From: Candidatus Absconditabacterales bacterium
GTDB taxonomy: Bacteria; Patescibacteriota; Gracilibacteria; Absconditabacterales; Absconditicoccaceae
Direction of reading: 5' to 3'
Assembly: GCA_025057375.1 (NCBI GenBank)
Contig: JANWWO010000011.1
Span: 1-58,529, forward strand
DNA length: 58,529 bases
In this document: positions 1-58,529 of the stretch, piece after piece
Layout: each line of letters starts with the position of its first letter
How positions within the stretch are numbered: the first letter of the stretch is position 1
The notes under the pieces: generated by a model
Databases searched by the model: none
What the model was told of the DNA's origin: nothing
The model's input: only the letters and a program-made list of their open reading frames with translations
Program-made: the position numbers and the translations under genes

Positions 1-39
1 TGTGCTTCAAAGGGCAAGCACGCTGCTTACATTCAATAA
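1..39 (+). CDS. C-terminal end of an unidentified gene
   Basis: The first 12 codons of the window form an open frame ending in TAA at 37-39. A strong intrinsic terminator follows 31 bases later, which supports this being the true 3' end of a plus-strand gene starting outside the window. The visible tail (Cys-Ala-Ser-Lys-Gly-Lys-His and so on) is too short to identify the protein. Confidence 0.4.
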   Translation, partial: CASKGKHAAYIQ

Positions 40-70
40 GTAGTCAGTCATTGTTCTTTTCTTTTGTTGG

Positions 71-103
71 CATCATAATCGTTGTGATTATGATGTTTTT
101 TTT
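71..103 (+). terminator. Intrinsic terminator
   Basis: A perfect 10-bp stem (CATCATAATC / GATTATGATG) with a 5-base loop is followed by eight T residues. It ends the gene that enters from the left and insulates the VTC-domain gene. Confidence 0.85.
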
Positions 104-113
104 AGGTGAAAAA

Positions 114-141
114 TTGCATTTTTTTCTATTTCCTGTATAAT
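114..141 (+). promoter_or_regulatory. Sigma-70-type promoter for the VTC-domain gene
   Basis: TTGCAT at 114-119, a 16-base spacer and a perfect TATAAT at 136-141 with TG directly upstream (extended -10). Transcription would begin near 148, about 36 bases before the ATG at 184. Confidence 0.65.
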
Positions 142-183
142 CATTATATGCATGATGCATTTTTATCTTTATGACCAACAATC

Positions 184-1020
184 ATGGAACGGAAAAAAAA
201 ACTCAAAAAATTTGCACCTATCTCACTTGAGCATCTCAATGCCCAAATGGAACTTATGGAAAGAATTGACAAAAAATATATTGTCATGGCTGATGATCTT
301 CCTCTTATTCTCGAATCCTTGACAAAAGATTATGCAATTTTGACTATTCAAGGGAAACAATACTTCGACTACAAAACGATGTATATGGATACAAAGACAC
401 TCGATAGTTTCCTTGCTCATCAGGATAAACATGACAAAAGACGAAAAGCAAGATCAAGACTCTATGTCGATAGTAATATAGCATTTTTTGAATGCAAAAT
501 TAAGGATGGCATGACAAGAAAATATAGATATGCTATCGACCCATATGATTATGGCATCCCAACACCACAATCACAACTCTTTGTAGGAGAGATCGTTCGT
601 TCTCATCTTCGTACAGATCTTACAGCTCCTCTAGTGCCAGAATTGGAAGTGTTGTATACAAGAATCACGCTCTGCAATAGAAAAACCAATGAAAGAGTAA
701 CTATTGATACAAATCTCAGTTTTCGCAATCCAGATCATCATGATATCTTTTCACTCCCTCATATCGCTATTATTGAAGCAAAAACCCAATCAGACAACGC
801 ACACTTTGATCGTGTAATTGGTAATTTTGGGTATCAACCTATGTCAGCCTGCTCAAAATACTGTCTAGGTATGATCTACACCAGAAGAGTAGAAGAATGG
901 ACAACATTTGCACGTACGATTTCTCATATCTCATTTCTCTCACTACACCATCAATCCACTCTCCAAAAAAAAAGAAGAGATAGAAAAAAAAACCTCAATA
1001 TCATCGCTCAAATCAAATAG
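184..1020 (+). CDS. VTC-domain protein (polyphosphate-polymerase-like)
   Basis: A 278-residue protein that fits the VTC family, the catalytic tunnel domain of eukaryotic vacuolar transporter chaperone polyphosphate polymerases, which is also widespread in bacteria. Visible family features are the N-terminal E-RIDKKY segment (about residues 26-32), a Y-F-D-Y-K-T-MY-D stretch near residue 60, the basic KRRKARSRLY strand near residue 90, the FECKIKDG strand near 103 (acidic/basic tunnel residues), and IEAKT near residue 200 where VTC proteins carry a metal-binding Glu. It ends in a basic tail rich in Lys and Arg. It has its own promoter and terminator, so it looks monocistronic. Unusually for this window it contains no TGA codon. 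Whether it makes polyphosphate is inference from the family. Confidence 0.75.
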   Translation: MERKKKLKKFAPISLEHLNAQMELMERIDKKYIVMADDLPLILESLTKDYAILTIQGKQYFDYKTMYMDTKTLDSFLAHQDKHDKRRKARSRLYVDSNIAFFECKIKDGMTRKYRYAIDPYDYGIPTPQSQLFVGEIVRSHLRTDLTAPLVPELEVLYTRITLCNRKTNERVTIDTNLSFRNPDHHDIFSLPHIAIIEAKTQSDNAHFDRVIGNFGYQPMSACSKYCLGMIYTRRVEEWTTFARTISHISFLSLHHQSTLQKKRRDRKKNLNIIAQIK

Positions 1021-1043
1021 CCCTACGATACATCTCTTGCAAT

Positions 1044-1074
1044 AAAAGACTATCGCAGCGATAGTCTTTTTTTA
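1044..1074 (+). terminator. Bidirectional intrinsic terminator
   Basis: AAAAGACTATCGC and its perfect complement GCGATAGTCTTTT flank one base, then the T-run continues to 1073. It sits between the convergent VTC and aminopeptidase genes, 5 bases past the end of the latter, and can serve both. Confidence 0.8.
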
Positions 1075-1078
1075 TACG

Positions 1079-2479
1079 TTAGACAATATCTAAAAAATCA
1101 CATACTGCATGGACCAATGGTCATGTTCATGCAATATTTTTTTCGTCGTACTCTTGTCTCTGTTTAGTTCTCAAAACTGGTCCTGCAATATCACAATGAA
1201 TCCATGTTTTTTTGTTGGTCACAAAATGAGACAAAAATGCTGCTGCCGTACTTGCGCCCATCACCTCTCGCTTTCCAACATTGTCAAGATCAGTATACGA
1301 ACCTTTGACAGCATCCATACAATGACAATCAAGAGGAAGCTGCCATCACAAATCATTAGTACGTTTGCATGAATCAAGCAACTTGGGGATCAATACATTA
1401 TCCTCAACCCCAAAAATCCCACTATACATCTCTCCTAGGGCTTTTCGACACGCTCATGTCAACGTTGCAAAGTCAAGCATCATTTTGGGAGCATACTTTT
1501 GCTCTGCATAGGTCAATGCATCCGCCAAAATCAATCTTCCTTCAGCATCTGAATGAGACACCATCACGGTCAGTCCATTTTTTGCCGTGTAAACATCACC
1601 ATTTTTCATCGCTCCTCACGAAATCATATTTTCAACCAGAGGAATAACACCAATAAGAGACTGTGGACTACCAAGACGACATGCAGTTTCGATAATTCAA
1701 ACCACAGTCGCTGCACCTCCCATATCAGCGTACATCTCATTCATTACCGGATATGGCTTTACATAGTATCATCCACTGTCATACGTCACTCCTTTCCCTA
1801 CAAGGCAATAAGGATTTTTGGTTTGAGAAGGAGTATAATTATACTCAATGACCATCAAACGTGGAGGAATTGCAGAGCCCTTGCCAACCGCAATCACTAG
1901 ATTCATTCCTTCTCTTTCAAGAGCTTTGTGGTCCAACACACGAATAGTGACCTGAGGAAAAGAAGAAAAATGATCACTAACCATCGTGACAAATGTCTGA
2001 GGATTGAGAATATTTGGAGGCAAGCAGGTCAGTTCTCTTGCATAATCAATGCCTGCTACCACAGCATGCAACGAACGATCAAAAATACCATCAATCTCAA
2101 TTTTATTGTTTGGTTGGTCTTTTTTCATCATTCTTCCTGTTGTAGATGCCAAAAGGATGCCTTTGGAGACAAAAAATTTTGTTTCTCCACGAACATCCTG
2201 TCACCACAAAACACGAATACGTGCATCCTCCTTACCAATCCGTTCTTTACACTGCTCGATACTTTTTGCACCCAAATTTTGGATAGCATTGAGTGATAAT
2301 CATGAGGGAACCCAACAAGCAAGTTCCATTTTTTTTCTATTACTGATATGTTGAGCGATTCACCCTGTATCAGAAGCATAATGAGCCAATCCAAATGATA
2401 AGGACTGAGCCAAAGTATCAGCAAGACGAGAATGACGTACAGAAGAAGACGTCGTTACCACAAGCGTAATAGATTTCAT
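1079..2479 (-). CDS. M17 leucyl aminopeptidase family protein
   Basis: 466 residues with TGA read as Gly. This is a cytosolic dimetal aminopeptidase of the PepA/M17 family, which removes N-terminal residues from peptides. The C-terminal catalytic domain shows the K-G-V-T-Y-D-S-G-G metal/active-site block (about residue 235), the GGAATV stretch, the signature written here [13 protein letters not shown] (normally NTDAEGR), and the LTGAC segment. Lys, Asp and Glu ligands are all present, but Asn-Thr of the signature is replaced by His-Ser, which is unusual. The N-terminal half is poorly conserved, as is normal for M17. The ATG at 2479 opens the frame. ValRS ends 30 bases upstream on the same strand, so the two are probably co-transcribed. 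At least nine in-frame TGA codons, several at family-invariant Gly. Confidence 0.85.
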
Positions 2480-2509
2480 CACAGAAAAAGAAAAATAAAA
2501 AACACTTTC

Positions 2510-4933
2510 TTACCTAATCTCCACACTCCATTCCCCATCCTCAAATCTCAATCCTGACGCTTTCGCGACTGCACACAGATCGTCACGGAAGTCAGTCAAG
2601 ATTTTTTTCTTTTTGTCGTCACACCTGACACAAATTTCCCCAATCTCCGCACCCAAAGACAATTGTTTGGTCGTCTTGTATTTTCTGACCTCACCGATCA
2701 GGGTTTGGCAACACGTAAAACACGAAACTATCTCCTCATGCACAAAATTCGCATCCACAGACGGATACGAACAACGATGCAGACTGAGCTCACCCACGAA
2801 CGGACGATACCATATCTGATACAATTCTTCGGTCACATGCGGAATATAAGGTGCAAACAGACTCAAGAGAGAAAAAAATACGGACTGACACGTCCAACGT
2901 GCAGATTGTTGTTTCGCGGTTCCATTTTCAAATTGTTCTGGCTTATAGAGTCTGAGTTTGATCATTTCTAAATACACATCACAAAAATCTTGTCGGAAAA
3001 ATTCTTCCAAGGCAATTTTTGCAAGCCCAATCTCATAGGCATCAAGCTGTTTTCTCACTATTGCTATCGTCTCTTGCAAACGAGCCAAAATCCGACGATC
3101 AGTTGCATACAAATCGCTAGGTTGTGCCGTCCCAATTGCATCGATGGAGTTGGTCATTTGGAGGAAATTCCCCACGTTCCAGAGTTTCATCACGAGCTTA
3201 TTCCCGTTTTTGATCATCCCTTCATCAAAGATCATATCTTTCCCAAGCTGTCCACTCAATGCCCAATATCTCACAGGATCCGCTCCCCAGTTGATCAAGA
3301 GTTCATCTGGCTCAACTTTGGCATTACCTTTGGATTTGGAGATTTTTTCTCCTTTCCCAGCAAGGACATGACCACTCATCATCACGGTATCAAACGGTTT
3401 GCGATCGTGAGCAAAATGTGCGTGAATAGTCGTGTACAACAACCAGGTACGAATAATATCGTGCGCTTGAACTCTCAAAGACATCGGAAGCAAATTGCCC
3501 ATAAATCCGTTTTTGCGAGCGATATGTGCATTGATGTCTGGTGTCATTCCTGAGGTAAACCAGGTATCAAGTACCATCATTTCTGGTTCAATATCATCAG
3601 TCGTATGTCATGCTGGGAGTGTGTCAGGCATCATTGAGGTAGGATCGATAGCTCCAGATGCAAGCTGTGCGTCACTTGGCAAAATAATGTCACCAGTCTT
3701 GCGAGAGTATCGCACAGGGATAGGGATCCCAAACGTCCTATTACGAGAGATATTCCAATCTCGAGACAAATTGTCAATCCAGTCAGTCGATCTTTTTTTC
3801 ATCCATGTAGGAACTCGTATCATTGCGTCATTTCTACGATGTCGTTGATCTTTGTGATCAAGAATTTGGACAAATCGCTGTTTGACGGGAATAATTTCTA
3901 CACGAACCTTTCATCTTTCGGTAAAAGAAACTGACTGACGAATTGGCGTTGCACGAACAACCGCTCCTTTTTGGGTGAGAAGTTCTGCAATTTTGATTCT
4001 TGCATCCTCAACTTTGAGTCCATTAAGTTCGTCAACATGACAATTTTCAATTTTTCCATAACGATTGACGATGACTTTAGGCTGGAGATTGTGCTTTTGG
4101 GTTCGGTACACATCGGTTTCATCTCCGTAAGTACAGCACATCACCGCACCACTCCCCTTATCCATTTTGACTTTGTCGTCAGTCATGATTTGTATCTCAT
4201 CACCAAAAGGCGTGACGGCAGTTTTCCCAACGACATGCGTATATCTTGTGTCATCAGGATGCACAAACACAGCGACAATTGCAGGCATCAACTCGGGTCT
4301 GGTAGTGGCAATAATAATCTCACCTCCTTCTTTGATCGAAAAACAAACATCATAAAATATACTATCAATTTCTTTTTCTTCGATTTCAGCTTGGGCAGTC
4401 GTAGATTGGGTTTTGGTACATCGAAGAGCTGGAAAAACTTTGGACACAATATGTCACTGACGAACCATATCCACAAAACGTTTTTGTGCGAGTTGCTGAA
4501 CTTCAGGCGTGATCGTTGCGTAGGTTTGCTTTCGATCGACAGAAAAACCGTAGTTAATCCAAAGATTTTTGTATTGTTGACGAAATTTTTCATTAATACT
4601 CAAACACAAATCCCAAAACTCTTGGCGAGACACTTGTCTACTATTGACGCCAGTTTCTTTTTCGACAAGTTGTTCGGTAGGAATACCGTTATCATCATAG
4701 CCCATCGGATAATACACATTGTACCCTGTCATTCTTTTGTATCTAACCAAACATTCTGCTTGAGTGTACGAGAAAATATGCCCAATGTGGAGTTTTCCTG
4801 AGACAGTTGGAGGAGGTGTATCGACGCTAAAAAGTGGTTTAGATGACTGGGGATCGAAAGCATACACATTGTTCTCAAGCCAAAATTGTTGTCGGTGTTT
4901 TTCGCGGTCGTGGAGGGAGTAAGAAGAAGACAT
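2510..4933 (-). CDS. valS: Valyl-tRNA synthetase, archaeal type
   Basis: 807 residues; charges tRNA-Val in the cytosol. The N-terminus has the ValRS block P-P-P-T-V-S-G with the HIGH motif at residues 49-52, followed by RM-G-Y-N-V and DDNGIPTE, which is the arrangement of archaeal-type ValRS. An editing (CP1) domain follows (I-A-T-T-R-P-E-L near residue 220) and the KMSKS loop reads KISKS at about residue 530. The C-terminal anticodon-binding domain is compact and the long coiled-coil arm of E. coli ValRS (951 residues) appears to be missing. Five or so TGA-Gly codons interrupt the standard-code frame. First gene of a probable valS-aminopeptidase transcription unit. Confidence 0.93.
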
Positions 4934-4986
4934 GGAAAAAAATCAAGACAAGGTGATAAAAGAAAAAAAATGCATACGATTGTTTT

Positions 4987-5020
4987 ACCAATAGAATATC
5001 CCAACCAATAGAATATCCCA
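4987..5020. repeat. Perfect tandem duplication of 17 bp
   Basis: The unit ACCAATAGAATATCCCA occurs twice back to back, directly upstream of valS. It could be a recent slippage duplication or a paired regulatory site. No palindromic symmetry is seen within the unit. Confidence 0.9.
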
Positions 5021-5280
5021 GAAGAAAGAGGTTTTTATCATTGATTACTATACATCAAATATCAATTATAATATATTCCGTGACATACTCCGTCATATAA
5101 CGCTATCTGGATACATAGATAATATACAACAATTATTGCATCCAAAAACGATATCCACATTAACTTGTATATATTTTTGACTGCAATGCAAGCTAAAATG
5201 AGGATACTGGTACAAAAATTGTTGCAATCCTCATATTTCATTCGATTCCATATAAGGGATGTATGGCATTTTTTTGTCAA
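5021..5280. other. Gene-free stretch upstream of valS
   Basis: About 260 bases of AT-rich sequence. Short minus-strand frames exist but none looks like protein and no RNA motif is recognised. It lies downstream of a decayed gene and may be its remains. Confidence 0.4.
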
Positions 5281-5777
5281 CTAGGATTTACTAATTGCAT
5301 ATGCATTCATAGCATCCCAGAAACCAATATGTTCAATCGTCATAGATTCACTGTGACCAGATTGCTGATTATACTTCCAATAAATAATTGCTCCATGAGG
5401 TATATGAATGTCCACATCATATCACTTTTTTACAAAAAAGCTGACTGACAACACTACTGCAAGAGTGAAGCAACAGTAGCACATCAATGAAAAGAACTAT
5501 CTACTAACGCAAAAATAGTAAACACACAATATACACAACTCTTCTTTCCTTCATCAGTCAAATCAATTTTTTCTCAATCAGGATGTATTCCCCATAGTAT
5601 TGAAATCGATCTTTTCATACATATAACTGTGCCAGATACAAATATTGATCAACAAAAGAAAGACGAGAGACATAATCAAGATTTTGCATATTTACCAACT
5701 CTTTTTACCAACAATTCGGAAAAATGTGGGATACACAATTTCCTCGTTCATAAAGGAACAATCACTTCTTTCTCCAT
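5281..5777 (-). pseudogene. Probable decayed gene, unidentified product
   Basis: Two overlapping minus-strand frames read as protein under code 25: an upstream one of 107 codons (5454-5777, five TGA codons, ending TAG) and a downstream one of 67 codons (5281-5484, ending TAG) in another frame. The first carries a stretch with HPDGEKIDLTDEGKK and the second GYDVDIHIPHGAIIYW, both more protein-like than the surrounding DNA, and the junction looks like a frameshift inside one original gene. I do not recognise the family. It lies just downstream of the LD-carboxypeptidase pseudogene in the same orientation, so the two may have decayed together. They could also be two small real genes. Confidence 0.35.
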
Positions 5778-5802
5778 AAGGAGAAACTAAAAATAAAAAA
5801 AC

Positions 5803-6764
5803 TTACTCACGAAAAACAGTAATACTATCATGTTCTATCACTATACGTCCTCATATTTGCAAAATTGCCTGTAGATACGTATGGGACGCATCAATATTCG
5901 CAACAATAGGAAATGAGGCATGTGCAAATCAAGGAACATCAGAAATGATATTCTACATCTGATGAAAAGAAATTTGAGTAGTATTACGATCCCATCTTCC
6001 GATCAACATTTCTTGTATGTGATCAACTCATGGTTGCAAGAACAATGTCTGCAACACTCTCCAGATACTCGTCGGTGTTTCATCAACATCTTCTACCAAA
6101 ACAATAGATCACATAAGAGATGGCATATATTCAGTACCAAAAAGCTGTGCAAAAGAAATCAAATTTCATCACACAAGCCTTCAAGAACCCTTTCAGGGAC
6201 GCAATACAACATGTCAGTCTGTATTTGGATACCATTTCATACCTCCCAACGTATCAAAACCACCTGTCCATCGTGCATCATAACTATATTCCTGAGATGG
6301 TAGTAACTTTTTCTTTTTATAAAAAGTATTACCAAACCAAAATTCTCGCCACTCTTGGGTATATGCAATTTTTTCTGTTGCAAAATCCAACAATACAGGT
6401 CAGTGATATGTTTTTTTCCCTGTCTTGATATATAGTGCATAAGATGTAATATCGGAATATCCCATCAATCATTTTGCCCATAAGCAATCGTATCATAAGG
6501 GAGTAATGATAACAGACGATTTGCATTTCTTCATCACATAAGAGCAACATAACCAGAACTTGTTTTTTTTAGTCAATCACAAAGAGCATCTATGACATAC
6601 TGTTCATCAGCAATGCCCAAAAAAGTAGAATTCATATAATCTGTATGTCGAACAATATCTTCAGAAAAAAGAGAAAATGAAAAAAGTAGTCTATCTCGAT
6701 ATGGCAGAGCAATACAATCAGCATACGAAATAGTCTTGGAAAAAGCAATAGGGAAAACAGACAT
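5803..6764 (-). pseudogene. LD-carboxypeptidase (peptidase S66, LdcA-like) with frameshift and in-frame stop
   Basis: S66 peptidases trim the tetrapeptide of recycled murein to the tripeptide. All family landmarks can be read here, but not in one frame: an N-terminal part to about 6475 (A-L-M-G-G-R-N-A-N-R-L-L), then after a one-base deletion near 6461-6475 the nucleophile block GYSDITS, the YHGP motif, the domain-2 block G-RLVGGNL, the acidic LVEDVDE segment and a C-terminal ASHT where the catalytic His is expected. An in-frame TAG at 5953-5955 separates the last block from the rest. With the missing base restored the coding length is 963 bases (320 residues), normal for S66. Two independent lesions make a pseudogene likelier than one read error. 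UGA-Gly codons remain in family-correct positions. Confidence 0.8.
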
Positions 6765-7296
6765 CTAATAGAAAAAATATAAGATAGAGAAAAATAATTG
6801 TGTTGGATGCATCAATGAATAAGGAGCAGAAATAGAGAAATCATAAAAAGTATGCTTCCACAAAAAGACAAGGTTTTCGAATGTATCTTCTCTTATTTCT
6901 GGTTTGATTGTCATTACTATAGGTTAACCATTGATATTCATCTTAGTATACTAAGATGTCTAATATGAATAGAGGAATTTATCCACGAAAGTAAAGACAT
7001 TTATTATAGGGTTTTCACAATTCACATTTGACGAAGATCAGAAACTCAGTAGTAACAGTTCTCGGCAGTCTTTCTCTCTTCCTCATTTTTTTGAGGTCTA
7101 CGCATGTATGTATATTGTTCTTATGCAACGTTCTCTCCATGTTTGTAGAAAATATGATTGGCTTTGTTGTATACTTGATCTAATACACTATTCATGATCA
7201 TGAAAAGATGATATTATCAATCAATCGTCTTGCATTGAAGAAAAAAAATACTATAGAAAATATATGATATCATCATTTTAGTTGTTATATTATCGA
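6765..7296. other. Intergenic region of 532 bp between divergent genes
   Basis: No convincing protein frame on either strand. It holds a perfect 20-bp palindrome at 6939-6958 and a small CCTCA/TGAGG hairpin near 7080-7096. No tRNA-like fold was recognised. As the space between divergent genes it probably carries promoters and operators. Confidence 0.5.
6939..6958. repeat. Perfect 20-bp palindrome, possible operator
   Basis: CATCTTAGTATACTAAGATG is its own reverse complement, with no loop. Such sites typically bind dimeric regulators. It lies in the 532-bp gap between the LD-carboxypeptidase pseudogene and the membrane protein at 7297. The same word was not seen elsewhere in the window by eye. 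Confidence 0.6.
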
Positions 7297-8073
7297 ATGA
7301 TCTGACGACTATGATCGTTCTTGGTACTTCCATCAACACTCACCATCTTTCATCGAAGTGTATGATTTTTCTTCCTTGCGATCATTATCCTCCTTATTAT
7401 CTCACGTACGAGAAAGATTGGCATAGGGTGTAGTATCATACTAGGATTACTCTTCTCGACCCGTTTACTGGTCTATGATATCACAGGCCCTATCACCACG
7501 CCATACCCACTCATCATGCGACTTCGTGAACCATTTACTGACGAGAACTGACTGCTAACAACGACACCAACTCCCCTCACAACGACGCAGACAATTATAA
7601 TTCCGTCTACTACCTCAGATCCCCATCTCCATCTCTGGGATCACAATATACATACTCTCTACCAAGCAACTGGTGCACTGATTCTTTCTCTTCCCTCACT
7701 GCAGGTCCAGCGCGGTTTTCTCTCTCCTATCGATCTCGATACACTTCCGCCAGACGAAAAAACAAATCTCTGACTGGCAGTCAAGAAAATGCTTGTAGAA
7801 CGCTACTATCCTGGCTCATCACTCCCTATTCGTTATCTGACATATGGGCGATATCGATTTCTTAGTGAACGAAACACTAATCATTGGGGATTGCATGCAC
7901 AAGAAGTACGAAATCGCGGAAAAAAACTCGGAGAAGTCCCAGGAGGGACATGATCTCTCATCACGACAATGACACCCTTGAATCAATGGATAAGGCATGA
8001 TACCAATACCGATCTCACGACTCAAATAATCAACCAAAGTCGACGTGAATGATGGGAACGTATCAACAACTAA
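7297..8073 (+). CDS. Membrane-anchored hypothetical protein
   Basis: 258 residues under code 25. One or two hydrophobic segments near residues 25-55 (F-F-L-A-I-I-I-L-L and G-L-L-F-S-T-R-L) are followed by a Thr/Pro-rich linker and a soluble C-terminal part containing E-R-Y-Y-P-G-S and WGLHAQEVRNRGKKLGE. No family recognised. At least seven TGA codons, including a TGA-TGG pair near the end. The ATG is the first in the frame, but no ribosome-binding site is evident. It ends 39 bases before uvrC, so they probably share a transcript. Confidence 0.6.
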
Positions 8074-8112
8074 CTACCTACTCACTTTATTATCTCTCCA
8101 ATTATCTTTTCT

Positions 8113-9834
8113 ATGCTCGATCGTTCCTGTATTTCAACAGCACCCACAAGTCCAGGGATCTATATCTTCAAAAATGATACTGACATCATTCTCTATGTTG
8201 GCAAAGCAAAAAATATCGCCAAAAGAGTCAGTCAGTATTTTTCTCCTGGGTCAATGCGAAAACAAGATATGATGGCTCATGCAACAAAAATCGAACGAAT
8301 CGAAACACAAACAGAAGCAGAAGCGCTCTATCTAGAAGAAAATCTTATCAAAACTCATCAACCAGAATACAATCGCCTCCTCAAAAATAACTCTCACTAT
8401 GTATACATAAAAATCACTCATCATCCCTACCCTAGCGTTTTTGTCACCAAACAAAAAAAAAATGATAAAGCAGAGTATATCTGACCCAAAAATGCTATTC
8501 ATACGCTCCGCAAAACGATTCAATACTGTAAAAGCTACCTCAAACGAAGAGGATGTAAACAAACACAATTTCGTCAAGGCAATCTATGTACCGAATACTA
8601 CTTCTGACAATGTGCATGACGATGTATCGCGAACAAACCAGAAAAAATAGCACAAGCTGGAATAAATCCTGACACTATATCCAAAGCACAAAGTGAAAAA
8701 ATCATTCGTCTCCTTCGTCAATTCTTTTCTGGACGCCCCGATAAACTGCAAACACTGATCAAAGAAGATATTGATCGTGCTATCGCAACACAAAATTTTG
8801 AACGAGCCATCCACCTCAGGGATATGTATCACTGATTAGTTGCATTTTCAGAAAAACAGGCAGTCGTTTTGGATATAATCACAGACTGTATCATCGGTGT
8901 CAGTCAGCGCATTGAGACCAAAATCATTGTCTGTATCCTGATAATCGTCGAAGGAAAAGTAATCGATATCATCAGGACTCATTATAGTACGGATATTATG
9001 TCCCATCACCATATTTGGCTTGCTGCCTGAATAGAACGAAATACATCCTTTATGCTTTATGAAGAGACAGGACTCCCCTGGCAGGTAAACGATGATGAAC
9101 CACAAACAATTCGATGATTTTCATCATCAGACAAAAGAGTAACAATGACCTCTGTTCGTAGCAAAATACAGGATGTGATCGATAATGCTATCAGTTCCTA
9201 TTTTTCTCCTGCGAGCATGCATGATAATGATGTGCCTATCATCAACGCTGTTCTTGGTCAACTCCAAAGCGATTTGGGGTTAGATCGTTTCCCCTATCAT
9301 ATCGAAGCCATTGATGTTTCTCATATACAAGGAGGACGATGTTCATGATGACTGTCCTGTCTCAAAGCATGATCTCCCTATCCCAAATGATATCGCCACT
9401 ACAAACTCAAAGGCAATGATGACTATACAAACCTATGCACGCTTGTGACCAAAAGAATCGAATCAAGCAAAAAATGACAGACACTCCCTGATCTCCTCCT
9501 CATTGATGGGTGAATCGGACAAGTCAATGCAATCATAAATCTCCTCAACACACAATTCCCCGATAGCAAAGAGCATATGATGATTGTTGGCATTGCAAAG
9601 GGAGACGCAAGAAATCAATCTCATATTGGATCTTTCACAAAAAAAGAAAAAAAACACAAGACGGACACAATTCGCGAAATCTTTCTTATTGTCGATAAAC
9701 AGGGAAGATTGATCGAACATCCATGTCAGTATACACCAGGAGAAAAGCTTTTACTCAAAGCAAGGAATGAAGCTCACCGTTTTGCAAATCGTTATAGAAC
9801 CAAGCAAATGAGTATGGAATGGAGACAGTCATAA
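8113..9834 (+). CDS. uvrC: Excinuclease ABC subunit C without the C-terminal HhH domain
   Basis: 573 residues. UvrC makes both incisions around a lesion in nucleotide excision repair. The GIY-YIG nuclease domain is at residues 14-95 (PGIYIF, YVGKAKN, ALYLEENLIKTHQP), a Cys-containing linker and UVR motif (FERAIHLRD, about residue 228) follow, and the C-terminal RNase-H-like endonuclease has IEAIDVSH near residue 398 and LLLIDGG near 460. The protein stops at EAHRFANRYRTKQ, exactly where other UvrC proteins continue into the tandem helix-hairpin-helix DNA-binding domain, so that domain is missing. One frame holds throughout with many TGA-Gly codons, including two consecutive ones after GGRCS. 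No uvrA or uvrB is present in the window. Confidence 0.93.
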
Positions 9835-9856
9835 AACCACCATCATCTATAATCAT

Positions 9857-10648
9857 CTATGTGAGTACAAATGACCACCACGAATGACGAATTGTTGCCG
9901 TACTTGCATGTACAAGACGATGATCAGGAAGCATCATACAAAGAGCGTCCAAAGAATCTGACGCGAACACACAAAGATTGTGAGCTCATCGATCACGAGC
10001 GAAGGTTGTTGCATGAAGAAGAAATGATGCAGAGGTACTGATGAGAGGCTGTTCATGCCACAATGTCCATACATAACTATCACGTGGTCATACCCATTGA
10101 AGATATCCTCCAACACAATGATATCCCTTCCATAAGGCCCGAACAGTCCAATTATTCGCTTTTTGGGCAAGATACTGATATGATTGAAGTTGCGTAGGCA
10201 AATAGCTATTCTGCACCTTTATAGATGATCGAAAATGCTCAGGTTTGGGACCATTAAGAGAACTAATACGGAAACGTTCGGTACTATACGATGCCAAAGA
10301 TGAATGATTATCATAACTCGCAAGTGAGATAAAGCGAAGAAAAGGATGGCTAGTTCATTTAACAACACATTTAGGAATGCTTGCAAACCACTCTGTAACC
10401 TGATGATGATAATGATAGTCATGTATCACTGTCACATCATGCAAAGAGACAGATGAGGAAAAATGCGAGATATCAGGCAACATTGATCGATCCACCCAAT
10501 GATACCAGACTGATTGATCTCCCCATCGATGACGACAAAATATCTGAATAATATGATAAGAAGAGCTGGGCGTAATACACACACGACCCTCAGTACGCAT
10601 CACCTTTTGATACTGTGGGTCTGAAAAAAATGTCACCATTATTTGCAT
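9857..10648 (-). CDS. Hypothetical protein
   Basis: 263 residues under code 25, ending at TAG 9857-9859, 23 bases from the convergent uvrC. The only ATG starts are at 10648 and 10639; the frame runs to a TTG at 10678, but that lies at the likely start point of the divergent promoter, so the ATG is preferred. The protein is rich in His, Ser, Trp and Tyr with no clear membrane segment. The last third (R-D-R-G-A-H-N-L-C-V-F-A-S-D, then a short C-terminal strand) might suggest an acetyltransferase-like or small enzyme fold, but nothing is certain. Confidence 0.6.
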
Positions 10649-10671
10649 CAGCAAAATAAAATCACTATACT
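10643..10671 (+). promoter_or_regulatory. Sigma-70-type promoter
   Basis: TTGCAT at 10643-10648, a 17-base spacer and TATACT at 10666-10671. It drives the pilin-like gene at 10709, whose ATG lies about 30 bases past the predicted start point. Confidence 0.65.
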
Positions 10672-10708
10672 TAAACAATACTGCTCTTTATCTCTTCATG
10701 ACTATCCT

Positions 10709-11188
10709 ATGCGTTTTTTTATCTTTCTTATTGTCAGTGTCGTCGTTGTAAATGGATCACCAACATTCGCCGAAAGGAATGATTTTTATTTGGTGCCCCA
10801 AGCAGAAGATACAGCTGATTATTTGAGAGCAACCGAAAGGATCAGTAGTTCATGAGGTCATGTATGGGATCAGTATGATGCAGAATCCTATCGTATGGGA
10901 TGAGCTCAAGGAAATAAACATAATCTTGGGAATCAAATTGCGTCGTGAATCATGAACCGAAACACTTTGATTGACTATTTTGTCTATGTTGTAAGATTTA
11001 TGTCTCAAATGGCGTTATTAATAGGAGCTTGTATGATTATCTATGCAGGATACAAATATGCAATGGCATCATTTGGTGATGAAACAGGAAGTGGAAATGA
11101 AGCAGTAAAAAATGCTGTCATCGGTATTCTTATTGTAATTTTTTCTTATGCAATAGTCAGAATTCTTACCATCGCTTTCATCAAATAG
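10709..11188 (+). CDS. T4SS-pilin-like small membrane protein (TrbC/VirB2-type)
   Basis: 159 residues. Residues 1-21 form a signal peptide (MRFFIFLIVSVVVVNG then PTFA). The C-terminal half has two hydrophobic helices: one around FVYVVRFMSQMALLIGACMIIYAGYKY (quoted only by its ends FVYVV and YAGYKY) and one around AVIGILIVIFSYAIVRILT. The YAGYKY-x-x-A-x-FGDE linker and SYAIVR end are characteristic of the short pilin-like proteins common in candidate-phyla bacteria. It would insert in the cytoplasmic membrane and may form part of a pilus or DNA-uptake apparatus. Four TGA codons fall in the region between the signal peptide and the helices. It has its own promoter. Confidence 0.75.
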
Positions 11189-11211
11189 CAAAAAGCATCC
11201 ATCTTCACCTA

Positions 11212-12180
11212 CTACGTCACCATCAAGACCTCGGGAACCAATGTCAGTCACCATTGTTCTCTCACTAATCAAATCAGCGTAAAAGCTGCATCATGAACAG
11301 CAGATCAAGGCACATGTCAATCAGCTACCATAATCAACGCATGTTTTTCATAGGTTCCTACCTTTCACAAACGCCATCATTTCCCAACAGTTTTTTCGAT
11401 CAGATATCCTGCCGATACTTTTCGTTGTGACCCAAAAGGGTACACCACAAGATGAGGATCAAGACATAGAAGACGATTTTTTTCGTTTTCATCAACCACA
11501 GGGTTGGCAAAAAATGATCATGCTGTAGGAATAATTCTCCAATCAGGAAGCTTTGTTTTTCTCAACGAACGAACACGATCACAAATTTTGATTGGTGTAT
11601 CAAGCGTTTCATCAAGTCATGCATACGTGGTGATAAGATGATGATTGGTTGTCGTAAGATCAAAGGTCGCACTGATAATAAACCAAGATTGTGCACGTGG
11701 TGTTTTGAAGACACTATGACGATACCCAAACTGACATTGCGCATTATCCAAGACGAATGTCTCATGTGTCAAAAAATCATACACCACAATGCTCACAATC
11801 GTCTGACAAATCTCCACGCCATAAGCACCGATATTTTGAACAACAGCTCATCAAACTGTCCCAGGAATATCAATCAAATTTTGTCGTCATCATCGCCCTT
11901 GATTCATACTCCACTCTACTGCATCCATCCAACTTTCTCCACTCCCAAGCGTCACTCTTACCCTCATCGCATCAATGACTGTCGCTTCCCTCCCCATAAT
12001 AGCTGCTTTGATAATATGGCGATTAGTCTGAGTAGCAAAGACAGTATTTGATCATCAACCGAGAATTGTATGCTGTGATGTCCACTGAATATGTTTACAT
12101 GCTGCAGGTGAAGAGATTGTCGTCACTGATAATCCCTGTGATAAGGTTGCAAATGTCGTAAGATGCCCAATATCTACCAT
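11212..12180 (-). CDS. murB: UDP-N-acetylenolpyruvoylglucosamine reductase
   Basis: 322 residues. MurB reduces UDP-GlcNAc-enolpyruvate to UDP-MurNAc with NADPH and FAD, the second committed step of peptidoglycan synthesis. The FAD-binding block LGGGSN is at residues 40-45, where two of the three glycines are TGA codons. Further blocks are the IPGTVGGAVVQNIGAYG segment (about residues 105-121) and the C-terminal AGSFFANPVV segment with the catalytic Ser, then SAGYLIEK. The final Glu-containing segment (LVPEVLMV) matches the MurB end. The deformylase gene ends 25 bases upstream on the same strand; deformylase, MurB and the GalU-type gene form a co-directional block. Confidence 0.93.
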
Positions 12181-12205
12181 AGAAACAAAACAATAAAACT
12201 GACAG

Positions 12206-12724
12206 CTATGTTAGTCTGTCATGAGACAATCCTTGCGTCTTGATTGTCGTACCAGCCACAAGTTTGTCTATATACAAAATTCCTTCCAAATGATCAAATT
12301 CATGCTGAATAATTCTTGCAGTAAATCAGGTAAATGTTTGCGTGCGTATCTGTCTCATTTTATCAACAAAACGAATGGTCACGGACGTCGATCTCTCCAC
12401 CATTCCAACCAATCAAGGCAACGATAAACAACCTTCTTGCTCTATAGTTTTTTCATCACTAAGGGACAAAATCTCTGGATTAAAAAACATTTCTTCATCA
12501 ATAATATCTTCTTTTGATGATTTTTTAGATTTTTTACCCCAGATTGTTGCTACAAATACACGCAGATCTGATCCAACTTGAGGCGCTGCAAGACCAACAC
12601 CATCTGCTTTCCACATCGTATCAAGCATTTTGTAGCCAAAAGCAACATGATCAATAGTAATGGTCGAAATAGGCATCGTTGGTGTACGAAGACGTGGATG
12701 TAATGCTCCAGTAATAATTTTCAT
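12206..12724 (-). CDS. def: Peptide deformylase
   Basis: 172 residues. It removes the N-formyl group from nascent proteins. All three motifs are present: GVGLAAPQ (residues 42-49), EGCLSLP (about residue 100, Cys metal ligand) and QHEFDHLEG (about residue 145, two His ligands and catalytic Glu). Gly after LSLP and Gly in the F-T-G-F-T segment are TGA. The longer frame upstream of 12724 begins with a non-homologous hydrophobic stretch and was rejected as the start. The GalU-type gene ends 26 bases upstream. Confidence 0.95.
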
Positions 12725-12750
12725 ACAACATAGAAAAATAAAAACGCAAT

Positions 12751-13554
12751 CTAGGATGCAAAACACTGTTCAATCGCTTCCCATTCGATATTTGCTTGAC
12801 GTCGTGCCTCGACATTGCCCGTATCCCATAACGGAGCATCCACAACGCAAGACACAACTTGATTACGATCCATAAAATACTGCAAGGATTCCCAAGGATA
12901 CACCTCACCACTTTTTGGGTCAGGAGATGTTTTTTCCAAATGATCAAACATTTCATGAGGAATGATAAACGGCGAAAAATTGACCAAATTCGATGGTGCT
13001 TGATCACGCGTAGGCTTTTCAACAATACCTGTGATATACCCATGATCAATTTTTGCTACCCCGTATTTATGAACCTCTTCTCGACCAACTGCTTTGAGTG
13101 TCATGACCGCTTTTCATGTTTGGATATGCGTGGCAACTGCCTGACGAAAAAAATCTGGATGATAAATACTATCACCGTAGACCACCATAGCAAAATCGTC
13201 ACTAATCCATTCACGAGCCTGCAAAATCGCATGTCCTGTTCCCTTTTGTTCAAGCTGTTTGAGAAAAACAATTTTTGCCATTGATTTAGTCTGATTGATC
13301 AAAGCCAATTCTTGTGTCTTATTTCTGGATTGGAGGAGTGATTCAAGTTCGTAATTTTTGTCAAAATACATCTCCAATGGTTCCTTTGATCCAGAAACAA
13401 TCATAATAATCTCAGTAATTCCAGCCATCGCAAGTCACTGAACTACATAATGAATGACAGGCTTGTTCCCGACAGGAAGCATTTCTTTAGGAATAGATTT
13501 GGTGATAGGGAGCATACGCGTACCATATCATGCCGCAAGAACGATTGCTTTCAT
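12751..13554 (-). CDS. galU: UTP-glucose-1-phosphate uridylyltransferase (GalU type)
   Basis: 267 residues. It makes UDP-glucose from UTP and glucose-1-phosphate. The N-terminal nucleotidyltransferase signature A-A-G-Y-G-T-R-M-L-P (residues 7-16) and P-K-E-M-L-P-V (22-28) are followed by GTGHAI (about residue 107), the metal-binding D of VVYGDSIY (about 130) and G-I-V-E-K-P (about 190). These place it with GalU rather than RmlA or GlmU. First gene of the co-directional galU-def-murB block, transcribed away from thrS. The substrate is assigned by family only. Confidence 0.85.
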
Positions 13555-13671
13555 ACAAACAAAAAAAAATAAAATACCAAGAGAACAAAGCCTCTTTAAA
13601 TGTATAGTTATTTTTTTCTTTCTTGCAAGTCGATATTGGGATATCGTACCAGCTTTCAATCCAATCTCATC

Positions 13672-13699
13672 TTGCAATTCGGATAAAAAACGCTATAGT
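13672..13699 (+). promoter_or_regulatory. Sigma-70-type promoter for thrS
   Basis: TTGCAA at 13672-13677, a 16-base spacer and TATAGT at 13694-13699. The leader before the ATG at 13728 is only about 20 bases, so there is no room for a T-box or other leader control. Confidence 0.5.
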
Positions 13700-13727
13700 G
13701 GATCAGATCTTTTATTTCCGTTTTCCC

Positions 13728-15614
13728 ATGAACCAACATCTCTATCATAAACGTCATTCACTCGCCCATCTTCTCGCCCAAGCTGTTCTTCGTAGTATTG
13801 ATCCCCATGCCTGATTTGGAACTTGACCAGCAATTGATGATGGCTGTTATTATGACATTGCATTTTCTGACGGTATCACCTACTCAGAAAGTATGAACAA
13901 AGATCTTACCAAAACAATCGCTTGACTCATCAAAGAAAACCAACAGTTTGTCTCATACACAACGACAGACCCTGATGAAGCACATCAAATTGTTGATATG
14001 ATGGGTCAACCACTCAAACATGAACTCATCAAAAAATTTGCCGCACATGGTGAGACACACTATAGTTTTTGGGCAAACGTTGCAAGCGTCTGATGACGTT
14101 CGAGATTAGAAACCACCACCAAACCATGATATACTGCCAAAGTCGATAGATGGACTGCACGATGAAGAGAAAAAAACATTATCACTGACGACCATATCAT
14201 CGTTTTTCTGGATTTGTGCGAGTGATGACATGTCGAAACTACAAAAGAGATTGCAGAATGATCCTTTGTAATGGACAAAGTATCTGGTGCCTATTGGCAA
14301 AACAACGCAAATAATCAGATGCTTACACGTCTGTATCTCCTCGTATTTGATACCAAAGACGAACTCAAAACCTACCAAACCATGATGGAAGAGGCAAAAA
14401 AACGTGATCATAGAATCCTTGGACCCAAGCTTGGAATTTTTACGATGTCTGATCTTGTCGGATCTTGACTCCCTCTCTTCCAACCAAATGGAGCAATTAT
14501 TCGTCAAGAATTGGAAAAATATCTGTGGTCACTCCATGAATCAAAAGGCTATCAAAGAGTATGGACTCCCCATCTTGCCAAAGAAGCATTGTACGAATGT
14601 AGTGGGCATGCAGGACATTATATGGACGATATGTTCAAGGTCAAAGGCGGAAGCTCAGGAGAAGATTTTTATGTCAAACCAATGAACTGCCCGCATCATA
14701 TGCAAATTTTTTCTGCAACAAAATGGAGCTATCGTGATATGCCTGTAAGATATTTTGAACCCGCAACAGTCTATCGTGACGAAAAATCTGGTCAACTATC
14801 TGGGCTCACGCGTGTCCGTGCTCTTACTCAAGATGATGGGCACCTCTTTTGTCGTCCATCCCAAATCCAAACAGAAGTATCACTGATCGTATCTATCATC
14901 AAATCATTTTACCAAACAATGGGCATGATGGATGGCTATAAAGTCCGTCTGTCAATTAGGTGAGACGACACATCCAAATATCTCTGATCAGATGATGTCT
15001 GGAACACAGCAGAGTCAGCACTGAAGTCAATTTGTGATAATGAAGCTCTTCCATATGAAATTGGGAAAGATGAGGCAGCATTTTATGGACCCAAACTTGA
15101 TTTTATGTTCAAAGATGCGATTGGGCGTCCTCGACAGCTATCCACAATCCAACTTGACTTTAACCTTCCTGAGCGTTTTGATCTCAGTTATACCAATGAA
15201 CAAGGAGAAAAAGAACGTCCTGTTGTCATTCATCGTGCTATTTCATGATCACTTGAACGTTTTATGGGTGTCATGATCGAGCATTGCGCTGGAGCCTTTC
15301 CTCTCTGGCTTGCACCTACTCAAGTCATCATTGTTCCTGTCGCGAACGCATTTCTTTCTTATGCGCAGGATGTAAAATCTATGATGTATGAAGCATGATT
15401 GAGAGTGACAATCGACGATAGCGATGATAGTTTTGCAAAAAAAATCCGCAATGCAGAACTGATGAAAATACCTTATATTCTCATCGTAGGAGAAAAAGAA
15501 GCGACCGACCAAACCGTCAGCGTCAGAGTCTATAAGACCAAAGAACAATTCGTCAAACCAGTCAGTGAGTATTGTTCTCAGCTTATTCATGAGTATCATA
15601 CCAGAGCACGCTAA
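13728..15614 (+). CDS. thrS: Threonyl-tRNA synthetase lacking the TGS domain
   Basis: 628 residues. It starts directly in the second (editing-type) domain with the zinc-site HSLAH motif at residues 10-14, so the N-terminal TGS domain of the usual 640-residue enzyme is absent, while the editing domain has extra sequence. Then come E-E-A-K-K-R-D-H-R and LGPKLGIF, class II motif 1 ([12 protein letters not shown]), the zinc-binding MNCPHH Cys, motif 2 ([12 protein letters not shown]), the QDDGH histidine and motif 3 ([14 protein letters not shown]). The C-terminal anticodon-binding domain ends at 15614. About twenty TGA codons. Confidence 0.93.
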
Positions 15615-15623
15615 CATTTGTTG

Positions 15624-15652
15624 ATTACACATCCCACGTGTAATTTTTTTTT
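15624..15652 (+). terminator. Intrinsic terminator after thrS
   Basis: A 7-bp stem ATTACAC / GTGTAAT with a 7-base loop, then eight T residues, starting 10 bases after the thrS stop codon. Confidence 0.85.
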
Positions 15653-15665
15653 ATGCTATTTTTTT

Positions 15666-15693
15666 TTGACAACAAATTTTTTTTGAGTATACT
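15666..15693 (+). promoter_or_regulatory. Sigma-70-type promoter
   Basis: Perfect TTGACA at 15666-15671, 16-base spacer, TATACT at 15688-15693; the next gene starts at 15726. It follows directly on the thrS terminator. Confidence 0.7.
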
Positions 15694-15725
15694 TAAGAAG
15701 AAACGTCTTTATTTTTTGTGTGCGA

Positions 15726-17588
15726 ATGTCTATCAACTTTTCATTTGGAGGAGGAACCCCACAACCACAAAATACATCACCATCAGACACATCTACTACG
15801 ACACCCTCACCAGACCACACACCAGTAATACAGGAAAAACCAGAAAATTTGCTTCCTGTTTCTCAGACAGAGCAAACATCTGCGACCCCTCCTCAGTCGC
15901 CACAAACTTTTGGATTTACAGCACCAGAAACATCAAAACCGCAAAGTACAGCGACATCGATTTCCCAACCACAACCTCCAATAACAAATTCTACTACAAC
16001 AGATCAACCAGCTAACAAATCAAATAAAGAAATAGGAGAAAAAACGGCTGGAAAAATAACAGAAGCAGCGTCAAAAATCCAAGAAACATTGACGTCAATA
16101 TGGCTCCGTATTCTCGGGAGTGGTGAAGTGACACAAGAAACCATATCAATGAAACTTGGAATGATTTTTCTTCTCTCTCTCGTCTGATTTCTTTTTTATC
16201 AGGCAAACTGGTATATGGACCAATACAAAGGACCTGTCATCCCTCCTGAATCTCTCGCCCATGTCCAAACCCTTGAATCTTATGAAGAACAACTCACAGC
16301 TATCATCCCCTACAACTGATTTTCTTCCTATCGTGGTATTGACTTATCAGCAGCACAAGCAACCACAAATATCCAAACCATTCTCAATGCCTCAGATCTT
16401 AACTATATCCATAAAAAAAGACTATTGAATCAATTTTTTGACAGTCTGATCACTGAGTTTGGAAGAATAGACAGCGATCTGTCTGCAGCAAAAAATAAAA
16501 TCTGAACCAACGGTTTTTTTCCTCTCGAACTGGAAACGATTGTATGAACAGATAATCCCGTCTCAATCCAAAGATCAGTCCTCGCCTTAGAAAGTATCAA
16601 ATTTTCAACAGCTCTCCAAGTCTTTGGGTTGATGGATACATTTTTACAACAATTTAGCCGTGTCTATGGTATCGATAAAACAAAATTGATGACTTTCATC
16701 GATTTGTACACCAAAAGATCTGATATAGATGTCCTCAATTTTCTCCAATCCTGCTATCTCAATCCTTTCGAAGATCCTCGCACATGTTCTGTAATTGATG
16801 ATTTTGCCAATTACTTTGCCAGTTATGAACCCAAAGTAGATATTGATCAAAAACTCTATAAAGAATTGATGATGTTTATTGATACAAGACTTGACGATAG
16901 TGCATTCCCATCCTTGATTATCTCATTTGATAGATTTGATCCACAAGCTCAACAACTAGGATTCAAAATTGGCATCAATACCCTCGCAGAAGATGAGAAA
17001 GCACTAATTAATCAAGGTATTCTCAACCCTCACATTTTTATCCTCTCCAGAATGATCAACCTGCTTAAAGCAAGTAAATTCATCATGGGGAACGCAATCG
17101 CTATCAATGATATGCGCATCGAAAGAAACGAACTCGAGGTATGAGGAAAACCACTGATTGTCAATTCATCAACCAGAAATTTTATGGTTCCACTCCAAAG
17201 AAATACAGAAAGAGAAATCTTTGATACCGAAGGAACCAATCGTCTTGAGGTTATCGAAGCATTTGAAACCATCCAGCAACTCGAAGGTAGACAACCAGAA
17301 TCATTTTCTGATACTGTCAATATCAATCTTGATGACTTTGGAACTACCAACGAATCCAGAAACCAAGGCAATATAAAAGAAGTGGGGTCAGGAACCTGAT
17401 CATCACTAGCAGGATCACTCCCATCAACAACAGGATCTATATGAGGAACATGACAAACACCAGCAATACTGACAGGACAAACACCAACCATGCAATGAAC
17501 TACACCAGCAACAACAGGCACAACTATCCCCACAACTCCAACACCGCAACTCCCATGAACAGGAGCTGCCCCAAGAAGCGGATCATAA
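15726..17588 (+). CDS. Large single-span membrane protein with Pro/Thr/Gln-rich ends
   Basis: 620 residues. Residues 1-115 are Pro, Thr, Ser and Gln rich and probably unstructured; one transmembrane segment lies near residues 140-160 (K-L-G-M-I-F-L-L-S-L-V-G-F); residues 165-530 form a soluble domain with many short helices; the last 65 residues are again Ser/Thr/Gly/Pro rich with several TGA-Gly codons. The layout (cytoplasmic low-complexity tail, one span, outer domain) recurs in the genes at 26941 and 31217. No family recognised. A preceding GTG at 15720 is possible, but the ATG is preferred. Followed 45 bases later by another single-span protein, likely in the same operon and possibly a partner. 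Confidence 0.65.
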
Positions 17589-17633
17589 CACCCTCCTCTA
17601 TCATCATTTTTTATTCTTTCTTTCTGTACTTCT

Positions 17634-19094
17634 ATGGCAGATACCAAAATATATTGATCAAAACTGGATACCAAAAAGACACAACCCGCACAATGATCAG
17701 AAATTCTCAAAAAACAAAATACCATCGTTTCAGGGATTTTTGTCTTTGTGGCACTTGCCTGTATTTTTTTGGGATTTAGAATGGTGACAGGGTATGTTGC
17801 TATGAATCTCAAAAGTGACGATCTTATCAATCTAATCAATTTTGATACAACAAAACTCCAACAAACAGATGCTCTCAGACAAGAGTCTATGGGATGGAAC
17901 ACCTTTAATGATATGATCTGATCAATCACCAAAAAAAAAGAAGAAAAAGAAACCTATGAAAAATTTTTTTCCCAACTGATGAGCCCCTATGAGAATTTTT
18001 TACAATATCTCCTCCTCCCTCGTCTCAATATTTGGAAACACCCTTTTACAGAAATAATTGACACCAGCCTAGTAGGAAAAAAATTTTTGGATACCAATCC
18101 CTATACAGATATTGCACTTATTCTCAAACGAGGTGATTTTTTTAGAGATGTGTGAGATAAAGCACAATTTAATGATATCAAAAACATTATCATCAAACCA
18201 CTAGAAGAAGATGTATCCTGATATTTTAGAATTCCCATCGATTTAGAATTTCGTTCCCCTACAAGACGCTCGTTTCTTCTTTTGGTCGAAAAAATCTCAT
18301 CAACAGCAAACAAAGAGAACATTATGCTCATCAACGAGTTCACCTACAATCTATGGCAGATAATGCTCACAGATAGTGCTGACCAAATTTCTCAAATTTC
18401 AGGTCCAGGAGCAATGTCATGAACAAACGTTTCCAATGATAAAAAACTAGGCTACCGATGGTATGCAACAGTCTTTGGTTCAGGAAGCGATGAAACAATT
18501 CTCACCTACGAACTTTTATCACCTGATATGATCAAAAAAGCAATTGCAAGAACAGCATGATGTAAACAACCAGGCAGCGAAACGTGCTGATATCTCTTCA
18601 GAGAAAAATTCAGAACACTGCCTTTCTTGGCTTATACGATTACAGATAACTGATCAGATACTGTCCTTGCACTCAAAGAGTTTTATCGTGCACTTCCTTC
18701 GTTGATCCAGATTTCACAATTCTCATTTGACAAATCACGTAGTCAAAACTCTAGTACAGAAATCGGATATGATGGAACCATTGGTCTATTTCTTTATGGA
18801 AAATGAATCAGTACCGAAGAAGTGACAGAAATACAACAAAGACTTGGAACCCTCTGTTTTCGCAATCCCCAACCGATGACACTTGATACAGCAAAAAACT
18901 TTATCCAACAGGGTCTTGGGTGACTTGGAACACCAACAACTGTTGACGCAACCAAATCAAGGCAAATGAGAGAAGTTCTTGTTATTCTGAATGACATCAC
19001 ACCAGCACGGGAAACAGCTACCAACTACGCAAAAATCGTTACAAGTTTTGAAATTTGGAGGACACTTGCTGATGCAGGGATTTGTGATGCTTAA
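17634..19094 (+). CDS. Single-span membrane protein, unidentified
   Basis: 486 residues. A short basic N-terminal tail is followed by one transmembrane helix near residues 37-57 (I-V-S-G-I-F-V-F-V-A-L-A) and a long soluble domain. Two Cys pairs occur near residue 310 in a region with T-A-G-C-K-Q-P and T-C-G-Y-L-F. The overall topology resembles inner-membrane assembly proteins such as PilN or PilO, but no sequence motif supports that. About a dozen TGA-Gly codons. It shares the promoter at 15666 with the preceding gene. There is a gap of 107 bases before truD. Confidence 0.6.
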
Positions 19095-19201
19095 ACAATA
19101 CAGTATACACGATCAAACTATAATGCTTGCTCTTGCATTCATAGTTTTTTTTCTTATAGTCAAAATATTGTTATCAGGTCCTTTAGCATTTCCCTCATGT
19201 A

Positions 19202-20299
19202 ATGTTTTTTGTCAAAACACAACATCAAGACTTCATTGTGACCGAACATCTCGCAATCCCGACAACAAACTCGCAATCATCATCAATGAATTATTTTTGT
19301 GTAAGAATTACCAAACCTATCATGAATACAAAAGACTTTGTAACCTATCTAGCAAAAATCCTATGAGTAAGTGCATATTTGATCTGATTTGCATGACTCA
19401 AGGACAAACATGCACGTTGTCATCAATATTTTTCTTTCTGACCAACAATTTTAGCCAAAACAAGATGATACAAAGCACTCCTTGCACTACTGTCAGAATA
19501 TAATCTTTTTTGGAAACATCCGTGCTGGATAGCACAGTCTCTTAGCCCCAAAACACCAATCACAAACGAATTTTCTGTCCTCTTACAAAGTGATCAACAC
19601 TATACCGCTCATCAATGTAACGAACGAAAGAAAATCTTGACTGACAAATGATTCCCAAATGTCTATGGAGACCAAAGATTTGGCTGGACAGGTCACAACC
19701 ATCTTCATGGCAAAAAACTTTTAGATAAACTCCCAAAAAAACTCAGTTTTGATGATCGTTTCAAGATCCAAGCACGAGTCTCATCAATAGCAAATGCACT
19801 GATTACCAAGCGCTGGAATCAAGGGAGAATTATCCATCTGGCTGGTGATGATACTCCCCTAACGGTACCTGTTCCCGGTGCAGATCTTCGTCTTGCAGAT
19901 CCAGCAACACCAGCCGGTAAGCGAGAACGTATGCATCTCAAGGCGCTTGGAATTGATCCTGACACACCAATACGAAATGACGACATAGGTTTGTGGGGAA
20001 GAAGAAGAGAAGTTGTTGCCTATCCACAAATTCAGGCTTTTTACCCCAAAGCACGCTGATATCTTTTGCGTTGTATTCTTCCCAAATGATCATACCTCAC
20101 ATCCCTTGTCTCCCATCTCAATACATTGGTTGCAAGCACAACATATACAACAGACGCTATAAAGTCAACCAATCAGCACACGAAAAGACAAAAACACAAT
20201 CCTTATTTACCCAGAAAGACACAGACAACAAGAGCATCACACTATCATCAACATACATCATCTCCTACAAAAAAGTCATCACGTTCATCATCCTTTTAA
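19202..20299 (+). CDS. truD: tRNA pseudouridine synthase D
   Basis: 365 residues. TruD isomerises U13 in tRNA. The catalytic motif FAGLKDKHA has its Asp at residue 68, with the first Gly of G-L-K-D-K encoded by TGA. The second family block P-N-V-Y-G-D-Q-R-F-G lies near residue 150, and the C-terminal LLRCILPKGSYLTSLVSHL matches the family end. The last 40 residues are a basic, Ser/Lys/His-rich tail not found in E. coli TruD (349 residues), possibly a read-on past an ancestral end. Start: the ATG gives M-F-F-V-K-T-Q-H-Q-D-F-I-V, which fits the first strand. ung follows 12 bases later in the same frame. Confidence 0.92.
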
Positions 20300-20311
20300 C
20301 TAGCCATCTTG

Positions 20312-21043
20312 ATGCTTCACCCGTGACTCATACAAACACGACCAACACTTGTAGATCGCCTCATGAAAGATCCTCGTCGACCATCATTTTGCCAATGGCG
20401 AGAAACTCTTGATCATACAAAAGTCTATCCCCACCATGACAATCTTTTTGCTGCCTTACTTCACACACCACTTGATCAAGTCAGCGTCGTTATCCTCTGA
20501 CAAGATCCCTACCACCAACCAGGACAAGCTCATGGATTCGCATTTTCTGTTCCACCTGGGACAACACATCCTCCATCACTACGTTCGATCTATCGTGAGC
20601 TTTTGGACTGTTTTTGACGTGATCCAACAACACGAAAATCACTCAACCCATGTCTTACCTGACGAGCAAACCAAGGAGTCCTTTTGCTAAATACGTCACT
20701 CTCAGTCCAGCATGGAAAACCGTGATCACATAGCACACAGCGATGGCGAATTACCCAAACAATACTGACACTAATCAATGAATCACGCACTAATACAATT
20801 TTTTTGTTGTGGTGAGATCATGCAATCATGGCAGGATCATGTATTGATACCACAAAACATCATGTGCTGACAACCTCACATCCATCCCCTCTTGCTGCTC
20901 ACCGCTGATTTTTGGGGTCCAAACACTTCATTCGTGTCAATGAAATCCGTCTCCACCAAGGATATGAGCCTATTGATCGACTATGACCACTCACAAACCA
21001 TCTCCCACTCTTTACTTTCCCCACATCTTCATGTCATAAATAA
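20312..21043 (+). CDS. ung: Uracil-DNA glycosylase, family 1
   Basis: 243 residues. It excises uracil from DNA. The water-activating motif GQDPYH is at about residue 61 (the Gly is TGA), followed by [11 protein letters not shown], the LLLNTSLSV strand, a W-G-D-H-A loop and the HPSPLAAH leucine-loop motif at about residue 188. Family members usually stop shortly after GYEPIDW; here the matching point (GYEPIDRL, near 20984) is followed by TGA, and reading it as Gly adds about 20 residues to a TAA. The start could also be the ATG at 20363. Downstream half of a truD-ung pair. Confidence 0.92.
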
Positions 21044-21756
21044 GATACAATCCAACTCGTTTCTCTCATACAGGATAATACCAATGCACGCACATTGGTA
21101 TATTTCCCTGGCCGATTGCCAAAGCATACACACAGCATCACCAGATCGCAGGAACGAACAAAACAGAATAAGCGAAACTTGACCATCTGCTTACTTCCTG
21201 GAACACAGTGGCTACATGGAAGACTCATCTCACAGACTATTATCAATCCTGACAGCTGTATCAGTGACGCAATCGCCCAAACAGCAACACATCTTCAGTC
21301 CCTCCTCCAGCCCTACTGCTGCGTTTGAGTAAACATGGGATGACATGTCTGTCTCCAAGCAGTCAAGAAACTCTACGATGAACACAAATACAATAGCACG
21401 ATTCCTCTCCCCTCTCATCTATCTCTTATCAATACACCAGTACAGACAGCAATTTACGTTTCCCGCCTGCTTTCGCGAACCCACTCCTTGCAGATTTCAT
21501 CTCCCTCTTCTCGTGGGCTCACCCATCATTCCATCCTGCAATTCTCTCCCACCGAGCAGCCACATACGCAAGAGAAAAAAACAACCTCTTTGATCCTGCC
21601 CTGCTTCAGAAGAAGGATATCAACCTACAAATCATCTGAGCAAAAAACGATAAATTTATCTCATATCCATCATAAGCAACACTCATCAATGGCAATCATA
21701 CAACACTCTGACCCAACGGAATATTTGAGAAACAACAAGATTTTCTTCTCTCATAA
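20983..21756 (+). pseudogene. Alpha/beta-hydrolase-like gene with frameshifts, an in-frame TAA and a lost nucleophile
   Basis: Pieces of one hydrolase can be followed in order: TLVYFPG (first strand), a nucleophile-elbow segment GVNMGGH at 21329-21346 where family members have G-x-S-x-G-G (the Ser position is Asn, AAC), an acid segment IIGAKNDKFI near 21640, and a NGNHTTLGPNG segment near 21690 with the catalytic His. They require at least one frame change near 21455-21475 and probably another near 21035, and an in-frame TAA at 21673-21675 lies between the Asp and His segments. The 5' end overlaps the tail of ung. It is a decayed gene rather than an active enzyme; the substrate is unknowable. 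Confidence 0.6.
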
Positions 21757-21782
21757 GGTCTTCTTTATTATATGAATACACA

Positions 21783-22355
21783 ATGAAACAGATTCCCCTC
21801 TCTCCTACACACCAACGTCAACACTATATCGCTCTGCTCGAAAGAATCCTTGCAGTAGCGTTTCGTATATTTCGCAATACAATAAGTACCAATCAATCAT
21901 TGAGCACAAAACTTACTCCTCTCCTCAAAAAAACAGCCGACTACATGAACGTCATTCTCAATGGCGAGGGACCGCTACAAAATGCGTGAATACTGTGATT
22001 TTTAAAAACCCTATTCACAAATGATCGAGATATTGAATCCATCAGAGACAACCAAATGACAGCTCTCAATCGCATCCAAAAACTCAAAAACACCACCAAA
22101 TATAAAAACCCAAACACAAAACGATTGTGTCAGACTAAAAAAATCCCCACTGACAGGGATTCTTTTTTTGTTTTGAGCATGATGTTGGGATTCTCTCTGA
22201 TGGTGATTCACACAATCTGATGTATATGGTTTGATTCAAATAGATTATTCCATACGGTCAGATGTATCCGACCCTACTACGCCTCACACGCCTTACAATT
22301 CTGCTGTTCTTTCATACGCCCAAACTGCTGTGCTGCATTGACAGAATGTTGATAA
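21783..22355 (+). CDS. Small hypothetical protein, possibly membrane-associated
   Basis: 190 codons under code 25, starting M-K-Q-I-P-L-S-P. The first 120 residues are basic and helical; a hydrophobic segment follows (V-L-S-M-M-L-G-F-S-L-M-V-I). The 3' end overlaps the convergent nrdA by 79 bases, and a terminator hairpin lies inside the frame at 22136-22169. The real 3' end may therefore be earlier, with a frame break not visible here. No family recognised. Confidence 0.4.
22136..22169 (-). terminator. Intrinsic terminator of the nrdB-nrdA unit
   Basis: AATCCC / GGGATT stem with an 8-base loop, flanked by A-runs and T-runs on both sides, so it can act in both directions. It lies about 110 bases beyond the nrdA stop codon. 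Confidence 0.65.
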
Positions 22356-23956
22356 TACAATGTCTTGACACCGATTTTCCACGCATACAAATATAACTCA
22401 TTGATATCTTTTGCAGGTGTTTTTGGATTGATAGCGAGATTAAGTGATTGTGCTTGATCGATATAATCTTGACGTGCTGCTGCTTGATCAATCAATGTTC
22501 TTTGGTTGATTTCTTGAAATGTCTTGAAGACTTCTTTTTCATGATCAGAGAGGAAGTCCAAATGCAAGACAGATCCATCATTATCACGAATAGACAACCA
22601 TACCTCTTCGGTATTTTTTCCTTTTTCTTCCAGAAGTTTTTCGAGGAATTGATTTTTCATCGTCACTTTAATTTTTGCAATATCTTTGACATAGCAATTT
22701 GACCAGATTGGCTCGATACCTTGCGATACTTGTCCGAGAATAAATGCTGACGACGTCGTGGGTGCAATCGCAAGCAAGGTTGCGTTTCTTCTGCCATAAC
22801 CTTTGAGCACCTCAGGCTCTCCATATTCTTTTGCCATTTGTTCTGATGCTTGATATGCTTTTTCTCTAATAAGTTTGAAGATTTCGACATTGAGTCTGGA
22901 AGCAGTATTTGAATCAATAGGAATCATTTTTGATTGCAAGAGCGAATGTCGTCCCAAGACACCAAGTCCCAAAGCCCTGTTTTCTTTTGCAAATTTGTAT
23001 GCTCTTTGCATAAAGTAGAAACATTGTTGTTGGCGAGAATTATTACTATCACGAAGTTTTTCGAGTTTGTCAATAAAATCTTGCATCACTGCATCCAAGA
23101 AATACGTGAGCGTCTCAACAGCATCTGTATCCTTTCGTTTATCATAATGCAATAAGTTGATAGAAGACAAACAACAGACAAACGATCGTTCTTCATTGGA
23201 CGGAAGCATAATTTCAGTACACATATTGCTGGCATAAATTTTGTGTCCTTTGTCTTTGTAACAATCCACCGTATTACGATTTGCAGTATCGACGAACATA
23301 ATGTAAGGATACCCCATCTCGTTTCTCCTTTGGATCACTTGTGCCCAAATTTTTCTTTTTTCGATATCTCCTGCCTCCATTTCTTTGAGCCATTGATCAG
23401 TACACGTTACACCATGCGTGATTTTTTGGATAGGATTCCCCTCAGTTCCGATCTTGAGAAATTCCTCGATATCGCCATGTTCAATAGGCAAATAAGGAGA
23501 AATGTGTCCACGACGGACTGCACCCTGACTCACCACATCAAGCAATGATTCAAACAGTTGCATAAAATGGACTGCTCCAGACGAAACACCATTGTTTTTG
23601 ATCGGCATGCCACGATGACGCAAGTCACCAAAATATGCAGATGTTCCACCACCATACTTACTCATCATCCCTACTTCTGCCTGAGTAAAGAGAATTTGCC
23701 CCATATCGTCACCCACATATGACCCAAAACATGAAATAGGTAATCATCTTTCGAGCCCAAAATTTGATCGTACGGGAGATGCAAGCGAATAAAACCCTTC
23801 TGCCATATAATTATAAAACTTGTCTGCAAATCATGGTTTGCCTAGGATTTTTTCTGCGGTTTGGGCAATGTCTTTGATTCTATCTTCAGCAGTCATCCCC
23901 TCTTGGAGATAGCCTTTGGACAAGAAGTGTCTAGAGTAGTCGTTGAGTCGGTACAT
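22277..23956 (-). CDS. nrdA: Ribonucleoside-diphosphate reductase alpha subunit without ATP-cone
   Basis: 559 residues. This is the catalytic subunit of class I ribonucleotide reductase, which makes dNDPs from NDPs. It begins at M-Y-R-L-N-D-Y-S, so the N-terminal ATP-cone of most NrdA proteins (about 760 residues) is absent. Visible landmarks are P-I-S-C-F-G-S (substrate-site Cys), G-G-G-T-S-A-Y-F-G, the SNMCTEI block, S-F-V-C-C-L-S-S-I-N-L, and the C-terminal redox tail C-K-A-C-E-A. It follows nrdB by 97 bases on the same strand. Only three or so TGA codons, fewer per residue than its neighbours. Activity regulation must come from the small subunit. Confidence 0.93.
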
Positions 23957-24053
23957 AGTGATACGAAACAAAGTAAAAAAATAGAAACTGATGAGAATTA
24001 CGTATACAGGACAGTCAATGTAGCACCAGCAGAAGAAGGTCCATAATGTATTC

Positions 24054-25331
24054 CTAAAACAAATCATCCGCACTGATACTCTTGCTTCTCTTGTTGTAGT
24101 TGATCGAACGCTTATCAAAGAAATCTCAGTGCTTGGTGGCGATGATCTCGTCATCAAATCGCTGGGTCTGCTTGAGGAGATTTTTGTCGATGTCGAAGAG
24201 CTTGCAGACACCGATACTGGTCAGTGAGTTGTTTAACCTATTTTTGATAAACTCGATGATGAGCTTTTTGGGCAAAAAATCAAGCTCTCCTTTTTCACAA
24301 ATCCAATCAACCACTTTAATCTCGCTATCCAATGCATCCTGACAAGCGGAGATAACTTTGTGCTCAAATTGTTTATCAAACCACTCGGGATGCTCGCTCT
24401 TAATAATATTGATAACTTCGATACCAAACAATCAATGAATTTGCTCTTCTTTACTTGTCGCTTCAACTGCATTAGAAATACCCTTAAACAAATTCTTATA
24501 TTTATTGAACGACATCATAATGAGAAACTGCGAAAACAGACTCACATGCTCGATAAATAACGAAAACAACAAAATTGCAAGAGCATAATCTTGATCATTA
24601 TCAGTTTTAGATGTTTGGATAATGCCTTCAAGATATTTGACTCTATGCATCAAAACAGGCATCTCATTAATTTTTGCGAATTCTTCGTTAAGTCCCAGAA
24701 TCTCCAACAAATGAGAATAAGCATCCATATGACGCACCTCACTTTCTGCAAAAGTAAATCCTACCGCGGCAATTTCTGGTTTAGGCATTTTTTTGTAGAT
24801 ATCTCCTCGAAAAGATTTGACCGCTACTTCAATTTGAGCGATAGCAAGCATCGTGTATTTGATAACATGTCTTTCAACTTCAGTGACATTAACTTTGAAA
24901 TCTTGGATATCTGAAGTGAAGTTAAACTCAGTATGAAGTCGATACGAATGTCTCACAGCATCAGTATATTCGTACAACTGAGGATACTCATAGGGTTTGA
25001 GATTAGTTCTTTTTTTGAAAATATCGGGTTTCCTCATTTCTGCTCTTTTGTTTCTATACAGAATATATGCTTTGGAGACATGGTAATACTTGTGATCAAT
25101 CAAAGCATTTTCGACAATATCTTGAATATCTTCGACACCGATAGGATGAGATACTCACAGCTCTTTTTGTTTGGATTCAATAGCAACTTCGATATCATGC
25201 ATCAACACATCCATTGAAACACACATTTCATCACTTGACGCAAAAGCTTTTTCGATAGCACGCTGGATTCTCATGGCGTCAAATGGAACTAGACTGCCAT
25301 CTCTTTTTCTGATCACAGGAGGAGTAGGCAT
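24054..25331 (-). CDS. nrdB: Ribonucleotide reductase beta subunit with N-terminal ATP-cone
   Basis: 425 residues. Residues 4-90 are an ATP-cone (V-I-R-K-R-D-G-S-L-V-P-F-D, then R-I-Q-R-A-I-E-K-A), the allosteric activity domain normally found on the alpha subunit. The ferritin-like radical domain follows: D-I-Q-D-F-K (Asp ligand), E-S-E-V-R-H (Glu and His ligands) with Tyr in H-M-D-A-Y-S-H-L, F-I-E-H-V-S (Glu ligand) and E-E-Q-I-H (Glu and His ligands). All metal ligands and a candidate radical Tyr are present. Cone-bearing NrdB proteins are known from a minority of bacteria and inhibit the enzyme at high dATP through beta-subunit oligomerisation. First gene of the nrdB-nrdA unit. Confidence 0.93.
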
Positions 25332-25560
25332 ACAATAACAAATAAAAAATAAAAACAGAAAACGCAGTATTTTCAATATATAGTAGTAAGAAACAGTTAA
25401 TTTGTCTACATATAGTATGGTAATAGTGATCATCCAAAAAATTGCAAGAGATTTTTCTAATTTTTCTGGATACGAAACTATTTGCTCTTGTTTTTGAGAA
25501 AAAAGTTCCTATAGCTAAAAAAAATTTTTTATAATACATTCATTTCTTACGCTCTTTCAT

Positions 25561-26832
25561 ATGCTATCACTCTATATTCATCTTCCCTTTTGTCATCGTC
25601 AATGTCAGTACTGCTCATTTACCATTATTCCTATTGGTACTACAGTATCTCATCAGCCACTCGTCACTGACTATATAACAACGCTCTGTACAGAAATTGA
25701 GGAACGATGATTACGTATGTGACCCAGACCACTGATCAGAACAATCTATTTTGGGTGAGGGACTCCTTCGCTCCTTGATCCGCACGATATTATGACCATC
25801 TATGAAACAATAAAAAAAATATATGATCTGACAGCATTGGAAGAAATTTGTATAGAATGCAATCCCGATCCTCATGATCACGTTCTCTGATTTATCACCA
25901 CGCTCTCCTCCTATCGAAACAATCACGTCAAAATCAGACGAAGTATCGGTATTCAAACCTTTGATCCCCTCATCCTGCGTGAAAGTGGCAGATGATATAC
26001 CTTTGGGTCAGTTGCTGATTTTTTGCGTCAACTGGCACCGCTCGCACGTCAGGCGACAATATCATTGTGTCTTGATTTTATTGCCTTTGGACGTTTATTG
26101 CCAGAAGGGAAAACCAAAAAACTCAATTTTTGGTCACCACAAGCAAGAGATTTTTTTGGAAAACTGCTGCAATCGCATGTCTTTGATCATATCAGTTTGT
26201 ATGCGCTCGAGCTCTTTGAAGGAAGTCCATGGTTTCATGAACTTCCCGACGATGGGAGACTCATTAGTGGTAAAAATAAATACGGCGATGATGATGCAAT
26301 CTATCAAGAATATAGCACAATCAAAGCACGACTATATGAAGCATGATATCACAGATATGAATTATCAAATTATTCTCTCTTAGGGAAAGAATGACTGCAC
26401 AATATGCAATACCGAACAATGCAAGACTATATTGGTGTAGGTATAGGAGCGAGCTCTGCCGTATTTTCACCAGATTCCGTCCGTCGTCTCTCAGAACATC
26501 GAGGAATAACCTGATATGTTGGATGATATCGTCGAACCAACCCCAAAACACTCGCCACACGGCGTAATCCGTTGATGAGACAATCAAAAAGACTCATCAC
26601 CACTCTTTCATCTCATGATAAACAATACGAAACGATTATGCTTGGTTTACGTCGTCGTGAAGGCGTCAGTATCGATGTTTTTCATCATGCAGAAGGGGTC
26701 GTAGTCCCTGAATGGCAGACTATCATGCAAGAACTCATCACACACGACTATGTCACAGAAATCAATGGTTACTATCGTCTCACCGATCGTGGCATGGACA
26801 TCTACAATACAATCATCACACAACTCTTATGA
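25561..26832 (+). CDS. hemW: HemW/HemN-like radical SAM protein
   Basis: 423 residues. The radical SAM cluster motif C-x3-C-x2-C is at residues 11, 15 and 18 (C-H-R-Q-C-Q-Y-C), followed by IYFGGGTPSLL near residue 64, E-C-N-P-D-P near 101, S-I-G-I-Q-T-F near 131, Y-A-L near 221 and a Y-E-L-S-N-Y block near residue 268. These place it with the HemN/HemW family. HemW proteins act in haem trafficking and are not coproporphyrinogen oxidases; a fermentative small-genome bacterium would not be expected to make haem, so the exact role is open. The C-terminal winged-helix-like domain (Y-Y-R-L-T-D-R-G-M) is present. Confidence 0.85.
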
Positions 26833-26873
26833 TAAAAAATGTCAAGAAAGACATCACGATACAAATGAAAATT

Positions 26874-26902
26874 TTGACTTTTCATGCTAATTGACCTATA
26901 CT
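26874..26902 (+). promoter_or_regulatory. Sigma-70-type promoter
   Basis: TTGACT at 26874-26879, an ideal 17-base spacer and TATACT at 26897-26902, in front of the large surface protein at 26941. Confidence 0.7.
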
Positions 26903-26940
26903 TATCATTGTAGATATTTTTAGTTTACACTGATACAATA

Positions 26941-29900
26941 ATGGTTCAATTTGATGATTTGGGCAATTTATTTGAGAATAACACGAGTACACAACCACAA
27001 GCAATCAAGACGCCAGCGTCTCCAACCCCCTCACCAAACACTCTACCAAATTCTCTCCAGGTCGATGTATCACTGGATAAACTCTTTTGACCATCATCAC
27101 AGGGATGAGGCACAAATACACAAAGTACCATACATCCATCATCTCCTCAAACTCCAATACAGCAAACTCCAATACAGCAAACACCCACACCAAAATTCCA
27201 TTTTGCGTGACCATCATCCATAACAAAAACTGATACCAACCAACATACGGATATCCCACAGCCCTCTATCCCCACATCACCAATACACTCATCAATCAAC
27301 CAATTAACCGATGGCACTACACAACCAGCACACTCTATCCCTCCGATAACACAACCGTCACCATCACAAACGTCGATCGAACCAATTCCAGCAATCCCAC
27401 ACGAAGAAATCACCATAAAACACTCTCAAGAAAAGAACACTCCCACCATCGCACACACACAAGAGCAACTCCCGTGAGCAAGCATAGACCACCACAAATC
27501 CACCATACCTACCTCCCCAGTACTACAAGAACATAATCAAGCAGCATCACAATGACAAGAGACGCCATCAGCACAAATCCCACTTCACGATAACCCCACT
27601 CCCTCCCCAACAACCGAACCAACAAAAGTAGAAACATGACAAGAGACATCATCACACAACCCATTCCATAATGACCCCACTCCTAAGCTAACAACCGAAT
27701 CAACAACATTACCAAAAGAAGAAAACACCAAAAACACAACCAAAGAAAAAAATAAAAAAACAGAGGAGATTATCGCGCCAGATCTCCCACCTATGATCTG
27801 ATCTCTTCAACCCAAGGCTGCTGACATGATCATCACCTCTGCACCAAAAAAGAAGCTCGAACCAAGCATCACAACAATCGAGGATATCGCAGTTTCTGCA
27901 GAAAGAAAACCAGATATCAAACCCACAATCAAAAGAACAAAAATTAACCCAAAAGTTTTCCTTTTTGGGTGTATCTGATTGTTGTTTCTTATGCTCCTTT
28001 TGGTCTGATGAGGATTATTTTATTTCCTTGCACATCCACAACAACTCAATGGCATCATGGATCCGCAAACAGTAGCAGCCCTCCTCAAAATTATCACGAC
28101 GGTCTTTTTTGGATTTTTGTTCTTTTTAGGATTTGGTTTTCTAACTATCAACCTCTACAGACTCATCGTCCTCAAAAATGTTGCCAAAATGTGATTTGGA
28201 ATTGGAGCTTTTATCTGAGGCATTCTTGTGATTGGATCTTTGGTGATGGGAAAAAATGCATTGGATAAAATTTTTGCAATGGACAATCAACAAATGGCAG
28301 CATCTGATGATCTTCTCTTTGTCAATATTCCACTCAGGAAAAATAACGAAGTAGTATTTGCAGCAATGCACCAAAACCCTGGATTACGCCTGATTGCACC
28401 AATCCAAACCTACTATGAACTCAACAATGCAGTATTCCCAAGAATTTTGGTTCAGCAAATTGGATCAGACATCCTGACATCTATCCAACTTGAGTGTGGA
28501 AATGGGCAGATATTGCCACTCATGGCTGGATGATCAAAATTTGATTGATACTGTTATTTCCTGACCAAAGGAGAAAAAACACTCAATATTGTCCTCAATT
28601 ATAATTCCAGAGCTTCCTGAGCTCCCGGCCAAAAAAAAATTCCTTTCCCTGTGAATGTTGCAAGTGAAATTATCTTGACAACATCACAAGGAAGCTATAC
28701 TGTCAATGAAGCACAAACGGAAATATCATTTGGTAAAGCTCCCCAAAGACTATTTTTGGATGCAAGAAATGTATTTACTGATCTTGCACTCCCAAGCTAT
28801 CGTATTTCGTGGGACACGACCAACGATGGCGAATACAATATCAAAGATCTTTCATCAATTGTTACTAGATTCAATGAACCAGGAACACAAACCGTGCGAT
28901 ATACCATTCCTGATATCGGCGACTTCGTCTATCCTCTCACCTTCAAAATAGAACAAAGCGACGTCCCTATCTGTCAGGTCAAATTAGAAAACATCAGAGG
29001 AGTCACGTATAATATCATCGCAGACTGTGAAGAAGAAAACTGACCAGTTGTCAAGTATGATTTTGCCATTATCAACGAAAATACCAATACAAGAGTCGAT
29101 CTGATCTCATCAAGAAGACCACAAGTCAAATATGATTTCCCATCGAGAGGAAACTTTCTCGTGAGGCTCTCTCATTCGACACAAGATGGCAAAATAGGAT
29201 TTGCAGAGTCGGATACACTAGATATCGGAGATGTTGATTTCACCGTGAGTTACGATATGTTTTTTAGAGAGGCAAATGATAGACAATGGAGAGGATTTGA
29301 TAATACGACCGATCATGTTTTTTCCAAAACTGACCAAACAATCACACTCCAAAGAATTCCAGTCAGACTTCAAATGAGAATCAATGGGATCATCCCCGTC
29401 CTCCAAGGAACAAACGTCAGTGTATTTTTGGACAATGAACCTATCATTGCCTCAGACGATGGCCTCTATGCAATGACAATAACCAATCCAAACAATCAAG
29501 TCCTCAAAGTAATCATCACAAACCAACAGGCACAAGCAGAAACTACGATGGAAATTCCGATCATCATCAATCAACCCAAAGTCATTCCTGCACTCACCGT
29601 TACTCCTGATTATGTGGGAGAATCTCCTTTTACTGTGACTTTTGATGCGTCAGCAACATCTGTGACAGATCCTGATGACCAAATTGTCTTTTTTTCATGG
29701 GATTTTGGCGATGGGAAAATCAACAAGAACACCTCCCAAGGAATTATTCAACACCAATATAGTTACAATGACGAAGAAGAAATGGGAGTTTTCAACCCGG
29801 TTGTCACTATCCAAACAAGAAAATGACTCACACATGAAGTGCATCTTGACAAACCTATTACCGTCACCAAACCAACACAAAGAGCAAGAATCAATATTGA

Positions 29901-30153
29901 CTCACATCCCAGTCAATCAGCATTTGTAGGAGAGGATGTAACATTTTCGATTCGTACTGATGGGGTCATTGATGAGATTTTATGGGATTTTGATGATGGT
30001 GAAACACTCAAACTCAATGGAAGACAAGGAGTAGAAGTCACTCATGCCTTTACCAGACCATGAAGATTTAGAATCAGAGCTCAAGTAACCTATGATAATA
30101 AAACAATAGCTTCACCAACAATTGTCCTTGTGGTCAATGAAAAAGAAAAATAA
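26941..30153 (+). CDS. Large envelope protein with low-complexity head, membrane spans and C-terminal PKD domains
   Basis: 1070 residues in one code-25 frame. Residues 1-330 are Pro/Thr/Ser/Gln rich and contain a short repeat (T-P-I-Q-Q-T-P-I-Q-Q near residue 72). Hydrophobic segments lie at about 340-360, 387-405 and 417-435. The rest is an extracytoplasmic region of beta-type domains, ending in two PKD-like Ig folds (F-S-W-D-F-G-D-G near residue 920 and I-L-W-D-F-D-D-G near 1015). PKD domains usually mediate adhesion or protein contacts on the cell surface. Its own promoter lies just upstream; 130 bases separate it from the next gene. About fifteen TGA-Gly codons. Confidence 0.75.
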
Positions 30154-30282
30154 CATCAACCATAAAAAAGCATCAAAAAACACACCAACCAATCTCATTA
30201 TACCAACCTTCCTCATCACTCATACCAAACCATCCTCCATACCCAGTACATTTTCCACCTTGCTTTTATTTGCTTCTCATCC

Positions 30283-31077
30283 ATGATGAGTACCGTTCGA
30301 ATTTTCTTCCTTACCTTCTTCATGGCAGCGTCTGCCCGGGATCTCCCTCCCTGATTTAACAAAACTGACGATCAACTACGTCATAGTATGAACCAACGCC
30401 GAGCTCCTACCCAAAGAATCCTCCTTCGTCCTGAAGACAAACAGCGTATTTCCCACGCCTATCAAGCATTTGTCAAAAGAATAGACACCCAAGCACGCCA
30501 ACCCTATGTCATCAGACGCGCTCGCTCACTCTCCTGATCCACACTCTCCTGAACAGTCATGACATGAGGACAACTCTCATGAACACAACTCTCATGAACC
30601 ACATTACCACCTAGTCTCTCATGAACAATCACCGCATCCGGACAATTTGCGAGTGCTCCCATATGACTCCCCTGACCAACCCAATGATGAACTATTATCC
30701 TCACGAATGGCACACAAATCTCCTCCTGATCTACTCCTTCATCTATCCTAACAGGATCGCAAGCAACGATCATGACGTGATGAACAGGATGAAGTGGAAT
30801 GACAGAAATCGTCTGGTACGAATACCGTCAACGTACTGTCGTGTGTGATATATTGAGCCAGTTAGCAACGCTCCTCGATACTCATTGATTTGCCTTGAGA
30901 AGAGATATTATCGGCGTAAGCAACCCTAAAATGAAACATAGACTGATGGTTCATCGAGAAATTCTCGAATATCTCCGCCAGATCAACGACTATACACTCA
31001 CCACATTTTATAGAGGTACCAAAACAACAATGATAATTGATAATCGTACTGTCACGCAGTGGATATGTTCATACTAA
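30283..31077 (+). CDS. Exported hypothetical protein with Gly/Ser/Thr-rich linker
   Basis: 264 residues. Residues 1-18 look like a signal peptide (I-F-F-L-T-F-F-M-A-A-S-A). A basic segment follows, then a low-complexity linker (residues 90-175) with repeated L-S-G-T units in which most glycines are TGA codons, then a C-terminal domain of about 85 residues containing W-Y-E-Y-R and I-G-V-S-N-P-K-M. Secretion of a protein with this layout fits an envelope or DNA-uptake role, but the family is not recognised. Ends at a clear terminator. Confidence 0.6.
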
Positions 31078-31089
31078 AAAAAAATATGC

Positions 31090-31120
31090 ACTGACACCAA
31101 TCAGGTCAGTCTTTTTTTTT
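31090..31120 (+). terminator. Intrinsic terminator
   Basis: ACTGAC / GTCAGT stem with a 9-base loop and a run of nine T residues, 12 bases after the preceding stop codon. Confidence 0.85.
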
Positions 31121-31154
31121 GTCAAGACACAAAAAAAAGAGTAGTACAACAGAT

Positions 31155-31183
31155 TTGCATACCAATGACAAAAAAGTTATACT
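31155..31183 (+). promoter_or_regulatory. Sigma-70-type promoter
   Basis: TTGCAT at 31155-31160, 17-base spacer, TATACT at 31178-31183; the next gene starts at 31217. Same hexamers and spacing as the promoter at 10643. Confidence 0.7.
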
Positions 31184-31216
31184 AAACAATAAATATTTTA
31201 TTCGCATCGTCATAGT

Positions 31217-32140
31217 ATGGCAGTCTTTCAGTGATTTATGGATTTGGAACGTTTTGTTCGTCGCGAATACAACAAAAAAACATCCAACATACACACACAC
31301 AGCACCCCATCTCCTATGACCATAGACAAACCAAGTTCACCGATCATCAACCAATCCTTACCTCTATCACCAAACGACAGCCTATCATCATCCCCTTTCT
31401 CTACCAGCCAAAATATCTATAGCCTCGAAGATATCATAGCAGCACTACCACCTACACCTGAACCCTGACAACCCACTACTCCTCTTCCCGAAGCATCAAG
31501 TGCATCCTCTCACCAACCAGAACCAAGCAAACCAGAAGTCATCAATCTCGATTCACTTCTCTCATGACTAGAAAAAACCTGGAATATCCAAGCACCCAAC
31601 ATTCCCAGACCAAGAAATCCTTTTCCATCTACACCGATATCACGTCCCTGACGATCAGCAAAAGCACGATGAATTGCTATGATTGCTGGATGAACTATAT
31701 GCCTATGAGGATTACTATATTTTTATATCATTACAACCAATCCACTTCTCTTTGAAGACAAAACAACAATCACACAAGCAACGACAGAATCCAGCATACC
31801 CTCAATCGCGGACTCACTCTCCCAACCACTCAACAAACCAAAAAAGACAATGACAGCACTCACGCCATTCGACGATGCAGTAGGAGCAAATGACGCAGAG
31901 ACAACAATCAACGTTCTTGACATCATGGACCTGCTGGATAAGGAACTGAGCGCCATTCAATCACATAGCGGAACAGAAAAAAGACTCCAATCCACTGCTA
32001 CCATGCTTCTCAAAAATCTCCATACCGCAAGAACCGTTCTTGACGAATCTCCCCACAATCCCAATCGGGACGAGATCAAGGATATCCTCACAAGAATCCA
32101 AACAATCTACCACAATACTATCAAGACAACAAATGAATAA
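31217..32140 (+). CDS. Single-span membrane protein with Pro/Ser-rich head
   Basis: 307 residues. Residues 1-150 are Ser/Pro/Thr rich, one transmembrane segment lies near residues 157-177 (I-A-M-I-A-G-G-T-I-C-L-G-G-L, several glycines TGA), and the outer part ends in a helical domain (D-I-M-D-L-L-D-K-E-L, K-R-L-Q-S-T-A-T-M-L). The layout matches the proteins at 15726 and 26941, suggesting a set of envelope proteins with a common design. An alternative start is the ATG at 31238. Function unknown. Confidence 0.6.
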
Positions 32141-32147
32141 AAAAAAC

Positions 32148-32185
32148 AAAGACCTTTCATCCGAAAAGAAAAAAGGTCTTTTTTT
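32148..32185 (+). terminator. Bidirectional intrinsic terminator
   Basis: AAAGACCTTT / AAAGGTCTTT stem with a 14-base loop and a T-run, between convergent genes. Confidence 0.8.
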
Positions 32186-32202
32186 GATGCGTTACTACAG
32201 CA

Positions 32203-32688
32203 TTAACATTGCTTACCAACAATGGCAGCATTGTTTGCGTTATAAGCCTGGGAAAAAGCCTCTTCCCACTCAACCTTCATTGCGATCAGCCACAGCTGCT
32301 GAGCGGAAACATCTGCAATTGCTTGCACTTGCAGACGTGTGAGGAAATCCTCCAGCTCTTTGTACTTTGTAGCGTACTCTTCCTGAAGCGACTTTAGTGC
32401 TTCATCAGCCTGTCTTTTTGCCAAATCATTCGCTTTTTTCACAACGTCTCTGGCACCAGCATTCCATACTGGACAAGAGACTACTGCAATCGCCGTAGCC
32501 GTTGCTGGCTTAGAGTCTTCAACAAATTTCTTTTGTATCTCTTCCAACTCTGCCATTCTGACTTTGTGGAAGCGTATGAACGTTTCAACTTATTGCTGTG
32601 CTTCAATCGATGCAGGGAGCGGGTTCTGTTGACAACTCATTAGTAAAAAGAAACATAGGACTAACAAAACTCTAAAAACATTTGCCAT
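32203..32688 (-). pseudogene. Lipoprotein gene interrupted by an in-frame TAA
   Basis: The 5' part encodes a lipoprotein signal peptide with lipobox L-L-M-S-C (residues 15-19), followed after 32 residues by TAA at 32590-32592. The same frame then stays open for 128 more codons to TAA at 32203-32205, giving a helical, Ala/Glu/Lys-rich protein with D-L-A-K-R-Q-A-D-E-A. The continuity of frame and style on both sides argues for a nonsense mutation (for example CAA to TAA) in a gene of about 161 codons. Alternatively an internal ATG at 32556 starts a 117-residue cytosolic protein. The gene contains no TGA and only GGT for Gly, unlike its neighbours, so it may have come from a standard-code donor. 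Confidence 0.55.
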
Positions 32689-32796
32689 AGTTAAGATAGA
32701 TTTTTAAGTATCACGTAATCAATGAAACAAATTGCTATCGTCACGCTTACTATTAACAGTAAGAAAAAAAATAAAAAGTCAAATGGGAATAATACA

Positions 32797-34248
32797 TTAT
32801 TTTCCCTCAATCTTCACAAACGGAATCTGTGGCTCTTTCCCACGAACGATACCAAAACATCTCGCCATCCCCGCAGGAATCACGGGCTCATACAGCTGAC
32901 ACAAACGCACAATAACCGTATACGAATCACGCAAAATCGCAGTCCTCTCCTCCTTGCTCAATATTCTGTCTCGCGGTTTACTATTGTCAAATACTTTGTT
33001 TGCCCATAGTCACAACGTGTGAATCCCATGACAGGCACGATACAAGTCATACTCACCCATGGCATCCTCAATAACTTTTTCGCCATCAGCCCACGCACGA
33101 GCCCACTCCTGATTGGTCAAAGCAGTACCATCACCAAGGTCTGTCCCATATTTTTTCCCAAGCACCAACACACGATTGATCAAATTACCCAACGTATCAC
33201 AAAGCCACGCATTGTGCAACGCCACCATATCCGCAGGCACAAAACTTGCATTCCCATACGTCGGTATCCCAGCCAATACATACAACCTCACCGCATCAAC
33301 GCCATACCTATTTTTCATCTCAAAAGGAGAAATCACATTCCCCAACGTTTTGGACATTTTGTTACCATCAGGACCAAAAACTGTGCCATGAACAAGGAGT
33401 TTGTAGGTGTGCGGAGCACCTATTGCCTCAAGCATTGCCTGCCAAATCCCTCATTGAAATCTGAGATTATCTGGACCACAGAACTGGATCGATTGAGATC
33501 GCCAATCCACAAAAGACGGATCTGGATAGCCACACGCACCAATATAATTAGACAAAGCATCAAACCAGACATACATCACATGATCATCATCATCAGGCAC
33601 AGGCACACCTCGATTCAACGTCTCACGACGACGAGAAATAGACAAATCTTCCAAATCAAGCAAATAATTACGCAGTTCCTCCCTTTTGGATTTTGGGTAC
33701 AAAAAATCAGGATGTGCATCAAACCAGGCAAGCAAACGATCACGAAGATGAGACATCAAGAAAAAATAGTTTTCCTCTTCCATCTGAACAAGCTTTTGTC
33801 ACGGGTGGTCTGGGCATTCTCCGTTGACGAGATCCTTATCTTTTTTAAATAATTCACATCAGAGACAGTAGTTACCACCATAGGTTTTTTTGCCAAGCAA
33901 TCAGTTTTTTTTGACCTCATTTCGCAATGTCTGAGCAACAGGATAATGGCTAAGCAAACTCGTACGATAAAAAGAATCGTACCCAATACCAAAAGATGAA
34001 CAAAAATCAACAAATGTAGCAACATTCTGAGAAACAAAATCACTGACACTTAGTCATGCCTCATGTGCTTTTTGTCGGATTTTTTGACCGTGTTCATCAG
34101 TCCCAACATTAAAACGGACGTTGTCTGCTCCATAACGAAATTTGAGCCAACGAGCAAGAAAATCTGCTTGGATAAATTCGAGTGCATGACCCATATGAGG
34201 CTGTGCATTAACATAAGGAAGGGTCGTTGTAAGAAAAAAACGAGACAT
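32797..34248 (-). CDS. metG: Methionyl-tRNA synthetase
   Basis: 483 residues. HIGH-type motif HMGH is at residues 18-21, and a zinc knuckle C-x2-C...C-P-D-H near residue 130 (N-Y-C-L-G-C-E-L, G-E-C-P-D-H). The V-W-F-D-A-L-S-N-Y-I block precedes a KMSKS loop (K-M-S-K-T) near residue 296. A short anticodon-binding domain follows, and there is no C-terminal dimerisation or EMAP domain. Six TGA codons, for example the Gly-Gly around F-Q-G-G-I-W-Q and the Gly of C-L-G-C in the zinc site. Monocistronic by appearance; upstream lies the structured-RNA region. Confidence 0.95.
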
Positions 34249-34495
34249 AAAAAAGATCCTAAATAAAATTTTTGTAGACACCACTATCACTATAGTATTT
34301 TTTACTGATAATGCAAGAGCAACACATCCTCATCACCTAACACATACAATAATGGATAACCCTTTATATTTGTCAATCATTATGTCTTTTGTTTTGATAT
34401 TATATCACAATTACAGAAAAATGTGCAAACAATCTGTTTGCGGAAAATGACAGAGAATACTTTCTTTTTTCTCACAAATCATTACTCTCATACTA

Positions 34496-34708
34496 GAACA
34501 CAAAGTGTTCCACATTGTATGCAATGTGTAGCGGTTTAGGAATTCCACCCGGAATAACAAACCAACCAGAGGTGATCCACATATTCTCAATTATGTTATA
34601 GCGTTGTGTTGGCGTCAAGTACACCATGACTCTATCACATGATTGTATCGAATCATGTGGTGGGTCACCTCGAAAGAGGTCGATCTGTATCCAGATTGAT
34701 TTTTTTTT
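34496..34708 (+). ncRNA. Probable structured noncoding RNA, family unknown
   Basis: Six hairpins follow one another in about 210 bases: GAACAC/GTGTTC (34496-34510), CACATTG/CAATGTG (34511-34528), a two-part helix GGTTT...AAACC enclosing ATTCC/GGAAT (34533-34563), a 10-bp closing helix GGTGATCCAC (34571-34580) with GTGGGTCACC (34660-34669) enclosing CACATGATT/AATCATGTG (34636-34659), a GAAA tetraloop stem ACCTC/GAGGT (34667-34680, partly competing with the closing helix), and ATCTG/CAGAT followed by nine T residues (34683-34708), which is a terminator. A further hairpin GCAAACA/TGTTTGC lies upstream at 34425-34441. The sequence lacks the conserved cores of tmRNA, RNase P, 4.5S and 6S RNA that I know. 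An open frame on the opposite strand has no ATG near its beginning. Confidence 0.6.
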
Positions 34709-34743
34709 ATAGTAAAAAAAATCATTTTTTTATAACAGCAAAA

Positions 34744-37134
34744 TTATTTTGGTGCTGCTTGTACCTTTCCAAAAAAATCTCTACTCGTCTGTCTCAAGCT
34801 ATGCGTCATCTCAACCATCTCCTGCCAAAATTGAGCGTTCGTATCAACAAACGTCACAACTTCATCACTAATAGCAGCACGCATCGCATTATTGTTGGCT
34901 TGCATCAAAAGTTGAGCATTTGCACTACGTCTCTGCGTAGAAAGATCACGAGCTTCCTGCTGACTACGCATCATCGATTCTAAATCATTTGCTACATCAA
35001 ACTGTTTATCATATGCCTGTGGATTATGACCAACGAGATACTTGTTTCTTTCTCCTCTAGATTCCAATGATCACGCAAATCCACGCATAGTATTGGATAA
35101 TTGACGAAGTTCTTCTTCTTGTTTTTGTTGAGCTTGCGAACCCAGAACGGGCGCAAAAATTGGTTTTGTTTTCACAAAAAACGTAATACCCAGTGTATCA
35201 AAAAAATTATTTTCTTGGACGGCTGTTTCAAACATCTCACGTGTTTTTGTGTGTTTAATAATTTTACCACTTTCTTTTCTTTCTACCAAAACATTCAAAA
35301 TCTCGGTCACAATTTCTTGGATAGACATCACGGATTTTGGTCTTTTGGTAGCTGGAGTGATCACTACTGGCACTCTACAAAACCTTACTTTATAACTAAA
35401 TTGAGGAGAAAACATACTATTCCCCAATTTTTGATTGTCAGGACCAGAAATCTCACCACATAAGCATTGAGATAAACATACAAGTCTATCGGTTCCACGA
35501 AAATTGGCATTACACTCTTTTCTACAACAATTCGCTTCACATAGTTCCTGTTTAAATGGATTGGGTTGTGAAGAAATCATCTTACAGAGCTGACGAGATT
35601 GAGGAAGATGTTGGGACCCAAGAGAAGAACATAGAGGCATAAGATTTGGCGTACGTGCCTCAATCTGTCTACAGAGTTGTTGTGCCGTCGGTTCACGAAT
35701 CGTGATAAGCGAACAGATATCAGGAGCATCTGGAAATTGCTGACGCATCTGCGTACACAAAGAAATAGCATTTTGTCTCTCATTTTCGATAGCACGACAT
35801 ACGATAGCAAATCAGGACTGTGAGCGCGCATATTGATCGCATTCCCTAAGAGCATTCGTATTTTTAGTAGTCCACTGCGCACATACAGCAGCAGCCTCAT
35901 CATATCAACCAAGCCTACACTGCATTTTACAGTCAGCAGGTTCTTTTTCTCATTCCTGCGTTTGATCACGTGTAGCAGTTCTCTGTGAGCCATTATCTCA
36001 CATTCCTTCATCTCACCATCCAGCAATTCTCTCCTGAAGACTGGGATCAAAAGGAAACTTCCCCAAAGCAAGCAACGCCTCCCATTGCGTACGCAAACCA
36101 TCAAGATGCGACTCCCATGCTTCTAAACTTGGTAACTCACCCGTTTCGTCAAGCATCTCATCAATTTGATCCAAGCATTGATTGGCAAATTGAAGGGGGG
36201 TATAACGTGATGATAGTGTATTCTGGGGAGAGTTTTGATTTTGCGCATTGATGAGCGATGTGACACGACCCAAGGGAGACGATGGTGAGTCAACTACTGG
36301 CAAAAAAGATCAATCTGACCCTCATCATGTGGTATCTTCAATTGAATCCTGAGTTGATCACGAGGGTTGCTGAGACGATGAAGATGCAGACGATCATGCT
36401 TGATTTTGTGCAGAAGACTGATTTTTTTGTGTAGCTGTATTCGATACTCTGACACTTGGCATCTCAAAAAAAGGAGCAATAGGAACCTCATCATGTTGTT
36501 CAAACATAATTTTGTCAATAGCACTAATATCAACAAGTAAATCATATGCACCATTCTCAGGATCTCCATCCACAAAAATATTTTGCCCTACAATCCCTGC
36601 AGATATATCCTGCTGCATAGATGTACTTGATTCTTGCATTACAAATGCACGTGTCACATCACGAATACATTCGCTATAATACACTTTTTGTTGTCTTTGC
36701 GATTCAGTCAACGATGGATATTTACACGCAATAACACGCTCACATGCTTGTGCAAAACGATCAAAATGGATTGATGTTGGCGTATATAATCATGCTATAT
36801 GAGTAAATTGTTCTCTAATATCACGATTTTGGTACAAAATAATCCCAATATCTTGATCATTAAGACGACATACCCCACCAAACATCTCATTCAGATACTG
36901 TCTTGTGAGAGACATTCATCATACAACACGTGTTGCTTGATTTTCTTGAAGTCTTGCCAATGCTGTCTTGTACAAATCTCACTTCTCAGTTTGTTTGAGA
37001 ATGGTTTTATCAACGGGTTTTTTTTGAAAACGAGAAAAAACTCATTGAACGAGACTATCGATCGTTGCTCGCGACTGAGCAGCCGCTACTCACCAAGAAA
37101 AAAACACAATACACAAAAAAAGGAAAATGTGCAT
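34744..37134 (-). CDS. Exported Cys-rich protein, unidentified
   Basis: 796 residues. Residues 1-20 form a signal peptide (M-H-I-F-L-F-L-C-I-V-F-F, then A-A-A-Q-S). The mature protein is largely helical, with Ser/Gly/Gln-rich linkers near residues 240-290, and a Cys-rich middle (residues 390-560) containing C-K-M-Q-C, C-C-R-K-E-C and C-L-S-Q-C-L-C-G segments that suggest disulfides or metal sites. The C-terminal 130 residues are rich in Gln, Arg and Met. A dozen TGA codons. Secretion and Cys content resemble the two large surface proteins downstream, but there is no clear sequence homology. It is divergent from argS. Confidence 0.7.
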
Positions 37135-37415
37135 GAAAAATACTATCACAAAACAAAAACTATTATAAATATAGCAATAAACATCGTATTTGTCAAAAAA
37201 CAATGACCAATCATCAAAAACACTACATCTCCTCAGTAGCACAAAAAGAGAAAAACTCACCTTCACGATCAGATCACAACAAATTCACGTACAATCTCAT
37301 ATCACTTACTTCTCTAATAAAACAACGTCAACACAATGATTACTCTTGCATTTTGCTCAAAACTCAATACATACACACAAAGCAAACAACTATTTTTATT
37401 TTCCTTTCTATTGTC

Positions 37416-39140
37416 ATGACACGCATCATTATCGAGCACATTATTCCACCACTGCAAGAATATTTCACGAGCCAGGGGCGATCATTCATGCTCGAACATA
37501 AATTTTTCTGACTCGTCCCGGCTGACAAGCCATGACATATAGCACTCGCATGCTTTCCCCTTGCAAAAGCAATCGGATACAAACCTATCGAATTGAGCGA
37601 AAGGATTGCAACAGGACGACATCAGTACGCTTTGTCAAAAAACGACAAAAACTGTCGAATACTGTCTATAAAAAATATTGGCCCCTACTGCAATATTACG
37701 CTGGATATGAGAAAAGTTGCAGCCTACCTTGATGATCAAAAAGCTATTTTTTGAAAATGAGCTCCAAAAAACCACACCGTCCTGATAGAATGACGACAAC
37801 CCAATACACATAAAGAATTTCATGTCTGACATCTCAGAAACGCATTAATTCCAGAAGCATTGTGTCGCATCATGGAATACGCAGGATACACTGTTCATAG
37901 ATGTTGTTATATTGGAGATATCGGAGCTCACATTGCTAAATGGATACGATATTACACCACTTTTGATAATTCATCAATCCCAACAACAAACATCAACGAG
38001 CGAGCTGCCGCAATTTATGCAAAAGCATGAAAAAAAATAGAAGAAAACCCTGAACTATACAAACCGCAAGTGCATGAAATACATAAAAAACTCGAAGATT
38101 GAGATGAAAAACTCACTAAACTACGAATCAAAACTCGTGATCTCTGTCTTGAAACATTTAAAGAATATTTTCGTGAGTTAGATTGTAATATTGGTCATAT
38201 TTACCTCGAAAGTGATGTTGAAAAAGCATGAATTGAACTTGTTAAGGAATGGGAAAAAAAGGGAATTGTTCGCCGTAGCCAAGGCGCATTGATTATCGAT
38301 ATGGAAGACGTCAAACTAGGAATTTTTGTTGTTCTCAAATCAAATGGAGCATCATTATATGCAACCAAAGACCTCGCACTTGCCTATCGCAAAGAAAAAG
38401 ACTTCCAGTTTGATGAGTCAATCTATATCGTCGCAACAGAACAAGAACATCATTTCAACCAGGTTTTTGAGGGACTTCGCCGTGCATGATACCCTGCACA
38501 TAAACTCCGTCATCTCTCGTATGGAATGGTTGTCCTTCCTGATGGGAAAATGTCTTCCAGAAAAGGGAATACAGTAACATATACCAACCTTCGTGATATG
38601 GTCATCACAGTAGCACATAAGATTATAACCAAAAAAAATGAAGCCAATAATGACGATCTCGCAAAAACTATTGCAATGGCTGCTATCAAGTTTGGGATGT
38701 TGATGCCTGACACACACAAAGAAATAGTTTTTGATCCCCAAAAAGCAGTATCTTTTGAAGGAGAGACATGACCCTATATCCTCTATACAGTAGCAAGACT
38801 CCATTCAGTGATCGAAAAAGCACAACAGGAATTCTGTATCAATCCACACAATCTCAGTCTTACAACCGCACCTCTATCAGCTCCTCACCTTCGTGACCTC
38901 ACACTCTCTCTCCTCTCCTTCCCCGACAAGATTCAAGAAGCAGCAACCCAACGTAAACCCACTATTATCGCTCGTCGATGCTTCGATACTGCCCAACTCA
39001 TCAATCACCGATATCATCATGAAAAAATACTAACTGACTACCAAACAGCATCCCATTTGCTACCTCTCGTCCATTTTGCTCGTGACACCCTCACCACGTG
39101 ACTCCATCTCCTCGGAATCAAAACTGTCACAAAAATGTAA
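37416..39140 (+). CDS. argS: Arginyl-tRNA synthetase
   Basis: 574 residues. The class I HIGH motif is in H-V-G-H-L-R-N-A-L near residue 140, preceded by the Arg-binding T-H-K-E-F, and the KMSKS-equivalent loop is K-M-S-S-R-K-G-N near residue 378. The G-D-I-G-A-H block and a C-terminal helical anticodon-binding domain (R-L-H-S-V-I, then H-L-L-P-L-V-H-F-A-R) complete the enzyme. The frame is open further upstream to 37203, but that part has no homology, so M-T-R-I-I-I-E is taken as start. About a dozen TGA codons, including the Gly of the HVGH motif. Confidence 0.93.
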
Positions 39141-39141
39141 T

Positions 39142-39186
39142 ACTATTGACATAAAAAACTATTGACATAGAAAATTTTCTGTCAAA
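39142..39186. repeat. Tandem TTGACA-containing repeat with overlapping inverted repeat
   Basis: ACTATTGACATAAAAA and ACTATTGACATAGAAA follow one another at 39142-39173, and TTGAC...GTCAA with inner AGAAAA/TTTTCT forms an imperfect palindrome at 39162-39186. It lies directly after argS and about 85 bases before the gene at 39270, so it may hold overlapping -35 boxes or an operator. Confidence 0.5.
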
Positions 39187-39269
39187 AACACTTGCAGTCA
39201 AAAAATAAATACATATTGTAAAAGTCCTCATTGTGTCAGATAGACATATTTTATGAGGCTTTTTGTATA

Positions 39270-40082
39270 ATGACATTTAACTTCAAACATCGACCAAAAC
39301 AAACATCGTGCTCTGAACTTTTCAAAAACCTTCCACAAAATGAGTATGGAGTATATGATACTATCTTAGCAACAAGGGTATATATCATTATGGCGATTGC
39401 AGAAAAAACATTCAATCCAACCATCATAAAAAACATCCTCCAACTCCTAGATAGAGCAAATGAAATAGCGTTTTCTTTCCAACTTCACGAACACTTAGAT
39501 ATTCCATCCTATAACGATATCAAAGTAATAATTGAACAAGAAGATCGCGAAGCACGGAGCTCACAAGGAACAAATCGTCAATCTAGCTACAACTACCATC
39601 ACATCATCCCAAAAAAATGACACAAAAATCAAGAAAATGGATCCCAAATCATCAACAGCTGTCATGCCAAAGACACAAATATCAAAAATGGAATAATAAT
39701 ACTCAACCAGCAATCAAAAATACGATCTGACCTGTATATGACCTATCCTCTACCAACCAACCTATCGACTAATGGACGATTTTTTGGTGCAGATCTCAAC
39801 TGCAATATTATCGGGATGAAACAAAAAAGACACAATCAATGACTCAACGCTAGATATGATGGCAACATGCTCCCCCACCATATGATCCTCGCAGAACTAC
39901 TATATGCTGCTGAGATGTGGAATACCAACGAAATACTCAAAAAAATAAAGCAAGATATTATCGCGTTATTCAAAAACAAACCCATCGAAGAAATTTATAA
40001 TCGTGAATGTTTTGTCATCGTGACAGAAAAAGGAACAATTCTCAATCCTCATGACCCACACAGTCATGAAAATATATCATAG
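39270..40082 (+). CDS. Hypothetical protein with HH nuclease-like motif
   Basis: 270 residues. An N-terminal helical part (residues 1-90) is followed by N-Y-H-H-I-I-P-K-K-G-H-K (about residue 105), which resembles the His-His start of HNH/AHH nuclease domains, then N-G-I-I-I-L, a Y-P-L-P segment and a distinctive N-Q-W-L-N-A-R-Y-D-G-N-M-L-P-H-H-M-I-L-A end block. The nuclease idea is inference from the HHIIP motif alone; a matching third ligand is not certain. It has a paralogue immediately downstream. A hairpin with CCTCA/TGAGG and T-rich tail overlaps its leader and probably terminates argS. Confidence 0.6.
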
Positions 40083-40164
40083 AAGAGCAGGAAAGAAGAA
40101 AAAATTTTTTCAATCACGATAATGCAAATGACTAAGTCTTTTTAGCTTATTTTATATAACCTCG

Positions 40165-40737
40165 ATGAATAAAAATAAAAGGTTCGACCCAATCCTCTCA
40201 GTCACGTCGTTTGGTTGATTTAATTACAACGATACCCCATGAAATCCTACTTCATATGCTGTCAGACTAGCTGTCATATTTTTTTTATTTCAAAAAACAT
40301 TTGAAAAAGACATCTCTCATATACTAGAGCACAACATGAGAGATTTATTTTTCATTGATGCGAAACATCATGAAAAATACTATGACGAACAAATAGTAAC
40401 AATAAGACGAAACTTAATACTCAAGAAAATCACTGACAATGACAAAAACAATAAGCGTATTCCTCTAATTCCACACTCATTATGATGAGTCAATACACAT
40501 ATAAACACAATATGAGTTGATCCTCTCATGCAAGAACGATTAGATGCAAACTATAAAAAAAGCCTCCCTCATCAAATTATCCTCGCTCTATGTGATCAAC
40601 GACAAAATAATGTAGATTATAAAAATCTTTTACATACAAATACAAATTTATCAAATACTATCAGCAATATAATCAACAACATCAAAAACATTTTTGCCAC
40701 ATCACATAAAATATATAACAATAAATATCTACGCTAA
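40165..40737 (+). CDS. Hypothetical protein, divergent paralogue of the preceding gene
   Basis: 190 residues. It shares an ordered set of features with the gene at 39270: an A-V-R-L...K-T-F...I-x-x-I-L segment near the N-terminus, a G-x-N-x-x-I-x-x-I-G segment in the middle, and L-x-A-x-Y-x-x-x-L-P-H-x-I-I-L-A-L at the end. The HHIIPKK motif is missing, so if the first protein is a nuclease this one is not, and it could be a partner or immunity-like protein. Four or five TGA-Gly codons. AT-rich Asn/Ile-rich C-terminus. Function unknown. Confidence 0.55.
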
Positions 40738-40807
40738 TCCATTTATCCCATCCTAGAAATAAAAAAATATCTTTGTCAATTATTTATACTGCAAAAGTGG
40801 AAAAAAA

Positions 40808-40837
40808 TTGCATTTTGGGTCTCATAATCCGTATACT
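40808..40837 (+). promoter_or_regulatory. Sigma-70-type promoter
   Basis: TTGCAT at 40808-40813, 18-base spacer, TATACT at 40832-40837; the exported protein starts at 40879. Confidence 0.55.
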
Positions 40838-40878
40838 CTGTGTATGGTCATTTTTATCTTTTGATCAATCCATACACA

Positions 40879-43800
40879 ATGCGTCATATCTTCACCTTCC
40901 TCGCACTCACGAGCCTCACTCCTCTCTTCGGTCAGGCCCAATTTTTTCCTCAACAAAATATTTTTGATCCAGCACCTATCAATGGCATATGTGGCGTCAA
41001 AGCTGGACAAACACGGGAATCCTGGCCACGCAATCCTTGGGATACAAACGCACTCTGTTTACATGGTGAAGTCGACGAATTCCGCCGAACCAATATCAAC
41101 AGCGTGAATCTCAACCAGACCCAGCAATTTTCTCGACGTTGTAAATGACTCAATGGCTGATCATCAATGACCTGTACTGCTCAAGGGACGAGATTTTTTT
41201 ATACCAATGCTCTTTCGACTTCCTGTGGCACTGCCCAAGGAACACCGATGATGACAACGATAGCAATTCCTGGCTATCCATTTTCCAATGTTGATAATGT
41301 TTTTTTGGGGAATTTGTGTCGTCATCGTACCAATAGTGGAGACATTATCCATTCTGCACCAGTTGTTTTTAATAGTACACCTCTCGGACGAGTCTGGCAA
41401 TGTCCGACCTATATCGGTGATCCAATCGAATGTAGTACGCCTCGTTATATCCATGGACTCTGTGGTGCTGCGAACAATACCGGTCATACAAATGTCCCAA
41501 CTGCAAACCTCTGTGCTCCCTGAAGTGTCGCTAGCATTGTCCAATTTGATACACAAAGTCAACTATGGAGACGAACATGTAGAGGGGAAGGAAACGGAAA
41601 TATCTGACTATGTCATGCTCGACCTCGCTTTGATACATCCACGCTCCAACCCACGTGTAATCCACATGCTGTAACAACAACAGGAGGAATGGATGTTGTT
41701 TCGACATTCCCTGGCAATGATGGCTGTCGATATGGGACAATCGGGTATTGGGTCGTTTCAGCAAATGGACAAGCACAACGAAGATGCAAAAACAACAACC
41801 TCGAAACATTATTTTGCGCAAACGCAACATTTGGCCCATGAACAGGAGCTCTTGGGACACAATGCAATCAAGCAGCACAAAGACCTTTCCCCACCAGTCA
41901 CGAATTGATCAGACAAGGATTGTGTACTGATGGCTATCCGAAATTTTTCCAAGATTTAGGAAACTCGCGAAGCTGGATTTGTGGAGAACAAGTGTGTGAG
42001 GCACCCAAATCAGCAGAGAGACTCTGTGGACGAGCAATGCATGAACCCACCAAAATGGCACCGACAAATGGTATGTGTCAATCTTGAGCCGTCATGTCTC
42101 TTGCAGTTCGTAGCACTGAAGACAATCGCCACCGAGAACGACAATGTCGTCATATACAAACACAAGAAGTTGCAACATGTCAGACACTCAAAATCACGGA
42201 CGGAAAATGTAATCTCGCCACAACGTTGAGACCCGAAGGACGACCTCATCCATCCGCTATTATCGCAAACGGAATGTGTGAGTTTGGGATTGCTGATCCA
42301 CAATGACCACGTCCAGATCTGACATGATGAGTCCGAAGACGATCCTGTCTGGCAAACAATCCCTGATGACAAGCCGATCAATGTCAAGCACGTGTCAGAC
42401 TTCCGGATCTCTCCATCGTCTATGACAAACCACGTCCATCATCATGATTGCTTGCATGACCTGTCATAGCTCGTGTCACCTGATATGATCCAGCGTATAT
42501 CTCGTTTACCAATCCTCTTAACCAAGACTTTTGGCTTTTTACAACAACTGGACAAGTTGCATTCCACTATCGTGATCGAGCTGGAAACACAGGCATGATC
42601 GCTGCAACAGTCGATTGGATCAATCCTCAAATACTCGGAGCAAATCTACGTTTTATCCCTAATGGTCCATCATCAGGAACAATCAGCGTCTGAGTAACAG
42701 GAGTCACACATCCATTAGCTGATTTTACATTCCAATGATCATGTTTAACCCAAAATCTTTGTAGACTTGGTTGAGAACTTGACCCTCATCGTCGTACTGT
42801 CATCTTTTCAGGGAATGCACAAGGAACAATTACGCTCAGATCAATAACCTGACTCACGCTCAATCTACCTGTCGCTGTCACGGGTATTGATCGTACACCA
42901 CCTATTGTCTCCGTTGTCTATTCAACAATTCAAAAAACAAACCTTGATGTCCACGCCACACTTACCGGCTGGTCAGAAGAGATTATTGTTCTCAATAATT
43001 CATGAGCAAAAACGTATGTCTTTACAGGAAATGGAGCATTTACATTCAAAGTAGCAGATCGTGCAGGAAATCAAATTGATGTTGTTGCGAGGGTAGATAA
43101 TATCCACAAAGTAAGACCGACAGCTACTGTCACCTACTCAAGCACCGGCGTCTGACCATGACCAATTACGGCAATTCTCGGAAACTTCTCGACGACAGGA
43201 ATTCGTGTAGTGAATAACAGCTGATCAAATATGTATACGTTCCAGTTTAATGAAACGTTTGAATTTGTTATTGAAGACCCACGAGGCAATAGAAATATTA
43301 TTCCTGCCCGTGTAGATTGGATCAGAAGAGGGAGTGGTGAACAGAATGGTTTGAAAATGATTCTCAACCACTATAATGAAAAAATCTGTGCAAAATTTCG
43401 CAAAAGATATCCTGTAGATATCCAAGGGAACGAAAACAATCTTGCTATCATGACCATGCTCCATAATTGTATTATGAGATGATTTGATGACGAAAAAACA
43501 GGAATCACGTACTTTTATCCAAGGAATAATATTAGAAGAGGTGAATTTTTGACTATTGTTGGAAGAACGATCAGACTCCTCGCAGACTTTGACAATCCAA
43601 ATATCCAGACACTATCACACAATTTTATTGGTGTCCACGATCGTAGTCAATTTGGTCCCGAGATTACACAAGCAGATGCCCGATGACTTTTGATGTACTC
43701 ACCCCTCATGCAATCATGAACAACTAAAGTCCTCAATCTTTCCTGATTCGTCTCATTTAGAGAAGCAAAATATATTTTGACTGACGCATTCAAGCTAGTT

Positions 43801-44235
43801 GGTGCTGATCACAGAATTCTCGAGTACGGTATGCATGAAGTAGGAATGATGACCAGATGAGATCTTGCCTTTATCCTCAATCATGCATTGACGAATCGTG
43901 ACCAAATCATTATCTGAGCCAATAATCTGTTCCTTCAAGCACTCTATGAAAAAATTCGTAGCTATCCCTATGCTGATCAAAGAAAAATCATGATCCAACT
44001 AGTCTCCAGAATGAACACTATCCCCGAACAAACATTCCAAAGGCTAGGCTTACGATATCCACAACTAAGAGAAGATCTGATTGCTGCATCACAAGAACGC
44101 ATCCCAACACGTCAGACACGTCCCTTTTTCAACATCAGAACAATTATGGACCACCAACTTCGTAAAATCATTGACCCGTCGAATAATGAAATTTTTAATG
44201 ACAAACACTTATATATAAACATGATGGAAAGATAA
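40879..44235 (+). CDS. Large exported Cys-rich surface protein with Ig-like and SLH-like regions
   Basis: 1118 residues in one frame. Residues 1-18 are a signal peptide (M-R-H-I-F-T-F-L-A-L). Residues 20-510 contain many short Cys-bearing units (W-R-R-T-C-R-G, L-C-A-P-G, N-G-M-C) like those of the next gene. Residues 600-830 hold bacterial Ig-like units (Y-V-F-T-G-N-G-A-F-T-F-K-V-A-D-R-A-G-N). The last 270 residues contain S-layer-homology-like segments (Y-F-Y-P-R-N-N-I-R-R-G-E-F near residue 885, then M-T-R-G-D-L-A-F-I-L-N), which could anchor it to the cell wall. About fifty TGA-Gly codons. Probably a surface-layer or adhesion protein; family assignment of the Cys units is not possible by eye. 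Confidence 0.75.
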
Positions 44236-44358
44236 CATACAATAGCTCATCAACAAAAAAACGAGACAATAATACCTCGATAATCTCTTACATCTCTCCC
44301 CAAAAAACCCTATTCTCATCAGTTCATACGAGTATTCATTTACTTATTTCATTTCATT

Positions 44359-47300
44359 ATGCGATTACTTTTGATTGTAGGACTACGGTTCCTAGGTTGA
44401 CAGAGTATATATGCACAGCAACTACCAGCCTGTGGCCCGCTCAATGCCTATGTTTTCCCATCGACAGGAACATCATGGAATAATGCACTTCCTAATATTT
44501 GATGATCAAGTATCACAAATGCAAGTTTTTGTGCACAAGGAACTTTGGTCACAGGATCGATTCCTTGATGGGATGCTCAAACACAGCCTTTCCCACTGTT
44601 TTTCCCCAATTCAACATTATCAACATCATGGCAATGTACAGGATCCTGACAAACGATTCAATGTACATCCTACAAAGATCAATGCAATAACAATCTTGAC
44701 TGCGGACCTAATAGAGTGTGTAATATCAATGCAACGCCAAATATTTGTGCATCTAATATCGCTGATCCACTCTGTTGACCAGCCGATGGATATCAGTTCC
44801 TCTTTAGTGATAATGCCTGGCTTGATCATTCTCTATACCAACAAACAATTGCAACCAATAGATTTTTTTGTGCACAAGGAACAGTGAGCGGATGAGTAGC
44901 TCCAACCTTCCCATGAGCATGAGCAACAGTCAGACGACAATGTGTAGGACAACCATGAACCAATCCAGCATTCTGTGAAGCAAGTAAAGCAGATTGTACT
45001 AATGGTACAGACTGTCCTGAATGTGGCATCAACTATGGATTATATACAAGCCTTGATACAACATGGAAAAATCCTTCTGTATGATGATTTTGTATCAATA
45101 GTTCTATTATCAATATTTGATCACAAACAATACCGCAATTCCCTCTTCCCATTTCACGTACATGACTTTCAGAAATCAACCGAACATGTGAGAATACAAA
45201 CAAAACAAAAAATGTCCAATGTAGAGCCTATATCCCTGCCATCAATGCATGTGGTATCAATGCATGAATTTATCTCAATGGACAACATACCTGGAACTCA
45301 AACACTACCTTCCCAACATTCCCAAATCCTGATACAGGATTTTGTAAGGTAGGAATACCTTTTTGGAATACGCCGATTCAGTTTCCCACACCGTGAGAAA
45401 GAACAAATAACAGAATCAGATTACAACGAATCTGCGATATCAACGGAGACAGATCACAGACATGTTCTGCAACCCTTGATCCTGTCAATAATGGAACATG
45501 TGGTATCAATGCGTGATCATACTCATGATGATCAAATAATCGACGTTCGACCAATCTTACCTGATTTTGTCAATCATGATCTTACCTCTGACCTATGTCA
45601 GGGAACAATTTTATTCCATTCCCCCAAAGAGATCAGAGAATCTGATCATGACCTATAACGATTCAACGAACATGTACAACGGTCCAATGATGAGTCAATA
45701 GCGCATGTAAAGCAATAATCCATCCCATCCCTCAATGTGGCATCAATGCAACCAGACCCTATACACCATCATCAATGCAATGGTACAGTAGTGGCAATAC
45801 ATGATTCTGTTTGGGATGAGCATTTCAAGGCATTCTGAGCGATTTTCTTCCTCCATTCCCCGATCCAGTAGAAAGATTATCAGGCACATTGCTCGTACCT
45901 TGGTCATGTAGAAATGATGTCTGAGAATCAGTAGAATGTGGCGCAAAGTTTCCTGAAATTAATGTCTGTGGACAAAATGCCAGATATTATTGATTCTGGG
46001 ACACAAATTGGCTGTATGGATCGACAACAGCAAGTAATCCTGCATGAATCACCAATACTAATAGTTGATTTTGTTTGGTCGGAGAACCAAAATGGAATGG
46101 TTTTTTGCGTTTCCCAACTCCACAAGAAAGACTAATCGCCAACCCATCATGGCAATGAACAATTCCTACAATGTTCAACTCAGGGCTCCCCACTATTAAA
46201 CTTCGTTGGTTTTGTGTCATAAATAACATCAATTATCCTTTATGTACAGCAGACATTGCTCCTATTCAAATGGGCACATGTGGCCCAAATGCAAGAGAAT
46301 ATGGACTCAATGATTCGAACTGGACACAAGACTCTCAATCATGATTTTGTATCAGTGGTATTTTTTCATGACTGCAAGAACACTATGATTTTTCGCGTTA
46401 TGATAGAACAGTAAGAAATGATGTCATCCGATGATGTGTCAGTCCAGAATGATGAATGGGACAAGTCGATACCTGCCTTGCTGTTATTCATCAAAAACCA
46501 GAATGTGGAACGAATGCAACAACCTACTATGGCTATCAAACAACATGGAGTGGCACAACCGCAACCGACTTTTGTAAACGTGGGACATTAGTCCAAACGA
46601 CAAGTAGCCCCATACCACGTTTCCCTTTGATAACTGATAGACAGCCATGTAATGTTACACACTCTTGATCAATGTGTCCTCCCAAAGTATGGAACTATAG
46701 TAACAATAACTACACAACCTGTACGCCTTGAGGAACAGGTCAATTTGGATGTGCAATCATATCGGATCCTGACGATACACTAGTTCAACGAGAATGTCGT
46801 GATCCACTTGGTCAATCACTTGTGTGTAATGCTATTGTCAAACCTTTTGATCCGTGTGGAGAGAATGCAAGAAATTATCGTTATCGACAAAAAAATCGAC
46901 ATCGTGGACAAGCATTCCCCACCAATACAAGTAGTGGATTTTGTACCGTATGAATACCATGATGGTACAAAAATAACTGGGCTCCATTTTTTTGATCACG
47001 ATATCCTACTGATGGTCCCAACCCTGTCCCCTTTCCTACTGATCAAGAAAGAACTGATAAAATAGTTGATAGAAGACGATTTTGTGCTGTACCGAATGGT
47101 GATGGATCATTCAATACGGACCATCTTTGTACTGCAACTTTTGAACCAGTGTTCCATGGAGACTGCGGTGTCAATGTCTGATATTATTCATGATTTGATA
47201 CAGAATGGAGAGATGCAAGTCTTACATGATTTTGTAAATATGGACTTTTTTCATGAATCCACTCAACCAATACCCCACGAGCATTCCCTTCATTTAATCA

Positions 47301-50037
47301 AAGGACAAAGACATTTTCTACCTGATGGTATTGCAATAGTTTGGATGGATGATGAAATACCTTTTGTCCAGTAACATTTTTTGCTACCCCACAATGTGGT
47401 AATAATGCAATTCGTCATGGAGCAAAAGATATACTCTGGCCCTATACAGGTGTCAATAACTTAGGATTTTGTACCTGAGGGATTTTCCAAGATAGAGATA
47501 ATATTCCACCTCTCTTTCCTACACCACAACAAAGAATCTGAGGAACATGACTCACCCGGGAATGTAGAAATGAACTCTATGAAAAAGTGACGTGTAATGC
47601 TACGTTTGAGCAAGTTGATGCGTGTGGAATAAATGCTCAACCGTACTTTTATCGACAAACTCAACGGTACAACGCAACAACATTCCAACCTGGCGTCGTC
47701 AATCTTGGATTTTGTGAAGTAGGAGTCCCATTTTGGTATACATCGTTGCCCTTCCCAAATATAGGACAAAGAAGAGTTCTCCCACTCTACCGCCAATGGT
47801 ACTGTTCGATACCAACGCAAGCATGATATTTTGACAATTCAACAGTGTGTACGGCGACGATTGCACCAATTTCTCAGTGAGCATGTGGTGTAAATGCGAC
47901 AATGTATGGAATGAATATGACATGATGGATAAATCCTACCTATTCATGATTTTGTGCAAAATGAACGTATGGTGACAACACAGCATTGATGATCTTTCCT
48001 AGTACAGGACAAAGAACAAGTAATATCAGGCATACCTGGCGTTGTTATAGTGAAGAAGGAGATGATCCGTTCCTGATTGGGAATGATTTTGTGGAATGTC
48101 ATGCTGATATTTATGCAATCCCTCAATGCGGTATCAACAATGGATTTTATTCTTCCATCACATCATGACGAAGACTAACAAGTGCAACAGGCTTTTGTGC
48201 TGGTGATCCTGATCCTTTTTGGCCTCCACGTAGTGGAACCACAATTGTCTGATGATTCCCTCTCTTCCCCTGACTAGGAGCAAGAGTAAACAATACGCTC
48301 TTTTTCCCTCGACAATGCCGTAACTCACTTGATGAAAGAGTGGACTGTGAAGCAGAAATATCTGTCTATGAACCTTGTGGTATCAATGCAACAACATACA
48401 CCCAAAGTGAAACGCAACGAAAAACAACATCATATTCTTGATTTTGTGTCCAAGGTGTCGTCTCATGGTCTGGTCAAGCTGGCGTCATGGACTTTCCTAG
48501 ACTGAGAACAGGAAACCTTATCCATACACGAGAATGTTGGGATGGAGACAGAAAACTTGCATCCTGTCGTGCAGAAATTCCAAGAAACAATGTTGTTTGC
48601 GGAACTCTTTCATGACAAAGCTTTTTCAATCTTGACGCGGTTGGTCCAGAATCTTTTTTCTGTAATGACAACCTTATTGCAACAGGAAAAATAACAATCG
48701 GACCAAGACTTGGAAGTGGCTATTGGTGATGGCAGCATAATCTTGGATTGGGAACAGGTCGATGGTGATGGACATGCGAAAGATTCTCTGACAATGATGG
48801 ACAGCTCATCGATCGTCGTCAGTGTTATGCACATAGATCATGTACGCGACAATGATTTGAATATCCTCATGGTGCAGTTGTCAACGAATTCTACTATACC
48901 CAAAAACCTCCTGCATGACAATCATGTGATGACGTCAAAGTGACACAACCTCTCACTTGTCATGAAGGGTATCGATATCGTGGATCTGGTGCAAATTATC
49001 CAAACAATCCACTTGCACAAAACTATGTCGACCGATGTGATGATAGTGCAAACAGATCATGTATATATGAAGGAAGAAATTATCCCAATGGACAAACAAT
49101 TACATTGTTTAAATCTCCTGAAGTAGGAGTAGGGCAATCATGTATGGCATCAGGACAAATGGAAATGTTTACCTGTGATTGGGGGCTATGGACCGGAAGC
49201 AATGGTGGTCAGATTACTGATTACACAAGTCTACAATGTTCCAGTCGTCTTCCTCTTTCATGTGTTTTTTGACCAAGACAAGGACAACAAATCACCATTC
49301 CGCACAACACGGTCTTTTCATGATTTATGCATGATGTCGTTGCACCATGAACAACCTGTACCGCCAATTCAGGAAGTATCAATCTGTTATGTTTTGACGG
49401 AACAGTCAGTATTGCATCATGATCAACAGGAGTTCTCTCAATGTATCCATATTACCAATGTACTGAACGTCCAGGAAGAGACTGTGCATTTGATGGAATG
49501 ATCGTCCGTCACGGAGAAACAGTCACCTGACGAAATTTCCAAAACCCCGGCGCATGACAAATATGTCAATCACAAAGTAGAACATGTAACGATGGAACGC
49601 TCTCAGGAACATTCCCCTTCTCATTTTGTACAGCAATCAATGCAGAATGTGGCGATGCAATATCTGTCTCTCATACCTCCCAACCAAACCAATCATTGTG
49701 CCGCCTATGAATTCCTATCTGGTCATGAGGAACAGAAACCATCCTTGGTCGCATCAGTCTCAAAAGTGGCATGATGGCACAATTTACATCAATAACAGGA
49801 ACACGACAACGTACATCTTCTCTTGGATCAAACTCTCTCCTCACAGGTAATGCACAATCCCCTCCATTACTGTCAAGCTGTCTTTTCAGGCACAACGACA
49901 ATCGTACCACTCCCCAATCAGCCATTATATCGATGTGAACCATGAGGAATCAACTGTCGTCAAGATACGATGATGCAAGACCAACAAACATTCGAATGTG
50001 TAAGACAAAATACAGGAAGCAACATCGTCAACAATAA
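44359..50037 (+). CDS. Giant exported Cys-rich repeat protein (first reading frame)
   Basis: 1892 codons, starting with a signal peptide (M-R-L-L-L-I-V-G-L-R-F-L-G, mature part from A-Q-Q-L-P). From residue 24 to about 1345 it consists of some fifteen repeats of about 80 residues with the pattern C-G-x-N-A...S-G-F-C-x-x-G...F-P-x-P-x-x-R...C-R...C-x-A. The G-F-C core is usually written TGA-TTT-TGT. Later sections contain C-R-T-W/R-W-G-W-T-C type units. The frame ends in TAA at 50035-50037, but from about 49800 on the better coding signal is in another frame (next entry), so the true product is likely the sum of both, about 2460 residues. Even Cys spacing suggests extracellular disulfides. Likely a stalk, surface fibre or adhesin; that is inference. 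Confidence 0.7.
44429..48390 (+). repeat. About fifteen coding repeats of roughly 240 bp
   Basis: Start points of the C-G-x-N units lie near 44429, 45021, 45251, 45499, 45737, 45969, 46275, 46504, 46855, 47165, 47395, 47620, 47886, 48127 and 48370. Repeats are diverged at DNA level but keep the Cys, Gly-Phe-Cys and Phe-Pro positions. Spacing is mostly 225-250 bases with a few longer units. Confidence 0.8.
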
Positions 50038-51742
50038 ATGGCGTTGGACATGTCAATGACTGGGATGATGACAATCAACAATCTGCGAAGCTCCCTACAA
50101 TTTTGTTCCTCCTGTACCTGGCGAATGTGGCGATTTTTCTCAACCAGTACCATTTATGACACAAGATTATTTTGGGCTGTGTAAACAAGGAAATCCTATC
50201 AATTTTCAAGCATCACTTACCGGACGAACATGGCAATGTCTTGGGACAACATCAATCGTCACAACCTGTCGTGCAGACAACACTGTTCTTCCTCAAGCGC
50301 GTGTGATGTATGATAAATGATGCCCAGCCAATCCTCCAGTCAGAGCACAACTTACCTGATTTACTATCCCATGAACAAAAATTATCAACAATAATGGTGC
50401 CGATTTTCATCTCTTCGAAAAAAATGGTGAATTTGTCTTCGAAATTGAAGCGGGAGGAAGAAAAAACACCATTACAGCTCGTGTCGATTGTATCAATGAA
50501 CGTGAACAACATCTTGAAACGCTCATCGATGTCTATGAAAGAAATAGCTGCCCATTGTACCAACACATTACTTTTGAAGATATCAATGATTCGCATTTCA
50601 CACTTGATATCATCACAATGAAAAATACTTGTGTCATGCATGGCTACCAATGGAGCAATAGATCAATGTTTCTTCCTAGACAAAATCTCTCACGCTGTGA
50701 AGCAATTCTCTCGATCAATAGACTTGGATCAGCAATTGCAAACTACCAAATCAATAATCCAGAATGGACCTGGTATCCCAAATATCCTCAATTTGATCAA
50801 TTTGGAGAACTCGGTGCAAGCGTTATCATTGCGGACAAAATCTGACTCCTCGATCATATCACCAAAAGACAAATCGCACAAGGGCAACTCTTTGCTCGTG
50901 CTGGCATTCCCACTGAACAAGACACGATCACGTCTCAGGTCTATGAAATCAAACAATGAAGCCAACTCCCCGCATGAACAACGCTTGCTCCAGGAACAAT
51001 CATTCGTTGAATCGTTATCCAAACAGGAAGCCAAACCATCCTTGGAAGACATATCCATGCTCACCAAATCGATCCTACAACACAGAGACTCCGCATCCCT
51101 CTTGTCCTCCAATCACCACACACAACAACACATACGATCCTCGCAGCAGCATGATCACTCTTCCCCAAATGAACAAGATTTTGGACTGACATTCAGTCAC
51201 AAGCTGCCTACCAAATTGCGTGTGATGATCCAATTACACGTACCGAATGGACAAACATGATGATGCATCTTCTCAAAGCCGTAAATGGCAATGATAAGCT
51301 CCTTACCAGATTACTGAACGAAACACAATTTGCATCCAGAGACTTTCTCATGCGTGGAGAAGCAGCATACCTGTATAGAAGGCTCCTCGAAGAATATGTG
51401 GCAATCCCCGTCTGACAAGACAAAGAACTTCTCAAGTGACTCTATGTCATCGCTCGTGGACTCCCTGTCACCGAACAAATCAGAGTCTTTGATACAGTCA
51501 GTACAACAATCAGAAGACTGGATCCAGAGCAACTTGGTAGATACTGACTGACCAAATTTAGACTCCTCAGTGATATATCAGCATTGAGACAAAATACACT
51601 CCCTCAAAGACGTGATAGACCAACTATCACACTTGATCAAATGTTTAGAGATTACCTCAACCGTTTCACCCCCACACAACTCTTACAAGAACAACATATC
51701 AAGAGAATCTGGGATGATAGATATGATGAATTAGAACTATAA
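49850..51742 (+). CDS. C-terminal part of the giant repeat protein in a shifted frame
   Basis: Relative to the frame starting at 44359 this part is shifted by one base. It is open from 49796 to TAA at 51740-51742 (an ATG occurs at 49850). It continues the same protein style: Cys units (R-W-T-C-Q-G-L-G-G-G-Q), then an Ig-like unit (D-F-H-L-F-E-K-N-G-E-F-V-F-E-I) and an SLH-like C-terminus (I-T-R-T-E-W-T-N-M-M, F-L-M-R-G-E-A-A-Y-L-Y-R) parallel to the end of the neighbour at 40879. It has no signal peptide of its own, so it is best read as the end of the upstream gene after a one-base insertion at about 49796-49880, rather than as an independent gene. Confidence 0.6.
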
Positions 51743-51982
51743 GAAAACCCTTTTTGTCTCATAAAAAACAAAAAGGAGTAAACTTGATGGAGGAATTATG
51801 AACAAGTAATAATTACACCATTATTCCTAATAATAGGAATATATAAAAGCATAATCATACTGTGACCCTTACAAAACACTATACAATACGCACGATCAGT
51901 ATAAGTGCCTTTTTTATCTCATAGTCTATGAGAGAGTGGTATCCAGGATAATGATGGTACATACAATACATCACATGAGGCG
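51743..51982. other. Convergent intergenic region with three hairpins
   Basis: CCTTTTTGT/ACAAAAAGG at 51749-51776 probably terminates the giant gene. ATTCCTA/TAGGAAT with a 4-base loop lies at 51823-51840 and CTCATA/TATGAG with a 3-base loop at 51918-51932. No protein frame or known RNA is recognised. Confidence 0.5.
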
Positions 51983-52344
51983 TTAAGCTGAAATACCAAA
52001 CCCAATAAAAGGAATGGTATGAAGATCTGTACAATCTTTATCATGACAATGGTGGTGTGCATGGTCATGATGCGTCACACAATGCCACCAGCGGTGGATC
52101 ACATACTCCCCAATCCCAATAAGAATAAGAGAAACGACTGACAACACAATCAGCATATCATCTCCGTGATCATGCTTGTCCTGGTGTGCATGTACTAAAT
52201 ACCCAGCCATAACAATATGGATCACAACATGATAAACCACAGGAAATCCCGTACATAATGTTTTGCACCACAGACGAGACGAACGACTCCTCAGCCAACC
52301 AAAAGATAATAACTACCAGCCAATAGCTGATATACAACACTCAT
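51983..52344 (-). pseudogene. Small His-rich membrane protein, frame-disrupted
   Basis: From ATG at 52344 a hydrophobic frame (M-S-V-V-Y-Q-L-L-A-G-S-Y-Y) runs for about 45 residues, then the coding signal moves to another frame near 52230 (V-V-I-H-I-V-M-A-G-Y-L-V-H-A-H), with a second membrane span and a His-rich C-terminus (H-H-D-H-A-H-H-H-C-H-D) ending at TAA 51983-51985. If only the second frame is used, the start must be GTG at 52240. His clusters suggest metal binding. It may be a broken gene or a real 85-residue protein. Confidence 0.4.
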
Positions 52345-52499
52345 GATACTGTCGCCAAATCACCAAGATGAATTTCGTGGAAAATAAGTAACACAAAAAC
52401 CACCTCCACGATTCAAAACACAAACATACTGCCAAAAGCAGGGAAGAAAAAATTGTTTCATAATTACGAGAAAAATAGAAAGACAAAGACTTTTTGCAC

Positions 52500-53697
52500 A
52501 AACAACACCATCTACAGCAATCCAAACAAACCGAAGAGAAATCTCATTCCCCTGTCCAATCATAATATCATCTTTGATCACAAAGAGGTTGGGGGCAGTG
52601 GTTGTTCTTTTTTTTTCTTTTCATCAGATTTCAAAAAAATAGGTCTGACCTTTGTATTCGAAGACAAAGTCGGTATGGGATTGGTGGAAAAGATTCATAT
52701 GTGGGATTGGTGTGAGGATGCTTTTGAGAGAACTAACAAAAAACGACTCTCTCATACAGCCGATCGTATCAGCAAAGAGTGAGATGATATGTGGTGATGC
52801 GAGGATGTATTTTTTGGATTTTCTCATTGTGTCTGATATATTCCCACAAAAAGGCAAAAGATAAACAATACCAGCTTGTATAAGAAATTGTATATACACA
52901 TCTGTCGTAAGAGCAGACAGTAAGATTTTTTACCAATGAATGGATCGAACAGTCACTTGTACCAGCAGATGCAAGGAAAAGAATCAATTCTCGAAGTGTG
53001 AAGAGATTTGTGCTCAAAATATCAACAAAACAAGACATATCTTGGTAAGCAGATTTTTTGAGACTATTGGAGAGCTTTTCTTGGTATTCTCTGAGATTGG
53101 TCTATGATTCGAATGCATAGCCAAACTGACCCATTTTCAGATAATCAGCAAATTGTGTATGGGTATATCGATGAAGATGCTCTTTTGCGATTGCTTGATG
53201 GCGGGTGAGAATATCAAGCACGTGATAGCGAGGAATAGTAATGTGTTTTGTGATCGTGATATATTCCCTGAAGCTAAACAAAGGCATCGTGCGAACACGT
53301 ACTCTTCTGGATAGATCATGGCCACCACCAGTGATATCAATCATATTGCTCCCAGAAAACCGAATACGAACATCGAGAAGATCATAGAGTTGTTTGAGCT
53401 CTTAGTGTCGATGTGAGATTTCTTGGATCTTATCACAAAAAAATGTTGTGTATCAATATGATGTATACAGATCTTTGATAGTTTCAAAAAGACTATAGGT
53501 TGAGTCGGTAGCTTTGATCACAGGAAAGATAGATACTATGTGGCGTTTGTGTTCTTGCGCGTGAGAAGATAGGTTGTTTTGCCTGTTCATCTCAATCCTC
53601 TAATTCAGACGAATTTGTTGTGGATGGTCGTGAAGTCAGCAAAACATCTCTGGAAATCATAGGCAGTGAAGAAAACTTTTGGGTAAGCACAGCATCG
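52500..53697 (-). pseudogene. AAA/DUF4143-type ATPase pseudogene with several frameshifts and stops
   Basis: Landmarks of the AAA_14-DUF4143 family can be followed in order but across three frames: Walker A G-L-R-G-T-G-K-T-T near 53590-53615, a sensor region Y-T-T-F-F-C-D-K-I-Q-E-I near 53440 where family members have F-L-D-E-I-Q (catalytic Glu replaced by Lys), F-S-G-S-N-M-I-D-I near 53350, P-L-F-S-F-R-E-Y-I near 53270, and the DUF4143 end with R-E-S-F-F-V-S-S-L and T-D-F-V-F-E-Y-K-G-Q-T-Y-F-F-E-I near 52650. In-frame TAA (near 53402) and TAG (near 53102) stops interrupt it, and frame changes occur near 53580, 53540 and 52915. UGA-Gly codons remain in Walker A. Such ATPases are often mobile or defence-associated, but no role can be assigned. 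Confidence 0.7.
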
Positions 53698-53810
53698 TTA
53701 TGAATACTTGTTTGAAACATTATGGAAAATGCGGTTATAAAAAATAGCATATTTTGTAAAATACAATTTATATACTCCTGATTTTTTCTGAATGCAAATG
53801 ATTGTGAAAT

Positions 53811-53844
53811 AAAAAAAATCTCTCCTGACCACCATCGAAGTCAG
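53811..53844 (-). terminator. Intrinsic terminator of the ATP-citrate-lyase-like gene
   Basis: On the minus strand CTGAC / GTCAG with a 10-base loop is followed after six bases by eight T residues, 34 bases beyond the stop codon of the gene. Confidence 0.6.
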
Positions 53845-53877
53845 AAAAAATTTTTTATGTAGCGAACAAATCTATCC

Positions 53878-55638
53878 CTACTCATACCACACATCATCCC
53901 ATGACAACCTCACCAATCCTTCATCATGACGCACTTGATCAAGAAAATGTCCCAAAAGTCATATCGTCCTCGCAAGCACAAAAAAACAATTCCCGAGGTC
54001 AGCAGACACAAAAGACGCAATCTCTTCATCACCAAACCCTTCCGCCCTCATCATATCAAGCAACAAACACGCGATATGTCCATCCACATTGAGGATCAAC
54101 GTCGGTTTTTTGGCAGTAGTGATTACTTCAATTTCCTTCCCCAAAGGAAAAAATATCCCGTCTGACCACGCACAATCCGCCAAGTGTTGACATCTAACAT
54201 CAGGATTGTAAAGAGACTTGATCTTGTGTCCAATTCATGGAATCAACACACCCTGTTTTTTCGCATAATCGACAATCTGCTGTGCATTCCATCATTGACA
54301 ATGAGCATCCCACAACATACGCATACACCCACTGATCGCTCACCCAAACCTTGGGCCAATCGTCGCCAATCCCGCAATCACACTACTGACAGCATCTTTA
54401 CCAGCTCTTGCCGTGACAATCGTATTTATCGCCCCACTTACCGCCGGACCGTGGTCAGCACACACAATAAGAATAGTTTGGATCAAACGGAGACTGCGGT
54501 CAGAAAAATTTTTTTTCCCTAATCGCAACGCACCAAGCACACGAGCAATATCGCCCTGTGCAACATAGTCACTAACGGGGATACCACGATAGGTCAATTC
54601 ATCTCCACGTTCGTCACTGATACGTGTGCTGATCAAAGGCTTTTTTCTCATTGAGCAATCCTTGACACGGGACATAATCTCCTCAGGCACACGCTCATCA
54701 CAAGCATACACACCTCATCACAGAGATCCAAACGTGTCACGCAACACACGAGGTAGATCAGCATAGGACTCAGGCACCACACACCCAGCTTCACGACAAA
54801 ACGCGTTTTTGAAACGAGCAGATTCACGATCAGTAGTGGCTTTGGCTCCTGCATGACCAAATTGCATCGCTTTGGGGAGATGGTCGGCACTCTCACCCGT
54901 CACCCAGACTACGACCGGTTTCTTGACCTCTCAACGACGCACCATCTCAGCAACTTCACACTCATCCTCAGTCCCTACCTCACCAAACACCACAATCATC
55001 TTGATTGCATCAATCGTCTCATACCAACGCACAATATCAGCAAATGTCGAATACGGATACCTATCACCCCCAATCGCAATCGCAGTATGGATCCCATCAG
55101 TATGTCTGGCACATTCGGCACACAATTCGTTGAGCATTCCCCCACTCTTGCTAACTAAACCCACCGATCATGCACGAAACAATCTAGAGGAAACAATATT
55201 GTCCATCGTCCCAGCTGTATTCCCCCAACGGAACTGTCCAGCACCAAGTCACCCCACCGTCGCGGGACCAATCAAACGAACATGACAAGGTTTGATAGCG
55301 ATAATTTCTCTCGTATCACGTTCAGGAATCCCTTCTGCGATCGTCACAATGGTCCCAATCTGAGAAAAAGAAAAACATTGACGGATCACGGACGTCGCAG
55401 TCCTGAAACTTCATGCGTTGATACAGGTGTCGATGTCTGGATGATGAGCAATTGCATGATCAAGGGAGCGATACACTGGCACACGACACATCTCCCTGCC
55501 CCAATGACAGACCAAACTTGACGCTGTTCCTCACTCACCCACGCAGGCATAGACGCTGGGGTGATTCCCACATACATAATCATAATCAAGCATTCTCTGG
55601 ATCATCTCCTGCTGCATCCCATACACAACTGCGTTCAT
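53878..55638 (-). CDS. aclA: ATP-citrate-lyase-type protein: succinyl-CoA-ligase-alpha-like half fused to citrate-synthase-like half
   Basis: 586 residues. Residues 1-320 match the succinyl-CoA-ligase-alpha part: I-G-P-A-T-V-G-G (about residue 150), G-N-T-A-G-T-M-D-N-I, S-V-G-L-V-S-K-S-G-G-M-L-N-E-L, A-I-G-G-D-R-Y-P, and the phospho-His loop M-Q-F-G-H-A-G with His at residue 262. Residues 330-586 match the citrate-synthase part: A-D-H-G-P-A-V-S-G-A-I-N-T-I-V-T-A-R-A-G near residue 395, then G-P-R-F-G-G-A and P-G-I-G-H-K-I-K. This is the large-subunit layout of two-gene bacterial ACL, which cleaves citrate to acetyl-CoA and oxaloacetate with ATP. The beta-type subunit (AclB) is not in the window. 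The gene uses more GC-rich codons than its neighbours, which may indicate transfer. Confidence 0.88.
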
Positions 55639-55724
55639 AAAGCAAAACAAAGATAAAAAAGACTGACGTGATTGAGGGCAGTATAGATTTTTTTGGGAAG
55701 GTTGCAAGGGAAAGAGAGGATTGT

Positions 55725-56948
55725 TTAGCTACTTTTTTGACGACACAAAAAAAGACGAGAATTCATATAGTAGAGACATACACCAATAGAAACCAGCATC
55801 ATAAAAAGAAAAGGTATTGCATATTTATTTGCAAGAGCATAAGACTGATATCGTAGCTCAACAAATAGCATAACAGCAGAATAAAAAAGGGGTCAAAGAA
55901 GCATTCATAATCATCAAACACTCTCAGTGACACCAAATATAAATCATGCATTATGACGCTTAGCAATACGTCATATCATATGAGACACAATAGATCTTGA
56001 ACAAATATTGACATACGCAAACACAACAATCAATATCCAAAAAAACCAACGATCTACCACCAATGCAAGCAAAATATATCATAAACATCTCACAACAAAG
56101 GTACCAATCAATAATGATGATGATGAACAATACTGAGAAATTTTTGTCACAAATGGTGCACTCAGACAATTCACAATCCCTCACACAATAAATATCAGAG
56201 GAATAAGAGTTGCTCCATCTTCAAAAGTATGAGTCACATAAGGTTGAATTGCAACTTGAAACATTGAAGCAACACATGCAATAACCCCGTGAATGATAAT
56301 AATAGGAGAAACGTTTTTTAAATGAAATAATGTCAACAAACTATCAAATAATCATTGAAGAGGTTGGTCATACGAAATATTGGTATCATTATCAAAACAT
56401 ATCATAATCAATAAACCTAAGACAATAGCAACACACGATAAAAACATAAAAGAAACATACAATGGCTGTGATGAAAACATATAAGGAATCAGCGGTCACA
56501 CAATAAATCATAAACCATACATACTATGATAGCGAGCAAACCATAGTGTTTTTTCTCATTCCTTGGTATACAGACTAATCATCGCTTGAGACAAGGCATT
56601 GGTTGATCAGGTTGCACCATCGACAAATCTCCCTATCATAAAAATCTCTAAAGATGGAGCAAATGCCTGAATCAAGGCACTACATGATGAACCAAACAAT
56701 GATGCAAGAAGGACAATTTTTTTCCCCACAATATCTGCCAATCTCCCTATCAAAGGAGTAAAAATGATTTGTGCACATGCAAAAAGTGCAAATACAATAC
56801 CCATATGCCATGATACACCATTATACTGCTTGATAATTTGATATAAAATAGGCACAATAGCAGAAAAACATAAGGCATTAAAAAATGCAACAGTACACAA
56901 AATCCATAAACGACAAGACAATCCAGACACACTATGATCAAAACGCAT
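55725..56948 (-). CDS. Major facilitator superfamily transporter
   Basis: 407 residues with about twelve hydrophobic segments. The loop 2-3 signature G-R-L-A-D-I-V-G-K-K-I-V-L lies near residue 70, and A-P-S-L-E-I-F-M-I-G-R-F-V-D-G near residue 100 is the second MFS block. The layout is that of drug/sugar antiporters of the MFS_1 group; the substrate cannot be told. More than a dozen TGA codons, many within membrane helices. It lies upstream of aclA in the same orientation with an 86-base gap. A possible promoter is in the spacer to the divergent nth gene. Confidence 0.85.
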
Positions 56949-56980
56949 AATGCAAAAAACAAAGCAAAAAATAATACCCT

Positions 56981-57011
56981 ACTATATATATATTTTTTTT
57001 ATATAAGTCAA
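56981..57011 (-). promoter_or_regulatory. Possible promoter for the MFS gene
   Basis: On the minus strand TTGACT (57006-57011) precedes TATAGT (56981-56986) at 19 bases, with TATATA offering 17-base spacing inside an AT tract. The MFS start codon is at 56948. Confidence 0.4.
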
Positions 57012-57108
57012 ATTTTTGCTTTGTTAATGCACTTGCCACTATGTCTTGCAATTATCGCAAAAAATCAGTACAAATACATCGTTTTAGCATGCATCAAGAT
57101 ACATTCGT

Positions 57109-57849
57109 ATGCCACGCCTCACACCACTCACACGTCTCCAAGCCATCACACCTATTCTCACTCACCTCTATCCAGAACCCAAAACCGAACTTGTCTATCA
57201 TACACCGTTCCAACTGCTCATCGCCGTCATCCTCTCCGCCCAAACAACGGACAAACAGGTCAACAAAGTGACGGAAAAATTTTTTGGGATTATTTGTCAT
57301 CCACACGATATCCTTGCTCGATGACAAGACAATCTGACCAATGCTATCGCATGAGTCAATTACGCACCTACCAAAGCAAAGCATATTCGAGCCACAAGTA
57401 TCCTCCTTGCCAATCCATCATTTTGGATTCCAACACAACAATCCCATCCAAAAGCATACGATCACTATCATACCCACTGATATGCTATTCCTGACACCAT
57501 CGACCAACTCGTTCGTCTTCCCTGAGTTGGAGAAAAGACTGCCAAGGTCGTAGCAAGTATCCTCTATGATCTCCCCGTCATCGCAGTCGATACGCACGTT
57601 CATAGAGTGAGCAATAGACTATGACTATGTACCACGACACAACCAACCCACACATCACACAAACTCGAAACACTCTGTACCAAAGCAGAAAAAAAACTAG
57701 GAAAGCAATATCATGACATCCATCATCGTTTGATTTTGTTTGGAAGATATCAGTGCACAGCAAAAAAACCCACATGTCATACCTGTCCATTCCAAAACAT
57801 ATGTCGCCGGTATAACACACAAAAGAAAACAACAAAGAAAAAAACCTAG
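57109..57849 (+). CDS. nth: Endonuclease III
   Basis: 246 residues. A bifunctional DNA glycosylase/AP lyase for oxidised pyrimidines. F-Q-L-L-I-A-V-I-L-S-A-Q-T-T-D begins the core; the helix-hairpin-helix L-P-G-V-G-E-K-T-A-K is near residue 137, with the catalytic Lys in the same motif and the catalytic Asp in V-D-T-H-V-H-R near residue 162. The C-terminal 4Fe-4S cluster loop C-x6-C-x2-C-x5-C is at about residues 215-231. A basic Lys/Thr tail ends the protein. TGA encodes Gly in L-P-G-V and elsewhere. It converges on the Cas12a gene with 14 bases between stop codons. Confidence 0.95.
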
Positions 57850-57863
57850 ACTGACTGAAGTCA

Positions 57864-58529
57864 CTATCAAGCTAAAGCGTGATTGTTTTGTACAAAATCA
57901 TCCCATTCCGTATCGCTGACATACAAACTCTTTTTTCATTGCTTGATTTTTTCTAACATAAGAATTCATTTGCGAGCAATATTGTATGCTCCGTTTGCAT
58001 CTCATGAAGTAGGTTTTGGTACTGTATTAGTTTTTTCTTGATCCGTCAGTTTATAATACTCACGAGAATCAAATTTTTTGCCGTTGTCGTCTTCTACACA
58101 CGAAAGGATAAAATCATTTTGCTGATCATCACTGTTTCTGATCTGCATAATCAGATCGATAATCCAGATCAATGTTTGCAAACATCAGACGCTGTGTTGA
58201 TGTTGTATTTGCGCCAAAATATCACTATGTTTCTCAATGTTGTACTTTGTGCATCGTGTATCTAGTTCTTTGGTTGGATCATACTTACTTGCTATCCATT
58301 GTCCATGAGCATCTTTTGTTCATCTTCGTCTCTCAACATTTGACCGAAGTGTTCGTTTTTTATCTTTGATATAATATGCTTGTTTGATGGAATCAAATCA
58401 GATTGCAACAAAATTCTCTTGAATACTTTTTTTCATTTCATCAACTGATCATTTTTTGAGATAAATCGTTTTTCTCCATCCAGTGATAGGATCAGTCGTG
58501 GACGTATAATGTGCACGAGTATAGAGCAT
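57864..58529 (-). CDS. cas12a: CRISPR-associated nuclease Cas12a (Cpf1), C-terminal part, runs off the window
   Basis: 221 residues plus TAG; the N-terminal side lies beyond 58529. Cas12a is the single-protein effector of type V-A CRISPR systems, which cuts DNA guided by a crRNA it processes itself. The visible part has Y-T-S-T-T-D-P-I-T-G-W (residues 8-18, matching the Y-T-S-K-I-D-P-x-T-G-F block), a Nuc-domain stretch ending in M-Q-I-R-N-S (Arg 131 at the position of the Nuc-domain Arg), F-D-S-R, and RuvC-III G-D-A-N-G-A-Y-N-I-A-R-K-G with the catalytic Asp at residue 177, then a C-terminal helix of the usual kind. Eight TGA codons, two of them in the RuvC-III block, so it can only be made in a UGA-Gly cell. 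The Met at the window edge is probably internal. Confidence 0.92.

Follow-up and report, generated by a model that had tools for sequence, protein, structure and literature searches.

The region analysed here lies at positions 34496-34709 on the plus strand of the window, that is, the whole stretch of 58,529 nucleotides (58.5 kb). It comprises 214 intergenic bases with metG on one side. The metG gene (32797-34248, minus strand), which encodes methionyl-tRNA synthetase in genetic code 25 (PF09334, E 6e-73), is oriented divergently, and consensus matches mark a divergent promoter region for both strands at 34349-34440. On the minus strand, the motif TGCACA-17-TATAAT with a TG (extended -10) at 34427-34399 is probably the metG promoter, judged from its match to the consensus, which would place the structured region upstream of the metG transcript. 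The plus strand candidates were weak, the best being TTGTCA-17-TTTGAT near 34370, and the consensus scan of the upstream region yielded no strong plus strand promoter for the structured RNA. On the other side, an uncharacterised protein is encoded convergently at 34744-37137 (minus strand). A Pfam search with this protein gave no match. The gene is nevertheless considered to be real, because relatives were found at the protein level in 17 of 25 genomes, this one counted. It follows that no plus strand gene lies downstream of the structured RNA, and a cis-acting riboswitch or attenuator is therefore not supported, in agreement with the first-pass annotation, which had noted that a riboswitch would have no same-strand gene directly 3' of it. 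A protein-coding reading was also rejected, as the open reading frames over the structured region had neither a Pfam match nor a convincing tblastn match.

The predicted fold of 34494-34712 on the plus strand has a minimum free energy (MFE) of -80.5 kcal/mol, compared with -48.3 +/- 4.2 kcal/mol for 200 dinucleotide shuffles (z -7.63), and none of the 200 shuffles matched this energy. The structure is thus stable beyond shuffled sequence, as is asked of a stand-alone non-coding RNA. The 194 nt immediately 5' of the region are unstructured (z -0.22), so that structure begins abruptly with the first hairpin, H1 (34496). When 200-nt windows on both strands of the 58.5 kb were compared, the region accounted for four of the five top scores and was the strongest among 586 samples. 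The ranking was extended to the whole genome (1.129 Mb, 21 contigs), with intergenic regions set by our own simple ORF calling. Among 336 intergenic regions of at least 100 nt (86 kb), the structured region ranked second by composition-corrected MFE, and the first rank was held by a CRISPR array (C11:100-420).

The consecutive helices that the first-pass annotation had described over about 210 bases were all recovered in place or a few bases off, with one exception that is treated below. The 5' part consists of three elements on the plus strand. H1 is a perfect 6-bp hairpin, GAACAC-AAA-GUGUUC (34496-34501/34505-34510, pair probabilities 0.97-0.99), which could alternatively be a DNA palindrome or operator. 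H2 is a perfect 7-bp hairpin, CACAUUG-UAUG-CAAUGUG (34511-34517/34522-34528, 0.99-1.0). H3 is formed by GGUUU and AAACC (34533-34537/34559-34563) and has an inner stem, AUUCC-ACCC-GGAAU (34542-34546/34551-34555), both with pair probabilities of 0.96-1.0.

The central domain is enclosed by a long-range helix of 12 bp, P1, formed by GAGGUGAUCCAC and GUGGGUCACCUC with one G.U pair (34569-34580/34660-34671, plus strand). The outer pairs have probabilities of about 1.0 and the innermost pair of 0.59. This helix had been recognised before as a 10-bp element (34571-34580/34660-34669); its presence was borne out and its length had to be corrected. A helix of at least 12 bp with at most one G.U pair occurred in 2 of 300 shuffles. 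Within P1, an imperfect apical stem, Pa (34598-34635, plus strand), is predicted, the two lower segments of which have pair probabilities of 0.87-0.99 and the top of 0.73-0.86. Two segments compete for pairing with the strand 34636-34645 and exclude each other. Pairing with 34588-34596 generates P2 (34588-34596/34637-34645, plus strand, p 0.65-0.68) and a continuous rod, and pairing with 34651-34659 generates the perfect 9-bp hairpin Pb (34636-34644/34651-34659, plus strand, p 0.32) which joins P1 and Pa in a tight three-way junction. The 9-bp hairpin had been described as closing directly against the long-range helix. It does abut P1, but it loses to P2 in the ensemble (0.32 versus 0.68). The best structures of the rod and the three-way junction are about 1.4 kcal/mol apart, and the modelled ensemble suggests that the P1 domain may exchange between the two forms. 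A comparable competition for pairing was seen in 22 of 300 shuffles (7%).

The last stem is an intrinsic terminator, UCGAUCUG-UAUC-CAGAUUGA (34680-34687/34692-34699, plus strand, p 0.98-1.0), which is followed by a U run to about 34708. The 8-bp stem can be extended upstream to 34672, where GAAAGAGG pairs with the U run. A generic scan did not list 34680-34708, so that the call is based on the predicted fold together with the sequence. The 3' terminator proposed in the first-pass annotation was thus found again. This was not the case for a separate GNRA tetraloop stem, CCUC-GAAA-GAGG (34668-34671/34676-34679), the pairing probability of which is about 0 in the ensemble; imposing it costs about 11.5 kcal/mol in the fold prediction. 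This hairpin is not predicted because CCUC is used by P1 and GAGG by the terminator stem, and the conformational switch that had been proposed from a stem overlap at 34667-34669 lost its basis with it. The own terminator and the lack of a downstream gene to be regulated in cis are the arrangement looked for in a stand-alone non-coding RNA gene.

The strand had to be considered as well, because the reverse complement also folds better than its shuffles (z -4.77). The structure could thus belong to a minus strand transcript, either at the end of the 34744-37137 gene, as its structured 3' UTR or its terminator zone, or as a far-upstream metG leader. Both neighbours are transcribed in that direction, and a terminator-like hairpin is present at 34441-34425 (minus strand). 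However, the minus strand fold is clearly worse than that of the plus strand (z -7.63), the G.U pairs of P1, P2, Pa, and the terminator turn into A-C mismatches, and the last stem is followed by a U run on the plus strand only. In addition, relatives of the convergent gene lack a similarly strong fold past their 3' ends. We therefore regard a minus strand origin as unlikely and the plus strand as the one that probably encodes the structured RNA.

To assign the structured RNA to a known family, the covariance models of Rfam 15 were searched, as the first-pass annotation had proposed. No family reached its gathering score anywhere in the 58.5-kb window, and the structured region itself gave chance-level matches only, the best being IS605-orfB-II (23.9 versus 88 bits). 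In the annotation, no conserved core of tmRNA, RNase P RNA, SRP RNA, or 6S RNA had been recognised, and none of these four assignments was supported here, in the case of 6S RNA as judged by the Rfam model. The genome has its RNase P RNA (RF00010) at G000:C17:49860-50202 and its tmRNA at G000:C19:62733-63126, and ARAGORN found no tmRNA in the window. SRP RNA is likewise a small structured housekeeping RNA, but the structured region has no match to its model, RF00169. Moreover, RF00169, TIGR00959 (Ffh), and PF00448 (SRP54 GTPase, which covers FtsY) were undetected in all 11 class genomes searched, i.e. this one and 10 relatives (9 of the 11 at least 90% complete), under conditions in which the positive controls were detected. 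Since SRP RNA and SRP54-type GTPases were undetected in each of these genomes, the structured RNA is not an overlooked SRP RNA. With 11 out of 11 genomes negative, the SRP pathway appears to be missing class-wide, which is an observation in its own right.

Two further assignments were rejected. The CRISPR array of the genome, at a contig end (L134 100-420, G000:C11:100-420), contains repeats with the sequence AAATTTCTACTATTGTAGAT, which we take to be of the Cas12a type; such systems need no tracrRNA, and a role of the structured RNA as tracrRNA was thus dismissed. The sequence GAGGTGATCCA in the region is the complement of the usual 16S rRNA 3' end, and a 16S mimic or anti-16S pairing was considered. 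This reading fails because the 16S rRNA of the organism itself ends with ...TGGACCACCTTTCT, to which GAGGTGATCCA is mismatched. The usual end is TGGATCACCTCCTTT, and the genome therefore has an altered anti-Shine-Dalgarno sequence (G000:C20, minus strand, about 46690-46760 in reverse-complement coordinates).

The comparison with 6S RNA (RF00013), a regulator that binds RNA polymerase and serves as template for product RNA, required more attention. Both are stand-alone RNAs with a closing helix, a centre with alternative pairing, an apical stem, and an intrinsic terminator, and the structured RNA could thus be a diverged 6S RNA, with P1 as the closing stem and the central domain as the rearranging loop. 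In its rod form the P1 domain looks like a closing stem, a bubble, and an apical stem. 6S RNA forms a hairpin following product-RNA synthesis, and the alternative hairpin Pb on the 3' side recalls it. The class also contains 6S-like RNAs: convincing sub-threshold Rfam candidates were found in three class genomes (L109 1501-1644, plus strand; L110 1501-1652, minus strand; L111 1501-1656, minus strand). However, RF00013 did not match the structured region at E values up to 10, and a family-specific model derived from a pair of 6S RNAs gave no match either. The 5' and 3' ends do not pair with each other in a closing stem around one large bubble, three additional hairpins (H1-H3) precede the domain, and the resemblance is confined to the internal P1 domain, which has 103 nt compared with 144-156 nt in the 6S matches of relatives. 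A better 6S-like intergenic candidate is present elsewhere in the same genome (G000:C11:78027-78116, minus strand); it has a 6S-like sequence and is the second-best, albeit weak, match of the family model (E 7.9). A diverged 6S RNA is thus very improbable.

Homologues of the structured region were not found. Blastn revealed none in 40 genomes, the other matches being short and of low complexity, and none in the plasmids and phages searched. The same method detected no further copies within the genome, and the region is therefore not a repeat element. A single-sequence covariance model identified no homologue in 49 family genomes, in a complete relative (G009), or in 288 class genomes. The top match among the latter (G126, E 2e-4 per genome) is merely a similar terminator between converging genes. 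A 20-nt exact match in a viral contig was attributed to chance, as it lies within a reading frame of 61% GC and its flanks differ. Synteny was of no help either. In 12 family genomes, metG has other upstream neighbours without a comparably strong fold. The stretch that follows the convergent gene was compared in up to 15 other genomes, where the neighbours likewise differ and no fold is as strong; with 12 shuffles per test, a few windows beyond the 3' ends of the gene's relatives reached z -4 to -4.9. When GTDB contigs were searched with metG, no close relative that shares the locus was retrieved. The sensitivity was controlled with known RNAs. In plain single-sequence searches, the RNase P RNA and tmRNA of the genome recovered most relatives with E <1e-4, and the structured RNA is therefore much less conserved than these two. 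One 6S RNA recovered another at E 0.21 only, and an RNA diverging at a 6S-like rate would thus evade a search by sequence.

A prediction from sequence alone, for which homologues were found nowhere in the searches, could also reflect a chance cluster of DNA palindromes, e.g. operators or a decayed element, next to a terminator, without any function as RNA. The two short perfect palindromes H1 and H2 are indeed operator-like. However, none of the 200 shuffles folded as well, the fold is the best intergenic one outside CRISPR in the 1.13-Mb genome, and one strand is energetically preferred, so that we consider a chance origin to be quite improbable.

In its size, its intergenic position, and the U-rich tail of its terminator, the structured RNA resembles a typical bacterial sRNA, as it does in having an own terminator and no ORF. 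It could thus act in trans as an antisense sRNA that regulates mRNAs by base-pairing. Runs of at least 11 nt complementary to gene starts were indeed more frequent than in shuffles (16 versus 6.9). Most of the longest runs are A-runs that match the U tail of the terminator. In contrast to typical intergenic sRNAs, nearly the whole structured RNA is paired; it has only short unpaired segments, and the best duplexes that these form with gene starts were no stronger than those of shuffled segments. Hfq was undetected in the 11 class genomes, although RNA pairing independent of Hfq is known elsewhere. We therefore think it unlikely that the RNA is an antisense regulator. As there is little unpaired sequence, no target signal, and no detectable Hfq, a structural or protein-binding role is favoured, and a role in protein binding appears to be more likely than that of an Hfq-type antisense sRNA. 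It is also the better guess because the fold is compact. The structured RNA may, with low certainty, be a compact folded body that acts as a whole by binding a protein or a larger machine. A chain of hairpins closed by a terminator is also characteristic of protein-sequestering RNAs of the CsrB/RsmZ type. Unlike these, the structured RNA has few GGA motifs, and none of them is repeated in hairpin loops, as judged by eye.

Taken together, we consider it probable that 34496-34709 is a stand-alone, lineage-restricted gene for a structured non-coding RNA on the plus strand. The fold, the plus strand bias, the terminator, the lack of a downstream cis gene, and the lack of a match to a known family are read directly from the sequence, and we infer that the candidate RNA is transcribed and under selection. 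The first-pass annotation had suggested a new structured RNA. A structured plus strand candidate outside Rfam is indeed present, and the data support an orphan RNA of a single lineage. Transcription would proceed divergently from metG, starting at a promoter within about 34370-34495 on the plus strand, and would end at the intrinsic terminator (34680-34708), beyond which the convergently oriented gene has its 3' end. The folded RNA would then act as a whole, probably via a protein or a machine, and the P1 domain may toggle. More speculatively, and with considerable doubt, the RNA could belong to a new structured RNA class, perhaps with a housekeeping role or a role at the level of RNA polymerase or the ribosome. 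Its central domain would toggle between the rod and the three-way junction, and in this reduced lineage with code 25 it would diverge so fast that it escapes recognition from one genus to another.

The open-access literature searched contained nothing about non-coding RNA in this bacterial group, and the non-coding RNAs of ultra-small recoded bacteria have apparently been little charted. The strongest fold of the genome outside CRISPR is a concrete target for RNA-seq. If it is transcribed, genomes with about 8% intergenic sequence would retain lineage-specific structured RNAs despite having no detectable Hfq or SRP.

A few additional loci were observed. The complete relative contains another orphan candidate for a structured RNA (L197, about 160-480, minus strand; G009:C1:120160-120480), with a promoter (TTGATT-17-TATAGT), a 12-bp closing helix, nested stems, and a directly abutting terminator; it had no Rfam match. 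Within the window, a strong local fold (z -5.35) was found at 28501-28700 (plus strand) inside a large gene encoding PKD domains. Lastly, the plus strand gene at 39231-40079 encodes a protein with a weak match to the AHH (HNH/Endo VII) nuclease domain, which makes a toxin-type nuclease a possible product.
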